Positions 1-64,000 of a stretch of 64,000 bases of DNA are shown one piece after another. This stretch comes from Fluviicola sp. (lineage in GTDB: Bacteria > Bacteroidota > Bacteroidia > Flavobacteriales_D > Crocinitomicaceae). The position numbers and the translations under genes are program-made. The notes below the pieces were generated by a model, which saw only the letters and a list, made by a program, of their open reading frames with translations, searched no databases and was not told the DNA's origin. The stretch lies in NCBI RefSeq assembly GCF_029266855.1, contig NZ_JAQSWB010000009.1:124001-188000 (forward strand). Direction: 5' to 3'. Position 1 is the first letter of the stretch. Each line of letters opens with the position of its first letter.

Positions 1-146
1 TACCAGTCATAAACCCAATAGGAGCCGGTTGTACTGATATGTGCGTATGAAGGATTAGAAGGTTGTGGTTCGGCTGGTTCTATTTTATCTTTTTTGCAGG
101 ATAAAACTGCCAGACTTAGGATTGTTAAGGCAAGTATCTTTTTCAT
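1..146 (-). CDS. Lipoprotein, N-terminal part only
   Basis: A gene read leftwards off the window edge: only its first 48 codons are present. The visible protein starts MKKILALTILSLAVLSCKKD, a short basic N-terminus, a hydrophobic stretch and the lipobox LSC with Cys17 as the predicted lipidated residue. A Glu/Pro linker follows, then the start of a folded part (around SYWVYDW). It is therefore a membrane-anchored, probably periplasmic or outer-membrane, lipoprotein. The function cannot be told from what is visible. No Bacteroidota promoter element stands out in the 140 bases before it. Confidence 0.75.
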   Translation of the reverse strand, partial: MKKILALTILSLAVLSCKKDKIEPAEPQPSNPSYAHISTTGSYWVYDW

Positions 147-285
147 AAATAATTTTTTCTTGAAAACGCTGATGCGGGAATGATATTGCACATACAATAA
201 TTTACCGGGACTTGCGTTTTAAAATAAAAAACCCTGAAAATCAATACTTTAAAAGCATAAATTTTACAATTAAATCTTTACATCC

Positions 286-1347
286 TCAATTTAACATCGA
301 AATCAACTGATCAATCTCTTCTTTCGTATTGAATGCATGAATACAAATGCGCAAACGTTGGGACCCCATTGGAACAGTTGGCGGTAAAATAGCTTTCACT
401 GCGAATCCTGCCTCCTGAAGTTGCTGTGCTTTTAACTTGCACCTATTCAAATCTGAAAACTCAATGATCTGAATGGGGGAATTTTCCGAGCTAAGCTGGG
501 ATTTCATTTTACCTGAGAAACAGGCAATATTCTCTTGCAATTGCTTACGGAGATCTTCTGTTTTACTCAATTCAAGCTGGTGGAGTATGTGGGTGTAAAT
601 TCCTTCTGGAAGAGCCGTTGTATAAATAAATGATCGTGCAAAATTGATCAGGAATTCCCGTACCTCATCCGAACAACAAACAACAGCTCCATGTGCTCCG
701 TAAGCTTTTCCAAAAGTAAATACTCGAATAAAAACTGAGTCTACAACACCTAATTCCTGGCACAAACCTTTTCCTTCCACTCCAAAAACACCTCCGGAAT
801 GAGCTTCATCAACGATCAGTAAAGCATTATACTCTTTACACAGCTGACTTATCTCAAGCAAAGGAGCCAAATCACCATCCATGCTGTAAAGGGATTCTAC
901 AGCCACAAAAACAGTTCCTTCCGCCTTCTGTAATTTTTTCTTCAAATCAGAAACGTCGTTGTGCCGGAAGGAAAATGAGCTTGCAAAACTCAGGCGAATT
1001 CCATCCCGGACAGAAGCATGCACATATTCATCGTAAAGGATGGTATCTCCTTTTTGAGGAAGAGAAGAGAACAAACCGAGGTTCGCATCATATCCCGAAT
1101 TAAAGATCAATGCTGCTTCGGATTGAAAATGTGCAGCAACTTGTCTTTCCACTTCTTCAACCACTTCCGAATTTCCCGAGATAAGCCTGGATCCGGTACT
1201 TCCCTTCACATCAACTACCTGGGGAAGCCTGGCCAATCCCAAATAATCGTTCGACCAGAAATCTACGTGTTTATCAAACGACAAAAGGGAGCGCAAACTC
1301 CCCTTCTCTTTCCTATCTTGTAAATTTCGTTGAAATTTCAAATCCAT
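286..1347 (-). CDS. bioF: 8-amino-7-oxononanoate synthase (BioF-type)
   Basis: A PLP-dependent enzyme of the alpha-oxoamine synthase family. BioF condenses pimeloyl-ACP or -CoA with alanine in the first committed step of biotin ring assembly. The 353 residues show the BioF signature order: WSNDYLGLA (31-39), His110 that would stack on the PLP ring, DEAHSGGVFG (180-189), and the Schiff-base lysine in TFGKAYG (Lys214). It is a little shorter than the usual 380-390 residues, mostly through a short N-terminus. It lies 3 bases downstream of bioB, so the two are almost certainly one transcript and the BioF role is well supported by context. Related family members (KBL, serine palmitoyltransferase) are less likely given that neighbour. 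Confidence 0.9.
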   Translation of the reverse strand: MDLKFQRNLQDRKEKGSLRSLLSFDKHVDFWSNDYLGLARLPQVVDVKGSTGSRLISGNSEVVEEVERQVAAHFQSEAALIFNSGYDANLGLFSSLPQKGDTILYDEYVHASVRDGIRLSFASSFSFRHNDVSDLKKKLQKAEGTVFVAVESLYSMDGDLAPLLEISQLCKEYNALLIVDEAHSGGVFGVEGKGLCQELGVVDSVFIRVFTFGKAYGAHGAVVCCSDEVREFLINFARSFIYTTALPEGIYTHILHQLELSKTEDLRKQLQENIACFSGKMKSQLSSENSPIQIIEFSDLNRCKLKAQQLQEAGFAVKAILPPTVPMGSQRLRICIHAFNTKEEIDQLISMLN

Positions 1348-1350
1348 ATT

Positions 1351-2445
1351 TTAAGAAACCGTCACTTTTCGAGGTGAAAACCCAGCGGATGCAATTTTAG
1401 CTTCTGCCAATTCTTTCGCGCGCTGAGCCTCTTTTTCTTTTCTTGCTTCGATTATCGGATCTGGTTTTGAAACAGGTTTCTCACCGTCTGCAAATGCTTC
1501 CTTCGGGATCAATCCCAAAATCTGGAACATTTCCTTATCCTCGTTAAATTCCGGGTTTGGAGTTGTCAATAGTTTATCTCCTGCGAAAATAGATCCTGCT
1601 CCGGCCATGAAACACAAAGCCTGACCTTCCATGGTCATTTTTGTTCTGCCTGCCGATAAACGAACCGTGGCTTCCGGGAATGCGATGCGGGTTGTTGCAA
1701 CCATGCGGATCATTTCCCATTGTTCGATTGGTTTCTGATCTTCCAAAGGTGTTCCTTCCACAGCAACCAATGCGTTGATCGGAATAGATTCGGGCGGATT
1801 TTCCATTTCCATGTAGCTCAATAACAAACCAACACGGTCTTCAATTGCTTCTCCCATCCCGATAATTCCACCGGAACAAACTGTAATTCCGGCTTTTCGT
1901 GCATTGTCAATCGTATTCAAACGATCTTCGTATTCACGAGTGGAAATAACATCGCCGTAAAACTCTTTGGATGAATCCAGGTTATGATTGTATGCAAACA
2001 AACCGGCATTTTTCAAACGCTTCGCCTGATCTTCATTCATCATTCCAAGCGTACAGCAAACTTCCATATCCAGGTCATTCACTGCCTGAACCATTTCAAT
2101 TACATTGTCAAAATCCTTGTTGTCCCGAACTTCTCTCCAGGCTGCTCCCATACACAAACGGGAAGAACCGTTTGCTTTTGCATTTTTTGCCTGCTCAATT
2201 ACAGAGTCAACCGTCATTAATTTGTGTGCCTCAACATCTGTATGATAACGTGCCGCCTGCGGACAGTATCCGCAATCCTCAGGGCAACCACCAGTTTTGA
2301 TACTCAACAGGGAAGACATCTGAACTTCTCTTGGATTATGAAATTGACGATGTACAGTTGCTGCTTCGAAAACAAGTTCCAACAAAGGTTTGTTGTACAA
2401 TTCCAATAAACTTTCTTTCGTATTGTATGCGGGGTTTACTTTCAT
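1351..2445 (-). CDS. bioB: Biotin synthase
   Basis: Radical SAM enzyme that inserts sulfur into dethiobiotin. The iron-sulfur binding motif CPEDCGYC is visible with Cys54, Cys58 and Cys61, followed by conserved BioB blocks such as MGAAWRE, YNHNLDSS and SAGRTKM. At 364 residues it carries a charged C-terminal tail of about 35 residues (rich in Glu, Lys and Ala) beyond the usual core. It is the first gene of a bioB-bioF pair. A Bacteroidota -7 element, TATATTTG on the minus strand (plus 2464-2471), lies 18 bases upstream of the start; no clear -33 TTG accompanies it. The other biotin genes (bioA, bioC, bioD) are not in the window. Confidence 0.96.
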   Translation of the reverse strand: MKVNPAYNTKESLLELYNKPLLELVFEAATVHRQFHNPREVQMSSLLSIKTGGCPEDCGYCPQAARYHTDVEAHKLMTVDSVIEQAKNAKANGSSRLCMGAAWREVRDNKDFDNVIEMVQAVNDLDMEVCCTLGMMNEDQAKRLKNAGLFAYNHNLDSSKEFYGDVISTREYEDRLNTIDNARKAGITVCSGGIIGMGEAIEDRVGLLLSYMEMENPPESIPINALVAVEGTPLEDQKPIEQWEMIRMVATTRIAFPEATVRLSAGRTKMTMEGQALCFMAGAGSIFAGDKLLTTPNPEFNEDKEMFQILGLIPKEAFADGEKPVSKPDPIIEARKEKEAQRAKELAEAKIASAGFSPRKVTVS

Positions 2446-2555
2446 GTCTGATTCTTATGACGACAAATATACAAAGTCTGCCGAAGGTGGGAGGCACTTG
2501 GCTTTTGAAATTATGAACAGGAAACAATTATCTTTATACGTACAAATATTCATTG

Positions 2556-3050
2556 ATGAATCAATTTCAAACAAATATCAGACTGTACAACCCTTCCGAC
2601 AGAGATGCCTGTATGAACGCATTCAAATCAAATGTTCCAAAATATTTCACATTGGAAGAGGTCGATGAATTCGAGCGTTTTTTAACGAAACTAGCAGATC
2701 CGGAAGCTATTGACAATCCACCTTACTATGTTATGGAGTTGGATGACAAGCTTATTGGTTGTGGAGGATTCGGTAAAAAGGATGGAATTGACGGTACAGC
2801 TTGCATTACATTCGTGTGGGGATTGGTGAGTGATGAACACCACAAAAAAGGTTATGGCGAACAGCTTTTAAAATTCCGGCTTACTGAAATCAAATCGCTG
2901 TTTCCAAACAGGCAAGTGATCCTGGACACCACCCAGTTCTCCTTTTCATTCTTTGAAAAGTACGGATTTAAAACAGTGAAAATAACCGAGAATTCTTATG
3001 GTGAAGGAATGCACCGCTATGATATGGTTTTGGGGACATCTGGACTTTAG
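2556..3050 (+). CDS. GNAT-family N-acetyltransferase
   Basis: A 164-residue protein with the GNAT layout: an N-terminal strand and helix (IRLYNPSDRDACMNAF), central strands with YVMELDDKLIGCGGFG, the acetyl-CoA loop region WGLVSDEHHKKGYGEQLL (the K-K-G-Y-G stretch replaces Q/RxxGxG/A), and a C-terminal FFEKYGFK motif typical of the fold. The ATG at 2556 is preferred over the TTG just before it. A plausible promoter is TTTTG (2503-2507), 21 bases, TATCTTTA (2529-2536). The substrate cannot be predicted. It is transcribed towards ispF. Confidence 0.8.
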   Translation: MNQFQTNIRLYNPSDRDACMNAFKSNVPKYFTLEEVDEFERFLTKLADPEAIDNPPYYVMELDDKLIGCGGFGKKDGIDGTACITFVWGLVSDEHHKKGYGEQLLKFRLTEIKSLFPNRQVILDTTQFSFSFFEKYGFKTVKITENSYGEGMHRYDMVLGTSGL

Positions 3051-3135
3051 GATTTTAAGATGTCAGGACTTCAAATTGTCCTACTTAGTATAAATAAAGT
3101 CCTAATATCCTGATGTCATAAAATCTTAAAATCCT
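3049..3135. repeat. Imperfect inverted repeat between convergent genes
   Basis: The arm AGGATTTTAAGA (3049-3060) is matched exactly in reverse complement by TCTTAAAATCCT (3124-3135). Inside it, AGGACTT (3066-3072) pairs with AAGTCCT (3098-3104). The arms overlap the last bases of both the acetyltransferase gene and ispF, which converge here. It may act as a bidirectional terminator, although there is no long T-tract. The sequence is also built from reiterated short words (GGACTT, GGATTTT, GATGTCA), so it may be a decayed intergenic repeat. Confidence 0.5.
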
Positions 3136-3608
3136 TTCGAAACCAAACAAACGGCATAAGCCTTAACCGCCTCACCGACTCCAAAAGAATCTACCTTTTC
3201 GTGAGTAGTCGCTTTGATGGAAACCCGGTCAATTTCAACTCCCAGTAGTTCAGCCAGGATTTTTTGCATTTCGGGAATGTGCGGATTGACCTTCGGTTTT
3301 TCCAGGATAACGGTTGCATCGATATTGACTACTGAGAATTCTTTCCCCCTGATCAAAGTCATGACATTCTTTAAGAGAATCTTGGAATCAATTCCTTTAT
3401 ACTGCGGATCGGTATCTGAGAAATGGAAACCAATATCTCTGAGGTTCAAAGCACCTAACAAAGCATCGCAAATCGCATGAATCAGAACATCTGCATCAGA
3501 ATGTCCGACGGCACCAAATGAAGAAGGGAGTTTTAAACCTCCCAACCAAAATTCGCGTCCTTCTTCCAAACGGTGAACATCAACTCCGAAACCGATTCGA
3601 ATATCCAT
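3126..3608 (-). CDS. ispF: 2-C-methyl-D-erythritol 2,4-cyclodiphosphate synthase
   Basis: IspF of the non-mevalonate isoprenoid pathway: it cyclises CDP-methylerythritol 2-phosphate to MEcPP with release of CMP. The 160 residues match the family's normal length. The zinc ligands Asp10 and His12 in GVDVHR and His44 in HSDADVLIHA are present, along with DIGFHFSDTDP and the C-terminal block ATTHEKVDSFG. Its start overlaps the porV stop by one base (TAATG), so it is the last gene of the porU-porV-ispF transcript. This coupling of an isoprenoid gene to secretion genes recurs in Bacteroidota and is probably organisational, not functional. Confidence 0.96.
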   Translation of the reverse strand: MDIRIGFGVDVHRLEEGREFWLGGLKLPSSFGAVGHSDADVLIHAICDALLGALNLRDIGFHFSDTDPQYKGIDSKILLKNVMTLIRGKEFSVVNIDATVILEKPKVNPHIPEMQKILAELLGVEIDRVSIKATTHEKVDSFGVGEAVKAYAVCLVSKGF

Positions 3609-4876
3609 TATTCAGGTTTATCCTTCTCGTCATTTACACGGTCACCTAATGTGAAACGAAGTGTAAATCGCATTGTATTTGCCAGTGGATTATTTCTTTT
3701 CATTGCAGCCAAATAGGAAAAATCGAAACAAAAAATATTGTATTTGAATCCAACACCCATCGTGAAAAACTGACGGCCTCCTTTGGAAATGTTTTCGTAG
3801 AAATAACCTGCGCGAACTGCAAAAATGTCGTTGTACCAGTATTCCAATCCGGAACCGATCATGATCTCACGCATTTCTTCTCCGAATTTAGAACCTTTCT
3901 TCACTTTGTATGATCCATCTTCATTTTGAATCGGATCACCGTTTGAATCTTCTTCAACTCTTCCCGGAGCATCATAAAATGATTGAATCATCCCGGCAAT
4001 AACACCCACGTCATTATTTTTTCCAGAAATCAACGTTTGCTCGCCGTCAATATTCGCATAAATCGGTGGAGTAGGAACCAACAATTTGGAAACGTCCACA
4101 CTTACTGTCAAACTATTGTATTTATCAATTTTTGCTGTGTAGGCATTCCCGATTTTCAAAGCTGCAGGTAAAAAATCTCTTCGTGCATTTGCAGAATACG
4201 CGACCTTGTTACCAATATTTGTAATAGTCACTCCTAAAGAGTAAATACCATTTACTTTAAACCAGTCAATATCTTCAGTTCTGTAGGCATACGAGATATC
4301 TGCAATCCCTGCAACGGCTGCTTTTGTTTCGGTTCCCGCAGTAACCAAACCACCAGTCAAATTCGAGTAAGCAAATTTTCCATTGATCCCAATACTGTGC
4401 TTATCCGCCAATTTAAAAGCGTAAGCCAATGTCACTTCGAACTCGTTCGGTTTAAATTCACGAATGTAATTTCCGCCTGCGTCGGTAAAAGTAATCTCTC
4501 CCAAACTAAAATAGCGTAAAGCACCACCGATAACGTGTCTTGTTCCTACTCTTGTATAACCTGAAAGGTAAGAAAGGTGCATATCGTTTGTCAATTGTCT
4601 CAACCACGGAGTATAACTCACTCCAATTTCTGATTTTGACTCAGCGAAATTAAGCATTGCTGTATTCCACATGATCGAGGAAGAGTTTCCGCTTAAGGCA
4701 GTTCCGGCATCCCCCATTGCCCCGGATCTTGAATCGGGATTGATCCCCAAGAAAGGCAAGGCAGTGGTAATGGTATTCAATTGAATATCGTTTTGAGTCA
4801 CCCCTTGTCCACCCTGCTGAGCGAATGACAGATAACTAACAAAAAGAGTAAAAATCAGTATTTTATGTGATAACAT
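3608..4876 (-). CDS. porV: Type IX secretion outer-membrane protein PorV (LptO)
   Basis: A FadL-like outer-membrane beta-barrel that carries type IX cargo from the translocon to the PorU sortase on the cell surface. The 422 residues begin with a signal peptide ending near SFAQ (about residue 19). The PorV hallmark near the N-terminus follows: ITTALPFLGINPDSRSGAMGD and a stretch ending in the AMLNFAESKSEIG-type segment. Alternating barrel strands run to a C-terminal FTLRFTLG. It lies 60 bases downstream of porU and overlaps ispF by one base. Both the sequence signature and the neighbours support the assignment. Confidence 0.93.
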   Translation of the reverse strand: MLSHKILIFTLFVSYLSFAQQGGQGVTQNDIQLNTITTALPFLGINPDSRSGAMGDAGTALSGNSSSIMWNTAMLNFAESKSEIGVSYTPWLRQLTNDMHLSYLSGYTRVGTRHVIGGALRYFSLGEITFTDAGGNYIREFKPNEFEVTLAYAFKLADKHSIGINGKFAYSNLTGGLVTAGTETKAAVAGIADISYAYRTEDIDWFKVNGIYSLGVTITNIGNKVAYSANARRDFLPAALKIGNAYTAKIDKYNSLTVSVDVSKLLVPTPPIYANIDGEQTLISGKNNDVGVIAGMIQSFYDAPGRVEEDSNGDPIQNEDGSYKVKKGSKFGEEMREIMIGSGLEYWYNDIFAVRAGYFYENISKGGRQFFTMGVGFKYNIFCFDFSYLAAMKRNNPLANTMRFTLRFTLGDRVNDEKDKPE

Positions 4877-4936
4877 GAATCTATTTCAGTTTTAATTGTG
4901 ACAAAAATACGCAAAACTAGGACTTTTATTGTGCAA

Positions 4937-7900
4937 CTATCTTAAAAGAACCAATTTTTCCATCTTTTGGGCCTTCTTCCCGTCCGGCATGGTAACTTTC
5001 AGTTGGTAAACATAAACTCCTTTAGCCAGCTGATCTCCGAAATCATCTTTTCCATCCCAGGAGATACCTTCCACTCTAAAGCCGTTTGTAGGCACCAGTT
5101 GATTAATTGTTTTTACAAGTCTTCCGGAAACCGTATAAATATTGATTTGAGTTTCAAGCGATGAACACGATTGGTTATGCTCATACATAAACGTAGTATG
5201 CGTTGTAAACGGATTCGGGTAATTCAGCACGTGATCCAATTCTACTTCCTGGTTTTCGGTTACGGTAAATTCCAGGCGAACAGTACTTGAATTGTTGTTT
5301 ACATCCCAGATCTTGACATCCAGGGTATGCGGCCCAACTGCCAAATTACGCAGGGTGTATTGAAGTTTCCCGTTCTGATAACTGTCCAGGTTTGATTTAT
5401 AATATTCATTCAGCACTATCGGACTTCCCGTGTTTCCATCCAAAACAGCAGTTATATCATGCCCGATACCATTTCCAACAGTATTAATACCGAATTCGTC
5501 GTAAGCCTCAACAACCAATAAAGGATTTGAACTGGCGATACTTCCGTTTACAAATGAATCGTCGTTCAGATAAATTTTCAATTCCGGACCTGCATTATCT
5601 ACCGGAGGATTCGGATTAATACCTCCGACAACGAAAGTACTGTCCCAACCATCTGCATCCACGATTTTATTATCTGCATAATAGCTAATCTTCCCTCTTC
5701 CGTAATTGAAATCAATATCCTTCGGAACTACGAATTCAAACTTGAAATCCCCATTCGTAACAGTTGCCCGTCCTTTGTACAAGGCATTCTTCTGTGTTCT
5801 AAATGTGATTACAGGTGAACCGTCCGGATTAGAAGGCCCTATCGGATCATTTGCAAGGGTCTGAACCTTTTTAGGTTTATCAAAAATAGTAGGAGCCAAA
5901 ACCCCGTTAAAGGTAGTCAGCTTGTTTCCTAAATTATCTTCCAAATGCCCTACAACATGCATTTTCGTAAGAGCCCGAACAGTATCTGCCCCGTTTGAAA
6001 TAGCGATATGATTGATGGAATCCGTTACAACCCTCCACTTAGGCAGACAAATTCTCAATGCCGGATCACCGATCAGGTTAAAGCACCTTCTGTTGTCTGA
6101 ACCACCGGAAGTATTCTTGGTTCTTCTCATAATCTCTCCGAAAGGAAGTGGATCATAATTGGCATCTCTTTCGATAACGTGAGTAAATAAACTTTCAACC
6201 ACCAAAGTATTAATTGAAATATACACCGATCTGGTTGTGGTCATTAAAGAAATTGAACCTCCTTTCGGATTCAGGGAAATCAACTCCCCGATCGATTCCC
6301 TGGAAGGATCGTCAAACTTTGTAAATTCACAGGTAGCAGTAACAAACAACCCCATGCGATTCAGGTTTGTCCAGGTATTTACCTGCGGAATGGTAATGAT
6401 TCGCTCCTCTGCAGCTCCAACTTCACCGCCATGACCAATATAATTGGTAATCAAACTACCTCTTGCCACACGATCAGTAATTGCATTCAGCACTTCCGGA
6501 TAGCGATGACCTCCTGTAGTGGAAACTTGTGTGTAAGCATCGGAATAAATTTTCTCGCAATTCATTTCATTAGCGTCAGACTGAACCTGGTTGAATGCCG
6601 GCTCAGCGTCCGTCGTAATAAAAATCCCACCTTCCTCATCATCCGCGATATTAGTATACACCTGTCTCCAGTCGCCGAACATAGTGGCCGTTTCCCCGAT
6701 ACAACAGCTGTTCGGATCATCTGAAATAATCGGCGAGTTCATTCCATTCTTCATGTAATGCTCAATTTTATCCACCTGGGTTTGAGCATGCGTTGCATTC
6801 GAAATAAGCAGACGTCCTACTCCAATATCCATTAAGTCCAGTCCGCTGATTGATTCGTTATTATCCATGAATCCGAAATAATCATCCGTTACTAATGCAA
6901 AAATGTGGTTTTCGGAATTCAAATATTCATAAGTCGGGATCATATAATTATTTCCAGCCACACGATTTTTAGGGTCGTAAGTAGCATCACCGAACAGGCA
7001 AAGATATTTGGGCTGCAAAGCAGTATTTCCATTTGCCCGCTCATAAAACATTTTCACAAATCTCCTGATCGCAGTTACATCCTGATTTCCTGAAGAAAAT
7101 TCATTGTATACCTGCTCAATATCAACCACGACAGTCGACAAACCATTCGCCTGATGCAGACTCCCCAAACGCACCGCCTGGTTGATAAATTGTTTCGGGC
7201 TTATAATAATATAGTCATACTGATCAAGTGCATGTAAATCCTGGTTATCAACTTGCTTTACGAATGTTGGTTGGGAAAAAACACCTTCATTAAAAACCAG
7301 GAATTCTCTAAGTGTGTCCGTAGCTTGTTTGAAAGAGAAGATTCCCCCGGAAAGATTCCCCTCAATGACTTGAGGATTTGTCTTGGAACTTACATCCCAT
7401 ACCTTGTGAGTAGCTGTCATACCCGAAACGGTAAATAAGCTCACATTCCCGACTCCTACAGAATTCACATCCCGGAACAACATTGAGTTTCCAAAGAATA
7501 CAAGATTTCTTCTGCCTACTATCTGAATAAAATCCAAATATGCTTTTACCGAAGCATTTACCCGATTGAATGTAAAACTGAATTCAATTGGAGAAGAAAC
7601 CGGATTGATGCTAAAACTTGCGTTATTCCGGACATAATCGGCCCCAACCGTACTTAATGACAGGTTATTAACCTGGCTTCCATTATAACTCACCTGAAAG
7701 TTATTGCCAAGCGCACTTCCATTATTCGCAACCGCATATTCGACCTGAACAGGAGTCCCCGGATCTACATTCGGAACTGAGAACTTAAAAACCTGGGTCA
7801 AGGTAGCGTCAAATTGTTCACCATACCAGCGTTGTCCGCCCTGTACCAAATTAACAGCTTCATTTTCATGAATATCATAATAAGTATAAGAACTTACAGT

Positions 7901-8824
7901 TTGGGTTGAAGGCAAAGGTGATTCAGGCAAACTTTGAATCCGGAGAGGCAGATCAGCTGCATCTATATGAATGAAATAAGTATTTACCGCACTGTAAATG
8001 TGCATGTTCCTGTCAAAATTGGTTCCGCTACCGTGATCCCATCGGTTGGGACCTGCACCAAAAAACAAAAAATATTCATTCTCATCAAAGGTCGTATCCG
8101 AATTGCCAACAAATTGTATTGAATTCTTTCTAAGATCATCGTGATAAGGATCACTGTTCAATTCCGAAAGCCGCCCGTCTGCATTCCCATATAAATTAAT
8201 GGTTTTCGGGTCCAGGTTTTCGATATCTACTCCCATACTTTCAAAAAACGCCCTGTTCATTTGAAAGATCCCATCATTTGCAACAGTAATTTTGTACCAG
8301 GCTCCGCTGTTAAGTACTGAGTTTGCAGCATAACTCTTCAATTGGTTTACCGGTGAAGAAACTCCGGCAGGAATTAACCGCAATTTATAAGAAGTTATTT
8401 TTTGGTATCCTGAAGGAGTTTGTATATAAGGCAGACATTTTGAAGTCAGATAACTTTCATTCCTGGCTTTAGAAACTTTTGCTTCTATTTGTGCCGAAGC
8501 CGGAATCTGCACCTTAATAAAATTCAGATAATTCGTTTCTACAGCGCTTACTCCTTCGGTCTTTACATCAATAATTGCTATCTGATAATTGCCCGGTTTA
8601 TACTTTTGCTGAAATGAATGAATCGGAAGCTGATTTTCAAAATCCTCTCCATTAACAAAAGGAACCATTATCTGCGCGCCGTTAATTGTCAATTCTTTTG
8701 GTTGTAACCATTGAATTTCAACAGAAACATCCTGAGCAACAGACGAATGCCCTACAAGGAGCAAAATAATGAGTTTGTAAAATGTGTTAAAATTGTAACT
8801 TGCTTGTGTTTTGTCGTTTTTCAT
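4937..8824 (-). CDS. porU: Type IX secretion system sortase PorU
   Basis: Gingipain-like (family C25) cysteine protease that removes the C-terminal sorting domain of type IX cargo and attaches it to the cell surface. The start at 8824 (MKNDKTQASYNF) puts a signal peptide ending in SSVAQ at the front and gives 1295 residues. The catalytic pair is visible: His798 in YIGHGGEVG and Cys832 in FVTATCEFTKFDD. Long beta-sandwich regions lie on both sides, and the C-terminal segment YPNPFTTHT...VYVYQLKV is itself a type IX sorting-like domain, as in known PorU proteins. It leads the porU-porV-ispF operon and is divergent from the PorP/SprF-gldJ genes. A -7 element TACGTTTG lies on the minus strand at 8859-8866; no -33 TTG is obvious. 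Confidence 0.95.
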   Translation of the reverse strand: MKNDKTQASYNFNTFYKLIILLLVGHSSVAQDVSVEIQWLQPKELTINGAQIMVPFVNGEDFENQLPIHSFQQKYKPGNYQIAIIDVKTEGVSAVETNYLNFIKVQIPASAQIEAKVSKARNESYLTSKCLPYIQTPSGYQKITSYKLRLIPAGVSSPVNQLKSYAANSVLNSGAWYKITVANDGIFQMNRAFFESMGVDIENLDPKTINLYGNADGRLSELNSDPYHDDLRKNSIQFVGNSDTTFDENEYFLFFGAGPNRWDHGSGTNFDRNMHIYSAVNTYFIHIDAADLPLRIQSLPESPLPSTQTVSSYTYYDIHENEAVNLVQGGQRWYGEQFDATLTQVFKFSVPNVDPGTPVQVEYAVANNGSALGNNFQVSYNGSQVNNLSLSTVGADYVRNNASFSINPVSSPIEFSFTFNRVNASVKAYLDFIQIVGRRNLVFFGNSMLFRDVNSVGVGNVSLFTVSGMTATHKVWDVSSKTNPQVIEGNLSGGIFSFKQATDTLREFLVFNEGVFSQPTFVKQVDNQDLHALDQYDYIIISPKQFINQAVRLGSLHQANGLSTVVVDIEQVYNEFSSGNQDVTAIRRFVKMFYERANGNTALQPKYLCLFGDATYDPKNRVAGNNYMIPTYEYLNSENHIFALVTDDYFGFMDNNESISGLDLMDIGVGRLLISNATHAQTQVDKIEHYMKNGMNSPIISDDPNSCCIGETATMFGDWRQVYTNIADDEEGGIFITTDAEPAFNQVQSDANEMNCEKIYSDAYTQVSTTGGHRYPEVLNAITDRVARGSLITNYIGHGGEVGAAEERIITIPQVNTWTNLNRMGLFVTATCEFTKFDDPSRESIGELISLNPKGGSISLMTTTRSVYISINTLVVESLFTHVIERDANYDPLPFGEIMRRTKNTSGGSDNRRCFNLIGDPALRICLPKWRVVTDSINHIAISNGADTVRALTKMHVVGHLEDNLGNKLTTFNGVLAPTIFDKPKKVQTLANDPIGPSNPDGSPVITFRTQKNALYKGRATVTNGDFKFEFVVPKDIDFNYGRGKISYYADNKIVDADGWDSTFVVGGINPNPPVDNAGPELKIYLNDDSFVNGSIASSNPLLVVEAYDEFGINTVGNGIGHDITAVLDGNTGSPIVLNEYYKSNLDSYQNGKLQYTLRNLAVGPHTLDVKIWDVNNNSSTVRLEFTVTENQEVELDHVLNYPNPFTTHTTFMYEHNQSCSSLETQINIYTVSGRLVKTINQLVPTNGFRVEGISWDGKDDFGDQLAKGVYVYQLKVTMPDGKKAQKMEKLVLLR

Positions 8825-8979
8825 AGTACAAAATTCGAAAACTAGATGAATGTTCAATCAAACGTATGAATTCTTTTTTTATTTTTGTGTTTCGGCGATT
8901 TAGTTGTAACCATTGTATTTTTTTTTCGTAACATTGGCGAACCAATGCTACAAATTAGCTTGAAAATATTCTTAACCGA

Positions 8980-9945
8980 ATGAGAAATATTAAACTATTA
9001 GTGTTTGTTGGATGCTTCTTTGGCTCGTGTCAATTATACGCACAAGACCCAACCTTTACACAGTTTTACGCAAACCCCTTGTACCTGAACCCTGCTTTTG
9101 CCGGATCTCATGGATGTGCACGTTTTTCTATGAATTACCGTAACGAATGGCCTAGTCTTTCAGGGAATTATGTTACCTACAGTGCATCTTATGATCAATA
9201 CTTCAAAAACATTTCGGGGGGGATTGGAGTTTTAGCTACTCATGACCAACAGGGTCAGGGTACGATTAACACATCTATGTTAGGCTTGATTTACTCTTAC
9301 CACTTAAAAGTAAACCGAAAGTTTGCAATGCTTTTTGGAGTTCGCGCAGCCTGGTACCAGAAATTCCTGGATTGGGATAAATTGACTTTCGGAGATATGA
9401 TAGATCCGAGAAGAGGTTTTATCTATCAAACCGGTGACTTGAGAAGAGGAGGTTCAAGAGGATTCTTTGATGCTTCCGCAGGATTTGTCGGGTATTCGAA
9501 ACATTTCTTTTTTGGAGGAGCAGTCCATCACTTAAATATGCCGAATGAATCCGTTATTATCGGGAACTCACCGATGCCTATGCGATTTACAGGACATATG
9601 GGCGCTGAAATTCCTTTGGGTGGTAAATCCAAATACAACAATACGACTTCCATTATGCCGAATGTGATATACCAATACCAACAAGGTTTCCAGGAAATCA
9701 ATATCGGTACATATATTAAATACGGTGCATTTAATGCTGGTGCCTGGTTTAGAAACAGAGATGCATTCATCCTTACAATCGGGGTGACTACTCCTTCTTT
9801 CCGAATCGGCTATAGCTATGATGTTACAGTTTCAAGATTAAACAATGGTGTTTCAGGTGGTTCACATGAAGTTTCATTAGGTATCTATACCAAGTGTAAA
9901 GGTCCTGTTAAAACGTTCAAAACAATCTCTTGTCCATCATTCTAA
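8980..9945 (+). CDS. PorP/SprF-family type IX secretion membrane protein
   Basis: A 321-residue outer-membrane barrel with a signal peptide ending at LYAQ and the family's defining N-terminal block DPTFTQFYANPLYLNPAFAG, followed by NYRNEWP. Members associate with type IX translocon and gliding components, and many are paired with a specific large secreted protein. It has 155 bases of divergent intergenic DNA shared with porU and sits 61 bases before gldJ. Because Bacteroidota genomes hold many paralogues, I do not assign it as the unique PorP or SprF. The C-terminal tail KCKGPVKTFKTISCPSF contains two cysteines and is atypical for a barrel end. Confidence 0.88.
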   Translation: MRNIKLLVFVGCFFGSCQLYAQDPTFTQFYANPLYLNPAFAGSHGCARFSMNYRNEWPSLSGNYVTYSASYDQYFKNISGGIGVLATHDQQGQGTINTSMLGLIYSYHLKVNRKFAMLFGVRAAWYQKFLDWDKLTFGDMIDPRRGFIYQTGDLRRGGSRGFFDASAGFVGYSKHFFFGGAVHHLNMPNESVIIGNSPMPMRFTGHMGAEIPLGGKSKYNNTTSIMPNVIYQYQQGFQEINIGTYIKYGAFNAGAWFRNRDAFILTIGVTTPSFRIGYSYDVTVSRLNNGVSGGSHEVSLGIYTKCKGPVKTFKTISCPSF

Positions 9946-9960
9946 CTATTTTTTGTAACC

Positions 9961-9994
9961 TTTTGTTGATAATCCGTTTATAAACTTAACTTTG
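9961..9994 (+). promoter_or_regulatory. Bacteroidota promoter for gldJ
   Basis: TTTTG (9961-9965), a 21-base spacer and TAACTTTG (9987-9994) fit the Bacteroidota -33/-7 consensus. The -7 box ends 12 bases before the ATG at 10007. Transcription starting about four bases after the box would leave a leader of roughly 8 bases to that ATG, or about 29 bases to the in-frame ATG at 10028. Confidence 0.6.
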
Positions 9995-10006
9995 GTGTCC
10001 CAAAAA

Positions 10007-12040
10007 ATGAAAAAACAAACCAAGCATATGAAAATGTTGCGTTTATTTATCTTAGCGGTTGCAGGTGTTGCAATAGCTTCGTGTAGTCGAGATTCCTCCT
10101 CATCAACAGGATGGGATTACAACAATGTACAGCATGGAGGCTTTCAAAAAGTTCCTTTTGTAGATCAGGAAACTGGTCCGGGACTGATTCTGGTCGAAGG
10201 TGGTACATTTACAATGGGTATGGTCGAACAAGATGTTATGTTTGATTATAACAACCGTCCTGCCCGTGTTACTGTCTCATCCTTTTACATGGATCAAACA
10301 GAGGTAACGAATTTCCATTGGTTGGAATACTTATACTGGATCAGAAGATCTTATGAAAAGTACAACATGGTTTATCGAAACGCATTACCTGATACGCTTG
10401 CATGGAGAAGTCCACTGGCATTCATGGATAAATATGTAGATTACTATTTACGTCACCCTGCGTACAGAGATTATCCTGTTGTCGGAGTATCCTGGTTACA
10501 GGCAACTGACTTTTGTAAATGGCGTACAGACCGTGTGAATGAGTATATCTTAATCCGCGAAGGTGTTCTTGGATGGGATATTGATGCCGCAGATGCAGAA
10601 ACATTCAATACGGATGCTTATTTAGTAGGTCAATTCGAGCAAGACGAAGAGCTTGGCGGAAGAAAATTAAAAGATACTGATCCAACCAATAGAGATGGTA
10701 AAAAATTAGGTGAGCGCATTGTTCGTATGGAAGATGGAATTCTTCTTCCAAGATACCGCCTCCCAACTGAAGCTGAATGGGAATATGCAGCACTTGGATT
10801 AATCGGGAATCTTTCTGAAGGTACCGAGGTAATCACTGAGCGTCGTCAATATCCTTGGAATGGTCACTTTGTTCGTCAGGACAATAAAGAATTTACAGGT
10901 GCTATCCGTGCCAACTTCGTAAGAGGTAAAGGAGATTACATGGGGGTTGCCGGTCGTTTGAATGATGGTGCCGATGTAACAGCTCCGGTTGAATCCTTCT
11001 GGCCGAATGACTATGGTTTATACCACATGGCTGGTAACGTTTCCGAGTGGGTAATGGATGTTTACCGTCCGCTTTCTTCTGAGGATTTCGATGAGTTCCG
11101 TCCTTTCCGTGGAAATGTTTTCCAAACGAAAGTATTGAATAACGACGGAGTGGTTGAGCAAAAAGATCAACAAGTAATGTACGATGTACATGGTATGAAG
11201 GAATACCTGAATGCTTTTGAACGTGTACGCTACCAACGTGTATCAGCAGCAAATCACGACCCGAACGATACTATTATCCCGGGTGGAACACAAATGCATA
11301 ATAAAGCTGAATTCCGCACAAAGCGTGGAGTTGCGCCAGATCCTTACTATGTTTCTCACGGGAAAAAGAAAGATTCTGTAGAATTGGCATTAATTGCACG
11401 AATCAATGAAGTGTTGGACAGAGCAATTATCGATAAAAATGAAAAATACGATATCGAAGCTTCTTCATTAGTACAGGATGAGATCTTTGAAGGGATTTTT
11501 GCAGAAAGCACAAGACAGGGTCGTGATGAAGAATATTCTTTCGAAATCATTCCTATGCTTCGTGAAGGATTCAATCAGTTCATCATCGGTACACCGGGTA
11601 AATTAAAATACCGCAACGTAACTGAAGAGGAAAACATCGGACGTTTGAATTACCGCAAAGATGATTACATCGATTATTTAGACGGTGATATTGAAAGTTC
11701 AATTTACTATGATAACGATGATCGCAAGAATGGAATCAACGAAGCAACTCGTGATCCGCATCTGATCATGTACCAAAATGAGTATGAAACTTACGATTTA
11801 AATGGTACACCAATCAAACCGGAAGACAGAACGTCTTGGCCAACAACTTTAATCTCTGATAAATCAAGAGTTTACAAGGGTGGTTCTTGGAGAGATCGTG
11901 CATACTGGTTGAACGCAGGTTCCAGAAGATACCTGGATGAAGCACAATCAACTTGTACTATCGGATTCCGTTGTGCGATGGATCGTATCGGAAGTCCTGT
12001 AGGTCACAACTACGGTAAAAAGAAAAAGAAGAAAAAATAA
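10007..12040 (+). CDS. gldJ: Gliding motility lipoprotein GldJ
   Basis: Outer-membrane lipoprotein with a formylglycine-generating-enzyme (FGE/sulfatase-modifying) fold, needed for gliding and for assembly of the type IX machinery. It has a lipoprotein signal (LRLFILAVAGVAIASC), then FGE blocks: LILVEGGTFTMGMVE, FYMDQTEVTNFHWLEYLYW, YPVVGVSWLQATDFCKWR, RYRLPTEAEWEYAA, YHMAGNVSEWVMDVY and, after a long insertion, VYKGGSWRDRAYWLNAGSRRY...IGFRCAMD. The insertion of about 200 residues between the NVSEW and GGSWRD blocks is characteristic of GldJ. The protein ends in seven lysines. ATG 10007 gives 677 residues; ATG 10028 would give a more compact signal peptide and a better leader. Standing between a PorP/SprF gene and murF, next to porU-porV, is the known arrangement. 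Confidence 0.94.
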   Translation: MKKQTKHMKMLRLFILAVAGVAIASCSRDSSSSTGWDYNNVQHGGFQKVPFVDQETGPGLILVEGGTFTMGMVEQDVMFDYNNRPARVTVSSFYMDQTEVTNFHWLEYLYWIRRSYEKYNMVYRNALPDTLAWRSPLAFMDKYVDYYLRHPAYRDYPVVGVSWLQATDFCKWRTDRVNEYILIREGVLGWDIDAADAETFNTDAYLVGQFEQDEELGGRKLKDTDPTNRDGKKLGERIVRMEDGILLPRYRLPTEAEWEYAALGLIGNLSEGTEVITERRQYPWNGHFVRQDNKEFTGAIRANFVRGKGDYMGVAGRLNDGADVTAPVESFWPNDYGLYHMAGNVSEWVMDVYRPLSSEDFDEFRPFRGNVFQTKVLNNDGVVEQKDQQVMYDVHGMKEYLNAFERVRYQRVSAANHDPNDTIIPGGTQMHNKAEFRTKRGVAPDPYYVSHGKKKDSVELALIARINEVLDRAIIDKNEKYDIEASSLVQDEIFEGIFAESTRQGRDEEYSFEIIPMLREGFNQFIIGTPGKLKYRNVTEEENIGRLNYRKDDYIDYLDGDIESSIYYDNDDRKNGINEATRDPHLIMYQNEYETYDLNGTPIKPEDRTSWPTTLISDKSRVYKGGSWRDRAYWLNAGSRRYLDEAQSTCTIGFRCAMDRIGSPVGHNYGKKKKKKK

Positions 12041-12060
12041 TAGTTAAATATTAATAGAAA

Positions 12061-12098
12061 AACCGGCATCCGATATTTATCGAGTGTCGGTTTTTTTT
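12061..12098 (+). terminator. Intrinsic terminator after gldJ
   Basis: AACCGGCATCCG pairs with CGAGTGTCGGTT (with G-T pairs) around a short AT loop, followed by eight T. It ends just before murF, which therefore depends on read-through or a weak promoter of its own. Confidence 0.85.
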
Positions 12099-12105
12099 AT
12101 GACAC

Positions 12106-13389
12106 ATGGAAGCAATATATACCTTATTTCAAACAAGCAGCGGGATAGAAACCGACACACGCAAAATTCAAAAAGGTTCGTTATTCTTTTGTTTGAAGGG
12201 CGCCAATTTCGATGGAAACACCTTTGCTGAAGAAGCAATCAGATTGGGAGCTATAGCTGCAGTTATTGATAATCCCAACTACCAAATCGAAGGGAAAACA
12301 ATTTTGGTAGCGGATGTTTTACTAACTCTTCAGGACCTTGCAAGACATCATAGGAACCAGTTTCAGATACCAGTCATAGGTATTACCGGAAGTAACGGGA
12401 AAACAACTTCCAAGGAACTCATTTCAGCGGTATTGGAAACACAGCTTAATGTTCATTACACGAAGGGAAATTTGAATAATCACATTGGCGTTCCTCTGAC
12501 TTTACTGCAGCTTAATGAAAAACACGAAATTGCCGTTATTGAGATGGGTGCCAACAAACCGGGAGATATTAAAGAATTAGCTGAAATAGCGTTACCGACA
12601 CACGGAATTATCACCAATATAGGCAGGGCACATCTGGAAGGATTTAAATCATTGGAAGGAGTTATAAAGACCAAAACGGAACTATTTGATTTCATCGCTC
12701 AAAATAGGGGGCATCTATTTGCCAATAAGCAAGATGAAATAATCATTAATAAGCTCCCTTCCAACACACAAAATCATTTTTACAATGATGATTCTGAATT
12801 GGGAGGTTCACTTTTAAAACTCACTCCCCTGGTTGAAATGGAATGGTTTGAACCAAACTACTCAAGTCCAGCTATTCAAACGAACCTGGTTGGAGAATAT
12901 AATTTCATCAATTTCCTCGCTGCCATTCGGATCGGAAGGTTCTTTGGCATCAGTCCCGAGAATTGCAATAAAGCGATTTCTGAATATCAGCCCACAAACA
13001 ATCGTTCCCAGGTTACTAAAACCGAAAGAAATACCTTGATCGTTGATTGCTATAATGCAAATCCGACAAGCATGCGCTCTGCCCTATCCAGTTTTGCTAA
13101 AATCGACAACCATGCAAAGATTTTTATACTTGGAGATATGCGGGAAATGGGAGATGATGCTCCGATGGTCCATGAAGAAGTTATTCAGCAAACAATTGAT
13201 CTTCGGTTAAGCGGATTTTTCATTGGTGAAGAATTTTTGAAGTTCAAAGGAATGCATCCCAATGCCATTTTCTTGAAGTCTACAGATCCATTGATTGAGC
13301 ATTTCACCAATAATCCGCCATCCGATCTACTGATCTTATTGAAAGGATCGAGAGGGATTTCGTTGGAGAAGGTGATTCCTTATTTGTAG
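12106..13389 (+). CDS. murF: UDP-N-acetylmuramoyl-tripeptide--D-alanyl-D-alanine ligase
   Basis: Cytoplasmic Mur ligase that adds D-Ala-D-Ala to the muropeptide precursor in peptidoglycan synthesis. The 427 residues show the three Mur domains: an N-terminal substrate domain with the motif TDTRKIQKGSLFFCLKG, an ATP-binding domain with the P-loop GITGSNGKTTSKE (near residue 92), then NNHIGVPLTLL and EMGANKPGDI, and a C-terminal domain with DCYNANPTSM and ILGDMREMG. It starts just after the gldJ terminator. The start at ATG 12106 is the only good one. Confidence 0.95.
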   Translation: MEAIYTLFQTSSGIETDTRKIQKGSLFFCLKGANFDGNTFAEEAIRLGAIAAVIDNPNYQIEGKTILVADVLLTLQDLARHHRNQFQIPVIGITGSNGKTTSKELISAVLETQLNVHYTKGNLNNHIGVPLTLLQLNEKHEIAVIEMGANKPGDIKELAEIALPTHGIITNIGRAHLEGFKSLEGVIKTKTELFDFIAQNRGHLFANKQDEIIINKLPSNTQNHFYNDDSELGGSLLKLTPLVEMEWFEPNYSSPAIQTNLVGEYNFINFLAAIRIGRFFGISPENCNKAISEYQPTNNRSQVTKTERNTLIVDCYNANPTSMRSALSSFAKIDNHAKIFILGDMREMGDDAPMVHEEVIQQTIDLRLSGFFIGEEFLKFKGMHPNAIFLKSTDPLIEHFTNNPPSDLLILLKGSRGISLEKVIPYL

Positions 13390-13436
13390 AGATCCCGTTT
13401 TAGCATTTATGTGATTTCATAGTCCTTCGGTTGCAA

Positions 13437-13454
13437 GTTCGCGATATCGCGAAC
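13437..13454. repeat. 18-bp perfect palindrome
   Basis: GTTCGCGATATCGCGAAC is fully self-complementary. It lies between the converging murF and acyl-CoA dehydrogenase genes, 48 bases after the murF stop. There is no T-tract beside it, so it is not a convincing terminator. It could be a protein-binding site or a small repeat; nothing in the window repeats it. Confidence 0.6.
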
Positions 13455-13505
13455 AGCCCTTGGAGGAAAAGGGATACCGTTAAAAAAATCCACGATTTTT
13501 AGCAC

Positions 13506-13534
13506 AAAAAAAAGGCATTCAAATTGAATGCCTT
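13506..13534 (-). terminator. Intrinsic terminator of the acyl-CoA dehydrogenase gene
   Basis: On the minus strand AAGGCATTCAA and TTGAATGCCTT form a perfect stem (13512-13534) followed by eight T. It lies 20 bases after the stop codon. Confidence 0.88.
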
Positions 13535-13554
13535 CCATTTCCATACTGATGGGA

Positions 13555-14697
13555 TTAATCAGCCAATATATTTCTTGAAATAACGATCTTTTGTACTTCG
13601 GAAGTTCCTTCGTAGATCTGAGTAATCTTCGCATCACGCATCAAACGCTCAACATGGTACTCTTTTACATATCCGTAACCTCCGTGGATCTGAACAGCTT
13701 CTACTGTTTGTTCCATTGCAACTTTAGAAGCATATAACTTCGCCATTGCAGAAGATTGATCAAAGTTTCTTCCTGCATCCTTATCAGCAGCAGCGCGGTA
13801 AACCAACAAACGGGCAGCTTCAATTTCCGTAGCCATGTCTGCAATTTTAAACGCGATTGCCTGGTGCTTATAAATCTCTTTTCCAAATGCTTTGCGTTCT
13901 TTCGAATAAGCAGTAGCCAACTCAAAAGCACCTGCAGCAATACCCAAAGCCTGAGCAGCAATACCGATACGTCCTCCCGAAAGAGTTTTCATCGCGAATT
14001 TGAAACCGAATCCATCTTCACCGATACGGTTAGCCTTTGGAACTTTTACGTCCTGGAACATCAATGTATGTGTATCACTTCCGCGAATACCTAATTTATC
14101 TTCTTTCGCTCCTACAATGAAACCTTCCATTCCACGTTCAACGATCAATGCATTGATACCTCTGTGACCAAGCTCAGCATTTGTTTGAGCAATTACAATA
14201 TAAGTGGAAGCAGTTGAACCATTCGTGATCCAGTTCTTTGTTCCATTTAACAAGTAATAGTCTCCCATGTCAATAGCCGTTGTACGTTGAGAAGTTGCAT
14301 CGGATCCGGCTTCCGGTTCAGATAAACAAAATGCGCCGATCTTTTCACCTTTAGCAAGCGGAGTAAGGAACTTTACTTTTTGCTCTTCGCTTCCAAACTT
14401 TTCCAATCCCCAGCAAACAAGAGAATTATTTACTGACATACAAACTGAAGATGAAGCATCCACTTTAGAAATTTCTTCCATCGCAAGTACGTAAGACATA
14501 GTGTCCATACCTCCACCTCCGTATTTCGGGTCAACCATCATTCCTAAGAATCCAAGTTCACCAAGTTGTTTCATTTCTTCAACAGGAAATTTTTGATCTC
14601 TATCCCGATCTATTACCCCAGGTTTTAAAACGTTTTGAGCGAAATCACGTGCAGCTTCTTTTACCGCTTTTTGTTCTTCTGTCAATTCGAAATTCAT
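13555..14697 (-). CDS. Acyl-CoA dehydrogenase (short-chain type)
   Basis: FAD flavoprotein that oxidises an acyl-CoA to the 2-enoyl-CoA, feeding electrons to ETF. At 380 residues it is a standard ACAD: N-terminal helical domain (MNFELTEEQKAVKEAARDFA), FAD/substrate motifs FCLSEPEAGSDATS and WITNGSTA, the C-terminal domain with YSKERKAFGKEI and QIHGGYGYVKEY, and the catalytic base Glu363 in IYEGTSEVQ. The closest family is butyryl/short-chain ACAD, but substrate length cannot be fixed from motifs. It is transcribed alone, divergently from anmK, and ends at a clear terminator. A -7 element TACATTTG lies on the minus strand at 14733-14740. Confidence 0.93.
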   Translation of the reverse strand: MNFELTEEQKAVKEAARDFAQNVLKPGVIDRDRDQKFPVEEMKQLGELGFLGMMVDPKYGGGGMDTMSYVLAMEEISKVDASSSVCMSVNNSLVCWGLEKFGSEEQKVKFLTPLAKGEKIGAFCLSEPEAGSDATSQRTTAIDMGDYYLLNGTKNWITNGSTASTYIVIAQTNAELGHRGINALIVERGMEGFIVGAKEDKLGIRGSDTHTLMFQDVKVPKANRIGEDGFGFKFAMKTLSGGRIGIAAQALGIAAGAFELATAYSKERKAFGKEIYKHQAIAFKIADMATEIEAARLLVYRAAADKDAGRNFDQSSAMAKLYASKVAMEQTVEAVQIHGGYGYVKEYHVERLMRDAKITQIYEGTSEVQKIVISRNILAD

Positions 14698-14767
14698 CTG
14701 TATCGCAGTTTATTTTATATTTGTTCAGGAGACAAATGTACCTATAAAAACTTAATTTTCGTCTTTT

Positions 14768-15838
14768 ATGAATTCATTCAAAATAATCGGCTTAATGTCA
14801 GGTACTTCGCTGGACGGGGTCGATATAACTTATGCCACATACACGAAGGTTTCTGATAAGAATTGGGAGTTTAAAATTCACGCGTCTCACACCTTCCAAT
14901 TCCCTGAGATCCTGCTTTCCAGCATGCACGAAGCCAGCAAATTATCAGGATCACAACTGGCAACTTTAGACCATGATCTGGGAGACTTTTTCTCTTCTTG
15001 CATCAATCAATTTATTGAAGAAAGCAAGATTTCAAAAGAAGAAGTGGATGCTGTTGCTTCACATGGTCAGACGGTATTTCATCAACCTGCACGAGGTTTT
15101 ACAACTCAGATCGGAAATCCTGCAGTAATCGCTGTAAAAACGGGAATCCGAACAATTGGCGACTTCAGGACAAAAGACGTGTTGTACCAAGGTCAAGGAG
15201 CACCTTTGGTTCCAATCGGTGATCAATATTTGTTCGGATCAAAAGCAGATGGTTTTATCAACATCGGTGGTTTTGCAAATATCAGTTTTGAAGAAAAAGG
15301 CGTTGTTCGTGCATACGACATTTGTCCGGCGAATCTTCCTATGAATAAATTGGCACGGTCAAAAAAACTGGAGTACGATAAGAACGGCGATTTGGCAAGA
15401 GCGGGAGAATTAAATTATTTCCTGCTGGATCTATTGAATAGTTTGGATTATTACCGCGAGGAAGGACCTAAATCACTGGGTACCGAATGGCTGGAGCAAT
15501 ACTTCTACCCTTTACTGAAATTTGATAAAGACATTGAAAACAACCTTGCTACAGTTGTGGAACACATCGCTATTCAAATTGGAGAGATTTGCACCAAAAA
15601 TGAACTCAAGCGCGTCATGATTACCGGCGGCGGAGCAAAAAACACCTTTTTAATTGAACGTTTAAAACGTTATTATACCGGGGAAATCATTTCTGTGGAC
15701 AACGAACTGATTGACTATAAGGAAGCCTTAATCTTTGGATTATTGGGTGCTCTGAACCTGAACAATGAACCAAATTGCCTCTCCAGTGTTACAGGTGCTG
15801 TTAAAAATGTAATTGGCGGAGTGCATCATTTGCCATAG
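14768..15838 (+). CDS. anmK: Anhydro-N-acetylmuramic acid kinase
   Basis: Phosphorylates and opens 1,6-anhydro-MurNAc released during cell-wall turnover, giving MurNAc-6-P for recycling. The 356 residues have the ASKHA-family ATP motifs: GLMSGTSLDGVD at the N-terminus, ASHGQTVFH, TIGDFRTKDV, FINIGGFANIS and VMITGGGAKNTFLIERL near the C-terminus. It is divergent from the acyl-CoA dehydrogenase with 70 bases between them. Together with murF and murB it adds to the cell-wall content of the window, though it is not in an operon with them. Confidence 0.94.
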   Translation: MNSFKIIGLMSGTSLDGVDITYATYTKVSDKNWEFKIHASHTFQFPEILLSSMHEASKLSGSQLATLDHDLGDFFSSCINQFIEESKISKEEVDAVASHGQTVFHQPARGFTTQIGNPAVIAVKTGIRTIGDFRTKDVLYQGQGAPLVPIGDQYLFGSKADGFINIGGFANISFEEKGVVRAYDICPANLPMNKLARSKKLEYDKNGDLARAGELNYFLLDLLNSLDYYREEGPKSLGTEWLEQYFYPLLKFDKDIENNLATVVEHIAIQIGEICTKNELKRVMITGGGAKNTFLIERLKRYYTGEIISVDNELIDYKEALIFGLLGALNLNNEPNCLSSVTGAVKNVIGGVHHLP

Positions 15839-15952
15839 GAATCCGGTTTACAGCAAAGATTACCGGGAGATTTCATCCTTTCGCATGCTGAAAGAGCAAT
15901 AATTCCTTACTTTTGCTGCTCAATATTTGAATGATTCAACGAATTAGTTAAC

Positions 15953-17182
15953 ATGAAAGATTTACTTCACAAGTTTGAAAATAAGCGCCCGGAAATTGTT
16001 TTCGAGTGGAAAGATGCTGAAACTGAAGCAGAAGGATGGGTAGTTATTAACTCTTTACGAGGCGGTGCAGCCGGAGGAGGTACCCGCATGCGAGTTGGCC
16101 TTGACAAACGTGAAGTAGAAAGTCTTGCAAAAACGATGGAAGTGAAATTCACCGTTGCCGGACCTCCCATTGGCGGAGCTAAGTCAGGAATCAACTTCGA
16201 CCCGAAAGATCCACGCAAAGAAGGTGTTTTGAGACGCTGGTACGCAGCTGTCACTCCACTTTTGAAGCATTATTACGGAACCGGAGGGGATTTGAACGTA
16301 GATGAAATTCACGAAGTCATTCCAATTACCGAAGATTGTGGTATCTGGCATCCGCAGGAAGGTGTTTTTAATGGACATTTCCAGCCTCGTGAAGCTCAAA
16401 AGATCAACCGTATCGGTCAATTGAGACAAGGAGTTTTGAAAGTGATTGAAGATATCCAATACAGTCCGAGCGTAGAAAAGAAATATGTTGTAGCTGACAT
16501 GATCACCGGATACGGTGTTGCTCAGTCGGTAGCACATTATTATGATATTTGGGGCGGTGACTTAAAAGGGAAAAAAGTCATAGTTCAGGGTTGGGGGAAT
16601 GTCGCTTCAGCAGGAGCATATTACCTGGCTCAATCAGGAGCTAAAATTGTCGGTATCATCGACCGTGTAGGAGGTTTAATCAACGAGAACGGATTCTCCC
16701 TGGAAGAGATCAAGCAATTGTTCCTCACAAAAAACGGGAACGAAATCATTCATCCCGAATTGAAATCATTCGAAGAGATCAATGCAAAGATCTGGGACAT
16801 ACAAGCAGACGTATTTATCCCTTGTGCAGCTTCCCGACTAATTACACAAGAACAAGTGGAGCGAATGATCAAAGGAGGTGTTCAGGTAATCGCTGCAGGA
16901 GCGAATGTTCCGTTTGCAGATAAAGAAATTTTCTTCGGACCGATTGCTGATTATGCAGACAATCACATTTCAGTTATTCCCGATTTTATTTCCAATTGCG
17001 GAATGGCTCGCGTTTTCGCTTACTTAATGAGTAACGATCTGAATGTGTTAACAGATCAGGGAATTTTTGAAGACACCAGTAAAATTATCGGTGATGCTTT
17101 AAGAAAAGCCCATGCAAAGAATCCATCAAAAACCGGAATTGCAAAAGCTGCATTTGAAATCGCCTTGAATCAGCTGGTATAA
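15953..17182 (+). CDS. Glu/Leu/Phe/Val family dehydrogenase
   Basis: NAD(P)-dependent oxidative deamination or reductive amination of an amino acid. The dimerisation and catalytic domain includes GGTRMRVGL and the block GPPIGGAKSGINFDP with the catalytic Lys77. The Rossmann domain has VQGWGNVASAGA and ADVFIPCAASRLI. At 409 residues it is close to glutamate dehydrogenases, but GGTRMR is also seen in leucine and valine dehydrogenases, so the amino acid is left open. A -7 element TACTTTTG is at 15908-15915. The adjacent exbB-folC block follows a 280-base gap. Confidence 0.88.
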   Translation: MKDLLHKFENKRPEIVFEWKDAETEAEGWVVINSLRGGAAGGGTRMRVGLDKREVESLAKTMEVKFTVAGPPIGGAKSGINFDPKDPRKEGVLRRWYAAVTPLLKHYYGTGGDLNVDEIHEVIPITEDCGIWHPQEGVFNGHFQPREAQKINRIGQLRQGVLKVIEDIQYSPSVEKKYVVADMITGYGVAQSVAHYYDIWGGDLKGKKVIVQGWGNVASAGAYYLAQSGAKIVGIIDRVGGLINENGFSLEEIKQLFLTKNGNEIIHPELKSFEEINAKIWDIQADVFIPCAASRLITQEQVERMIKGGVQVIAAGANVPFADKEIFFGPIADYADNHISVIPDFISNCGMARVFAYLMSNDLNVLTDQGIFEDTSKIIGDALRKAHAKNPSKTGIAKAAFEIALNQLV

Positions 17183-17200
17183 TACTATTAACAAAAGGGA

Positions 17201-17235
17201 CCCGAAGAATTTCTTGAAACGAGCGATTCTTCGGG
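17201..17235 (+). terminator. Hairpin after the dehydrogenase gene
   Basis: CCCGAAGAAT (17201-17210) and ATTCTTCGGG (17226-17235) form a perfect 10-bp stem with a 15-base loop, starting 18 bases after the stop. There is no T-tract, so it may stabilise the mRNA end or act as a factor-assisted terminator. The rest of the gap up to 17440 holds nothing recognisable. Confidence 0.55.
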
Positions 17236-17462
17236 ATAAATTCCCGGAAATTCACATAGATTGGGCTTCCAGAAACTTGCACCGAATTTATCAATTTGAT
17301 GCTTATTACTTATCCAATTGTAACCAATTCCTCATCCACGAATTATTAAAAGTATACACGCGAATCGCAAAACTCCAATCCCTATAAACAAAATACTGTG
17401 AATATCTCTTTACGTAAAGGGAAAATCATCCGTTAATGGGGCGTATTTTTGGAAATTGATTC

Positions 17463-18221
17463 ATGTATTCATTTATAAACCAGATGAGAAAAGCAGCAAT
17501 ATTTACAATTTTATTTTTAGCAACTCCACTGTTGAGTTTGGCGCAAGTCGTTACGGAAAAGGGTGCAGAAGCTGAAAAGGTAGTGAAAGCAGGTGAAAAG
17601 ATTACAGCACTGGAGTTCGTAATGAAGGGTGGTGTTTTCATTATTCCGATCATCATTTTGTTGTTTTACACCCTGTATGTGATTATTGAGCGTTACCGCT
17701 ACATCAAACGCATGTCTGTGTACAATTCCAATTTATTGAATGACATTCGAATGAACCTGGAAAAAGGAAATATCCAGGATGCATTAAATCAGGTACAACG
17801 CGACCAAAGCGCTTATGGTTCTGTAGTTGCGGAAGGAATCCAAACGATTGGAAGACCTGTTTCCGAAATCGAATCGAACATGGAGAAAGTTGCCAATATC
17901 GAAATCGGTAAAATGGAAAAAGGAATGGGTGTACTGGGATTGATTGCAGGTATCGCACCAACTTTCGGATTCATCGGTACCATTGCTGGGGTAATTAAGA
18001 TCTTCTACAATATTTCCATTTCGGAAAACGTGAGTATCGGAAATATTTCAGGAGGTCTCTATGAAAAGATGATCAGTTCAGGAGCTGGTTTAACTGTTGG
18101 TATTATTGCTTATTCGGCTTATCACATTCTGAATGCGATGATTGATAGTTATACTTTGAAAATCCAGTCAACGAACTTAGGGTTTATTAATATCATTCAA
18201 CGTCCAGGAAAATGGCAATAA
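17463..18221 (+). CDS. exbB: MotA/TolQ/ExbB proton-channel protein
   Basis: Inner-membrane proton channel subunit that, with ExbD, powers TonB-dependent outer-membrane transport. The 252 residues start with a signal-like segment ending near SLAQ. A first membrane helix follows (FIIPIIILLFYTLYVII), then a cytoplasmic loop and two C-terminal helices including MGVLGLIAGIAPTFGFIGTIAGVI, the conserved pore motif. The ATG at 17463 is used; the ATG at 17484 (MRKAAIF) is a reasonable alternative. A -7 element TATTTTTG (17444-17451) lies 11 bases upstream. It overlaps exbD by 10 bases. Confidence 0.92.
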   Translation: MYSFINQMRKAAIFTILFLATPLLSLAQVVTEKGAEAEKVVKAGEKITALEFVMKGGVFIIPIIILLFYTLYVIIERYRYIKRMSVYNSNLLNDIRMNLEKGNIQDALNQVQRDQSAYGSVVAEGIQTIGRPVSEIESNMEKVANIEIGKMEKGMGVLGLIAGIAPTFGFIGTIAGVIKIFYNISISENVSIGNISGGLYEKMISSGAGLTVGIIAYSAYHILNAMIDSYTLKIQSTNLGFINIIQRPGKWQ

Positions 18222-18607
18222 AACGCAAAAAACGCTTTCATGCAGGAGTCGAATCCTCTTCCATGAGCGACATCATGTTCTTTTTGCTCTTGTTCTTTTT
18301 GATTATCTCAACATTGGCAAATCCGAACGTGATCAAAGTTCCGCTTCCGGATGCAAAAGAAACGGACAATAAAGTGGGATCTCACCTGACTTTGACGGTT
18401 ACGAGTGAAAAACGCTATTACCTCGACAAAGAAGAAGTAAGCGCCGAAAACCTGGAAGTACGATTATTGCAGGAAACAAAATTGCGAAAAGATGAAACCG
18501 TAGTGCTTCGTCCTGCGTATGACTTAGATGTTCAGGAATTGATAGACTTATTGCAGCTTGGATTGAAACATCAATTGAAGTTTGTAATTGCTACCAAAGC
18601 CGGGTAA
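18212..18607 (+). CDS. exbD: ExbD/TolR-family biopolymer transport protein
   Basis: Partner of ExbB: a single-span inner-membrane protein with a periplasmic domain. The 131 residues contain the membrane helix IMFFLLLFFLIISTLA just after the conserved proton-carrying aspartate (Asp20 in SMSDIMFF), then a periplasmic ExbD fold with VIKVPLPDA and LRPAYDLDVQELIDLL. It overlaps the exbB 3' end by 10 bases, showing translational coupling, and is followed 19 bases later by the first TonB-like gene. Confidence 0.93.
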   Translation: MAIKRKKRFHAGVESSSMSDIMFFLLLFFLIISTLANPNVIKVPLPDAKETDNKVGSHLTLTVTSEKRYYLDKEEVSAENLEVRLLQETKLRKDETVVLRPAYDLDVQELIDLLQLGLKHQLKFVIATKAG

Positions 18608-18626
18608 TGAGTTAAAATCGAGAAAT

Positions 18627-19376
18627 ATGGCCATTCGTGTTGAAACAGAACAAACTTACCGGATCAAGGATCGCAAGATTGCCGGGATCATTGCATTATC
18701 TGTTCTTGCATTGTCATTAGTTATTCTCTGTTTTATCGGATACCGTATTTCAACGTCTTCGCTTCCGTCACAAATTGAATCTGAAGAAACGACCTTCATT
18801 CCATTTGACCCTCAAATTTTAGAGCGTGGTAACGGAGGCAGCAAATCAGGTACTCCTGCTAAAGCAAAACAAGCGGAAACAACTTCTCCTCAGATGAAGC
18901 AAATCCTGACTGAAAACAGCAGTAATACGCATGTAAAATCAGGGAGTTCGGATATTACGAACACCAACACTCCGACTAATAATGCTTCCTCAGCCCGGCA
19001 TATCAGTGATAATCCATTCGCAACGGGTGGAATCAATGGCGGAAACAGTTTCGGCAACCGTACTATCGGCGATGATCAGGTGAAGGATAACAGTGATTTC
19101 AAATCCGGAGAAAACATCAAACGTTACCTGGTTGCGAAACCAAGCACAAATACACTCCAATCGGATGAGAATTGTAAAATCGTCTTATCCGTTTTAGTTG
19201 ATCCGAATGGAAATATCATTGGAAATCCCGGGTTTGTAAAAGGTGGTTCTACAACCAACAATACAACATTAATAAATCAGGTTATCAGTATGGTGAAGAG
19301 CCAGGCGCAATTCAATAAGTTAAATATTTCAAAGAATATGCGGGAAGCGATTACTATTCGTATTACCGCAAGCTAA
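18627..19376 (+). CDS. TonB-like energy transducer, copy 1
   Basis: A 249-residue protein with a short cytoplasmic N-terminus (TEQTYRIKDRK), one membrane helix (IAGIIALSVLALSLVILCFIGYRI), a Ser/Thr/Asn-rich periplasmic linker and a C-terminal domain of about 80 residues resembling TonB_C (CKIVLSVLVDPNGNIIG...TITIRI-like end). That layout, and the position right after exbB-exbD, fits a TonB-type transducer. The linker is not proline-rich as in classical TonB. It is clearly paralogous to the next gene, sharing the helix, the GSGTPAK/THVKSG linker words and the C-terminal domain. The start is ATG 18627; an in-frame TTG upstream is ignored. Confidence 0.75.
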   Translation: MAIRVETEQTYRIKDRKIAGIIALSVLALSLVILCFIGYRISTSSLPSQIESEETTFIPFDPQILERGNGGSKSGTPAKAKQAETTSPQMKQILTENSSNTHVKSGSSDITNTNTPTNNASSARHISDNPFATGGINGGNSFGNRTIGDDQVKDNSDFKSGENIKRYLVAKPSTNTLQSDENCKIVLSVLVDPNGNIIGNPGFVKGGSTTNNTTLINQVISMVKSQAQFNKLNISKNMREAITIRITAS

Positions 19377-19439
19377 TTTTCATTAAATTCATTTTAAAAT
19401 AATTACTGCCAAACAGGTTAGCTAATTAAACTCAGGAAT

Positions 19440-20210
19440 ATGGAAGAATTTGGTTTAGAAACAGAAAAAGTTTACGAAATAAAAGATCGTAAAGTTGCAG
19501 GAATCATTGCGCTATCTGCCTTTGTTTTATTGCTGACTATCCTTCATTTTCTTGGATACCGCATTCCCACTCCCCCACTTCCGGAACAATTGCTGTACAA
19601 GGATATGGAAATGGAACTAATTCCACTTGATCCTGCTATTTTGGAAGAAGGAACAGGTGGTGGCGGATCCGGAACACCGGCAAAGGTAGAGCAGGCAGAT
19701 CAAACTCCTCCGCAAATGGAACAGGTCCTGACAACCAAAAGCAGCAGTACGCATGTGAAGTCGGGAAATTCCAATATGACGAACACAAATACTCCCAACA
19801 ATAATCCGCCGAGCGGACAAAACGTCAGCGACAATCCATTTGGAACAGGTGGGAGCGGAGGCGGAGACGGTCGTGGAAACGGTCACGGTATCGGGAATGA
19901 TAATGGAGATGGTGAAGGTGATGGAAGCGGACCGGGTTCAGGTGGAAATCCAAAGCGCTTTTTGGTAGAGAAACCAAATACCAGTAATCTCCAGTCTGAT
20001 GAAAACTGCGTTATTGTTTTATCCGTTTTGATTGATCCGAACGGAAATATTATCGGGAAACCGACCTTCATAAAGAACGGTTCCAATACGAATGATATGA
20101 CTTTGATTAACCAGGTTATTAATATCGTAAAGAATCAGGCACGATTCAACAAAGTTGCTACCACAAAGAACATGAAGGATGCGATTGTCATTCGAATTAG
20201 TGCAAACTAG
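19440..20210 (+). CDS. TonB-like energy transducer, copy 2
   Basis: A 256-residue tandem paralogue of the preceding gene: the same N-terminus (TEKVYEIKDRKVAGIIALSA), the same membrane helix, the shared linker words (GSGTPAK, THVKSG, NTNTP, SDNPF.TGG) and the same C-terminal domain (VLSVLIDPNGNIIG). It differs by a Gly/Asp/Asn-rich low-complexity insert of about 30 residues before PKRFLVEKP. Its 63-base gap from copy 1 and common direction suggest a recent tandem duplication followed by divergence. The role is inferred to be periplasm-spanning energy transfer with the upstream ExbB/ExbD. Confidence 0.73.
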   Translation: MEEFGLETEKVYEIKDRKVAGIIALSAFVLLLTILHFLGYRIPTPPLPEQLLYKDMEMELIPLDPAILEEGTGGGGSGTPAKVEQADQTPPQMEQVLTTKSSSTHVKSGNSNMTNTNTPNNNPPSGQNVSDNPFGTGGSGGGDGRGNGHGIGNDNGDGEGDGSGPGSGGNPKRFLVEKPNTSNLQSDENCVIVLSVLIDPNGNIIGKPTFIKNGSNTNDMTLINQVINIVKNQARFNKVATTKNMKDAIVIRISAN

Positions 20211-20285
20211 TTTCGTTAAAAGTCGTTTAAAAAATAATTTCTTCATTTTTTACTTGTAGATTTAAAGTGGTTTACAAAGAGGTTT

Positions 20286-21224
20286 ATGTTATTCGTATAT
20301 ATTCTATTTATACTCATTATTATTTTTTCACTCTACCAGTATGTAGACAACAGTGAATGGGAAGAATTTCACGCGAAAAATTTCAAAACGATTTTCCAGC
20401 ATAAGAATAAACGATATGGTGCTTATCATATCAGGAACCGGCAACCGGTCATTATGATGTACGTTCTCCTTGGAGCCGTTTTACTGGGAATTGCTGCAGT
20501 TTACACCAAAACCATTGTAAACAACTACGAAGGATTAAATTCAATGACTTTCAGTGATGTTTCAGACACTACTCAGTTCACGCTGAACGATGAGAATATG
20601 GTGGAAACTCCTCCAGCCCAATTTAATTATCAGGGAGACAATGGCGACGGACTTCCGGAATCAAAAGATGGAGGCGAAAAGGCAGAAGACAGACCTGAAA
20701 CAACCGAATCTTCATCCAAACCACAACCGGAACCCGTTAAACCGAAAACACCCGAAGAAGACGTATACGATTTTGAAGCAAAGCAGTTCGAAATGACAGG
20801 CGGAGCTGCTGAAAGGGAGAGGATCCAGAAAGAAATGGAAAAGCGCAAAAAAGAGCGTGAAGAAAAGAAAAGACAACAGCAAAAACAAGAAGGCGGACAA
20901 GGTGGAAACGTCGGGACTAACTCAAGTGTGCAGGGGAAAACGCTTGCAGAATGGAATATGAACGGCCGAAAGCCTCACCAGAACAACCCTGATTACATTA
21001 AAATTCCAGGTTATATGTGCGGAAGAGGTGTAAACGAAAAGATTGTTGTAAAGGTGAAAGTGAATTCAAACGGAGACGTTTACTGGGCACAATCCCAGGC
21101 TCCTGAAAATGCAAATCCCTGCTGTGTAGAGCAAGCCATGAATTACGCAAAAAAATCGCGTTTCGAGTATGCTGCAACGCCGATTCAGGAAGGAACTATT
21201 ACGTATTATTTCAAGTCACAATAA
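20286..21224 (+). CDS. TonB-family energy transducer
   Basis: A 312-residue protein with two hydrophobic segments (residues 1-18, and MMYVLLGAVLLGIAAVY near 57-73). Between them lies the Bacteroidota TonB hallmark NKRYGAYHIR. A Pro/Glu-rich periplasmic linker (SSSKPQPEPVKPKTPEEDV) leads to a long charged, coiled-coil-like stretch (ERERIQKEMEKRKKEREEKK). The C-terminal TonB_C domain (IVVKVKVNSNGDVYWAQ...ITYYFKSQ) contains three cysteines. It is more canonical than the two paralogues upstream and is probably the original transducer of the exbB-exbD-tonB-folC block. The first short helix is unusual; a downstream Met may be used instead. Confidence 0.82.
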   Translation: MLFVYILFILIIIFSLYQYVDNSEWEEFHAKNFKTIFQHKNKRYGAYHIRNRQPVIMMYVLLGAVLLGIAAVYTKTIVNNYEGLNSMTFSDVSDTTQFTLNDENMVETPPAQFNYQGDNGDGLPESKDGGEKAEDRPETTESSSKPQPEPVKPKTPEEDVYDFEAKQFEMTGGAAERERIQKEMEKRKKEREEKKRQQQKQEGGQGGNVGTNSSVQGKTLAEWNMNGRKPHQNNPDYIKIPGYMCGRGVNEKIVVKVKVNSNGDVYWAQSQAPENANPCCVEQAMNYAKKSRFEYAATPIQEGTITYYFKSQ

Positions 21225-21228
21225 TTCC

Positions 21229-22473
21229 ATGAATTATTCCGAAACCATCGATTGGTTGTTTCAGCAATTCCCGGCTTATCATAACCTGGGCGCGCAAGCC
21301 TATAATCCCGGATTAAAGAATATCGAAGAACTTAGCTCATTTTTCGGAAACCCGGAGAAAGAATTGCGTTTCATTCATGTGGGCGGAACAAATGGAAAAG
21401 GTTCTGTTTCCAACATGCTGGCATCCATTCTTACTGAAAGCGGTGAAAAGGTTGGATTGTTCACCTCTCCTCACCTTTTTGATTTTACAGAGCGAATCCG
21501 GATCAATGGATCACCTGTCGATCAACAATTTGTAATTGAATTTTGCGAAAAAGTAAGAAATCACACCTGGAGTATTGAGCCTTCCTTCTTTGAAATTACC
21601 TGGATGATGGCCTTGGACTTCTTTCATCAGAATAAGTGTTCTATTGTTATCGCTGAAGTTGGTTTAGGAGGACGATTAGATGCTACAAATATTATTCAAC
21701 CGATTATTTCAGTGATCACCAATATCGGTCTCGATCACGTAAATATTTTGGGAGAGACCCGGGCAGAGATCGCATATGAAAAAGCCGGGATCATCAAAAA
21801 AGACACTCCTGTTGTTTTGGGTGAAACTGACGCTGAAACATTCCCTGTTTTTGAAGCAATCGCCAAAGAGAAAAACTCTGAAATAATTATTCCTGACGGA
21901 GATGGATATTTACCCGAGGGAATTATTGGTTACCAGGTCGGGAATTACCGCATAGTTTCCGCTGTTTGTGACTACCTGGAAAAACACCACTTTGCCTGCG
22001 ATCAGATAATCCGGGAAAAAGGAATCCGGAACCTCAAAAAAAACACCGGGTTCTTCGGGAGAATGGAAGTTATTTCAAGAGAACCCTTAACGATCGTTGA
22101 TTGCGCACACAACGCAGAAGGAATCCATGCATTATTCAATTCGGTTAAAAAGCTAAATAAAGGAGCACTTCATTGTATCTACGGAACCAGTTCTGATAAA
22201 GATTTGAATGCAATCCTGGATGAATTTCCATCGGAAGCATCCTTCTATTTCACGACTTTCTCCAATCCCAGAAGCACTAGCCTGGAAGATTTGAAAGAAA
22301 AAGTGGGTGACCGGATAGAAAAAAAACAATTTTTTAATTCTCCGGTAAAAGCATTGTCAAAAGCGCAAGAATCTGCAAACAAAGCCGATACGGTTTTAAT
22401 TTTCGGTTCCTTCTTTTTGGTTCATGATTTTTTTGAGTTTTTTTTTCAAAAAGGCCTTGCAGAAAAGAAATAA
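21229..22473 (+). CDS. folC: Folylpolyglutamate synthase / dihydrofolate synthase
   Basis: Mur-ligase-fold enzyme that adds glutamate to dihydropteroate and to folates. Starting at ATG 21229 it has 414 residues with the P-loop HVGGTNGKGSVSNML (51-65), FTSPHLFDFTERIRING, AEVGLGGRLDATNII, TNIGLDHVNILG, VDCAHNAEGI and a C-terminal ligase domain. The ATG is 5 bases after the transducer stop, so it completes the exbB-folC transcript. The tRNA-Val gene starts 58 bases later. Confidence 0.94.
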   Translation: MNYSETIDWLFQQFPAYHNLGAQAYNPGLKNIEELSSFFGNPEKELRFIHVGGTNGKGSVSNMLASILTESGEKVGLFTSPHLFDFTERIRINGSPVDQQFVIEFCEKVRNHTWSIEPSFFEITWMMALDFFHQNKCSIVIAEVGLGGRLDATNIIQPIISVITNIGLDHVNILGETRAEIAYEKAGIIKKDTPVVLGETDAETFPVFEAIAKEKNSEIIIPDGDGYLPEGIIGYQVGNYRIVSAVCDYLEKHHFACDQIIREKGIRNLKKNTGFFGRMEVISREPLTIVDCAHNAEGIHALFNSVKKLNKGALHCIYGTSSDKDLNAILDEFPSEASFYFTTFSNPRSTSLEDLKEKVGDRIEKKQFFNSPVKALSKAQESANKADTVLIFGSFFLVHDFFEFFFQKGLAEKK

Positions 22474-22531
22474 TGGCTTATATTTGCACTCGCGTTTGAG
22501 GAACAACGGTAACTTAAAAAACGCAAAGTAT

Positions 22532-22606
<75 letters not shown>

Positions 22607-22608
22607 CG

Positions 22609-22639
22609 AAAGCCTTGCAATTTTGCAAGGCTTTTTTTT
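22609..22639 (+). terminator. Intrinsic terminator after tRNA-Val
   Basis: AAAGCCTTGCAA and TTGCAAGGCTTT form a perfect stem with a two-base loop and a run of eight T. It begins three bases after the tRNA. Confidence 0.93.
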
Positions 22640-22660
22640 ATTTGTAGAAACCCACTATTC

Positions 22661-22819
22661 ATGTTCTACTCTTATATCCTCTATTCTAAGTCAACTGATT
22701 TATTTTACAAAGGCTCAACACAAAACATCCAGGAACGGCTAAAAAAGCATAATGGAAAGCTTGTATTGAAGCACTCAACCGGTAATCCGGAATTTCCCGG
22801 TGCACGTAAAGTTTCCTGA
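22661..22819 (+). pseudogene. Truncated GIY-YIG endonuclease gene
   Basis: The 52-codon reading frame begins MFYSYILYSKSTDLFYKG and continues STQNIQERLKKHN. This is the exact N-terminal pattern of the small GIY-YIG (UPF0213/UvrC-like) nucleases common in Bacteroidota, often found next to RNA genes. The normal domain runs to about 80-100 residues with a conserved glutamate. Here homology fades after residue 31 and the frame ends at residue 52 (...EFPGARKVS), so the catalytic C-terminal part is missing. It is probably a decayed copy. A different open frame continues past the stop but I cannot match it to the missing part. Confidence 0.7.
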
Positions 22820-23039
22820 AATAAATCAGGTATTTCCGAATTATAGTACCTACCTTACTAAAAACGGTTCGACAATGAAAAGCACATCACCGCAATTCAC
22901 CAATCAGGTGTTACAGATGTTGCAGCAATCAGGTCGGACATGAAATCTGATTTGGAAAAAAGTATAAACACAGCATTTTTCCAGTCACCAAAAGCATCCG
23001 GGTAGCGCCGAATTCATCATCCTTTAAAATCATAGCCTT
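22820..23039 (+). other. Intergenic segment with unassigned short open frames
   Basis: The 220 bases between the GIY-YIG fragment and norB hold two overlapping short frames. One ends in ...QVLQMLQQSGRT with TGA near 22942. The other contains DVAAIRSDMKSDLEKSIN and ends in TAG at 23006. Neither has a convincing start, and I cannot name a family for either. They may be remnants of a lost gene. I see no clear Bacteroidota promoter for norB here. Confidence 0.3.
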
Positions 23040-25280
23040 ATGAGCCAGGAAAGAAAATTATGGATCGCATTTATCCTGATCACAACGGTATCGTTGGGAG
23101 TTCTCGGATATTATGGACACGAAATTTACCAAAAAGCACCTCCATTGCCAAAAAGTATTGTCACAACTAAAGGACAGGTGATCTTCAGGGGACAGGATAT
23201 TAAAGACGGACAAAATGTCTGGCAAAGTATGGGGGGACAGGAAGTCGGGTCTGTTTGGGGACATGGTGCATACCTTGCACCTGATTGGACAGCGGACTGG
23301 CTGCATCGCGAAGCTATCTTTATTTTGAATCGCTGGTCCCAGTCGGAATACGGGATACCATATGAAACCCTGGCAAGTGAAAAACAGGCAGGATTGGAAA
23401 GACGGCTTCAACTTGAACTTCGCAAAAACACGTATAATCCTGAAACCGGGAACATAACCGTCACACCAGTACGCGCCGAAGCTATTGAATATTTGAATGG
23501 CTACTACACCGGACTGTTTATGGAGAATCCTGAGTTGGACGAACTCCGGAACAATTATGCCATTCCTAAAAACGCTATAAAAGATTCAACACGTATGCGT
23601 CAAATGTGTGGATTTTTCTTTTGGGCAACCTGGGCTTGCGTAACCGAGCGTCCCGGTAGTGAAATCACCTACACGCATAATTGGCCCTCCGAAAAGTTGG
23701 TTGGGAATAAACCAACAGGAAATCTGCTGATCTGGACAGGCGTTAGTATAATCCTACTTTTGATAGGAGTTGGCGGCATGGTTTTTTATCATGCCCGATT
23801 ACGTGAGGACTCAAAGCCGGAAATGCCGGTTGAAGATCCACTGATGCGACAGATACTAACACCTTCAATGTTGGCGATTAAAAAATACGTGTGGGTTATA
23901 AGTATCCTAATACTGATCCAGGTTACGGCTGGAGTAGTCACCGCGCATTACGGGGTTGAAGGCGATGCTTTCTATGGGTTTGATCTTGCTGGTACACTTC
24001 CCTACGCAATTAGCAGGACCTGGCACGTCCAGCTAGGTATTTTATGGATTGCCACTGCATGGCTTGCAACCGGTCTTTATATTGCGCCCTCGGTCGCAGG
24101 AAAAGATCCGAAATTTCAAAAACTTGGGGTGAATTTCCTTTTTATTTGCATACTGATTATTGTTTTGGGATCTATGGCAGGTCAATGGATGGGAGTCATG
24201 CAGAAACTCGGACTTGAAACCAATTTTTGGTTTGGTCATCAAGGCTACGAATATGTAGACCTTGGAAGATTCTGGCAGATTTTTCTTTGTGTCGGATTAT
24301 TTATCTGGCTTGCGCTGATGTTTAGACCTCTGATTCCTGTAATCAGGAGTAAAACTGCAGAAAAAGGATTACTGACAATGTTTTTGGTCGCATCAGCGGC
24401 AATTGCATTATTTTATGTCGCTGGATTAATGTGGGGCCGCCAAACAAATCTTGCCATCGCAGAGTATTGGAGATGGTGGGTCGTTCACCTTTGGGTAGAA
24501 GGATTCTTTGAAGTTTTTGCCACAGTCGTATCTTCGTTCCTGTTCGTAAGATTGGGGTTATTGCGTACAAAAACGGCAACAATTACTGTGATCCTCTCAA
24601 CTGTTATCTTTCTTTCAGGCGGAATTCTCGGAACATTCCACCATTTGTATTTCAGCGGAACACCAACAGCAATTATGGCTATCGGAGCAACATTCAGTGC
24701 CCTGGAAGTAGTACCGTTGGTATTGATTGGATATGAAGCCTATCAAAATTACAAGCTAAGCAAAGCAACGAAATGGCTGGCCGATTATAAATGGCCGATT
24801 TACTGCCTTGTTGCAGTCGCATTCTGGAATTTCTTCGGTGCCGGAATCTTAGGATTTATTATTAATCCACCCCTTGCATTGTATTATATTCAGGGTTTGA
24901 ATACAACTTCGGCACATGCCCACGGCGCCTTGTTTGGAGTTTACGGAATGCTTGGCCTCGGCCTGATCTTATTTATGCTTCGAAGCATGTACCGGACTCA
25001 GAAATGGAATAACAAGTTAATCGGCTTCGCATTTTGGTCAATCAATATAGGTCTGATGCTGATGCTTGTACTGAGTTTGCTGCCAATGGGAATCTTGCAG
25101 TCTATTGCGAGTGTCAATGAAGGGATGTGGTACGCACGCTCAGCCGAGTTCATTAAAGGTCCCGGGATGGATAATATAAAATGGTTACGTGTCATTGGAG
25201 ATAGCATTTTTGCAGTTGGGCTATTTGCTTTTGTCTGGTTTGTTTTTACGCTAAAACGAAAACCACCTTTGGAACCATGA
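23040..25280 (+). CDS. norB: Quinol-dependent nitric oxide reductase (qNOR)
   Basis: Single-subunit inner-membrane enzyme of the heme-copper oxidase superfamily that reduces NO to N2O with electrons from quinol. The 746 residues match the qNOR length. An N-terminal helix is followed by the large periplasmic domain replacing NorC (IVTTKGQVIFRGQDIKDGQNVWQSMGGQEVGSVWGHGAYLAPDW split over residues 39-82), then about 13 more helices. The catalytic-core motifs include AHYGVEGDAFYGFD, ISRTWHVQLGILWIAT, WWVVHLWVEGFFEVF (NorB-type glutamates in place of the oxidase Tyr/His features), GTFHHLYFSGTP and HAHGALFGVYG. It stands alone between a tRNA and a tRNA-like fragment, suggesting acquisition for NO detoxification. 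A full denitrification set is not seen here. Confidence 0.95.
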   Translation: MSQERKLWIAFILITTVSLGVLGYYGHEIYQKAPPLPKSIVTTKGQVIFRGQDIKDGQNVWQSMGGQEVGSVWGHGAYLAPDWTADWLHREAIFILNRWSQSEYGIPYETLASEKQAGLERRLQLELRKNTYNPETGNITVTPVRAEAIEYLNGYYTGLFMENPELDELRNNYAIPKNAIKDSTRMRQMCGFFFWATWACVTERPGSEITYTHNWPSEKLVGNKPTGNLLIWTGVSIILLLIGVGGMVFYHARLREDSKPEMPVEDPLMRQILTPSMLAIKKYVWVISILILIQVTAGVVTAHYGVEGDAFYGFDLAGTLPYAISRTWHVQLGILWIATAWLATGLYIAPSVAGKDPKFQKLGVNFLFICILIIVLGSMAGQWMGVMQKLGLETNFWFGHQGYEYVDLGRFWQIFLCVGLFIWLALMFRPLIPVIRSKTAEKGLLTMFLVASAAIALFYVAGLMWGRQTNLAIAEYWRWWVVHLWVEGFFEVFATVVSSFLFVRLGLLRTKTATITVILSTVIFLSGGILGTFHHLYFSGTPTAIMAIGATFSALEVVPLVLIGYEAYQNYKLSKATKWLADYKWPIYCLVAVAFWNFFGAGILGFIINPPLALYYIQGLNTTSAHAHGALFGVYGMLGLGLILFMLRSMYRTQKWNNKLIGFAFWSINIGLMLMLVLSLLPMGILQSIASVNEGMWYARSAEFIKGPGMDNIKWLRVIGDSIFAVGLFAFVWFVFTLKRKPPLEP

Positions 25281-25290
25281 ATACTTATTC

Positions 25291-25320
25291 ATAGTTCAAG
25301 CTTAGTCCGTTCTTCCCCAC
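25291..25320 (+). other. tRNA 3'-end-like remnant
   Basis: TCCGTTCTTCCCCAC (25306-25320) matches the 3' end of the tRNA-Val gene (TCCGTCATTCCCCAC, 22593-22607) at 13 of 15 positions. It is preceded by GTTCAAG, which looks like a T-loop, and followed directly by a tRNA-style terminator. No 5' half of a tRNA is present. It may be a decayed tRNA or the far attachment site of a segment inserted at the tRNA. Confidence 0.5.
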
Positions 25321-25353
25321 AAAAAGTTCAGATGAAAATCTGGACTTTTTGTG
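25318..25353 (+). terminator. Strong hairpin terminator after norB
   Basis: CACAAAAAGTTCAGA and TCTGGACTTTTTGTG form a 15-bp stem (one G-T pair) with a six-base loop. The A-rich 5' arm and T-rich 3' arm make it able to work in both directions. It follows the tRNA-like remnant directly. Confidence 0.8.
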
Positions 25354-25475
25354 CCTAATAATTTTACTCGCCGACATTCTGCTAACAATAATAGTTTGCA
25401 GTTCCGTAATTAAGCCTGAATTTTATCCCTCGAAAAAAAGCGGTAACTTAATCTCTTGCAATAAAACAATCAAAT

Positions 25476-25901
25476 ATGAAGACATCCCTCTTTCAAAATG
25501 TAATGAGGATCCTCCTTGGAACATTTATGTTATTCGCAGGTATTGCTCATTTAACCTTTCAACGAACAGAATTCCTGGCGCAAGTTCCCCACTGGCTTCC
25601 TGATAACCCGGGTTTTAAGGACTTTGTTGTAGTCTCTTCCGGAGTTGTGGAAATCATTTTGGGATTAGCTATGATCTTTTGGGTAAAACAAAAAGTGAAA
25701 GTTGGGATAGCCTTAGCCATTTTCTATGTACTCGTTTTCCCGGGAAACATATCACAATACACCAATGGAATTGACGCTTTCGGATTAGATACCGACCTGA
25801 AACGGCTGATCCGGTTATTTTTCCAACCTGTATTGATCTTATGGGCTCTCTGGTCAACCGGGGCATTCAAGAAAAAAACAGCCTGGGAAAAGGCAAAATA
25901 A
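25476..25901 (+). CDS. DoxX-family membrane protein
   Basis: A 141-residue inner-membrane protein with four predicted helices. Its order matches DoxX-like proteins: MRILLGTFMLFAGIAHLTF (helix 1 with the family's FAGIAHL), FVVVSSGVVEIILGLAMIF (helix 2), KVGIALAIFYVLVFPGNISQ (helix 3, with the P-x-N motif) and a last helix ending in LWALWSTGAFK. Members are associated with redox balance or quinol oxidation, but no defined reaction can be assigned. The gene is 30 bases before the flavodoxin-like gene and probably co-transcribed with it. Confidence 0.82.
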   Translation: MKTSLFQNVMRILLGTFMLFAGIAHLTFQRTEFLAQVPHWLPDNPGFKDFVVVSSGVVEIILGLAMIFWVKQKVKVGIALAIFYVLVFPGNISQYTNGIDAFGLDTDLKRLIRLFFQPVLILWALWSTGAFKKKTAWEKAK

Positions 25902-25931
25902 AGAAGTCACAGTCAGATAAACAAAGGACCT

Positions 25932-26666
25932 ATGAAAAACCCGGATTTTAGTAATTTGAAAGCAGTTTATGTTAACTGTACACTTAAAAAATCGCCTGAA
26001 ACCAGTCATACAGATTTATTGATGGAGGTTTCAAAACAAATCATGACCAAAGAAGGTGTTACAGTCGATTCCATTCGATTGGTTGATCATCAGGTAGCAA
26101 ACGGAGTATATCCTGATATGACGGAACACAATTGGGACCAGGATGAATGGCCGGAATTATTCAAACGGATCATAGAGGCTGATATCTTAATTGCAGGCAC
26201 ACCGATCTGGCTTGGGGAGAAATCTTCGATAGCCCAAAAGTTGATTGAAAGGCTTTACGCAATGAGTGGTTTAATGAACGACAAAGGGCAATATTTGTTT
26301 TATGGTAAAGCAGGAGGATGTGTTATTACCGGGAACGAGGACGGCGTAAAACATTGTGCAATGGGAATCCTGTATTCTTTGCAGCATATCGGGTATTCCA
26401 TTCCACCCCAGGCTGATTGCGGCTGGATTGGAGAAATTGGGCCTGGTCCAAGTTATGGCGACAAAGAATGGAATGGAAAAAAGCTGGATAATCCGGTTGG
26501 TTTTGACAGCAACTTCGCTAATCGGAACACTACATTTATGACTTACAATTTACTTCATTTAGCCTCCATGTTGAAAGCCAATAAGGGATATCCAAGTTAT
26601 GGAAACTCAAGGCGTGATTGGGATAATGGCGAACGCTGGGAATTTGAAAACCCGGAATACCGGTGA
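25932..26666 (+). CDS. Flavodoxin-fold NAD(P)H-dependent oxidoreductase
   Basis: A 244-residue protein of the NADPH-dependent FMN reductase/flavodoxin-like family. It has an N-terminal strand (LKAVYVNCTLKKSPETSHT) giving the FMN phosphate loop, ADILIAGTPIWLGEKSSIAQKLIERL as the second flavin contact, and GKAGGCVITGNEDGVKHCAMGILYSLQHIGYSIPP as the third. Related proteins act as WrbA-like or azoreductase-like reductases on quinones and other electron acceptors. It sits behind the DoxX gene and before divergent regulators of MarR and AraC type, suggesting a small redox-stress unit. The substrate is unknown. Confidence 0.82.
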   Translation: MKNPDFSNLKAVYVNCTLKKSPETSHTDLLMEVSKQIMTKEGVTVDSIRLVDHQVANGVYPDMTEHNWDQDEWPELFKRIIEADILIAGTPIWLGEKSSIAQKLIERLYAMSGLMNDKGQYLFYGKAGGCVITGNEDGVKHCAMGILYSLQHIGYSIPPQADCGWIGEIGPGPSYGDKEWNGKKLDNPVGFDSNFANRNTTFMTYNLLHLASMLKANKGYPSYGNSRRDWDNGERWEFENPEYR

Positions 26667-27021
26667 ACAATCAGCCGCGGCTGAGAGAATGAGAAGCAGA
26701 ACGAGAGAGGAATCCCGCTTCGAGGGTTCGAAGTTTGAACTACTACCATTGACGCTACGGTCAAGGTTTTCAACACTGACGCTTTGGTCAGGGCTTTCAG
26801 CGCTCTTTCGAGCTTCGAATGCGAAACCTACTTCGCTCTTTCGAGCTTCGTAGTTTGAAAATGAAACACTGCTTCACTGAAGTTTCGCAGTGTAAAAGGT
26901 GGGGTATCTATACTTAATCCATACTTGAAAGTCGGAGTATCCCTACTTGATCTATACTTGATGTTGCAGGAATTACTTCCCACAGAAGAACCCGAAAATG
27001 AGAGCAAAATTCTCCCTAAAC
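26667..27021. repeat. Field of short inverted and direct repeats
   Basis: A gene-free stretch packed with small hairpins. It holds a 14-bp perfect palindrome TCAGCCGCGGCTGA (26671-26684), TTGAC-N6-GTCAA (26749-26764) and CTGAC-N6-GTCAG (26776-26791). A 17-bp direct repeat CGCTCTTTCGAGCTTCG occurs at 26801-26817 and 26834-26850, and each copy contains a GCTC-TTTC-GAGC mini-hairpin. ACACTGC pairs with GCAGTGT (26866-26893) around an inner CTTC/GAAG stem. From 26905 on come reiterated TACTTGATC-like words. Open frames across this field are not credible genes. Confidence 0.6.
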
Positions 27022-27056
27022 AAAAAACACCAGCCAAATCGCTTCGCCGGTGTTTC
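27022..27056 (-). terminator. Intrinsic terminator of the marR-type gene
   Basis: On the minus strand AACACCGGC pairs with GCTGGTGTT around a short loop and is followed by six T. Confidence 0.82.
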
Positions 27057-27075
27057 AAATTAAAAAGAAGTAAAT

Positions 27076-27531
27076 CTATTTCTTGCAATTACTTGCGATC
27101 TGGGTCATCACCTTCGTGGTGATCTGCATTTCTTCCTGCGTCAATCCGCTTAATGCCGTAGCACGGTTGTCGGGGATCACTTCATCCATGGCATCCATGG
27201 CGTCCAATGCTTTCTGGGTAACCAAAATATCCATTTTCCTGCGATCTGCTTTATTGATCTTGCGCTTCAGGTATTTTGATTCCACCAGCAGGTTAATCAT
27301 TCTGTTTACAGAGGCTGCGTCCTTAAACACCAATTCCGAAATTTCGTTTTGCTGGATCCCCGGATTTTCAATCAAACATTTAATGACCAGCCATTGGTCA
27401 ATTGTAATTTGATGCCCCAAAGACCTTAACCGAGCTTGCGCAAATTGCCGATAAGTTCTAATAGCTCTGTCGATCTTATAAAAAATAATCGAATCTAGTT
27501 TTTCCACTTGTAAAATGTTGTTGTAGTACAT
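27076..27531 (-). CDS. MarR-family transcriptional regulator
   Basis: A 151-residue winged-helix repressor or activator. The fold is recognisable: a first helix (FYKIDRAIRTYRQFAQARLRSLG), ITIDQWLVIKCLIENPGIQQNEISELVFKDAASVNRMINLLVESKYLKR as the helix-turn-helix, and the wing with RRKMDILVTQKALDAMD. MarR proteins often respond to phenolic or oxidising small molecules. It converges on the DoxX/flavodoxin pair across the hairpin field and follows the araC-type gene on the same strand by 29 bases. An inverted repeat GTTAT-N4-ATAAC in that gap is a candidate operator. Confidence 0.9.
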   Translation of the reverse strand: MYYNNILQVEKLDSIIFYKIDRAIRTYRQFAQARLRSLGHQITIDQWLVIKCLIENPGIQQNEISELVFKDAASVNRMINLLVESKYLKRKINKADRRKMDILVTQKALDAMDAMDEVIPDNRATALSGLTQEEMQITTKVMTQIASNCKK

Positions 27532-27560
27532 GATAAATTGAGTTATAGTAATAACGTCAT

Positions 27561-27902
27561 TTACTCACTCCAAGTTGCATTCCGTGGACAAAATCCGTGA
27601 ATTCTTTTAAATGCCTTGCTAAATGAGGCAAGATCTGCATATCCGAAAATTGAGCTTATTTCTGTCCAGGTATAAGAATCCTCAATATGTAACTTTCTGG
27701 CTTTCTCCATTTTAAGATTGCGGAAGTAACTTGCAGGACCGATGCCCATGTGTGCTTTAAAACTTTTATTCAGTTTGGAGACTGAAAATCCAATCATCCG
27801 GGCATGGTTTGCCACATCGAAATTTTCATGCGGATGCTCGTTCATGTAAGTAATTAACTTCTCAATTGCCTTACAGTCTTCTGGATGCAAAATCTTATTC
27901 AT
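27561..27902 (-). CDS. AraC-type DNA-binding protein (DNA-binding domain only)
   Basis: A 113-residue protein consisting only of the two-helix-turn-helix AraC domain: ENFDVANHARMIGFSVSKLNKSFKAHMGIGPASYFRNLKMEKARKLH (HTH 1 and linker) and SYTWTEISSIFGYADLASFSKAFKRIHGFCPRNA (HTH 2, with the conserved FGY.D..SFSKAFKR.HG.CP pattern). There is no sensor domain, so the input must come from expression level or a partner. The start is ATG 27902; a TTG six bases upstream is ignored. It is probably co-transcribed with the marR-type gene. A -7 element TACCTTTG lies on the minus strand at 27922-27929. Confidence 0.88.
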   Translation of the reverse strand: MNKILHPEDCKAIEKLITYMNEHPHENFDVANHARMIGFSVSKLNKSFKAHMGIGPASYFRNLKMEKARKLHIEDSYTWTEISSIFGYADLASFSKAFKRIHGFCPRNATWSE

Positions 27903-27930
27903 AGTCAATGGATTACCTAAACAAAGGTAA

Positions 27931-27948
27931 TAATTGATACATCAATTA
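27931..27948. promoter_or_regulatory. Inverted repeat upstream of the araC-type gene
   Basis: TAATTGAT-AC-ATCAATTA has perfect 8-bp arms. It sits just upstream (minus strand) of the -7 element at 27922-27929, the place expected for an operator over the -33 region. It may bind the AraC-type or the MarR-type product. Confidence 0.5.
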
Positions 27949-28341
27949 ATAAATCATAATCACTTTATATTACCACTTGTCATTGAATCTGAACCGCTTA
28001 CAAATTCGGGTAAAAACAGACAACAAAAAACCAAACAAAAAGGATGATTTTTGGAGAAACAATTAAATATAAAGGATATGATACGATGGTTTTCACATCA
28101 AACAAGCATTATCGATCTTTTCGCAATTTTCGGTAAAAAATAACTCAAGATATTTCTTCACAGAAAGGTCCCGTTTAGTTTTAACCCATGAAGAAAACGT
28201 TGTTTAATCAGGGTACATGGAGATATAGAGTACGGTTAGGTAATATAAGTTTGAATGCTTCAGCATTTAACAAAGCAAAACGAACGGAATACCTGCCTGA
28301 TGAAGAAAACCAGCTGTATAGCTGAGTAAATTAAAGAGAAG
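27949..28341 (+). other. Gap with two weak small open frames
   Basis: This 390-base gap contains no recognisable gene. Two ATG-started frames are open: 28044-28136 (30 codons, MIFGETIKYKGYDTMVF...) and 28188-28325 (45 codons, MKKTLFNQGTWRYRVRLGNI...YLPDEENQLYS). The first has an AAAAAGG stretch just upstream. The second ends 16 bases before a terminator hairpin. Neither resembles a family I know, and chance is a fair explanation. Confidence 0.3.
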
Positions 28342-28373
28342 AAGCCCCCCTTTCTAGCTAGAGGGGCTTTTTT
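28342..28373 (+). terminator. Hairpin terminator between the gap and the MFS gene
   Basis: AAGCCCCCCT pairs with AGAGGGGCTT (one mismatch) around TTCTAGCT, followed by six T on the plus strand. It overlaps the MFS stop codon and may also end that minus-strand transcript. Its plus-strand T-tract suggests something is transcribed from the gap. Confidence 0.75.
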
Positions 28374-29640
28374 AGCTTTCCATAGATTCTTCCATTTTTT
28401 CATCCAGAAGTGCTTCATTTGCCTTAAATGCAATCTTGCTGAATACATAGCGCAAAAGAATCAGGGCAATAAGAGCCAAAGCTCCTGCTACGAAGAAAGG
28501 TGTCCCGTAAAAGATTGAATTTTTTTCTGCCAAAGGAACAGACTTATAAAAAATCCAGATCATGAACATCGGACCGACAATTTCTGCCAAACTCATTAAT
28601 GAAGTAAAAATACCTTGTAATTCTCCCTGTTCATTACTCTTTACTTCACCCGAAACCAATGAGCGAATGCTTGGATCCACAATTCCTGAAAATGCATAAG
28701 GCAAAATAATCACATACATCATCCAGCCATAAGGAACCAAACCGATTCCAAGTGTTACCAGGCTCAGGATCACCAAGCCTAATGTTGCTGCTCCCTTCTC
28801 TCCCATTTTCTTAACGATCCATCCGGCCATTGCTCCCTGGACAACTCCAAAGCAAACACCAACTACCGCAAGTGAAATTCCAACATCGCGAATTTCCCAC
28901 CCAAAACGCGCAATGGTGTAATAATTCCAAACGGAATGCACCGCCATGTTTGAGAGCAAAACGATGAATGTAACCACAAACAATCCCCTGTACTTCGGAA
29001 AATGAACGATTTGTTTGATCGCACCAATGGGGTTTGCGCGCTTGATCTCAAATTTTCTTCTATCGCCCGGAGGCAATGATTCTTTCAAAAAGATTAAACC
29101 ATAAATGAAATTTGCCAAAGACAAAAATGCCGCTACCATAAAAGGAACGCGTAATCCGAATTCGGATGCAACTCCACCGATTGCGGGGCCTATAATAAAT
29201 CCGATTCCAAACGCAGCTCCGATCAACCCGAAATTCCGGGCTCTGTTATCATCTGTAGAAATATCCGCAATATAAGCAGCCGCAGTAGTGAAACTCGCTC
29301 CAAACATCCCCGAAACAGCTCTACCAACTATTAGCCAGGCTAAACTCGGAGCAAAAAACATGAAAACATAGTCCAGGCCTAAACCCAAAAGTGACATTAA
29401 GATAATGGGCCTGCGGCCATAACGATCACTTAAATTCCCGATCAGCGGTGAAAACAAAAACTGCATTGCCGCATAGGTAATCAACACAGGTATTGAATAC
29501 TTGGAAGATTCTGTAATCGACAAATGGGTTGCATCAGCAATCAAACTTGGAAGGGAAGGGATGATAATCCCCAACCCGATAGAATCGATACAAATCGTAA
29601 TTAAAATAAAAATTAAGCCTTGGGTCTGTTTTTCACTCAT
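28372..29640 (-). CDS. MFS transporter, TCR/Tet-like drug:H+ antiporter family
   Basis: A 422-residue inner-membrane protein with 12 predicted helices. The MFS signature A motif GNLSDRYGRRPI lies between helices 2 and 3. ISTDDNRARNFGLIGAAFGIGFIIGPAIGG is the motif C antiporter signature of the 12-TM exporter families (TetA, Bcr and relatives). Such proteins export drugs or metabolites in exchange for protons; the substrate cannot be predicted, and no resistance claim is made. It is a single gene with a terminator at its end. TAATTTTG lies 4 bases before the ATG. Confidence 0.88.
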   Translation of the reverse strand: MSEKQTQGLIFILITICIDSIGLGIIIPSLPSLIADATHLSITESSKYSIPVLITYAAMQFLFSPLIGNLSDRYGRRPIILMSLLGLGLDYVFMFFAPSLAWLIVGRAVSGMFGASFTTAAAYIADISTDDNRARNFGLIGAAFGIGFIIGPAIGGVASEFGLRVPFMVAAFLSLANFIYGLIFLKESLPPGDRRKFEIKRANPIGAIKQIVHFPKYRGLFVVTFIVLLSNMAVHSVWNYYTIARFGWEIRDVGISLAVVGVCFGVVQGAMAGWIVKKMGEKGAATLGLVILSLVTLGIGLVPYGWMMYVIILPYAFSGIVDPSIRSLVSGEVKSNEQGELQGIFTSLMSLAEIVGPMFMIWIFYKSVPLAEKNSIFYGTPFFVAGALALIALILLRYVFSKIAFKANEALLDEKMEESMES

Positions 29641-29644
29641 GCCA

Positions 29645-29652
29645 CAAAATTA
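29645..29652 (-). promoter_or_regulatory. -7 element four bases before the MFS start
   Basis: TAATTTTG on the minus strand, then TGGC and ATG. If it is used, transcription would begin at or next to the start codon. No -33 TTG is visible. Confidence 0.4.
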
Positions 29653-29714
29653 AGGATTCATTTTCTTTATGGGAAATCTGAATTTTAATTTTAGGTAAAA
29701 TGTACCTTATAAAT

Positions 29715-29815
29715 TATGAATGTCCCAATTATCAATTATCAATTATCAATTATGAATGTCTCAATTAACAAGAATAGAATGCTCTTCCTGATAATTCATA
29801 ATTGATAATTCATAA
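29715..29815. repeat. Tandem ATCAATT units and matching inverted arm
   Basis: AATTATC is repeated three times in a row (29728-29748), then AATTATGAATG. A second arm (ATAATTCATAATTGATAATTCAT, starting at 29791) is roughly its reverse complement, about 35 bases away, so the region can fold into a long AT-rich hairpin. It lies between the divergent MFS and mnmD genes and runs up to the mnmD promoter. Confidence 0.6.
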
Positions 29816-29820
29816 ATAGC

Positions 29821-29828
29821 TAGCTTTG
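29821..29828 (+). promoter_or_regulatory. -7 element four bases before mnmD
   Basis: TAGCTTTG, then CAAC and ATG. A TTG at 29802-29804 is 16 bases upstream, shorter than the usual 19-21. It suggests a leaderless message. Confidence 0.5.
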
Positions 29829-29832
29829 CAAC

Positions 29833-30495
29833 ATGAAACGTGAATTGGTAAAAACTGCGGATGGCTCAACAACTATCTATCTTCCTGAGTGGAATGAACA
29901 TTATCACTCCAGTCATGGCGCATTGCAGGAAGCACAGCATGTTTTCATCAAGCATGGATTGAATCCGAAACCGGGTGATTACTTAACGATCTTCGAAATG
30001 GGTTTCGGAACAGGTTTAAATGCACTGCTGACTTATTTCGCTTCTGAAAAACGAAATCAATACGTTCACTACATTGGTTTGGAAGCCTTTCCGCCAAGCC
30101 CCGAAGAAATTGAGGGAATGAATTATACTTCGTTCACAAACGATGAGGAAGCAGCAGAAGTATTCAAGAAGATGCACCAGGTGGATTGGAATGTAGCCCG
30201 CGAGATCTCGGAGCATTTTGTATTGGAAAAAGTCCAAAAACAGATCCAGGACCTGGAATTGGGAAAGGAAACAATCGATTTATGTTATTACGATGCCTTT
30301 GGTCCGAGAGTTCAACCGGAATTATGGAGTCCCGAAATCTTCCGAAAAATATACGATTGGTTAAGCCCCGGCGGGGTTTTGGTGACTTACTGCGCAAAAG
30401 GACAGGTTAAGCGCGATTTAAAGTCCGTAGGATTTGAAGTAAGCACTCTTCCCGGTCCTCCCGGAAAACGGGAAATGACTAAGGCAATCAAATAA
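29833..30495 (+). CDS. mnmD: tRNA 5-methylaminomethyl-2-thiouridine methyltransferase MnmD
   Basis: SAM-dependent methyltransferase for the last step of mnm5s2U34 formation in tRNA wobble positions. In many bacteria it is the N-terminal half of MnmC; here it stands alone (220 residues) without the FAD-dependent MnmC oxidase half. The SAM loop FEMGFGTGLNALL (residues 56-68), the block HYIGLEAFPPS, the catalytic-side DAFGPRVQPELWSPEIF and TYCAKGQVKRDL are all characteristic. It is transcribed alone. How the MnmC1 oxidase step is handled cannot be judged from this window. Confidence 0.92.
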   Translation: MKRELVKTADGSTTIYLPEWNEHYHSSHGALQEAQHVFIKHGLNPKPGDYLTIFEMGFGTGLNALLTYFASEKRNQYVHYIGLEAFPPSPEEIEGMNYTSFTNDEEAAEVFKKMHQVDWNVAREISEHFVLEKVQKQIQDLELGKETIDLCYYDAFGPRVQPELWSPEIFRKIYDWLSPGGVLVTYCAKGQVKRDLKSVGFEVSTLPGPPGKREMTKAIK

Positions 30496-30562
30496 TTTCC
30501 GCCGCGGCAAACCGAAATCCCCAATTAAGAATTACTTTTAGATAGTAAAAAAAACACACAAA

Positions 30563-31060
30563 ATGGCAAACGTAACTTTAGGAGGAAATCCTCTACACAC
30601 AAGCGGTGAATTACCTGCAAAAGGATCTCACGCAGCAGACTTTTCCCTGGTAAATTCAGACTTAGGAACTACCTCACTTGACAACTTCAAAGGTAAAAAA
30701 CTGATTTTAAACATCTTTCCGAGTATTGATACCGGCACATGTGCGACTTCGGTTCGGGAATTCAATAAAAAGGCTTCTTCCCTGGAGAATACAACTGTTC
30801 TATGCATTTCACGCGATTTACCTTTCGCTCAAAAACGCTTCTGCGGGGCTGAAGGTATTGAGAACGTGGTAACACTTTCTGATTTCAGAGACGGTGAATT
30901 CGGAAAAAACTACGGTTTGGAGTTATTGGATGGCCCTTTAAAAGGTTTACATGCAAGATCTGTAGTTGTTTTGGATGAAAATCACAACGTGGTGTACACC
31001 GAATTGGTGCCGGAAATTAAAGATGAACCGAACTACGAAAAAGCTTTAGCGGCTTTATAA
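30563..31060 (+). CDS. tpx: Thiol peroxidase (Tpx-type peroxiredoxin)
   Basis: Thioredoxin-dependent peroxidase that removes hydrogen and alkyl peroxides. The 165 residues are full length: the peroxidatic Cys60 in SIDTGTCATSVREF and the resolving Cys94 in RFCGAEGI sit at the spacing of atypical two-cysteine Tpx proteins. An additional Cys81 is present, as in relatives. It follows mnmD by 67 bases and ends in a terminator; TACTTTTA just upstream may be a weak -7 element. It is one of two peroxidases in the window (see the glutathione peroxidase at 52.5 kb). Confidence 0.96.
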   Translation: MANVTLGGNPLHTSGELPAKGSHAADFSLVNSDLGTTSLDNFKGKKLILNIFPSIDTGTCATSVREFNKKASSLENTTVLCISRDLPFAQKRFCGAEGIENVVTLSDFRDGEFGKNYGLELLDGPLKGLHARSVVVLDENHNVVYTELVPEIKDEPNYEKALAAL

Positions 31061-31077
31061 AAACATACACATTCCGG

Positions 31078-31110
31078 AATCCCGTTTTTGCGCAAGCAGA
31101 GCGGGATTTT
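31078..31110 (+). terminator. Terminator after tpx
   Basis: AATCCCG (31078-31084) pairs with CGGGATT (31102-31108), followed by a T-rich run. An outer TTCCGGAA-like pair flanks it. It lies between converging genes. Confidence 0.7.
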
Positions 31111-31125
31111 GTATTTCCGGAAAAT

Positions 31126-33573
31126 CTATTCTCCGCCTACATTCGGTAAATTCAAACCTTCCGAATCGTTCTTTTCTATCCTCCCGAATGAATAAGAAAG
31201 TTTGAACCAGATAATGCGCGTGTCTTGTTTTGAATAGCTGTTCATGTGAATATTCGGAAAGGAAACACGGGCATTGCTTTGATCCGTATTAAAAATATCT
31301 TCAAATGAGATGGAAGTTTTCCATTTTTTATCCTGGAACTCCCTGCTTAGGATCACATCAAATCCGGAACGGTTTCTCACAAATTCATAGATCTGATAAT
31401 TTCCTTTGCTTGTGATATAATAGTCGATATTCATTCGGATCTTCCACGGCAAAATAAATTGTGAATAGACACCCAATGTCCACATGCCTTTATTCCGATT
31501 CACATAATTGTAGCCGGCAATACTTGTTTTCGTAAATGAGCTATAGATATATAAAAAGGACATTTTTTCCACGTCAACCGGCTCATCCATAAACTTCAAT
31601 CCTTTGGTAAACAACACGAAAGGAACAGGAAGAGCAAAAAAGTAGTTAAGTGAATTCACATTGCTGTACGTGCGGAAAGTCTGAATCGTTTGCACTGAAT
31701 TGGGTTCAACTACCACCTCGTTCAGATTCAAAAATTGAGAATGTGTAAAATTGACGGATAACTGTGCGTAATCAAAGAAAGTGATTTTGAACTGTGCGTT
31801 GTCATAAAAATTGGGTTTCAGCTGCGTATTTCCGCTCGAAGAAGTAAATTGGTCGTAATATCCCGAATTATTAGGATCGAACTGTGAAAAGTTTGGAATC
31901 CCGATTTTCCGGGAATAGGTACCAATAACATTCACCAGCGAATTCATACGGTAAATGGCGTTAAAGGAGGGAAATAAATTGAAATAATTATTCGCGGCGG
32001 AAGCAGAAACATTGGAATTCCGGTTTAATCCGAAATTTTCTGCCCGCAAGCCCGCTCCGATAGAGACCTTCTTCCCCAGCTTCTTTTTTAAATCAACGTA
32101 AGCGGCAATGTTGTCTTCCTGGTAATCAAAATCTATAACTGAGGTATAAAATGGATTCTCAAAAATGTCGGAAGAGGAATTATTCAAATTGTATGAGCCG
32201 GTATTATCAACATGCATCAAGCTATATTTCACTCCCGTATTCAAATAGAATTTGATTTTCTCGAAAGGAATTTCAGCATCTGCTCTCATATAAAAGCGGT
32301 TGATGTTCATAAAGTAATCCAAAATACTGTAATCTTCGTCTGCAGAAACCCGTTGGATATTGCTTCTTTTTGATGTATTCCGGTAGTTGGAATAAAATGC
32401 GGTTACATTCAGCACTCGTTTTAATGTATCAAATTCCTGCCGAAACTTGAGAATTCCTTCATTTCCTATTCCGTAGTTGCGGGAATTATAATCCGTTTGA
32501 AGTTCCACGGCAGGTACAATGGATTGGCTTCCCGTAAGAGAAGTCCCCTTAATGCGGTTATCGCCGAAAGATCCGTTATAGTTTAGGATCAAAGTGGAAC
32601 GTTTTGACAAATTCAATGTCACGGAAGGTTTAAAATAATAGTAGCTGTTCAGGGTTTGCTCCTTTCTGTCCGAATTTAAACCGATCGTGGGACTGAATGA
32701 GTTAAACACCCGTTCAGAAGTATCTCTGCTCGACCGTTCGTTGTATGAATACCCGGCCTGAAACTGCCAGCTCCATTTGGACTGCCTTCCGCTCATTACA
32801 ATCGAAGGAGAAATTTTCTGATTTTGATTCAACCCATAATTCAAAGTAACGGTTCCCGACAACCACTTGGTCGCTTTTCCAATGCTATTGATGTTGATCA
32901 CCGCACCGCTCACGTTGGCATCAAAAGATGCACCGGGATTGGAAATAATCTCAATCGTTTCCACCGAATTTGCCGGTAAACTTTTCAGGAGGTTCATCAG
33001 ATCATCTGTTGACAAACTGCTCGGAACTCCTTCAAAATAAACGGTTGCCAACTGCCCACCGATAGCAAAACCACCTCCCGGATAAGGCATAACTCCCGGA
33101 ATTTTCAAAATGGCGTCGTATATACTGCTGATCGATAACACCGGATTATCTTTCACAATTAAAGTCGTTTTATCCGCTTCGATCTCGATAAACTTGCGTT
33201 GTACACCGGTGATCGTTACCTCATCCAAATTGGAAACCGGTTCTTTCAATGCGAACGGCCCCAGCTCAATCGTGTCTGCTGTAGACGACTTAATTTCAAA
33301 ACTTAATAAGATCGGCTGATACAGTTGTGTCTGAATCGTAAAAGAATAAATTCCGTCAACCTTAGGGATTTCAATAATTTGCTGACAGGCTGAAAACGCT
33401 TCTTTTTTCAAAATACTGTCTTTCCCGTCAATTTTTGCAGAGATAATCAGTTGCTTTGAGACATCTTCACACGGAATATCTTTTCCAGTCAGGGAAAACC
33501 GGATCCACTGAGATTGCCCGTATAGACCAACCGAAAGAAAAAGGCAACAGATAAGTCCGAAAATTCGAATCAT
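31126..33573 (-). CDS. Outer-membrane beta-barrel receptor (TonB-dependent type, OMP_b-brl_3)
   Basis: An 815-residue outer-membrane protein. The signal peptide ends at LYGQ. A carboxypeptidase-regulatory-like N-terminal domain (to about residue 110) leads to a plug region (VTITGVQRKFIEIEADKTTLIVKDNPVLS, then ILKIPGV and NPGASFDANVSGAVINI). A large barrel of aromatic-rich strands follows, and the protein ends in WFKLSYSFGR plus a short tail. This is the pattern of the outer membrane beta-barrel family related to TonB-dependent receptors in Bacteroidota. The ligand is unknown and there is no adjacent SusD-like gene. It would be energised by ExbB/ExbD/TonB such as those at 17.5-21.2 kb. Confidence 0.85.
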   Translation of the reverse strand: MIRIFGLICCLFLSVGLYGQSQWIRFSLTGKDIPCEDVSKQLIISAKIDGKDSILKKEAFSACQQIIEIPKVDGIYSFTIQTQLYQPILLSFEIKSSTADTIELGPFALKEPVSNLDEVTITGVQRKFIEIEADKTTLIVKDNPVLSISSIYDAILKIPGVMPYPGGGFAIGGQLATVYFEGVPSSLSTDDLMNLLKSLPANSVETIEIISNPGASFDANVSGAVININSIGKATKWLSGTVTLNYGLNQNQKISPSIVMSGRQSKWSWQFQAGYSYNERSSRDTSERVFNSFSPTIGLNSDRKEQTLNSYYYFKPSVTLNLSKRSTLILNYNGSFGDNRIKGTSLTGSQSIVPAVELQTDYNSRNYGIGNEGILKFRQEFDTLKRVLNVTAFYSNYRNTSKRSNIQRVSADEDYSILDYFMNINRFYMRADAEIPFEKIKFYLNTGVKYSLMHVDNTGSYNLNNSSSDIFENPFYTSVIDFDYQEDNIAAYVDLKKKLGKKVSIGAGLRAENFGLNRNSNVSASAANNYFNLFPSFNAIYRMNSLVNVIGTYSRKIGIPNFSQFDPNNSGYYDQFTSSSGNTQLKPNFYDNAQFKITFFDYAQLSVNFTHSQFLNLNEVVVEPNSVQTIQTFRTYSNVNSLNYFFALPVPFVLFTKGLKFMDEPVDVEKMSFLYIYSSFTKTSIAGYNYVNRNKGMWTLGVYSQFILPWKIRMNIDYYITSKGNYQIYEFVRNRSGFDVILSREFQDKKWKTSISFEDIFNTDQSNARVSFPNIHMNSYSKQDTRIIWFKLSYSFGRIEKNDSEGLNLPNVGGE

Positions 33574-33691
33574 GGAATTAAGATCAGTTTTGAATGATGT
33601 AAAAATAATACTAATGCTTTTAGGGAAAGTGACTTTTGGATGGGTGGTTACAATTAAGGATGTGGAATTCCATAAGGAAATTCATTTAGTG

Positions 33692-33771
33692 AGAATTCGC
33701 GTTTTAACGAACCGGAAAAACATCCTTTATTTAAAAAAGACTAGAATTCTAGTTTTAACGAACCAGAAAAA
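33692..33771 (+). promoter_or_regulatory. Two long direct repeats upstream of the winged-helix gene
   Basis: Two 29-base copies (33692-33720 and 33743-33771) start 51 bases apart and agree at 26 positions. Their core GTTTTAACGAACC is identical and is followed by an A-run. The second copy ends 60 bases before the ATG at 33832. Spacing near five helical turns and the position suggest operator sites, possibly for the gene's own product. Confidence 0.5.
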
Positions 33772-33831
33772 ATAAAAAATCCCTTGCATTCAAATCATAT
33801 TTTTCTCTAACTTATATAAGAAAGATAAATT

Positions 33832-34164
33832 ATGCCTGCAAAAAGAAATTATGGATTAGCTGTAGATCGCACGCCAACTACACTTTTGGGAAGAGCTATT
33901 TCTCATGAAATCAGAATTGAGATATTGGATATTCTATTAAGAGAGAAGAATATAAAAAGTCTCGATCTTTCTAAAAAATTCAAGACTACCAAATCAACCA
34001 TTCATCATCATCTTGAAATGCTAAAAGCAGCAGATTTAGTCCTTTTGGAGTATCGGGTTCACTATTACGAGCTTTTGATCCCAAAACCAAGAAGGAAATT
34101 GGTAAAAGAGTTGGTCAACTTAGATCATTTACTAAGATTAAAAACAAATCATTTTTTAGATTAA
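33832..34164 (+). CDS. Small winged-helix (ArsR-like) transcriptional regulator
   Basis: A 110-residue protein whose middle is a winged helix-turn-helix: RAISHEIRIEILDILLREKNIKSLDLSKKFKTTKSTIHHHLEMLKAADLVLLEYRVHYYELL (residues 22-83). The ISHEIRIEILDIL start is typical of ArsR-type helix 1, and STIHHHLEMLKAADLV of the recognition helix region. No cysteine metal site is present. A basic stretch (KPRRKLVKE) precedes the C-terminal helix. It lies between the receptor and comM, 65 bases before comM. The target is unknown; paired direct repeats upstream suggest autoregulation. Confidence 0.8.
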   Translation: MPAKRNYGLAVDRTPTTLLGRAISHEIRIEILDILLREKNIKSLDLSKKFKTTKSTIHHHLEMLKAADLVLLEYRVHYYELLIPKPRRKLVKELVNLDHLLRLKTNHFLD

Positions 34165-34229
34165 TTTTTAATCAATCTATTGTTTTAAATCAACTTTCTG
34201 CATAACTTAAAGTAAAAAACGAAACATTT

Positions 34230-35765
34230 ATGCTGGTAAGAACATTTGGAAGTGCGGTATTTGGTATTGATGCAACAACTATTACAATTGAAGTAAACAT
34301 TGCAAACGGAGTTAATTTCACGCTGGTAGGTCTGCCCGACAAAGCAGTTCAGGAAAGCCATCAGCGAATTAAAGCTGCACTAAAAAACAATAACCTCAAT
34401 TATCCCGGAAAAGAAATAACAGTCAACATGGCCCCTGCCGATATCCGGAAAGAAGGATCGACTTTTGATTTGGCCATTGGAATCGGAATCCTGGCTGCTT
34501 CGGAGCAAATTTCTTCCGTAAAATTGGAAGACTACATGTTGCTGGGTGAATTGTCTTTGGATGGGACACTTCAGATCATCAAAGGAGTTTTACCAATCGT
34601 CATGCAGGCTAAAAAAGATGGATTCAAGGGAATCATTCTTCCCAAACAAAATGAATCCGAAGCTGCAATCGTTGAAGGCATTGACGTTTACGGAATGGAA
34701 AACATGCAGGAAGTCATTGATTTCTTAAACAATACCCGGCCATTTGTTCCTGCCAGTTTTAACATCGAAGAAGAATTCAAGCGTCAGTTCCATGAAAACG
34801 AAGTGGATTTCAGGGATGTAAAAGGTCAAAGTGCGATCAAAAGAGCATTCGAAATTGCAGCGGCGGGCGGACACAATGTAATTTTGATAGGGCCGCCCGG
34901 AGCAGGAAAATCCATGCTTGCCAAACGCTTACCGACGATCCTTCCCCCGATGAGCATCGACGAATCACTGGAAACGACAAAAATTCATTCGGTAGCCGGG
35001 AAAATCGGGAAAAATACCGGTTTGGTAACTCAGCGACCTTTCCGCAAACCTCATCATACCATCTCAGATGTAGCGCTTGTGGGCGGAGGTTCTTATCCGC
35101 AACCCGGAGAAATTTCACTTGCGCACAACGGAGTTCTGTTTTTAGACGAGCTACCCGAATACAAACGACAAGTTCTGGAAGTAATGCGGCAACCTCTGGA
35201 AGACCGGACAGTGACAGTTTCCCGCGCGCGCTTCTCCGTTGATTATCCTGCCGGTTTTATGTTGGTTGCTGCCATGAATCCTTGTCCGTGCGGCTACTAC
35301 AACCATCCCGAAAAAGAATGCGTCTGTGCACCCGGAACTGTTCAGCGTTATTTGAACAAAATATCCGGACCGCTTTTAGACCGGATCGACCTGCATGTGG
35401 AAGTTACTCCCGTTTCTTTTGACGACCTGGCGTTCAATGCACCGACCGAGACCAGTGCTGAGATCCGGGAACGCGTCATTCAGGCTCGATTGGTCCAGCT
35501 CAACCGTTACCAAGGTTCTCAAACTCATTGCAATGCCATGATGCAGCGCAAAGAACTGACCGAATTTTGCGAAATCTCCCCGGAAAGCAAACAATTGCTG
35601 AAGCATGCAATGGATCGTTTAGGACTTTCTGCCAGAGCTTATGACCGCATTCTAAAAGTTGCACGGACAATTGCAGATCTCAACGGATCGAATGGTATTG
35701 AAACCGACCATCTGTCGGAAGCCATTCAATTACGAACCCTTGACCGGGAGAATTGGGCAGGATAA
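34230..35765 (+). CDS. comM: YifB/ComM-family Mg-chelatase-like AAA+ ATPase
   Basis: A hexameric helicase-like protein that, in naturally transformable bacteria, extends branch migration during integration of incoming DNA. The 511 residues show the N-terminal ComM domain (FTLVGLPDKAVQESHQRIKAAL), an AAA+ core with Walker A GPPGAGKSML (221-230), the HHTISDVALVGGGSYPQPGEISLAHNGVLFLDELPE block, zinc-binding-like cysteines in NPCPCGYYNHPEKECVCAP, and the C-terminal Mg-chelatase domain (LSARAYDRILKVARTIADL). The last residues, TLDRENWAG, are echoed in a second copy of the gene's 3' end at 37721-37743. Confidence 0.94.
   Translation: MLVRTFGSAVFGIDATTITIEVNIANGVNFTLVGLPDKAVQESHQRIKAALKNNNLNYPGKEITVNMAPADIRKEGSTFDLAIGIGILAASEQISSVKLEDYMLLGELSLDGTLQIIKGVLPIVMQAKKDGFKGIILPKQNESEAAIVEGIDVYGMENMQEVIDFLNNTRPFVPASFNIEEEFKRQFHENEVDFRDVKGQSAIKRAFEIAAAGGHNVILIGPPGAGKSMLAKRLPTILPPMSIDESLETTKIHSVAGKIGKNTGLVTQRPFRKPHHTISDVALVGGGSYPQPGEISLAHNGVLFLDELPEYKRQVLEVMRQPLEDRTVTVSRARFSVDYPAGFMLVAAMNPCPCGYYNHPEKECVCAPGTVQRYLNKISGPLLDRIDLHVEVTPVSFDDLAFNAPTETSAEIRERVIQARLVQLNRYQGSQTHCNAMMQRKELTEFCEISPESKQLLKHAMDRLGLSARAYDRILKVARTIADLNGSNGIETDHLSEAIQLRTLDRENWAG
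35741..35763 (+). repeat. comM 3'-end repeat, copy 1
   Basis: The last coding bases of comM (GAC CGG GAG AAT TGG GCA GGA, then TA). They match copy 2 at 37721-37743 at 19 of 23 positions, 1980 bases away. The pair brackets the Crp-like/SDR/ICMT genes. Confidence 0.75.
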
Positions 35766-35917
35766 AATACGGATTGCGACGAGCATTACTTTGTAATTCC
35801 AGTAAAAAATCAGAAATAACTCTATAGTTTTGAATAATTAAAAACCGTGTTTGCTATTCATATTGAAGTAACTTAAACTTACAAAAAAATGCAAACCGTG
35901 TCAGTAACGCAGAAAAA

Positions 35918-36457
35918 ATGGACAATCTAAGCGCACTAATTTCTGAATTGGCAACATTCGGAGTTGAAAAAAGCTATATCCCAAACCAAATTTTTATTCA
36001 TGAAGGACAAACACCTCGTAAATTTGCCATCGTAAAATCAGGGTTGTTCAGGTATTACTATGTAACGAGTGAAGGTAAAGAGTACACCAAAGGATTTATG
36101 CCTGAGAACAATATTATCGGCTCTTATTCAGCAATGATTACTGGCTCACCGTCATCTTTTATTATAGAAGCTCTGGAAGAGTCTACCGTTATAGAAATCA
36201 CATATAATCAATGGATAAAGTTAAGGAACGAAAACAATCATTGGGATAAGTTGCTTATTGCCATTCTTGAGAAAGGTTACACCACAAAAGAAAAAAGAGA
36301 AAGGGATTTGTTGCTCCTGAATGCCGAAACCCGTTATTTGAATTTTTTGAAAGAGTATCCTAATTTAGATAATAGAGTAACCCTGACCTTAATCGCTTCC
36401 TTTTTGGGTATTCAGCCCGAATCGTTAAGCCGAATCAGAAAAAATCTATCCACCTAA
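35918..36457 (+). CDS. Crp/Fnr-family transcriptional regulator
   Basis: A 179-residue regulator with a cyclic-nucleotide-binding-like beta-roll (FIHEGQTPRKFAIVKSGLFRYYYVTSEGKEYTKGFMPENNIIGSYSAMITGSPSSFIIEALEESTVIEI) and a C-terminal helix-turn-helix (VTLTLIASFLGIQPESLSRIRKNLS). The cAMP-contact Glu and Arg of true CRP are not conserved, as is usual for Bacteroidota members. It starts the three-gene cassette, 63 bases before the SDR gene. TAGTTTTG at 35825-35832 may be its -7 element, with a leader of about 80 bases. The region reads as more AT-rich than comM. Confidence 0.88.
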   Translation: MDNLSALISELATFGVEKSYIPNQIFIHEGQTPRKFAIVKSGLFRYYYVTSEGKEYTKGFMPENNIIGSYSAMITGSPSSFIIEALEESTVIEITYNQWIKLRNENNHWDKLLIAILEKGYTTKEKRERDLLLLNAETRYLNFLKEYPNLDNRVTLTLIASFLGIQPESLSRIRKNLST

Positions 36458-36519
36458 CCTACATCAATTTTCAACCTATCTCCTTTCGCTAGTTTTGCCA
36501 TATAAGTGAATCAACAATT

Positions 36520-37269
36520 ATGAATTTATCTGGTAACACAATTTTGATTACAGGCGGAAGTTCCGGCATAGGACTCGAATTATGCAAACAACTTGTACAT
36601 AAAAAGAATACCGTAATTATTTGCGGTCGCTCACTGGAAAAACTCCAGGAAGCCAAATCTCAGTTCCCTGAAGTTGAAATCATTCAATGTGATTTGGCAG
36701 ATAAAAAGCAATGTGAAGAATTAATTCATCGGGTAAAAAGCAACTATTCCAAAATCAATGTTTTGATTAACAATGCAGCCATCGTAAACAAAATAGATTT
36801 TATCGGAACCGAGAATGCTTTGGAAATGGCTGAAAATGAAATCGCCATCAACTTCCTCGCCCCTTTGAACCTGATAAAAGAGCTTTACACCACTTTGCAA
36901 CAAAATCTCCATCCGAATATCATCACTATTACAACCGGCTTGGTTTACACCCCAAGAACTGATTACCCTTTTTATTGTGGCACGAAAGCAGCTTTACATT
37001 CATTTACCCAAGTTTTACGCAAGCAAACAGAGAATGACAAGGTAAAAATTACCGAAGTTTTATTCCCATCCGTTAGCACACCCTGGCATAAAGGCAATCC
37101 CCCCAAAATGGCAATTTCACCCGAAAAAGCAGTATCTCAAATGTTGAAGGGATTGGAGAAGGAAAAAGCTGAAATTAAAGTGGGAAAAGTGAAATTGTTA
37201 TATATAATATCCCGATTTGCTCCGGGATTTGCTTTTAAAAAGGTCAATAGCATTCAAAACGAACAGTAA
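36520..37269 (+). CDS. Short-chain dehydrogenase/reductase (DltE-like SDR)
   Basis: A 249-residue NAD(P)-dependent oxidoreductase. The cofactor loop TGGSSGIG (11-18), NNAA (84-87) and the active-site Tyr152-x3-Lys156 (YCGTK) are present. The residue usually occupied by catalytic serine is a threonine here (TITTGLVY, near 139), which some SDRs tolerate. The C-terminus ends in a basic, partly hydrophobic segment (KVKLLYIISRFAPGFAFKKV), suggesting membrane contact. The gene is 5 bases upstream of the methyltransferase gene. TAGTTTTG (36490-36497) could serve as its own -7 element. Confidence 0.88.
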   Translation: MNLSGNTILITGGSSGIGLELCKQLVHKKNTVIICGRSLEKLQEAKSQFPEVEIIQCDLADKKQCEELIHRVKSNYSKINVLINNAAIVNKIDFIGTENALEMAENEIAINFLAPLNLIKELYTTLQQNLHPNIITITTGLVYTPRTDYPFYCGTKAALHSFTQVLRKQTENDKVKITEVLFPSVSTPWHKGNPPKMAISPEKAVSQMLKGLEKEKAEIKVGKVKLLYIISRFAPGFAFKKVNSIQNEQ

Positions 37270-37274
37270 GCACA

Positions 37275-37721
37275 ATGAGAAAACTATTGCCTCCAAACCT
37301 ATTCCTGATTTGCTTTTGTATTATGGTTGTTTTGAATTATTTAATTCCTTTTGCATCAATAACATTCTACCCACTAAATCTTTCAGGGTTTGGGTTAATC
37401 ATTATCGGCTTAAGCATGGCATTTAGGATAAGTAAACTTTTCAGGATGTTCAACACTGAAATACACACTTTTAAAACACCCCAAAAGCTGGTTACCCATG
37501 GACTTTTCAAATACAGTCGAAATCCGATTTATCTGGGCTTTGTAATTGCCTTATTCGGAGTATGGATTCTTTTATCAGGAAACTTATTTTCCCTATTTGG
37601 TGTTATGTTCTTTTTCCTGATTGCAAATTTCGGGTATATACCTTACGAAGAAAAACAGATGGAGACAATATTCGGACAGGAATATTTGGCTTACAAAAAT
37701 AAAGTAAGGCGCTGGATTTAG
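37275..37721 (+). CDS. ICMT/PEMT-like membrane methyltransferase
   Basis: A 148-residue inner-membrane protein of the isoprenylcysteine carboxyl methyltransferase family. About four helices are predicted. The SAM-binding signature is in the C-terminal half: LVTHGLFKYSRNPIYLGFVI, then YEEKQMETIFGQEYLAYKNKVRRWI, matching the conserved HG.Y...RNP.Y and EE..L...FG..Y..Y...V.R pattern. Bacterial members methylate lipids or unknown small molecules, so the substrate is left open. It ends the cassette, and its stop codon overlaps by one base the second copy of the comM 3' end. Confidence 0.88.
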   Translation: MRKLLPPNLFLICFCIMVVLNYLIPFASITFYPLNLSGFGLIIIGLSMAFRISKLFRMFNTEIHTFKTPQKLVTHGLFKYSRNPIYLGFVIALFGVWILLSGNLFSLFGVMFFFLIANFGYIPYEEKQMETIFGQEYLAYKNKVRRWI

Positions 37722-37743
37722 ACCTGGAAAACTGGGCCGGATA
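37721..37743 (+). repeat. comM 3'-end repeat, copy 2 (comM remnant)
   Basis: Read in the frame LDLENWAG-stop (37718-37744), it repeats the comM C-terminus LDRENWAG-stop. Of four base differences from copy 1, three are synonymous, so both copies were once under coding selection. No other comM sequence is attached. Confidence 0.75.
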
Positions 37744-37755
37744 GTATTGAGAATG

Positions 37756-39933
37756 CTAGTCTTTAACGAAACTCAAAGTAAGCATTTCAGTATCTGTTTG
37801 AATTTTCAGGAAATACATTCCGTTCTTAAGCTCAGAAATATCAATTGTATTTTCAACTAAACGAGGTTTAATAATTTTCCCATCAAGAGATAAAATCGAC
37901 AAAACCGACAAGGGTTGATCAGTTGTGTTTAAAATCCGCAAAACGCTTGATGCCGGATTCGGGTAAAGCACAAAAGGAGCCGGTCTTGTGTTTTTATCCA
38001 CCGAAAGTGTATTTAAAGCCAGTTGAACTGCAGCATAAGCATTGATTTTCCCCATCCCCCATTTGGTGTCTCCCGGAGCAACTATGTTACCGGTATAATT
38101 GTCCAATCGGGCGGTGGTTTTAATGATGTTTTTTACCTGCTGACTCGACAAATTCGGATTTGCATCCAGTATCAGGGAAACAATACCTGCAACACATGGT
38201 GTAGCCATTGATGTTCCCGAAAATCGTGCAAAATCGTAATTCTTGTTATTGAAGGCTATTGTAGCAATAGCCGTATATACCGCATCGGTATAGGAAGAGA
38301 TTGACGAAGCAACACTTACACCCGGAGCAGCAATATCGGGCTTCATCGTTTCATTATGTAATGGTCCTATACTCGTAAATGATGCCGGTGCTCCCCCGAT
38401 CGTATTCCCCGAACCGCTAACATAACTCGAAGCATATGCAGCAACAGTTATCACACTATTCGTACAACCCGGTTCCCCTATTGCATAGAACGAGTCGCCG
38501 CTGATCCCGTTTGTTCCGTAGGCAGTGAAAGTTTGACCGAAATTCCCTGCCCCGTTGGTTAATTCGGGAAGGTTCCAATAATGAACGGTTCCATCAATTG
38601 CCGAGCCGGTAAGTACAATTCTGTTACTCGTATTCAAAGAACGAATGCGAATTTGCATCCCGGGTTTCCCATTAAGCGGATTAGCCGTTTCTGAAGAAAT
38701 AGTAAAAACAATCGTGTCGTTTCCGGTAACCAGAATGGAGTCTAAATATCCGGTAGTTGATGTAGAATAATAGGGACTTGTAACCAGCAATGTTCCGAGG
38801 TTATTGTACACAGAGATCTTATTGGAAAAATTATGCCCCTGCTCCCCCCATGCCGTGATACATTCTCCCCACATATTCGGATTGGCCGCATACGAATAAA
38901 AACCGACCAGTGAGGTAAATAAGTTATTGTTAAAGGTTTTCTTGATATGAAAATTCGTTCCATTGTTGTTTCCTGCAGCACCGACAAATACAACATGATT
39001 CGTTTCGCTCAGTTCATCTATCGCCTCGGAAAGTAATGAGAATCCATCCAGGCTTCCCATTTGATTGTAATAAACTCCCCAGCTCATATTTACAACCAAT
39101 CGTTTTCCGGCAGCTTCGGCTTTATCCTTCATCCACACAAATGCGTCAATTGCAGAGGCCTGATCTATGTAGAATGAGGTAAACAAATATTGAGATTCAA
39201 AGCCAAATCCACGGTAAACTGATCCGGCACCGCTTCCTCCGGCTATACCTGCAACGTGAGATCCGTGAGTATGGTAGCTATAAATGTTTGACGTATCTGA
39301 TCCTGCAGCAGCTAATTCTGTCGGAGTATCATACTCCACACCATAATTTTGACCAACAGGAAGATTTCCGGTTTGTTTATATTGGTCCCAGGCTGCATAA
39401 ATTCTCGAATGCGTCAGTAAGGTGTCGTAAAACATCGGATGCCCATAATCAAATCCCCAATCCGTAACACCGATCAAAATATCTTTTCCTGTAAAAGCAC
39501 CTGGTAAATTGATTCCCCTTTGGACGCTGTCTGCTCTTGTATCCCTTACCGCCTTATCAAGCTGGGGGATAATTTTACCCGGAACCTCCAGGTAGGAATA
39601 AAACTGCGAGAAATCGATGTTATATAATCTTTCCAGAGGTACTTTCATCGTAGTGATTTTCCCCACTGAACTACCTATAAGAATGTTATTTTCCGGTATG
39701 ATATTCCAATCGCAATTCGAAAGCCGTTTACCATAAAGCGAAACATACCAGATTCCGGAGATCTTATAAACGGGAAATGCATCTTCCACCTCTTTAGTAA
39801 CCCCAATCTCGTTCTTGAAGGTTTTCGAATAGCGAATCAATTTATCCCAGCGCACCTGGTTACCTGCACTTTGATTTTGAGCGAATAAAAAAGCGGTTGT
39901 AAAAACAAATGCAAGTAGTAATAAGTGCTTCAT
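37756..39933 (-). CDS. Secreted S8 (subtilisin-like) peptidase with type IX sorting domain
   Basis: A 725-residue serine protease exported through the Sec system and then the type IX system. Starting at ATG 39933 it has the signal peptide MKHLLLLAFVFTTAFLFAQ, a propeptide-like region, and a catalytic domain with Asp158 (GVTDWGFDYGHP), His223 (THGSHVAGIAGG) and Ser575 (FSGTSMATPCVAGIVSLI). The C-terminal sorting domain of about 80 residues (YPNPASSVLRI...GMYFLKIQT) is the kind PorU would remove. A large insert of about 200 residues lies between the His and Ser motifs. A -7 element TATCTTTG is on the minus strand at 39979-39986. Confidence 0.93.
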   Translation of the reverse strand: MKHLLLLAFVFTTAFLFAQNQSAGNQVRWDKLIRYSKTFKNEIGVTKEVEDAFPVYKISGIWYVSLYGKRLSNCDWNIIPENNILIGSSVGKITTMKVPLERLYNIDFSQFYSYLEVPGKIIPQLDKAVRDTRADSVQRGINLPGAFTGKDILIGVTDWGFDYGHPMFYDTLLTHSRIYAAWDQYKQTGNLPVGQNYGVEYDTPTELAAAGSDTSNIYSYHTHGSHVAGIAGGSGAGSVYRGFGFESQYLFTSFYIDQASAIDAFVWMKDKAEAAGKRLVVNMSWGVYYNQMGSLDGFSLLSEAIDELSETNHVVFVGAAGNNNGTNFHIKKTFNNNLFTSLVGFYSYAANPNMWGECITAWGEQGHNFSNKISVYNNLGTLLVTSPYYSTSTTGYLDSILVTGNDTIVFTISSETANPLNGKPGMQIRIRSLNTSNRIVLTGSAIDGTVHYWNLPELTNGAGNFGQTFTAYGTNGISGDSFYAIGEPGCTNSVITVAAYASSYVSGSGNTIGGAPASFTSIGPLHNETMKPDIAAPGVSVASSISSYTDAVYTAIATIAFNNKNYDFARFSGTSMATPCVAGIVSLILDANPNLSSQQVKNIIKTTARLDNYTGNIVAPGDTKWGMGKINAYAAVQLALNTLSVDKNTRPAPFVLYPNPASSVLRILNTTDQPLSVLSILSLDGKIIKPRLVENTIDISELKNGMYFLKIQTDTEMLTLSFVKD

Positions 39934-40073
39934 AATTTTCAAGTTAGACTCTCGTGTTCGGTAATGGTAGAGATTGTACAAAGATAAAACTTTGGACAGT
40001 GAAAGCTAATTATTAAAGTGGCTTTCTATCGGAACCATCCAATTGAGGAATACGGACCGGGAAATTGAACAGC

Positions 40074-40778
40074 TTAAAGTCCGAATGCTTTTTGCACGAG
40101 TTTATCATGAAGAATTGTTTCATAAGATTCCAGGATCTTAGCTCCTTTTTCAATGATTAGGATCCGTGAACAGTACTCAATACAAAAATCAATGTCGTGC
40201 GACGCGATAATGACGAGACGATCGCTTTCTTTGGCAATCTTTCCAAGCAAAGACATCACTTCCTTTTTTGTCGGATAATCCAAAAAGGCTGTCGGTTCAT
40301 CCAATAAGATGATCGGGGTTTCCTGGATCAATGCTTTTGCAATTCCTACTCGCTGGCGTTCGCCGTCACTTAAGGTTGAGGTTGATTGATCCAATAAAGA
40401 TTCCAGGTGAAGCGTTTGGACGTATTTTTGAACGATCAATTTGTCTTCCGGGGATAAACGACCCGTGAAATTAGTGTAGGAATGTCGACCTAATTCTAAG
40501 TACTCTCTTACTTTCAGGTAATCAAACCCTAAAAAGTGGTTATCAACCAAAGTAATCATACGAGCGCGCTCAACCAGTTTTAAATCGTTCCAGTTTCTCG
40601 CTTCAACACTTACTTTTCCATTCGGGAATTTACCCTGGATCAGTGAATCCATGAGAGTAGATTTCCCGGATCCATTTGCTCCTATCAAAGCTACAAACTC
40701 GCCACGCTGGAGTTCCAATAATGGAATTTCATACAAAAGCTGATCGTGCCCTATCCTGCAATTTTCGAACTTAAGCAT
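40074..40778 (-). CDS. ABC transporter ATP-binding protein (iron/siderophore type)
   Basis: A 234-residue nucleotide-binding subunit of a BtuCD/FecCDE-type importer. It shows Walker A GANGSGKSTL (33-42), the signature TLSDGERQRVGIAKAL, Walker B ILLDEPTAFLD and the switch His in ASHD. It is the last gene of the four-gene operon starting with the PaiB-like gene and overlaps the permease gene by 8 bases. By family, the substrate is ferric siderophore, heme or cobalamin; the sequence does not decide. Confidence 0.92.
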   Translation of the reverse strand: MLKFENCRIGHDQLLYEIPLLELQRGEFVALIGANGSGKSTLMDSLIQGKFPNGKVSVEARNWNDLKLVERARMITLVDNHFLGFDYLKVREYLELGRHSYTNFTGRLSPEDKLIVQKYVQTLHLESLLDQSTSTLSDGERQRVGIAKALIQETPIILLDEPTAFLDYPTKKEVMSLLGKIAKESDRLVIIASHDIDFCIEYCSRILIIEKGAKILESYETILHDKLVQKAFGL

Positions 40779-41748
40779 TCCGGATATTTTTTAGTAACAG
40801 AAATAGCACGATCGGTGCTCCAAGCAAAGCAGTCAAACTATTGATCGGTAAAACCATGATCGGTTCAAAAATTCGGATCAGCAGAACACATAATACCATC
40901 ACACTTGCTCCAACCAAGCCAGAAGCCAAAAGCAGATGGCCATGCTGAGCAGTTTTATAGAACATACGCACCAGATTGGGAACGATCAATCCCACAAACC
41001 CGATCGGGCCGCAAAAAGCAGTTACCAGTCCGGCCAATAATGAAACAACAAAAATTACTTTCCAGCGTGTTTGCTTGACCTTCACTCCCAAAATAGCTGC
41101 CGGTTTTTCTCCTAGGATCAATGCATTCAGTGGTTTGGTCAATAAAAATGCCAGGCCGATTCCGATTAAAAAAAGCAGTGTAATGAATGGGATCTGGTCG
41201 ATATCAACTTGTTGTAAAGAACCCATTCCCCAAACCGAGAAGGCTTTCACACTATTCGCATCGGCTTTCATTAAAATGATATTCGTGATAGCCGAAACAA
41301 AGGTCCCAAGCATCATTCCCACCAAAAGCAATGAAACCATAGACCGGATCCTTGTTGCGATCAATAAGATCAACAAACCGAAGATCAAAGCACCGATAGT
41401 TGCTGAAATGGTTATTCCCAAATCCAGTATGTCCAATCCCAGAACGGAACTTCCCATAATTGTGAGGGCAACCATCAAATGTGAACCTGCAGTGAGTCCC
41501 AGAATGGAAGGTCCGGCAAGCGGATTATTCAAAGTAGTCTGTAATAATAAGCCGGCAATTGAAAGTGCGAATCCTGCAATGATTGCAATAAACACTTCCG
41601 GAATCCGGTATATGAGAAATAACTGCCACGCTTGTTCATCTGTAGTATTCATAAATGAAAACCAGGGATCATCTCCATGTGGAAAACCGATCGCAACCAA
41701 AGTGATCACAATAAACAGTGCAAATGACAGGATGTGTTTTTTCCACAT
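40771..41748 (-). CDS. FecCD-family ABC transporter permease
   Basis: A 325-residue inner-membrane subunit with about ten helices. Family motifs are present: RIPEVFIAIIAGFALSIAGLLLQTTLNNPLAGPSILGLTAGS near the N-terminus and GPIGFVGLIVPNLVRM near residue 245, the contact with the ATPase. It would form the channel as a homodimer. It is 3 bases after the binding-protein gene and overlaps the ATPase gene by 8 bases, so the three are translationally coupled. Confidence 0.93.
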   Translation of the reverse strand: MWKKHILSFALFIVITLVAIGFPHGDDPWFSFMNTTDEQAWQLFLIYRIPEVFIAIIAGFALSIAGLLLQTTLNNPLAGPSILGLTAGSHLMVALTIMGSSVLGLDILDLGITISATIGALIFGLLILLIATRIRSMVSLLLVGMMLGTFVSAITNIILMKADANSVKAFSVWGMGSLQQVDIDQIPFITLLFLIGIGLAFLLTKPLNALILGEKPAAILGVKVKQTRWKVIFVVSLLAGLVTAFCGPIGFVGLIVPNLVRMFYKTAQHGHLLLASGLVGASVMVLCVLLIRIFEPIMVLPINSLTALLGAPIVLFLLLKNIRNA

Positions 41749-41751
41749 ATC

Positions 41752-42846
41752 TTACTTCAACTGTTTGTAAAAATGTAATTCTGCCCGTGTATCGCCTTTT
41801 GCAATGTGCATGAAATCTTCTAAAAGCCAATGTGGATTTACCGGGCTATATTCCCAAAAATAATTAGGGTCGTGCATATAGCTGTAAACTTTCCCTTCCT
41901 TCACGGTGTGGAAATATTTAAACTTGGAATTCAACTCGAAAAGCTTATTCAGGCTTGGAGCTTCTGCATTGATCCAGACATCGCAAACCTGGTCATCTCT
42001 AAAAATCTGCTCAAAGCTCGGACTAACACTTGCGGTTCCGACTGTGTTTTTATAGAGATAATCGAAGCCGCCATCTTTCATAATTCCGGCCATGAATGAG
42101 CCACCTGCAGGAGCATACCAAATATCCCCAACCAAACTACCGCAAATTACCTTCTTCTTGTTTTGAATATTTTTCGCCTCATCCTTAATCTTCAGATACG
42201 ATTCGGCTACTTTATTGAAATATGCTTCTGCTTCCTTGTCCTTACCAACCAGCGCTCCGAAAACTTTAATCCACTCAGCCTTTCCAAGCGGGTGTTTTTC
42301 TTCCCAATCGTAATTCGCCAGGCAAACCACATTCAATTGCGCAAATTTATCCTCGTTGGGAAACGGCTGACCGAAACCGCTAAATATAATCAGCGGAATT
42401 TTTGCTTTCAAAACAGCTTCCGGTGTTAAACCCGTTTCATAACTGGCTGTCAGCACCCTTCCTTCGTTGATTCCTTTTAGCACCCGCTTATTCGAAATGT
42501 ATTGTTTTTCGGTTGTTGCCTTAACAACATCCACACTGCCTATCGCGCTCAGCATCCCTACAAAAGAAGTTGAAAGTGCAGCCATACTTTTAACCGGAAC
42601 TTCGATGATTTTAACTCCCGACGGACGTTTCATTTTAGAGTTGCGGGGAAAAAGTGCGTAACGGCTTTCAATTTTCAAGCTTTTAGGATTTTTCACGACC
42701 AGTTCTTTGTACCCTGTTTTTTGTTCAAGAGAAACCAATCTTGCATATTGAAAACCTTTGGTTTTATCCTTATCTGTTTCAGTCTTTTTTGAGGAACAGG
42801 AAACCAGGAGGATAAAAAGTGATAAAATCAGTACTGAATTTTTCAT
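41752..42846 (-). CDS. Iron-type ABC transporter substrate-binding lipoprotein
   Basis: A 364-residue periplasmic binding protein (Fec/BtuF type, cluster A-II fold). The start at 42846 gives MKNSVLILSLFILLVSCSSKK, a lipoprotein signal with Cys17. The body has two lobes joined by a long helix (LVGKDKEAEAYFNKVAESYLKIKDEAK). Recognisable stretches are ALSTSFVGMLSAIGSVDVVKA, LIIFSGFGQPF and YAPAGGSFMAGIMKDGGFDYLY. The start overlaps the PaiB-like stop in an ATGA, which decides it over an ATG 12 bases upstream. The ligand is probably a metal chelate, not determined further. Confidence 0.9.
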   Translation of the reverse strand: MKNSVLILSLFILLVSCSSKKTETDKDKTKGFQYARLVSLEQKTGYKELVVKNPKSLKIESRYALFPRNSKMKRPSGVKIIEVPVKSMAALSTSFVGMLSAIGSVDVVKATTEKQYISNKRVLKGINEGRVLTASYETGLTPEAVLKAKIPLIIFSGFGQPFPNEDKFAQLNVVCLANYDWEEKHPLGKAEWIKVFGALVGKDKEAEAYFNKVAESYLKIKDEAKNIQNKKKVICGSLVGDIWYAPAGGSFMAGIMKDGGFDYLYKNTVGTASVSPSFEQIFRDDQVCDVWINAEAPSLNKLFELNSKFKYFHTVKEGKVYSYMHDPNYFWEYSPVNPHWLLEDFMHIAKGDTRAELHFYKQLK

Positions 42847-43466
42847 TTGATGGGGCATTTGGATTGTTTCATTGCTTCAGCAAGCTGCTGATCACTGGAA
42901 GTTCTTGTATTCAGATCATCGATGATTCTCGTGAAATCAACTTCATTTCTGTTTTGAGACAGTTTAAAAGCTGCTTCTACTTGTTGGATCTCAATCCGGA
43001 AACCGACAATTTCCTGCATATAGGCAGCAATTAAATCTGTCGGCCATTGAGTCATTTGAACTTTATTTTCGCGGTTCGCTTCAAACGAGTCTACCAGGCA
43101 ACTCAAATGTTTTTTTAATTCCTGCGGAGTTAAACGAACGATTCTGCCTGAAACGTGAACAGCTTCATAATTGTACGTTGGAACATTGACATGTGTATAA
43201 ACCGAGGAAGAAATATATCCATGGGCTCCCAAAACGATCATTTTCCCCTGGTTTACCTCCGAAATTGCAGAAATGATAGGGTTTTCCTTCGCTACGTGAA
43301 ACTCAAGATAATTCCCGGAAGCTTCAAATTCACAGGTAAATGGAATGTGAACAAGAGCAGGAATTCCATCCGAACCGTTTACAGCCAAAGAACCAAAGGG
43401 ATGCTGTTCTAAAAATGTTAGAATCAACTCCCGATCTTTCAGCTCAAAGTCCTTTGGAATATACAT
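42843..43466 (-). CDS. PaiB-family FMN-binding protein
   Basis: A 207-residue protein of the FMN-binding negative regulator/PaiB family, which has a split-barrel flavin-binding fold. Family blocks are visible: MYIPKDFELKDRELILTFLEQHPFGSLAVN, HIPFTCEFE, LEFHVAKENP, GAHGYISSSVYTHVNVPTYNYEAVHVSGRI and the C-terminal MQEIVGFRIEIQQVEAAFKLSQNR. Bacillus PaiB was described as a regulator with PaiA, but many homologues have no known role. Here it is the first gene of an operon with an iron-type ABC importer (ATGA overlap), suggesting a job in processing the imported compound. The start is chosen by family alignment; an upstream ATG lacks homology. Confidence 0.88.
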   Translation of the reverse strand: MYIPKDFELKDRELILTFLEQHPFGSLAVNGSDGIPALVHIPFTCEFEASGNYLEFHVAKENPIISAISEVNQGKMIVLGAHGYISSSVYTHVNVPTYNYEAVHVSGRIVRLTPQELKKHLSCLVDSFEANRENKVQMTQWPTDLIAAYMQEIVGFRIEIQQVEAAFKLSQNRNEVDFTRIIDDLNTRTSSDQQLAEAMKQSKCPIK

Positions 43467-43470
43467 AAAG

Positions 43471-43478
43471 CAAATATA
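43471..43478 (-). promoter_or_regulatory. -7 element four bases before the PaiB-like gene
   Basis: TATATTTG on the minus strand, then CTTT and ATG, the same spacing as for mnmD, murB and the MFS gene. No good -33 element is visible. Confidence 0.45.
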
Positions 43479-43545
43479 CCATTTCGGAATCAACTGCCCG
43501 GTTATGGAATGAGATAATTGAACTAACTTTGTAAAAAACTGTTTC

Positions 43546-44769
43546 ATGTTATTTTCAGATTATCCCATCTCCAAAGAAATTAAAGCTCAATTGGAAGTTT
43601 TAGGTTTTAAAAGACCTACTGACATTCAATTCAAAGCCATATCACCCATTCTAAACGGAGAGGATGTTTTTGGTATCGCACAAACCGGAACAGGAAAGAC
43701 TGCCGCTTTTGCTATTCCGATCATTCATAAACTAAGCAGTTCGAAAGCAAGGTCTAAAAGTCCCAGATGTATTGTCATGGCTCCTACCAGAGAACTTGCC
43801 GAACAAATCAAACAGGCATTCGAAAGTATTGCAGTAGGTTCTGATATTCGGATTACAGCAATTTTGGGAGGCTTGGAGCAAGACAAACAAATCCAGGAAC
43901 TGAAAAGAGGAACGGATGTCATTGTTGCAACTCCCGGACGTGTTTTCGATTTGCGTTCCCAGGGACATCTTTCGCTTGATTCAATTCAATTCCTGGTTCT
44001 TGACGAAGCTGACCGAATGCTTGAGTTGGGTTTTGCCCATGACATGAAAGCAATCCATAAACTTTCTCCTCAACGAAATCGTCAGACCTTATTTTTCTCT
44101 GCCACAATTGATAAAAAAATCAAGGCTTTAGCTTATGATTTGGTTAGAGATGCCATACGCATCCAAATTTCCCCGAAAGATCCGGTTGCGAAAAATATCG
44201 AACACGGATATATTAAGGTCGAAATGGATGATAAACGTTTTTTCCTGGAGAATATAATCAAGGAATATGAGACCTTAAAATACATTGTTTTTGTTCGAAC
44301 CAAAGTACGCTGCGAACGTGTTGTTGCTGCAATGGAGCGGGTCGGAATTCATTCCGAAGCACTTCATGGCGATGTGGAACAAAAAGAACGGTTTAAGGTC
44401 CTCGAGCGGTTTAAAGCTGGAGAAAACACCGTTCTGATCACAACAGATGTTGCGGCACGGGGAATCGACATTCAAGGCGTGGATTACGTGATCAATTACG
44501 ATCTTCCCGACCAGCCGGAACAATATGTCCATCGGATCGGACGAACCGGCCGCGGGGAAAACAAAGGTCAGGCGCTTTCCTTTTGCAGTAAGGATGAGGA
44601 GAAAACCCTGGAAGAAATCGAATTGTATTTGGGGTACGACATTGAAGAAATTGTAATCACAAAAGGCGATTACTCGGCGATTCTTAAAGACACGGAAGAT
44701 CTTACCTACGATTGGAAAAAACTCCTGGATGAGGCAAATGATGAAGACGGTACAAAAGACACCTGGTAG
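43546..44769 (+). CDS. DEAD-box RNA helicase (RhlE-like)
   Basis: ATP-dependent RNA helicase likely involved in ribosome assembly or RNA turnover. The 407 residues show the ordered motifs: Q motif (GFKRPTDIQFKAI), AQTGTGKTAAF (45-55), PTRELAEQI, GG and ATPGRV, VLDEADRMLELGF (DEAD), FFSATI (SAT), and in the second domain VFVRTK, TTDVAARGIDI and HRIGRTGR. There is no long RGG or basic tail; the C-terminus is acidic. It is divergent from the PaiB operon. TAACTTTG (43524-43531) lies 14 bases before the ATG. Confidence 0.95.
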   Translation: MLFSDYPISKEIKAQLEVLGFKRPTDIQFKAISPILNGEDVFGIAQTGTGKTAAFAIPIIHKLSSSKARSKSPRCIVMAPTRELAEQIKQAFESIAVGSDIRITAILGGLEQDKQIQELKRGTDVIVATPGRVFDLRSQGHLSLDSIQFLVLDEADRMLELGFAHDMKAIHKLSPQRNRQTLFFSATIDKKIKALAYDLVRDAIRIQISPKDPVAKNIEHGYIKVEMDDKRFFLENIIKEYETLKYIVFVRTKVRCERVVAAMERVGIHSEALHGDVEQKERFKVLERFKAGENTVLITTDVAARGIDIQGVDYVINYDLPDQPEQYVHRIGRTGRGENKGQALSFCSKDEEKTLEEIELYLGYDIEEIVITKGDYSAILKDTEDLTYDWKKLLDEANDEDGTKDTW

Positions 44770-44819
44770 CACAGAGTTCAAAAGGTTTAATTGAAATCCT
44801 CCTGAGCTTTTACAAAACA

Positions 44820-44847
44820 AAAAAAGACTGTCCTTTCAGACAGTCCT
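44820..44847 (-). terminator. Hairpin between converging genes
   Basis: GACTGTC (44826-44832) and GACAGTC (44839-44845) form a stem with a six-base loop. The minus-strand side is followed by seven T. It would end the small secreted-protein gene and perhaps the helicase message. Confidence 0.8.
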
Positions 44848-44867
44848 TCTTTCACTTACGCTATATG

Positions 44868-45284
44868 TTAATTAGAAGAAACTATGTCGTATTGAATATC
44901 AATTTGAGTAAGCTGTGCATCCATTTCATTCCAGGAATATAATTCTACATAAAGCCCGGTAGTTGAATCAAAAACTGTTACCCGGCGATCTTTTTGACGA
45001 TATGATTCATAAGATTTCGCGTCGAATAATTGTCTTTGAGAACGAAGAACCATTTGATTGTCGGCAAAACGGTAAGATTGTGCCATTACATAATTCAATT
45101 TCGCCAGCTTACGGGTATCCTTTTCCAATTCGACGCGTTGCTCTGTTGAAAAATTCGCCTGGATCAATCGCTGAGTAACCGGCGCGCAATCGGCGAATTT
45201 TTGAACAAGAGTAACGGTGTTAGTTTGAGAGAATCCTACGAAGCTTATACAAAGAAAAGCTAAAATGGTAAGTGTAGTTTTCAT
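44868..45284 (-). CDS. Small secreted protein of unknown function
   Basis: A 138-residue protein with a clear signal peptide (MKTTLTILAFLCISFVGFSQ); start at ATG 45284, which places the signal at the N-terminus. The mature part is polar, with a helical stretch (FSTEQRVELEKDTRKLAKLNYVMAQSYRFAD) and a C-terminal beta-rich half (RRVTVFDSTTGLYVELYSWNEMDAQLTQIDIQYDI). There is one cysteine in the mature chain. I do not recognise the family. It is transcribed alone. Confidence 0.75.
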   Translation of the reverse strand: MKTTLTILAFLCISFVGFSQTNTVTLVQKFADCAPVTQRLIQANFSTEQRVELEKDTRKLAKLNYVMAQSYRFADNQMVLRSQRQLFDAKSYESYRQKDRRVTVFDSTTGLYVELYSWNEMDAQLTQIDIQYDIVSSN

Positions 45285-45530
45285 AGCAGTGTGTTTTAAG
45301 ATGATCTCAATAATGATTTTCATTATTAACTATCTAAAAGCTATGAAATATTAAAGTAAGAATCAAATCTGTGCGAATCCTAACAATTCAACTCAACGAA
45401 ACAAACCGCATATTTACTGATACTCGCAGAATATCAGCCAAAACACGTAATTCATCACAAACCTTGTTTCAGTCATTATGCAGGCATAAATATTCGTTCA
45501 AAAACCTGTTCTGCTCATTTAAGCAGGCTT

Positions 45531-46553
45531 TTAAAAAATATTTACTTCCCGCTCCAGGCTTACTCCGAATTTGGACTCAATATCAGCAATAATCAGAGCA
45601 GATAAATCGTAGATTTCTTGTCCGCTTGCGCCTCCGTAATTAACCAAAACCAAAGCCTGCTTCTCATGAACGCCACAGTTTCCTATACGCTTGCCTTTCC
45701 ATCCTGCTTTTTCAATGAGCCAGCCGGCCGCCAGTTTCTCTTCCCCCTGCTCCTGAGGATAGTGAGGTACATCCGGATAATTCTTCAGAATTTGTTCGAA
45801 AACTGACTTTGAAACAACCGGGTTTTTGAAAAAACTCCCAGCATTGCCAAGTACTTTCGGATCCGGAAGTTTGCTTCTTCGAATATTCATTACTGCCTGA
45901 CTTACTGCTTCGACCGTAATTTCATTGACACCTAATTTCTCGATTTCAGATTGAATAGCTCCGTAAGTCGTATTAATCTTTGGATTTTTGGATAACTTGT
46001 ATGAAACGGAAACGATCACATACTGATTTTTCAATGCCCTTTTGAAAACACTTTCACGGTAACCGAACTGACACTGCTCTTTATTAAAAGTATGGATTTC
46101 TGCAGAATCAATATGAAGGGCTTCCAATGAAACAAACGTATCCTTAAGTTCAGCTCCGTAAGCCCCGATATTTTGCATAGGGCTCGCACCCACACTTCCG
46201 GGAATCAGACTCAGGTTCTCTACTCCACCCCAACCTTTTTCCACAGTATATCTCACAAAAGAATGCCATTCAACTCCGGAACCAACCTTCAAAACAACAC
46301 TTGTTTCAGTCTCATTGATAATTTCAATCCCTGAAATTTCATTTTTAAGCACAAAAAAAGGCAAATCCTGTGTGAGCAAAATATTGCTTCCTCCGCCAAG
46401 AACAAATAAGGGAGTTTCTATCCCCACCTTCGAAAGTCTGTTCTGCAATAAATCCTTTAATTCATCAACGGATTTGAAACGTCCGAAGGCCTTTGCTTTA
46501 ACATCAATTCCAAAGGTATTGTATGGCTTTAAAGAAATGTTGTGTTCAATCAT
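45531..46553 (-). CDS. murB: UDP-N-acetylenolpyruvoylglucosamine reductase
   Basis: FAD enzyme that makes UDP-MurNAc with NADPH in peptidoglycan synthesis. The 340 residues correspond to the longer (E. coli-like, type I) MurB. The FAD domain has NTFGIDVKA, VLGGGSNILL, GVENLSLIPGSVGASPMQNIGAYG and a tyrosine-containing FGYRESVFK. The C-terminal domain has GNAGSFFKNP, the catalytic serine site, and GWLIEKAGWKGKRIGNCGVHEKQALVLVNYG. TACTTTTG ends four bases before the ATG, so the message may be leaderless. The upstream neighbour (sppA) is separated by a strong palindrome. Confidence 0.95.
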   Translation of the reverse strand: MIEHNISLKPYNTFGIDVKAKAFGRFKSVDELKDLLQNRLSKVGIETPLFVLGGGSNILLTQDLPFFVLKNEISGIEIINETETSVVLKVGSGVEWHSFVRYTVEKGWGGVENLSLIPGSVGASPMQNIGAYGAELKDTFVSLEALHIDSAEIHTFNKEQCQFGYRESVFKRALKNQYVIVSVSYKLSKNPKINTTYGAIQSEIEKLGVNEITVEAVSQAVMNIRRSKLPDPKVLGNAGSFFKNPVVSKSVFEQILKNYPDVPHYPQEQGEEKLAAGWLIEKAGWKGKRIGNCGVHEKQALVLVNYGGASGQEIYDLSALIIADIESKFGVSLEREVNIF

Positions 46554-46557
46554 GGTG

Positions 46558-46565
46558 CAAAAGTA
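46558..46565 (-). promoter_or_regulatory. -7 element four bases before murB
   Basis: TACTTTTG on the minus strand, then CACC and ATG. No clear -33 TTG at 19-21 bases; the sppA terminator palindrome lies directly upstream. Confidence 0.45.
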
Positions 46566-46578
46566 AGGAATTATAAAA

Positions 46579-46612
46579 ACAGTAGGGGCGAATAATTATT
46601 CGCCCCTACTGT
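46579..46612 (-). terminator. 34-bp perfect palindrome, terminator after sppA
   Basis: Two 17-base arms (ACAGTAGGGGCGAATAA and its exact reverse complement) meet without a loop. On the minus strand TTTTTAT follows, fitting a terminator for sppA, whose stop is 22 bases upstream. The GGGGCGAAT...ATTCGCCCC core resembles widespread small palindromic repeats, so it may be mobile or repeated elsewhere in the genome. Confidence 0.7.
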
Positions 46613-46633
46613 CTAATTTTATAGAATCAATTC

Positions 46634-48418
46634 TTAATGCAAATCAATCTCGTATGGCATTCTCATTTGAATCCCGCTGTATGATTCCAGTTTCATCAAT
46701 CGTTTTGTCAGGTCATCAATTACTTTCGGAATTGCGTTTTGTTTGACCTTCAATGATTCCTGGTCCTCCTGAGACAACTGCTCCAAAAGATCTTCAAACG
46801 GAACTTCTTTTACTTTTGGATAGTATTGCACCTTCGCTTCTTTGATTTTAGCTTCTTTGACTGCAAAAGCCAGGGCATCATTCATTCCGCCAAGTTTGTC
46901 AACCAAGCCAATTTTTAAAGCATCGGCACCTGTCCAAACCCGGCCGCGGGCAATTGTTTGAACCTGGCCTGTCGTCAATCCCCTGCCATCTGCTACACGT
47001 TTTTTAAATTGTGTATAGATCTGATCAACTTCCGTCTGGATCAAACTCATTTCTTCCGCAGTCAGCTTTCTATTCGTCGACAACACACTGTGCTTATTTG
47101 TTTGAACGCGATCAAAGGTCAATCCCAGTTTATTCTCCAGGAAAGCACCTGTATACGGAATCACCCCGAAAACACCTATCGAACCGGTAATTGTTGTTGG
47201 TTCGGCAAAAATCGTTGAAGCAGGCGTTGAAATATAATAACCACCTGAAGCGGCAACATCCCCCATTGAAACGATCACTTTCTTTTTCTTGGTTGTCAAC
47301 GACACCTCTCTCCAAATCTCCTCAGATGCCAAAGCACTTCCTCCAGGACTATTTACGCGGAAAACAACTACTTTGATATCATCATCATTTCGAACCTCTC
47401 TGAAATATTTACAGATCTTCGTGGAGGTCATTTCATCCCCGTCGACTGTTATGGCACCTTCCGCAACGATTACCGCCACATTTGCGGTTGAAGTTTCATT
47501 GCTGAATGCCAATTGTTTATTCTTAAATCCTTTCGTTGCATATTCTTCGAAAGTCATGATATCTTTCAAATCCTTCAATTTGGCTTTTTTCAGAATAATT
47601 TGCTCTACTTCATCACGGTATTTCGAAGCATCAATCAGTTTCAGTCTCACTGCATCATCCACACGCTGAATTTTTGCATTTTCGGCAATATCATTTAATT
47701 CGGCAACCGTTACTTTACGATCAGCAGCTATCTGAGAGCGGACATCCGACCAGATAGAAGACATGTAACGCTGGGTCTGCAACCTGCTGGAATCACTCAT
47801 ATCCGTTCTGAAATAAGGTTCTACCGCACTTTTAAAATCGTTGTTCGAACCACGGATCACCTGCATTTCAATACCCAACTTATCAAAAGTATTTTTGAAG
47901 AATGTCAATTCCCCTCCAAGACCGATGAATTCCATTGCCGAAGTGGAGAAACCATATACTTCATCAGAAACAGAACTAATGTAATACTGCTTTTGAGTAA
48001 TTACTTCACCATTCAAATAGGCAATCAAAAATTTTCCTGATTTTTTGAAATCCTTCAAAGCATTCCGGATTTCCATCGCAGTAGCATAGCCGCATCGGAC
48101 ATTCCCTAATTCCAGGTAAATACCCTTTACATGCTTATCTTCTTTCGCTTTTTCCAAACCAGTTAAAATATCCGCCAGACCGGTTGATTTATCCATTGAA
48201 AAATTGGAAGGGTTCAGAGTAGAAGAACTCCTTTCACCGATCGAACCGCTGAGCGTCATGTGTAAAACACTCGGATCTTTTCCCTCAGGTTCATCACCGA
48301 GCATTGATCCGAAAATGATCAGCCAAAAAATCCACCCGAAAACGGACAAAATCATAGAGGCTATTAATGATGGCCAAAATATGCGCCAAAAAGAAACTTT
48401 AACTGTAGACATAGACAT
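46634..48418 (-). CDS. sppA: Signal peptide peptidase SppA, 67K type
   Basis: Inner-membrane serine protease that degrades cleaved signal peptides. From ATG 48418 it has 594 residues: an N-terminal membrane helix (FWPSLIASMILSVFGWIFWLIIFGSM), an N-terminal S49 repeat carrying the catalytic lysine (Lys196 in FKSAVEPYFRTDMS) and a C-terminal repeat with the nucleophile Ser391 in GDVAASGGYYIS. NSPGGSALASEEI and RGRVWTGADALKIGLVDKLGG are further family blocks. ATG 48412 is an equally good start. A -7 element TATATTTG on the minus strand (48429-48436) leaves a leader of about 6-12 bases. Confidence 0.95.
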   Translation of the reverse strand: MSMSTVKVSFWRIFWPSLIASMILSVFGWIFWLIIFGSMLGDEPEGKDPSVLHMTLSGSIGERSSSTLNPSNFSMDKSTGLADILTGLEKAKEDKHVKGIYLELGNVRCGYATAMEIRNALKDFKKSGKFLIAYLNGEVITQKQYYISSVSDEVYGFSTSAMEFIGLGGELTFFKNTFDKLGIEMQVIRGSNNDFKSAVEPYFRTDMSDSSRLQTQRYMSSIWSDVRSQIAADRKVTVAELNDIAENAKIQRVDDAVRLKLIDASKYRDEVEQIILKKAKLKDLKDIMTFEEYATKGFKNKQLAFSNETSTANVAVIVAEGAITVDGDEMTSTKICKYFREVRNDDDIKVVVFRVNSPGGSALASEEIWREVSLTTKKKKVIVSMGDVAASGGYYISTPASTIFAEPTTITGSIGVFGVIPYTGAFLENKLGLTFDRVQTNKHSVLSTNRKLTAEEMSLIQTEVDQIYTQFKKRVADGRGLTTGQVQTIARGRVWTGADALKIGLVDKLGGMNDALAFAVKEAKIKEAKVQYYPKVKEVPFEDLLEQLSQEDQESLKVKQNAIPKVIDDLTKRLMKLESYSGIQMRMPYEIDLH

Positions 48419-48513
48419 AACTTTGAAACAAATATACACTCAAAAAAAAAGTCATTTCATCTTTAATGATGTAAGTTATCTTTACTCCATCAAAAGGACT
48501 AATATTGATTTGA

Positions 48514-49050
48514 ATGGTAAGTCAAAAGAAAAGCAACTTTAAGGAGTTAATATATATTGGTGTCGGAACAAATCTGGGGGATCGGCTCGGGAACATTCGG
48601 CATGCTATCGAGGAACTCAATCAATTTGACATTCAAATTATTCGCACGGCATCCGTCTACGAAACACCTGCCTGGGGCTTTGAATCAGACGATTTGTTTT
48701 TAAACACCGTCTTTGAGTGCTCAAGCCCAATAAAACCAATGGATTGTTTAAAAGCCACCCAATTTGTGGAAAAAAAAATAGGAAGAAAAAAGACTTTAAA
48801 AGAAGGATATGAATCCCGTATTATCGACTTGGATATCCTGCTGTTTAAAGATCAACAAATCTACTTGCCTGAGTTAACAATTCCACACACCTATATTACT
48901 GAAAGACAGTTTGTAATCACGCCCATGCACGAGTTGACGGATTCCTTTTTCTTTGATTCACTCAACAGTAATTTTGAGGAACTAAAAAACAAATTTAAAA
49001 ATTCCGATTTTCCATTCGTCGTTTATAATCCACCACTTGTCAAGCAATAA
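48514..49050 (+). CDS. folK: 2-amino-4-hydroxy-6-hydroxymethyldihydropteridine diphosphokinase
   Basis: HPPK of folate synthesis: it transfers diphosphate from ATP to the hydroxymethyl pterin. The 178 residues contain YIGVGTNLGDRLGNIRHAIEEL, the pterin-site TASVYETPAWGFESDDLFLNTV, and the magnesium-binding ESRIIDLDILLF. IPHTYITERQFVITPM closes the core. It is a single gene, divergent from sppA. The pathway partner folC is 27 kb away in this window. Confidence 0.93.
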   Translation: MVSQKKSNFKELIYIGVGTNLGDRLGNIRHAIEELNQFDIQIIRTASVYETPAWGFESDDLFLNTVFECSSPIKPMDCLKATQFVEKKIGRKKTLKEGYESRIIDLDILLFKDQQIYLPELTIPHTYITERQFVITPMHELTDSFFFDSLNSNFEELKNKFKNSDFPFVVYNPPLVKQ

Positions 49051-49132
49051 ATACAGATTAATCTTTCATAGGTTAAAAAATTATGTTTATTATTGCAAGG
49101 AATTTTATTAAGGTAGTAACTAACAATTGAAT

Positions 49133-50833
49133 ATGAGAAAGCAAAGTATCAAAGGATTAGCTTTTATCGCTGTAACTGGTTCGCTTGTTTCAAGTTGTGA
49201 TCTTCTAAAGGATCTAGAGTACACAGTAACTCCTAGCCCTCTTGAGATGCACGCTGACAGTGTACGCGTAAAAATTGACGTTAAATTCCCGGAGAAAGGA
49301 ATTAAGAAAAAGGCATATGCTGAAATCACTCCAAAATTAGCTGGAACATCGTTGAAAACGGTAACAGTTCAGGGAGAAAAAGCAACAGCGAATGGTACTG
49401 TAATTCAGTACAAACCAGGTGGAACAATGACGTATACGGATGTTATTCCATACAAGCCTGAGTTTGAATACACTGAGTTAATGGTAACTGGAAAAGTATT
49501 CAAAGGAGGAAAAGAAAAAGCAGGACAGTTTGAGGATAAAGAAATCGCAAAAGGTACTATTATCACTCCTTACTTAGTTAACAAAGATTTCAAGTGTATT
49601 TACGCGAAAGACGAGTTCAAACGTGTAAACGAAAAATCTGCAATCTCTCAGTACAATTACTTGAAAGGTAAGCATGATGTTCGTAAAACTGAATACAAGG
49701 ATACAGATATCGTGAATTTAGGAACATGGTTGACAGCTGCTCAATCTAACCCGAAAATCAATATCAAGTCAATTAATATTACAGGTTTTGCATCTCCTGA
49801 AGGTGAAGTAGCGTTCAACGACAACTTATCTACAGATCGTGCAAATTCAGGTAAAGCGGCTACAATTGAAGTTGCTAAAAAATCTAAAAACGAAAAAGCT
49901 TCAGGTGAAATTTACAACCTGGCTGGACGTGGTGAGGATTTTGACGGTTTCAAAGTTCAATTGGCTAAAAACACTGCAATTAAGCAAGAAGATAAAGATT
50001 TGATCTTACGTGTACTTCAAATGTATGCTGATCCGAATCAACGTGAGACTGAAATGAGAAACTTAGGGAAGTCTTTCACAGAATTGGACAAAAATGTTTT
50101 CCCATTATTGCGTCGTGCTGAAGTAAGCGTTGTTTACGATCTAACAGGATATTCTGATGAAGAATTGAAAGCTATTTCAACTTCAGATCCGCAAAAATTG
50201 ACTTTGGAGGAGTTGTTATTCACAGCTACTTTAACAGAAGATTTGAACGAGAAAGGTCGTTTGTACCGTGAAGCTGAGAAAAAAGATCCGTCTGATTACC
50301 GTGCAGCTAACAACGTTGGTGTTGTATTGTACAATCAAGGTAAAGTAGCGGAAGCTAAATCTCAATTCGAAAAAGCAAATGGTTTAAAAGACAATGCTAT
50401 CTCTAAAAACAACTTAGGTGCTGTTGCAGGAGTAAGCGGAGATCGTAAAAAAGCTGCTGACTTATTCGGACAAGCTGGTGGTGCAGGTGATGAAGTAAAT
50501 TACAACAAAGGAATCCTTGCGATCCAAAACGGTAAATACGCAGATGCAGTAAGCTCTTTCGGTGGAACTGCTTCTTTCAACAAAGCTTTAGCTCAATTGT
50601 TGAATGGTGATGCTGCTGCTTCAATCAAAACTATCGACGATTCTAACGATAAAGAATCAGGTCAAGGTTATTACCTGAAAGCAATTGCTGCAGCTCGTCA
50701 AAGTAAATTGACAGATGTTGTTAGCAACTTGAAAAATGCTATCGGTAAAGATGCTGCATGGAAAGCAAAAGCTGCTAAAGATCGTGAGTTCTTGAAGTAT
50801 GCTGAAGACGCTTCTATGTCTTTCATCAAGTAA
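49133..50833 (+). CDS. Lipoprotein with OmpA-like and TPR domains
   Basis: A 566-residue protein with a lipoprotein signal (MRKQSIKGLAFIAVTGSLVSSC). An N-terminal beta-rich region resembling an adhesin or outer-membrane assembly domain runs to about residue 165. An OmpA-like segment follows with INITGFASPEGEVAFNDNLSTDRANS (the GxASPEG and LSxxRA pattern). The C-terminal half holds TPR-like repeats (YRAANNVGVVLYNQGKVAEAKSQFEKANG, NNLGAVAGVSGDRKKAADLFGQA). Codons are strongly biased to GCT, GGT, CGT and AAA, unlike neighbours, which suggests very high expression. It may be a structural outer-membrane-peptidoglycan linker. The TTG six bases upstream is not used as the start. Confidence 0.82.
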   Translation: MRKQSIKGLAFIAVTGSLVSSCDLLKDLEYTVTPSPLEMHADSVRVKIDVKFPEKGIKKKAYAEITPKLAGTSLKTVTVQGEKATANGTVIQYKPGGTMTYTDVIPYKPEFEYTELMVTGKVFKGGKEKAGQFEDKEIAKGTIITPYLVNKDFKCIYAKDEFKRVNEKSAISQYNYLKGKHDVRKTEYKDTDIVNLGTWLTAAQSNPKINIKSINITGFASPEGEVAFNDNLSTDRANSGKAATIEVAKKSKNEKASGEIYNLAGRGEDFDGFKVQLAKNTAIKQEDKDLILRVLQMYADPNQRETEMRNLGKSFTELDKNVFPLLRRAEVSVVYDLTGYSDEELKAISTSDPQKLTLEELLFTATLTEDLNEKGRLYREAEKKDPSDYRAANNVGVVLYNQGKVAEAKSQFEKANGLKDNAISKNNLGAVAGVSGDRKKAADLFGQAGGAGDEVNYNKGILAIQNGKYADAVSSFGGTASFNKALAQLLNGDAAASIKTIDDSNDKESGQGYYLKAIAAARQSKLTDVVSNLKNAIGKDAAWKAKAAKDREFLKYAEDASMSFIK

Positions 50834-50855
50834 GGAATTAACTTCTTAAATATAG

Positions 50856-50889
50856 ACCCCGACATCGTTAGCGATCGTCGGGGTTTTTT
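50856..50889 (+). terminator. Terminator after the OmpA/TPR lipoprotein
   Basis: ACCCCGAC...GTCGGGGT stem with inner ATCG/CGAT pairing, then six T. Confidence 0.9.
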
Positions 50890-50926
50890 ATTACATTAGA
50901 AATCAGGAACAAGTAAATCCGTATTT

Positions 50927-51565
50927 ATGAACTCTATCTTTCTTCGCGCGAAACACTGGCAACTGTTCGTGCCTTTGGTGGCTATTCCATTTGTTACGTT
51001 CATTATTTTTGGTTTCGCGGTCGCTATTATCCTGTTAGGACATCCTTCTAAAGGACCTGAAGATACTGTCTGGATCTTTTACTTCTTCCCGCTCCTTTTT
51101 ATCCTTTGCGGATTCATTCAATTTGCCTGGTTCTGGAATGTCATTACCAAATTAAATCCATTGGTCCCAACCCGTAGAGGAAGATTTCCAATGAGAAGAA
51201 TCAAGCTGTTTTTCTTTATCCCGATAATCTATTTCTGCCTGGTTCCCTTTTTTGTCGCTTTTGTTGTTAACACAACAGCCATATCCAATCCTGGTGTTGG
51301 CCAAATGTTACAGTTGGGCATATTAGGATTTCTTGTTTTCATCCTTCACTTCTTCAGCATTTTCTGTATTCTTCACACGATCTATTTTGCAGCGAAAACC
51401 ATTCGAAGCGCTGAACTGAAAAGAAATGCAAGTTTTTCTAATTTTGCAGGTGATTTTTTCCTGATCTGGATCTTTCCAGTTGGGATTTGGTTTATACAAC
51501 CCCGGATCAATGCACTTCTGAACAAAGCGAATGATTCTTCAACCAGTGAAGAACTTATGGATTGA
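50927..51565 (+). CDS. Integral membrane protein of unknown function
   Basis: A 212-residue protein with about five hydrophobic segments: near residues 12-37, 48-70, 92-114, 126-152 and 172-192. The loops are short; a basic loop (RRGRFPMRRIK) after the second segment suggests its cytoplasmic side. The C-terminus is acidic and soluble. I do not recognise a family and see no catalytic motif. It is transcribed alone after a terminator and converges on the OmpA-family gene with 19 bases between the stops. Confidence 0.75.
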   Translation: MNSIFLRAKHWQLFVPLVAIPFVTFIIFGFAVAIILLGHPSKGPEDTVWIFYFFPLLFILCGFIQFAWFWNVITKLNPLVPTRRGRFPMRRIKLFFFIPIIYFCLVPFFVAFVVNTTAISNPGVGQMLQLGILGFLVFILHFFSIFCILHTIYFAAKTIRSAELKRNASFSNFAGDFFLIWIFPVGIWFIQPRINALLNKANDSSTSEELMD

Positions 51566-51584
51566 TTTTTAAAGTGGTTAAAAT

Positions 51585-52424
51585 CTAAATAAACTCAAAG
51601 TCCACCCTTCGATTCATCTGTTTTCCCTCAGAAGATTTATTATCTCCAATCGGGTTCTTTTCACCCTTAAAGTCGATCACAATGCGATCTCGTTTGAGCC
51701 CGGCATTGACAAAAAATTCGATGATCGCCTTTGCTCTCCTTTCGGAAAGTTCTATATTGTATTCGTCCGATCCATCAGCATCTGTATTTCCGGTAACCTT
51801 AACTCTCAGATCCGTATGACTATTGACAACGTATACGATCCGTTTTAAGAATGCATCGTACTCCGGTCGGATGTCTGCCTTGTCGTAGTCAAAATAGATC
51901 GGCTCAAAATGAAAATTCTTTCGTTCCGAATCGCGGATTTCTCTTGACTTTCTGCCATTTTTGATATCATCTATAAAAATCGGTCTCCAGGATTGCAGTT
52001 CAATACTTGTTTTTTCCCGCGAAACTGTTTCAGCCACCTTAAAACAAACTAATCTTCCGCTCACTCCCTTGCATTCCAGGCTAAAGAATTTTCCCTGTAA
52101 ATATCCTGTCGAATCCACATAAGCCATTTCAAAATCCAAAGTGCACCACCGATTTCCGTAGATATCTTTCTTCTTTATGACCGTCGATTGTTTCGCTTTG
52201 ATCATTCCACTTTTCGGATCCACTTTAAGCGCCCGGACTACGTATCCGTCCTTTCCGGTCATCTCTTCCCTGCTTATTGCCTCCTTCCCGAAATCGAAGT
52301 AAATAATGGATGCCTGGTCCAATTTCTGTCCATCCCGGATCAATACACCCTTCCATACTCCAGTTACCTGAGCATTGATAATAAACGATACGAAAACCGA
52401 AAAAATGAAAAGTTGACACTTCAT
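51585..52424 (-). CDS. OmpA-family protein
   Basis: A 279-residue secreted protein. Its signal peptide (MKCQLFIFSVFVSFIINAQ) is followed by a beta-rich N-terminal domain of about 130 residues (VTGVWKGVLIRDGQ...). A C-terminal OmpA/MotB peptidoglycan-binding domain has FDYDKADIRPEYDAFLKRIV, VTGNTDADGSDEYNIELSERRAKAIIEFFVNAGL and NRRVDFEF. It is probably anchored in the periplasm to peptidoglycan. The N-terminal domain has no recognised function. Confidence 0.88.
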   Translation of the reverse strand: MKCQLFIFSVFVSFIINAQVTGVWKGVLIRDGQKLDQASIIYFDFGKEAISREEMTGKDGYVVRALKVDPKSGMIKAKQSTVIKKKDIYGNRWCTLDFEMAYVDSTGYLQGKFFSLECKGVSGRLVCFKVAETVSREKTSIELQSWRPIFIDDIKNGRKSREIRDSERKNFHFEPIYFDYDKADIRPEYDAFLKRIVYVVNSHTDLRVKVTGNTDADGSDEYNIELSERRAKAIIEFFVNAGLKRDRIVIDFKGEKNPIGDNKSSEGKQMNRRVDFEFI

Positions 52425-52493
52425 GTTCTACTTATTCGTTATTTTTAGAAAAAAGTTGCCTTTTTGGCTTTTTAAAAGAATAAATTTTTGATT

Positions 52494-53027
52494 ATGAAAG
52501 CAATACTACTTTCTTTATTCGTTCTGATAAGCGCACTTGCTTCTTCTCAAACGATTTATGACTTCAAAGTAACTGATATAGATGGAAAGGAATTTGATCT
52601 TTCATCATTAAAAGGAAAAAAGGTCCTGATCGTAAATACCGCATCAAAGTGCGGATTGACTCCACAATACGAAGAATTGGAAAAATTATACCAAACATAC
52701 AAAGATCAGAACTTTGTGATCATTGGCTTTCCATCCAATGATTTTATGTCACAGGAACCCGGATCAAATGAAGATATCAAAGAATTCTGCACCAAAAATT
52801 ACGGTGTGAGTTTTCCGATGATGGGTAAAATCCAAGTCAAGGGAAAAGAAATGCATCCTTTATATCAATTCCTGACAGAGAAAAGCAAGAATGGCTATTC
52901 CGACAATTCCGTGAAATGGAACTTTCAAAAGTACTTAATCAATGAAGAGGGCAAATTGGTGAAAGTTGTCCCTCCCGGAACAAAACCTTTATCGGAAGAA
53001 ATTACCACCTGGATTGTAAACAAATAA
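52494..53027 (+). CDS. Glutathione peroxidase-family protein (secreted)
   Basis: A 177-residue thioredoxin-fold peroxidase with an N-terminal signal peptide (MKAILLSLFVLISALASSQ), so it acts in the periplasm. The active-site blocks NTASKCGLTPQYEELE (catalytic cysteine in place of selenocysteine), IGFPSNDFMSQEPGSNEDIKEFC and VKWNFQKYLI (Trp and Asn of the tetrad) are all present. The cysteine in KEFCTKNYG may be the resolving residue of a thioredoxin-type GPx. ATG 52494 is preferred over a TTG 6 bases earlier. It is 12 bases before the next gene and likely co-transcribed. Confidence 0.92.
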   Translation: MKAILLSLFVLISALASSQTIYDFKVTDIDGKEFDLSSLKGKKVLIVNTASKCGLTPQYEELEKLYQTYKDQNFVIIGFPSNDFMSQEPGSNEDIKEFCTKNYGVSFPMMGKIQVKGKEMHPLYQFLTEKSKNGYSDNSVKWNFQKYLINEEGKLVKVVPPGTKPLSEEITTWIVNK

Positions 53028-53039
53028 ACAAACATATAA

Positions 53040-54653
53040 ATGAAAATTAGAAACCTTGCTACCTTAGCATTCATAGGAACCACCTTTGTAAGCACAGTAC
53101 TAGCACAAGATGAAAAAATCACTACTTCAAAGGAATTTGAATATCAAGTTGGTGAACCGTATCCTGTAGTGGATGCAGCGATAAAAAGTTATTCTTCAAA
53201 AGACGGAAGTGTTGTTTCCTTTAAAATGAGCAGAGGAAAAGTAACTATTCAAAAATTCGGAGGCAGCAAATTCACCCAAGAATCAATTGAAGTTTACGAA
53301 GACTTTCCGAAAGGAACCGTTTATGAAGATGATATAGAGACAGACGATTTCGTTTATTTACTTTTTTCTGTTTGGGACAAAACCAATAAAACAGAACAAT
53401 TGTATGTAAGAGCAATTAATCTTGCATCCGGAAAGTTTGAAAACGAAGGAGAACGTGTAATCGCTGTAGAAGGAAAAGTAACAGGCGGTGATGGAAACAA
53501 ATTCAAATTAGCTACCTCTTTCGATAATTCCAAACTGTTGATTTACTTCCGCAAGAAACCGGAATCCCGAAATGACAAGATCAACAAAGATGTGATCGGT
53601 TTGCATGTATTCAACAAGGATCTGAAAGAACTTTGGGGGAAAGATGTAGAAATGCCATACACAGAAGCACGCATGAACAACATCGACTATACAGTTGGTT
53701 CAGATGGAGATGTTTTCATTTTAACTGAAGTCATGAAAGATGGAGAGACAAGACGTTTTGACCGAGATGACAATCCGAATTTCGATTACCAATTGGTTGC
53801 GGTTTCAGAATCAGGTGTTGATGTGAATGCTTCCGATGTAGATGTAAAAGGAAAATATGTTACTCAGGTAAATTTCTTTGAAGGAAGAGATAATGCCTTA
53901 TTAATTGCAGGTTTTTACGGTAACAAAAGAGGTATCCAGGTTGATGGTCTCTTCTATTGTTCTTTAAACAAAGATGGTAAACAAGCTGATTTCAAATCAT
54001 TCGAAATTCCAACTGAGTTGATCAAGCAATACATGTCCCAGAGAAGTCAGGACAAAATGGACAAGAAAGAAGATAAAGGAAAAGATCTTGGAATGACCAG
54101 TATGCGTTTGAGAGAATTATTCATTGAAGATGACGGAAGTATCTTATTCGCAAGTGAAAAGTACTTTGTTGTATCGTATACAGATTCAAAAACAGGACAA
54201 ACTACGTACACACATTATTACGAGGAAATGTTGGCAGGTAAAATCGACAAAAACGGAGAGTTGGTGTACATGAAAAAACTTCCGAAGAAACAGATCAGTG
54301 GCAGAACGAACTCTCCTTACTATCGCGGAGGATTGGGTTACCGACTTGTTGATTCAAAAAACAATTATTATTTCATGTTCCTTGACAATGTTAAGAACAT
54401 CGAACTGGCAGAGAACAAAGTTCCTGAAAGACACCAGGACGGAAGAGGTGGTTTCCTGACCGCTTACCAAGTTAACAAGGAAACGGGTGCAGTACGTAAA
54501 TTATCTATTTTAGATACACGTGACGCGCAAGGATATGACTTGTTCCAGTTCAATACAGAAAGAATTGTTGCGGTAGATGACGATGAATTTGCACTTGAAT
54601 GTTATATCAAGAGTAAACAAGATATCATGATTCGAATCAAAGTTCTCGAATAA
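53040..54653 (+). CDS. Secreted protein of unknown function
   Basis: A 537-residue protein with a signal peptide ending in STVLAQ. The mature chain is beta-rich with recurring strands of the type VYLLFSVWDK, KLLIYFRKK, DVFILTEVMKDG, NALLIAGFYGNKRG, GSILFASEKYFVVS and YYFMFLDN. This suggests a propeller-like or repeat-beta structure, but no family is recognised. A lysine/aspartate-rich stretch (QDKMDKKEDKGKDLG) lies near residue 345. It is paired with the glutathione peroxidase gene (12-base gap), so a shared periplasmic or surface stress role is possible but unproven. Confidence 0.72.
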   Translation: MKIRNLATLAFIGTTFVSTVLAQDEKITTSKEFEYQVGEPYPVVDAAIKSYSSKDGSVVSFKMSRGKVTIQKFGGSKFTQESIEVYEDFPKGTVYEDDIETDDFVYLLFSVWDKTNKTEQLYVRAINLASGKFENEGERVIAVEGKVTGGDGNKFKLATSFDNSKLLIYFRKKPESRNDKINKDVIGLHVFNKDLKELWGKDVEMPYTEARMNNIDYTVGSDGDVFILTEVMKDGETRRFDRDDNPNFDYQLVAVSESGVDVNASDVDVKGKYVTQVNFFEGRDNALLIAGFYGNKRGIQVDGLFYCSLNKDGKQADFKSFEIPTELIKQYMSQRSQDKMDKKEDKGKDLGMTSMRLRELFIEDDGSILFASEKYFVVSYTDSKTGQTTYTHYYEEMLAGKIDKNGELVYMKKLPKKQISGRTNSPYYRGGLGYRLVDSKNNYYFMFLDNVKNIELAENKVPERHQDGRGGFLTAYQVNKETGAVRKLSILDTRDAQGYDLFQFNTERIVAVDDDEFALECYIKSKQDIMIRIKVLE

Positions 54654-54656
54654 ACC

Positions 54657-54688
54657 AAAAAGCTCCGATTTGATCGGAGCTTTTTTTT
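54657..54688 (+). terminator. Terminator before gyrB
   Basis: AAGCTCCGAT and ATCGGAGCTT form a stem with a three-base loop and a run of T. Confidence 0.92.
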
Positions 54689-54784
54689 GCTTTCAACGTT
54701 AATATTTTGTTGATAAGTACTGCGATGCGATTCCCCTTAAACCCCTGAAAAACCCTTGAATTTCGTATATTTGTTCTGCATTGA

Positions 54785-56764
<1,980 letters not shown>

Positions 56765-56769
56765 ATATG

Positions 56770-56803
56770 AAAGCCCGGACGATAAATATCCGGGCTTTTT
56801 TTA
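56770..56803 (+). terminator. Terminator after gyrB
   Basis: AAAGCCCGGA and TCCGGGCTTT form a stem with an AT-rich loop and seven T. Confidence 0.92.
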
Positions 56804-56842
56804 TATTTATAAAATCAATTTTAGTCAAACGAAACCCGTCTT

Positions 56843-57448
56843 ATGATTTATAGATTATTGCTCTTGTTCATTCCGCTTTTTCTGATCGTAGGATGTTTTG
56901 ATTATGACAAGGAAAATAAAGAAGTAAGAGAAGCCTTCAAAAACAATCATTATAACTTTGAATTAAATAAAACCCTTAAATATGAAGGGATTTCATTTAA
57001 AATTCCCAAGCATTTTGCACAAAACTATTCTCACACCTATACGATTAAAAATTCTTCCCTTACAAGAACCTGTAATGCTTTTAACATCTATTTTTCAGTA
57101 GAACGATTCAATCAATCCGACTTATACCGGGACTTTGTTTCGGATTATGTGATTGAAGATGATTTGTTAAACACCTTCCAGGATGCTTACGTTTGGCGCA
57201 GATATGAATCACTTGACAATGCAGGTGTATCCATAAAAAAAGAACTTCCGAAAACATTCAAACACAAAGGAGTCATCCAAACGATTGCCGGTGACGGAAC
57301 CTATTCCGGACAAGCATATTATATCACATCTACCCTGAAAGTGGGAACTGATTATTATGTTTTTCAATGGATCACCAGTAAACCTGTCTCAAATTACACC
57401 TACGATGATTTTGAGCGGATACTGAAAAGTGTACGAAAATCAAAATGA
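56843..57448 (+). CDS. Lipoprotein of unknown function
   Basis: A 201-residue protein with a lipoprotein signal (MIYRLLLLFIPLFLIVGC, Cys18). The mature part has one beta-rich domain with a helix near SDLYRDFVSDYVIEDDLL and a C-terminal helix YDDFERILKSVRKSK. The general build (YEGISFKIPKHF..., YYITSTLKVGTDYYVFQWITSKP) resembles small periplasmic domains that assess membrane-associated stress, but I do not recognise the family. Its stop overlaps the Nudix gene start (ATGA), so the two are translationally coupled. Confidence 0.75.
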   Translation: MIYRLLLLFIPLFLIVGCFDYDKENKEVREAFKNNHYNFELNKTLKYEGISFKIPKHFAQNYSHTYTIKNSSLTRTCNAFNIYFSVERFNQSDLYRDFVSDYVIEDDLLNTFQDAYVWRRYESLDNAGVSIKKELPKTFKHKGVIQTIAGDGTYSGQAYYITSTLKVGTDYYVFQWITSKPVSNYTYDDFERILKSVRKSK

Positions 57449-58065
57449 CACACGCTGATTTAGTTCGAAAATTCGAAAAAGAATTACCGGGGGAAAGATC
57501 GCATTTGGCATTTATGCCTATGCGGGGAAGTTCCATGGAACAACTGAGAAAAGGTGTAACCTTCCGCGATGCGGCAGTTGCAATTATTCTATTCCACAAC
57601 GAGAAAAACAGACTCTGTACGATCGTGACCAGGAGACAGGAATACGATGGTTCACACAGTGGTCAAATCAGCTTTCCCGGGGGAAAAAAAGAAATGGATG
57701 ATACGACACTTTTAGACACTGCAATCCGGGAATGTCACGAGGAAATTGGTGTTTATGCCAGTAACTTCGAATTCTTAAAAGAATTAAGTCCGCTTTATGT
57801 TCCTGTTAGCCAGTTCCTGATCACTCCTTATGTCTTCTATTCTCACCACAAATCATTCAATTACATGCGCTCTGAACGGGAAGTCGCGGCAATTCACGAG
57901 TTGGATCTGTTAGACCTTTACAAAACCGAATCGACTGTCAACATCGACATTCAAATCAGCAGTGATTTTACCATGAAGGGCGTTCCGCATTTCAAGCAGG
58001 GAGACATTCTTATCTGGGGAGCCACCGCTTTAATTCTAAACGAATTGAAAGATATCTTAACCTAG
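57445..58065 (+). CDS. Nudix hydrolase, CoA pyrophosphatase type
   Basis: Hydrolyses a nucleoside diphosphate derivative, most likely coenzyme A to phosphopantetheine and 3',5'-ADP. The 206 residues contain the Nudix box GKKEMDDTTLLDTAIRECHEEIGV (80-103) preceded by DGSHSGQISFPGG, the extra motif that marks the CoA pyrophosphatase branch (LLxxRxxxxxxH.GqisFPGG). It overlaps the upstream lipoprotein gene by 4 bases and converges on the next gene with a 4-base overlap at the 3' ends. Confidence 0.9.
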   Translation: MTHADLVRKFEKELPGERSHLAFMPMRGSSMEQLRKGVTFRDAAVAIILFHNEKNRLCTIVTRRQEYDGSHSGQISFPGGKKEMDDTTLLDTAIRECHEEIGVYASNFEFLKELSPLYVPVSQFLITPYVFYSHHKSFNYMRSEREVAAIHELDLLDLYKTESTVNIDIQISSDFTMKGVPHFKQGDILIWGATALILNELKDILT

Positions 58066-59549
58066 AATCTTACACGGGCAAAACCAAGAGCTGCCGAAAC
58101 ACTCGTCCCATTCTTCAAAAAGAAGCTTAGTGCATCTCTTGAAGCAACTCCAAATTCATAAGCTCCATCCTTAAGGATAAATGTCAATCCAAGCGGCATA
58201 TTGTGTTTGTAAATACCTCCGCCATAATAACCAATACTCAATTGCAGCCATTTAACAGGAATAATATCTCCGCCGAATGAATAAATCGGGTTTTGAATTG
58301 ATCCAGGATTTTCTTTGTTGAACGGAGCAACAACATCCAATCCTACACGTACGTATTTAATCGGTTCGAAACTTACACCGAATCTAAAGTCCGAAGCATT
58401 AATTACAGTGTGTTTCTGCTCTCCCTCCAGGGTCATTAATCCGTTTTCTCTGACCAATTGATTCACTGTCTGGGTAATGTTGTCACCACTCACTCCACCG
58501 ATGGCAAAAGTGGTAAACAAAGTATCTTTCACTTTGTAAACATTTCTTTTGTAAGTGACGGATCCGATATTATTCACCGCCGCTGCAATCCGAAGTTTGT
58601 TGAAGAGAATTACACTTGCAGAAAGATCAATTCCATAACCGGTTCCCATTACAGGGGCAATTCCCTTTGATTTTTTCTGCATCGCATTAGACCCGCTTAC
58701 ATTTCCGTAATCAATATCGAACGTAGGTGTGATGGAGGAATACAATCTCAAGCCGTCATCATCCGATGTCATATTAAACATCGCCATAGATGTAATTAGT
58801 CTTGCGCCAACACCTGCATATACTTCAAAAACAGAATCTCTGCCAAACAATTTTCGTCCATAACCAATGTTGTAACTTCTGTTCCAGACCATTTGAATCT
58901 GCGTCCCTTTTGTTAATTCACTGATACGGATCGGAACGTTTAATGAGCCACTGATTACATTATTCAGGGTATCTTGTGAAATGTTTACATTGTTTGCAAT
59001 CCGGGAAGTATCTGATCCAAATACGACAGTTAATGAATCAAAAACCGAAGATAATTTTCCCCTGAATAATAAATCGGTTGTTTGAGAATTCATTTTAGAA
59101 TACCAACTGTAATTTTCCCTGATATTAAATGCAATTCCACCGAACTTCTCACCGTAATAAGAGAATCCAAGCCAGTTATAATCAAAATTAATAGCGATTC
59201 CCGCTTCCGCGTAATCTCCGGCAGCTTCCATCTGTCTTCTGTAATCTATCTCATCTGCATTTTTATGCTGGGCAGCATTGTACAATGTTTTGGTCAGATT
59301 CTGAAGTTTTTTAGAATTCAAAGAATCGGACGAAACACCAAATGCAAATTCTGAAGTTCCGGTGGTGAATTTTTTTCCTGCATATCGCGGTCTCCAGCCG
59401 AGTGCTGAAGTGTTAATTCCGAGTGCATGATAATCCGTGACAAAAGGGGTCGCAACTCCTTTTCCAACTGTTGGAAAAGCAACACCTTGTGTTTGGGAAA
59501 ATGAAAAGGAATAAATCAATAAGAATATGAGAGATAGTTTTAGTTTCAT
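58062..59549 (-). CDS. Secreted outer-membrane barrel-like protein (DUF5723-like)
   Basis: A 495-residue protein with a signal peptide ending in FSFSQ. The chain is built of amphipathic beta strands (INFDYNWLGFSYYGEKFGGIAFNIRENYSWYSK, RVGLDVVAPFN, WLQLSIGYYGGGIY), ending in FARVRF as outer-membrane barrels do. The N-terminal GVAFPTVGKGVATPFVTDYHALGINTSALGW recalls the DUF5723/PorV-like start where chains note an expected 'all-good' sample, but the match is by pattern only. Function unknown. The only convincing promoter upstream is at 59702-59731, and a terminator-like hairpin lies between it and the start. Confidence 0.72.
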   Translation of the reverse strand: MKLKLSLIFLLIYSFSFSQTQGVAFPTVGKGVATPFVTDYHALGINTSALGWRPRYAGKKFTTGTSEFAFGVSSDSLNSKKLQNLTKTLYNAAQHKNADEIDYRRQMEAAGDYAEAGIAINFDYNWLGFSYYGEKFGGIAFNIRENYSWYSKMNSQTTDLLFRGKLSSVFDSLTVVFGSDTSRIANNVNISQDTLNNVISGSLNVPIRISELTKGTQIQMVWNRSYNIGYGRKLFGRDSVFEVYAGVGARLITSMAMFNMTSDDDGLRLYSSITPTFDIDYGNVSGSNAMQKKSKGIAPVMGTGYGIDLSASVILFNKLRIAAAVNNIGSVTYKRNVYKVKDTLFTTFAIGGVSGDNITQTVNQLVRENGLMTLEGEQKHTVINASDFRFGVSFEPIKYVRVGLDVVAPFNKENPGSIQNPIYSFGGDIIPVKWLQLSIGYYGGGIYKHNMPLGLTFILKDGAYEFGVASRDALSFFLKNGTSVSAALGFARVRF

Positions 59550-59589
59550 AATTGCAGTTTGTGCGCTAAAGAAACAAAAAATCTTTCAT

Positions 59590-59697
59590 ACAAAAACAAA
59601 AAGAGGAGTAAATTCAATGTAACTTACTCCTCTTTTTGCTAAACCATGCTAAAACTATAAAACCCAAAACTAACAACTATGAAAATTGTCGTTCTTG
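59590..59697 (-). ncRNA. Candidate small RNA or attenuated leader
   Basis: A minus-strand unit with a full promoter (TTG, 19 bases, TACCTTTG) and, about 60 bases after the expected start, a terminator-like hairpin: AAAAAGAGGAGTAA (plus 59598-59611) with its reverse complement TTACTCCTCTTTTT (59624-59637), then TGTTTTTG. The product would be about 100 nucleotides. It contains no open frame longer than a few codons. It could be an independent small RNA, or an attenuator controlling the gene that starts 41 bases further on. Confidence 0.45.
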
Positions 59698-59701
59698 ATT
59701 A

Positions 59702-59731
59702 CAAAGGTAAGCCAGTTTATTGATATAACAA
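59702..59731 (-). promoter_or_regulatory. Consensus Bacteroidota promoter on the minus strand
   Basis: TTG (plus 59729-59731), a 19-base spacer and TACCTTTG (plus 59702-59709). This is the best-matching -33/-7 pair on the minus strand in the window and points to the hairpin and the gene at 58062-59549. Confidence 0.7.
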
Positions 59732-59802
59732 CTTTATTCTGCTTTTTTTTGTTAAAGAAAACGCTTATTCTTGAACTCTTGATATTCACGTTTCACGTGA
59801 TT

Positions 59803-60657
59803 TCAATTAGTGCTGATGCTTTTTTTATTCGGTGAAATAAAGACGGAAGTCAAAAAAATCAGGCCATTCACACAGACAATCAAGGGGGAAATCGAGATGT
59901 TAATCCATTTGCCGAGGAACACTCCAAGGATGCAAGATACCATTCCTATGCATGCAGAATACCAAAATGTTTTTGCCAAGGTCTTGGAAAATAGTAAAGC
60001 CGTTGCAGCCGGAAGAACCAATAATCCGACAACCAATATCACTCCGACACTTTCAAAACTCAAAACAGCATGAATACTTAACAGCAGCATTAAAACCAAA
60101 TGAAATACCTGCATGGGGATTCCGATAAAGGATCCGAATTGTGGATTGAACGCCCAAACTTTCCATCCTTTAAATCCAATAAAAATAACCAGAAGCAAGG
60201 TAATTGTTAGTGGCAATAACTGTAAAATGGCTCTTGTTCCATATAAATATTCACCAATAATTACCTGGTCTAAAATCGATGTTTCCAAATCCCCATATAG
60301 CACGCATTCCTGGTCCAGGTCGCTGTTTTTCCCGGCAAAGAGAGCAATCATCAATACTCCGATCGCAAATAAGAATGTGAATGTAAAACCAATAGCTGCA
60401 TCCTCCTGAACTTTCCATTTCTTTCGAAGGAAATCAATCAGAAAAGTTGTCAGGAAACCGGTAATAGCAGCTCCGGCAAGCATTGGAACGGAATCCCTGG
60501 TTCCACTGAGCAGATAAGCAACCACTATTCCAGGTAAAACAGCGTGTGAAATGGCATCACCAACCATTACCAAGCTTTTTGAGACGAGTAAAACTCCTAA
60601 TAAAGATGCCGGTATCGCAACTGAGCAGGCGGTCAATATCATTAAAACATCATTCAT
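59803..60657 (-). CDS. Metal ABC transporter permease (second subunit)
   Basis: A 284-residue ABC-3 family permease with about eight helices, part of a manganese/iron/zinc importer. Family blocks are present: SLLGVLLVSKSLVMVGDAISHAVLPGIVVAYLL and SFESVGVILVVGLLVLPAATALLF. It overlaps the first permease gene by 8 bases, so the two subunits are probably made together as a heterodimer. The C-terminus is short and basic. It is the last gene of the operon. Confidence 0.92.
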   Translation of the reverse strand: MNDVLMILTACSVAIPASLLGVLLVSKSLVMVGDAISHAVLPGIVVAYLLSGTRDSVPMLAGAAITGFLTTFLIDFLRKKWKVQEDAAIGFTFTFLFAIGVLMIALFAGKNSDLDQECVLYGDLETSILDQVIIGEYLYGTRAILQLLPLTITLLLVIFIGFKGWKVWAFNPQFGSFIGIPMQVFHLVLMLLLSIHAVLSFESVGVILVVGLLVLPAATALLFSKTLAKTFWYSACIGMVSCILGVFLGKWINISISPLIVCVNGLIFLTSVFISPNKKSISTN

Positions 60658-61489
60658 CTTGTTTGCCGGTTTTGAATTGAATTTTTGATAAAAGAGCTAC
60701 AGAAATTGCACAAATACTTAAGACCAGAATGATACAGGGACCGGTCGGAATGTTTTTCCCTAAAATGGAGATATACGATCCCAGCAGTGAAGAGGTAGTT
60801 CCAAAAATAAGCGATAAAACAATTAAATAACTCAACTTGTAAGTAAGCATTCTGGCTGTTAGTACAGGGATGATCAAAAGCGCGGACATTAAAACAACTC
60901 CGACCGCCTGAACTCCCATGGCAACTACAAGAATAGTCATTGAATTTAAGATAAAGTCGTTCCATCTTAGTGAAAAGCCTTTACTGATCATAAATTCTTT
61001 GTTAAATGCAAAGCTAAACATCACCCGGTATCTGAAAAAAGTAACTGCGATTATTAAAAATGACACTACAGAAAATAAATACAGATCTTCGATATTCAGA
61101 GCCGCTATTTTACCAAAAAGGAAATCGCTTAATCCGGCCTGCCCGTCATCTGGTCTTCCCTGGATAAAAGAAAGCAGCGCTAATCCCAAAGCAAAGAAAA
61201 TACTCAAAGTAGCTGCGACTATCGTGTCAGATTTCAGTTTTGTTTTCCGCTGAAGCCACGATATTTGCTGTGTTGCAAGCCAACCTGCAATAAAGGCTCC
61301 TACCATTAGGATAAGTGTGTTTCTTTGTCCCGAAACCATATAGGCTAAAACTATTCCGGGTAAAATGGAATGGGAAATGGCATCACCTATCAACGATTTC
61401 TTTTGAAGAAACGTAAAGGTCCCAACCAATGCCGCTGAGATTCCGATAAGAGCTGTCCCGATAAATACTATCCAAATACTTAAATCCAT
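60650..61489 (-). CDS. Metal ABC transporter permease (first subunit)
   Basis: A 279-residue ABC-3 permease, homologous in layout to the next subunit: GTFTFLQKKSLIGDAISHSILPGIVLAYMVSGQRN and AVGVVLMSALLIIPVLTARML. About eight to nine helices. It lies 27 bases after the ATPase gene. Two permeases in one operon match the Mn/Fe-type importers (MntABCD/SitABCD layout) more than the single-permease Znu type. Confidence 0.92.
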   Translation of the reverse strand: MDLSIWIVFIGTALIGISAALVGTFTFLQKKSLIGDAISHSILPGIVLAYMVSGQRNTLILMVGAFIAGWLATQQISWLQRKTKLKSDTIVAATLSIFFALGLALLSFIQGRPDDGQAGLSDFLFGKIAALNIEDLYLFSVVSFLIIAVTFFRYRVMFSFAFNKEFMISKGFSLRWNDFILNSMTILVVAMGVQAVGVVLMSALLIIPVLTARMLTYKLSYLIVLSLIFGTTSSLLGSYISILGKNIPTGPCIILVLSICAISVALLSKIQFKTGKQDE

Positions 61490-61516
61490 CTTAATTTTTA
61501 TTCTTGATAAGCGAAA

Positions 61517-62257
61517 TCAAAATCTGCCTTTTTCCTTGTTCAATAAAAGTGTCATTCCATATGCTTTTTCAATATTCTCAGATTTGAGGATTTCATCGAT
61601 CGGTCCGCTTGCAATCAATTTTTTATTGAGCAACACTACGTCATCAAAATATTGAGCTACCACTGAAAGATCATGGTGCACAATGACTACTGTTTTTCCG
61701 GAGTCTCTCAATTTTTGAACAATGGATAAAATAGAATCCTGGGAAGCCATATCAATTCCAACGAAAGGTTCATCCATTACAATCAGTTCAGCTTCCTGTG
61801 CAAGTGCTCTTGCCAAAAAGACCCGTTGCTGCTGTCCACCGGATAATTGCCCTATCTGACGGGTCGAAAACTCAGACAATTGAACTTTCTTTATGGTTTC
61901 TTTCACAATCTCTTTATCAGCCAAAGTAGTTCGAGACCACCATTTTTTGGGGCGGATTCTTCCCATGGCAACAACTTCCTCTACAGTTATCGGGAAATCC
62001 CAATCAATGGATTCCCTTTGAGGTACGTATGCAATTTTAGAACGGTATTTTTCAAGGGAATTTCCAAAGAAAGTTACTTCTCCTTTTTTTACCGGGATAA
62101 TTCCAAGGATTCCTTTTAACAAAGTAGATTTACCGGATCCGTTTGGCCCGATAATCCCCGTGATTTTACCCGCGTCTATGGATAATGACACATGATCCAA
62201 TGCGAGAGTATCCCGATAGTAAACTGTCAAATCGCTTATTTCAATTGCCTTTTTCAT
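61517..62257 (-). CDS. Metal ABC transporter ATP-binding protein
   Basis: A 246-residue ATPase of the manganese/zinc importer family. Walker A GPNGSGKSTLLKG (37-49), the family-typical YVPQRESIDWDFPITVEEVVAMGR (Q-loop region), the signature LSGGQQQRVFLARALAQ, Walker B LIVMDEPFVGIDMASQ and the His switch VIVHHDLS. The sequence QRESIDWDFP is characteristic of Mn/Zn-type ATPases. Its start overlaps the binding-protein stop by 4 bases. Confidence 0.94.
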   Translation of the reverse strand: MKKAIEISDLTVYYRDTLALDHVSLSIDAGKITGIIGPNGSGKSTLLKGILGIIPVKKGEVTFFGNSLEKYRSKIAYVPQRESIDWDFPITVEEVVAMGRIRPKKWWSRTTLADKEIVKETIKKVQLSEFSTRQIGQLSGGQQQRVFLARALAQEAELIVMDEPFVGIDMASQDSILSIVQKLRDSGKTVVIVHHDLSVVAQYFDDVVLLNKKLIASGPIDEILKSENIEKAYGMTLLLNKEKGRF

Positions 62258-63156
62258 TTCAATCCTTCTTTAATGGAATTCACATTGTGATCTAACATTC
62301 CCAGATAAGTATCGGCACCACTGCCCTTCGACCCCAAAGCATCTGAAAAAAGAGTTCCTCCTATTCTCACATGATGGCCTCTTCGTTCGACAGAACTCAA
62401 GACGCTCTTTAATGCCTTCGGACTAACCGAATTTTCTACAAAAATCGCCTTAACATCATTTTTAACGATAAAGTCAACAAGATCTACTACATCCCTCATT
62501 CCAGGTTCTTGTGAAGTTGACACCCCCTGAAGTGCTTTTACCTGAATTCCAAAAGTTCTCCCGAAATAATGAAATGCATCATGGGAAGTTATTAAAACCC
62601 TTCTCTCTTCAGGAATTTCATTCAGTTTTAATCTTAGTTCACGGGTCTTCTTCTCCACCTTTACAAGAAACTTGTAGAAGTTTTCCCTGAACTCCAGTTC
62701 ATATTCCGGATAGAGGTCGACTAACTTATCAACTACACCATTCATACTATGTATCCAAGAGTCCGTATCAAACCAAACATGCGGATCAGGGGTAATCTCA
62801 TCTGTATAGAGAATTTTTTCTTTCGGGAAATCCAATTGAAACGAGATCACTGCTTTTCGTTCAGATAAACGATCAAATAATTCGGCCATTTTTCCCTCCA
62901 AATGAAACCCGGTATAGACAACCAATCTTGCATCATTCAGTAATACCACATCACTGGGTCTCGGATTATAAGTATGCGGGTCAACCCCCGGCCCCATCAA
63001 TGATTTAACAATCAATTTATCTCCGACCACCTGGCGAACACAATCTGCTGTTATAGAAGTAGAACAAACAATTAATTTTTCATTTTCTTTCGTTTGTCTG
63101 ACCTTACAGCCCATCACAATGCAAACACAAATTAGAATGTATGCAAGAGTCTTCAT
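62254..63156 (-). CDS. Metal ABC transporter substrate-binding lipoprotein (Mn/Fe type)
   Basis: A 300-residue cluster A-I binding protein anchored by a lipobox (IVMGC, Cys17). The four metal ligands are visible: His in PGVDPHTYNPRPSD, His in TPDPHVWFD, Glu in AIFVENSVSPKAL and Asp in GSGADTYLGML. Two His plus Glu and Asp is the manganese/iron set, whereas zinc-specific ZnuA proteins usually carry a His-rich loop, absent here. The start overlaps the regulator stop by 4 bases. Confidence 0.92.
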   Translation of the reverse strand: MKTLAYILICVCIVMGCKVRQTKENEKLIVCSTSITADCVRQVVGDKLIVKSLMGPGVDPHTYNPRPSDVVLLNDARLVVYTGFHLEGKMAELFDRLSERKAVISFQLDFPKEKILYTDEITPDPHVWFDTDSWIHSMNGVVDKLVDLYPEYELEFRENFYKFLVKVEKKTRELRLKLNEIPEERRVLITSHDAFHYFGRTFGIQVKALQGVSTSQEPGMRDVVDLVDFIVKNDVKAIFVENSVSPKALKSVLSSVERRGHHVRIGGTLFSDALGSKGSGADTYLGMLDHNVNSIKEGLK

Positions 63157-63818
63157 AATGGTTTTATTGATATTTGCTTTGCAATTGTTATTGAAAATTG
63201 AACTTGCCGATCATCCATACTAATAGTGATGGAACCGTCGAAACTTAATTTATCCAGTACCTCTATCGGAGTGCCGAGATGCAAGCCTATTTTATTCAGA
63301 TATTGAAGGAATTCTGTTTGGTCATCTTCTACTCCCATAATGACCGCTTTCATACCGACACTTGCTTCAGACAACAGAATTCGATTTGAAACGGATTCAA
63401 TTCTTCCATCTTTTCCGGGAATTGGTTCCCCATGAGGGTCAACTTTAGGGAAACCTAAAAATTCGTCCAGCCTGTCTGTCAATTCAGTGGATTGGATATG
63501 CTCAAGTTGTTCTGCAATCTCATGGACTTCATCCCAGCCAAAACTTAATTTGTCTACTAAAAATGTTTCCCATAGTCTGTGCTTACGTATAATTGCCAAG
63601 GCATGAGCGCTGCCTAAATTGGTAAGTTCACAGCCCTGGTATTTTTGATACTCCAAAAGATCCTTTTCGCATAATTTTTTAAGCATGTCTGTTACAGACG
63701 AAGCTTTCGTAGCCATTTTTTCTGCCAGATCATTGGTGGAAATCGATCCTTCCACATCCTGACTCAATGTAAAAATAGCTTTCAAATAGTTTTCTTCACT
63801 TTGAGTTAACCGTAACAT
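63153..63818 (-). CDS. mntR: DtxR/MntR-family metal-dependent repressor
   Basis: A 221-residue iron- or manganese-dependent repressor. It has the N-terminal winged helix (LTQSEENYLKAIFTLSQDVEGSISTNDLAEKMATKASSVTDMLKKLCEKDLLEYQKYQG), a dimerisation and metal domain (HRLWETFLVDKLSFGWDEVHEIAEQLEHIQS, FPKVDPHGEPIP), and a C-terminal SH3-like FeoA domain. It leads the transport operon, so it most likely represses regulator and importer together when metal is plentiful. A near-perfect palindrome sits over the promoter. Whether it senses manganese or iron is not certain; the symbol follows the importer type. Confidence 0.9.
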   Translation of the reverse strand: MLRLTQSEENYLKAIFTLSQDVEGSISTNDLAEKMATKASSVTDMLKKLCEKDLLEYQKYQGCELTNLGSAHALAIIRKHRLWETFLVDKLSFGWDEVHEIAEQLEHIQSTELTDRLDEFLGFPKVDPHGEPIPGKDGRIESVSNRILLSEASVGMKAVIMGVEDDQTEFLQYLNKIGLHLGTPIEVLDKLSFDGSITISMDDRQVQFSITIAKQISIKPL

Positions 63819-63832
63819 GCTTAATATTTTTA

Positions 63833-63840
63833 CAAATATA
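63833..63840 (-). promoter_or_regulatory. -7 element of the mntR-importer operon
   Basis: TATATTTG on the minus strand, 14 bases before the start. A TTG inside the palindrome (plus 63856-63858) is 15 bases upstream, shorter than usual. Confidence 0.55.
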
Positions 63841-63846
63841 AAACTT

Positions 63847-63868
63847 TTTTTTAGACAAGTCTAAAAAA
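63847..63868. promoter_or_regulatory. DtxR/MntR-type operator
   Basis: TTTTTTAGAC-AA-GTCTAAAAAA has perfect 10-bp arms and matches the general TTTAGnC...GnCTAAA form of DtxR-family boxes. It covers the -33 region of the mntR operon promoter, where binding would block transcription. Confidence 0.75.
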
Positions 63869-63925
63869 CGAATTAATTAAGTGCTTTCAAAGCAATTAGG
63901 ATATGCCATATTGAGAAAATAGTTG

Positions 63926-63933
63926 TACTTTTG
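63926..63933 (+). promoter_or_regulatory. -7 element for ndk
   Basis: TACTTTTG followed by CACC, 26 bases before the ATG at 63960. A TTG at 63911-63913 is only 12 bases upstream. Confidence 0.5.
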
Positions 63934-63959
63934 CACCAAATTATTCAAATCAATTTAAG

Positions 63960-64000
63960 ATGTCAGGCAACAGAACATTTACAATGTTAAAACCAGATGC
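63960..64000 (+). CDS. ndk: Nucleoside diphosphate kinase, first codons
   Basis: The window ends 41 bases into this gene. The visible start, MSGNRTFTMLKPDA, matches the highly conserved N-terminus of NDK (xxRTFTMIKPDAV), which makes nucleoside triphosphates from diphosphates. The rest lies outside the window. Confidence 0.85.
   Translation, partial: MSGNRTFTMLKPD

Follow-up and report, generated by a model that had tools for sequence, protein, structure and literature searches.

In a genome of Fluviicola sp., three genes lie between an intact comM and a subtilase gene, and the end of comM is repeated at their far edge. How did these genes come to stand there, and what does the repeat record? 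We addressed these questions in a 64,000-nt stretch of contig NZ_JAQSWB010000009.1 (the window; contig positions 124,001–188,000, assembly GCF_029266855.1), whose own numbering is used throughout. The genome that holds the window is called G000; other genomes carry G labels and fetched loci carry L labels.

A three-gene segment separates comM from a subtilase gene

The following features frame the locus:

34230–35765, + strand: comM/yifB, encoding an Mg-chelatase-like AAA ATPase (PF01078/PF13541/PF13335, TIGR00368); its final 30 nt form copy 1
35742–35764, + strand: copy 1 of the repeat, the coding end of comM (GAC..TA), recognized from the sequence
35766–37714, + strand: inserted segment, absent between comM and subtilase in congeners G007, G012, G002 and G001
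37715–37744, + strand: copy 2, remnant of a comM 3′ end, stop codon included
37756–39981, − strand: gene for a secreted subtilase with a T9SS sorting tail (PF00082, PF18962), the neighbour of comM at empty sites

A match to comM was present in 56 of the 59 genomes searched, G000 counted in, and the G000 reading frame is whole (511 aa). The sorting tail of the subtilase and the relatives of the window's genes point to Bacteroidota. A preliminary description of this DNA had reported that the last coding bases of comM recur beyond three genes, mostly with synonymous changes. The repeat was confirmed at 19 of 23 positions, with copy 1 lying one base further to the right than first described and the core of copy 2 at 37721–37743. 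Likeness to comM reaches beyond this core, on the left as far as 37715/37716 and on the right through the stop codon at 37742–37744, and the stop codon of the third gene, for an ICMT-family methyltransferase (37719–37721), falls within the extended copy. The reported synonymous changes were likewise confirmed: three of the four differences over 23 nt are synonymous, as are four of five over 24 nt with the stop counted (P 0.007, from site counts). Such a pattern is expected if the copies stem from two comM alleles; as copy 1 is constrained, part of the excess could date from after the insertion. Exactly three + strand open reading frames of at least 90 aa lie between the copies (Crp-like, short-chain dehydrogenase/reductase (SDR) and ICMT/PEMT), in agreement with the description.

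Comparison with congeners supported the view that the three genes entered as an insertion, as the preliminary description had suggested. comM was found in 12 of 13 congeners (G008 had no match), and the Crp–SDR–ICMT cassette lies behind it in none of the 12. The predicted empty site, with comM directly before the subtilase gene, exists in four of them (G007, G012, G002 and G001). The distance from the comM stop to the subtilase stop is 12 nt in G007, 12 nt in G012 and 31 nt in G002, near the 11 nt that separate the copy 2 stop from the subtilase stop in G000; the G001 gap is left out because its subtilase gene is split in the assembly. One small gene separates comM and subtilase in G006, no subtilase follows comM in G013, G005 and G004, and other genes stand behind comM in G010, G009, G011 and G003. 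The opposite arrangement, in which relatives share the three genes at this place without the repeat, did not occur in any of the 12 congeners. The only ICMT-like matches among congeners were in G004 and G012, both on contigs other than that of comM, and the SDR match at E 1e-50 was in G003, again on another contig than comM. The inserted segment has a G+C content of 35.8%, compared with 46.4% for comM and 40.0% for the window. Between comM and subtilase there thus stands a ~2 kb segment with Crp-like, SDR and ICMT genes, bounded on its far side by a comM end.

The second copy derives from the 3′ end of a comM gene

The repeat stands out against the comM ends of the genus but not against that of G000 itself: copy 2 agrees with the G000 comM end at 20 of 30 positions, a level of 10 mismatches that was also reached downstream of comM in 6 of 49 other genomes, and with the comM end of congener G013 at 26 of 30. 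The stretches behind comM in 53 genomes, 1,436,422 positions in total, were set against every one of the 53 comM ends; the next best 30-mer after copy 2 (4 mismatches) matched at 22 of 30 (8 mismatches) and lay in G019, where it had no comM-like reading. A position matrix built from the comM ends of seven congeners, G000 excluded, gave scores of 37.9 for copy 1, 30.0 for copy 2 and 11.9 for the next site within the window. Outside the window, among the best 40 of 52 sites from 3,466,304 positions (the two strands together, with some stretches counted twice), the best non-comM site scored 13.1, and the sites above that value at other loci were comM gene ends by place and translation. None of 3,000 Markov simulations of the inserted stretch reached the copy 2 score. 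A BLAST search with 37700–37760 matched the G013 comM end to 37716–37751 (36 nt, 89%, E 2.4e-7), which runs 7 nt past the stop. Measured against the comM ends of the genus, the likeness goes far beyond chance; copy 2 is the relic of such an end, and the earlier claim that it is a genuine comM end therefore stands.

The right junction reads as a chimera of two gene ends

At the right edge of the segment, one short stretch has affinities to both neighbours:

37716–37721, + strand: microhomology ATTTAG, common to the ICMT 3′ end and a comM end

Short BLAST matches to ICMT-family genes at four loci cover at most 37701–37722; they are singly weak (E 0.019 to 0.8), and all four sit at the 3′ ends of ICMT genes. 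These matches overlap the comM-type match by 6–7 nt, ATTTAG(A). Relatives of the methyltransferase finish in RRWI-stop or nearly so: of the five ends compared, L187 and L190 have TGGATTTAG, L188 has TGGATTTAA and L189 has TGGATGTAG, whereas the relative at L087 runs on beyond the junction point. The G013-like comM end reads AATTTAGACC. Taken at the level of sequence, the right junction is a chimera of an ICMT gene end and a comM end. The 6–7 nt shared joint is of the sort left by homology-facilitated illegitimate recombination (HFIR), and its length falls inside the ~3–10 nt range of HFIR joints. HFIR combines a homologous anchor with short joints of 3–10 nt, according to excerpts of two accounts of the process (PMC6382021; PMC4437187).

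Ancestry of the two copies

The G000 comM is nearest to that of the sister species G007 over its last 60, 120, 240, 480 and 960 nt, so copy 1 looks vertically inherited and a foreign tract is not visible at the presumed anchor. A mosaic test along comM revealed no clear breakpoint, although the power of this test is low because divergence at synonymous sites is almost saturated from one species to another. Over codons 440–480, identity was 87.5% to G005, 85.0% to G002 and G006 and 84.2% to G007; windows of 40 codons in which other congeners exceed G007 occur elsewhere in comM too. The GAG codon in copy 1 looks derived, with GAA in seven of seven panel congeners. Together, copy 2 and its spacer resemble G013 most closely, and not G007, on few informative bases. 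At the comM-side end of the subtilase gene there was no clear foreign tract, G007 being nearest over 60 of the last 68 alignment columns (74.4%); the last 8 codons favour G002/G006, at 19 of 24 nt versus 16 of 24 for G007. It is possible that the inserted segment brought its own comM end. The proximity of the comM end to G007 gives no sign of a foreign end, though the divergence of comM from species to species keeps this test from being a strong one.

The segment may act as a small regulon

The inserted segment has the following content:

35918–36457, + strand: gene for a Crp/Fnr-like regulator with a cNMP-binding fold (PF00027), with homologues upstream of SDR genes in relatives
36454–36469, + strand: candidate operator of the Crp-like regulator, degenerate (5 mismatches, chance level apart from its position)
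36520–37269, + strand: SDR gene (PF00106) with conserved motifs
37275–37721, + strand: gene for an ICMT/PEMT-family membrane methyltransferase (PF04191, PF04140), with an RRWI-stop end as in relatives

In the SDR, the motifs TGGSSG[IL]G, NNAA and Y152/K156 are invariant in alignment A1. A Crp-like gene lies directly upstream of the SDR gene in all 10 SDR relatives at E ≤1e-55 among 395 genomes of the phylum, not counting G000, and in two of three further relatives (L227 and L229, not L228). Among 80 listed loci from a contig scan, mostly distant SDRs, a Crp-like gene is adjacent in L108, L110 and L112, and a weaker Crp-like homologue lies 0.5–1.1 kb upstream in L113 and L116; L107 and L109, both good SDR matches, start at a contig edge, so an upstream regulator cannot show there. 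At L187, in G484, a Crp-like regulator stands right before the ICMT relative, and an SDR match is absent from that locus. The Crp-like regulator and SDR are thus a recurrent pair, and the cargo consists of this pair and a methyltransferase.

In all 17 loci, the best TTAACATAGGTCAATG-like site in the 400 nt upstream falls 50–58 nt ahead of the start codon (ATG) of the gene that follows. It has no more than 2 mismatches in 13 of the 17, compared with 3 or more in 1,700 shuffles, for a consensus that was picked by eye from the very loci scored. These observations suggest that the regulator controls the gene behind it. The SDR and methyltransferase genes are 5 nt apart in G000, and their arrangement suggests that the two are cotranscribed. 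Together the three genes probably form a small regulon, in which the Crp-like protein, acting at the putative site in the 3′ end of its own gene, would control the SDR and the methyltransferase. Going by the protein families only, its role is likely to be membrane or lipid modification.

Search for a donor and for reuse of the site

A donor carrying comM, Crp, SDR and ICMT together was not found among the genomes and loci searched. The best ICMT relatives share 44–46% identity, and an octapeptide scan of genome contigs returned no relative of the methyltransferase. SDR relatives stand at 40–59% among the listed matches, with many more distant ones besides. tblastn of comM against the listed SDR loci (flanks of ~1.5 to 5 kb) placed no comM beside an SDR relative, a search that is not exhaustive given the short flanks and the use of listed SDR matches. 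An octapeptide scan detected no SDR in viral contigs, and plasmid matches were distant.

The preliminary description had suggested that the genes could form a transferable unit using the comM 3′ end as its site, and that other genomes might hold different cargo between two comM ends. Recurrence was scanned in 53 of the 56 comM-bearing genomes, G000 counted in (G028, G046 and G058 left out), over downstream stretches of 0.27 to 20 kb, from which strongly decayed relics or longer insertions would escape. None of the 52 other genomes had a further comM end behind its comM, and hence none had other cargo between two such ends. The three + strand reading frames of at least 90 aa yielded no recombinase by domain match and no transposase match; three tyrosine-recombinase matches lie elsewhere in the G000 genome. 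Measured against integrase-borne islands, the segment has gene-end direct repeats at both borders (19/23), and an internal integrase and reuse of the site (0/52) are absent. Together with the absence of the cargo behind comM in the 12 congeners, these results do not support the suggested transferable unit. It is highly improbable that tiny integrase-less cassettes mobilized in trans attach at comM 3′ ends in this family, in which case this one would be the first seen with both borders.

A favoured route of entry and its rivals

We favour a one-off gain by homology at comM and a microhomology joint, as in HFIR, and assign this reading a probability of about 0.58. On one side, incoming DNA would have recombined with comM through homology. 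On the other, it would have been joined through the 6–7 nt that a comM end has in common with the stop region of the methyltransferase gene. One comM would have been kept whole, and the leftover comM end would persist as a non-coding scar. The insertion looks like an ordinary acquisition of foreign genes by recombination and not like a new mobile element. DprA and ComEC are present in G000 besides comM, which is weak support because most control genomes have both, E. coli included.

Some observations sit less easily with the HFIR reading, namely that no foreign tract was seen at the comM anchor, that copy 2 is G013-like and that no donor was found. The chimeric junction might instead have been made in another lineage, with copy 2 and the spacer foreign, and have entered G000 later by two-sided homologous recombination beside a native copy 1. 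The G007-like comM end of G000 and the 36-nt, 89% match of copy 2 and spacer to G013 are what this history would produce; we nevertheless consider it unlikely, as informative bases are few, the subtilase side lacks a clear foreign tract (G002/G006 are favoured in its last 8 codons only) and the donor search came back empty.

Somewhat more doubtful is site-specific integration into the 3′ end of comM, carried out by a trans-acting integrase; the copies would then be attL and attR, and the segment would have restored comM with its own end. A repeat at both ends, a gene 3′ end as the target, an intact gene and the tyrosine-recombinase matches elsewhere in the genome would fit such an event. It is opposed by the lack of a second comM end in the 52 other genomes, by copies that differ at 4 of 23 positions, by the lack of a recombinase among the three genes and by comM likeness that begins where the ICMT gene ends.

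Duplication of G000's own comM end at insertion, through target duplication or template switching followed by drift, would agree with the vertical look of that end and with the derived GAG in copy 1, but four of the five differences between the copies are synonymous. To our knowledge, a 29–30 nt duplication without a transposase matches no known signature, which also counts against this very improbable origin. The odds of a chance match are close to nil: the 20/30 agreement with the own comM end, which 6 of 49 other genomes reach, would not suffice for its rejection, but the 53-genome comM-end comparison (26/30 to G013, with no site in the 52 others above 22/30) and the genus matrix scan (30.0 against at most 13.1 elsewhere, among the best 40 of 52 sites) reject it, and copy 2 is placed 11 nt from the subtilase stop.

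Relation to known systems and meaning

The AbaR-type islands of Acinetobacter are transposon islands that cut comM. They share the name of the target gene with the present locus; in G000, by contrast, comM is whole at 511 aa and the three genes come without a transposase. The closer likeness is to HFIR, with one side at a homologous gene (as we infer), the other at a 6–7 nt microhomology and a segment without a recombinase. It differs in that the process is here read from a scar and was not observed, with no donor known and a foreign tract not detectable in comM.

Mutants of the YifB family are listed, in the portion of one study available, among Riemerella mutants in which natural transformation is lost or decreased (PMC8459023). 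In excerpts of a survey of gene turnover, many hotspots lack mobile elements and recombination is higher in the core genes beside hotspots (PMC5635113). As far as those excerpts go, the interval behind comM resembles such hotspots in holding differing genes across congeners, and differs in being one small interval in 13 genomes, with the likeness drawn from gene content.

The insertion scar is real and well marked, and most likely of a known kind. The mechanism is already known from laboratory work, which makes the case instructive but ordinary in mechanism. With its empty sites, relic end and microhomology joint, the locus offers a natural, readable scar of foreign-gene capture beside a conserved DNA-uptake gene, and suggests a route by which small regulated operons may enter a genome without a mobile element.

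The interval behind comM

The interval between comM and the next genes was small, and its content varied with species across the window and 12 congeners (loci L032-L043): it was empty, or it contained a subtilase gene with or without an accompanying small gene, an ORF6N-like gene, genes of other kinds, or the Crp-like/SDR/ICMT cassette. Its far side was formed by genes resembling metal-uptake ABC genes; this label and 'ORF6N' are presumptive, read from the sequence rather than obtained by family search. Searches at E ≤ 0.001 matched comM in these 12 congeners and returned no match in another, G008 (about 99% complete), which may reflect either real loss or an assembly gap.

An operator-like site at the end of the Crp-like gene

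36454-36469, operator-like site (degenerate), overlapping the Crp-like gene end

Such a site overlapped or trailed the Crp-like gene's end in the window and 16 other loci (L097-L106, L108, L110, L112, L227, L229 and L187). It was strong in 13 of these 17 loci, from which the consensus was chosen by eye, and degenerate in the window itself. The next gene lay 50-58 nt away throughout, the same spacing preceding either an SDR gene or, at L187, an ICMT gene.
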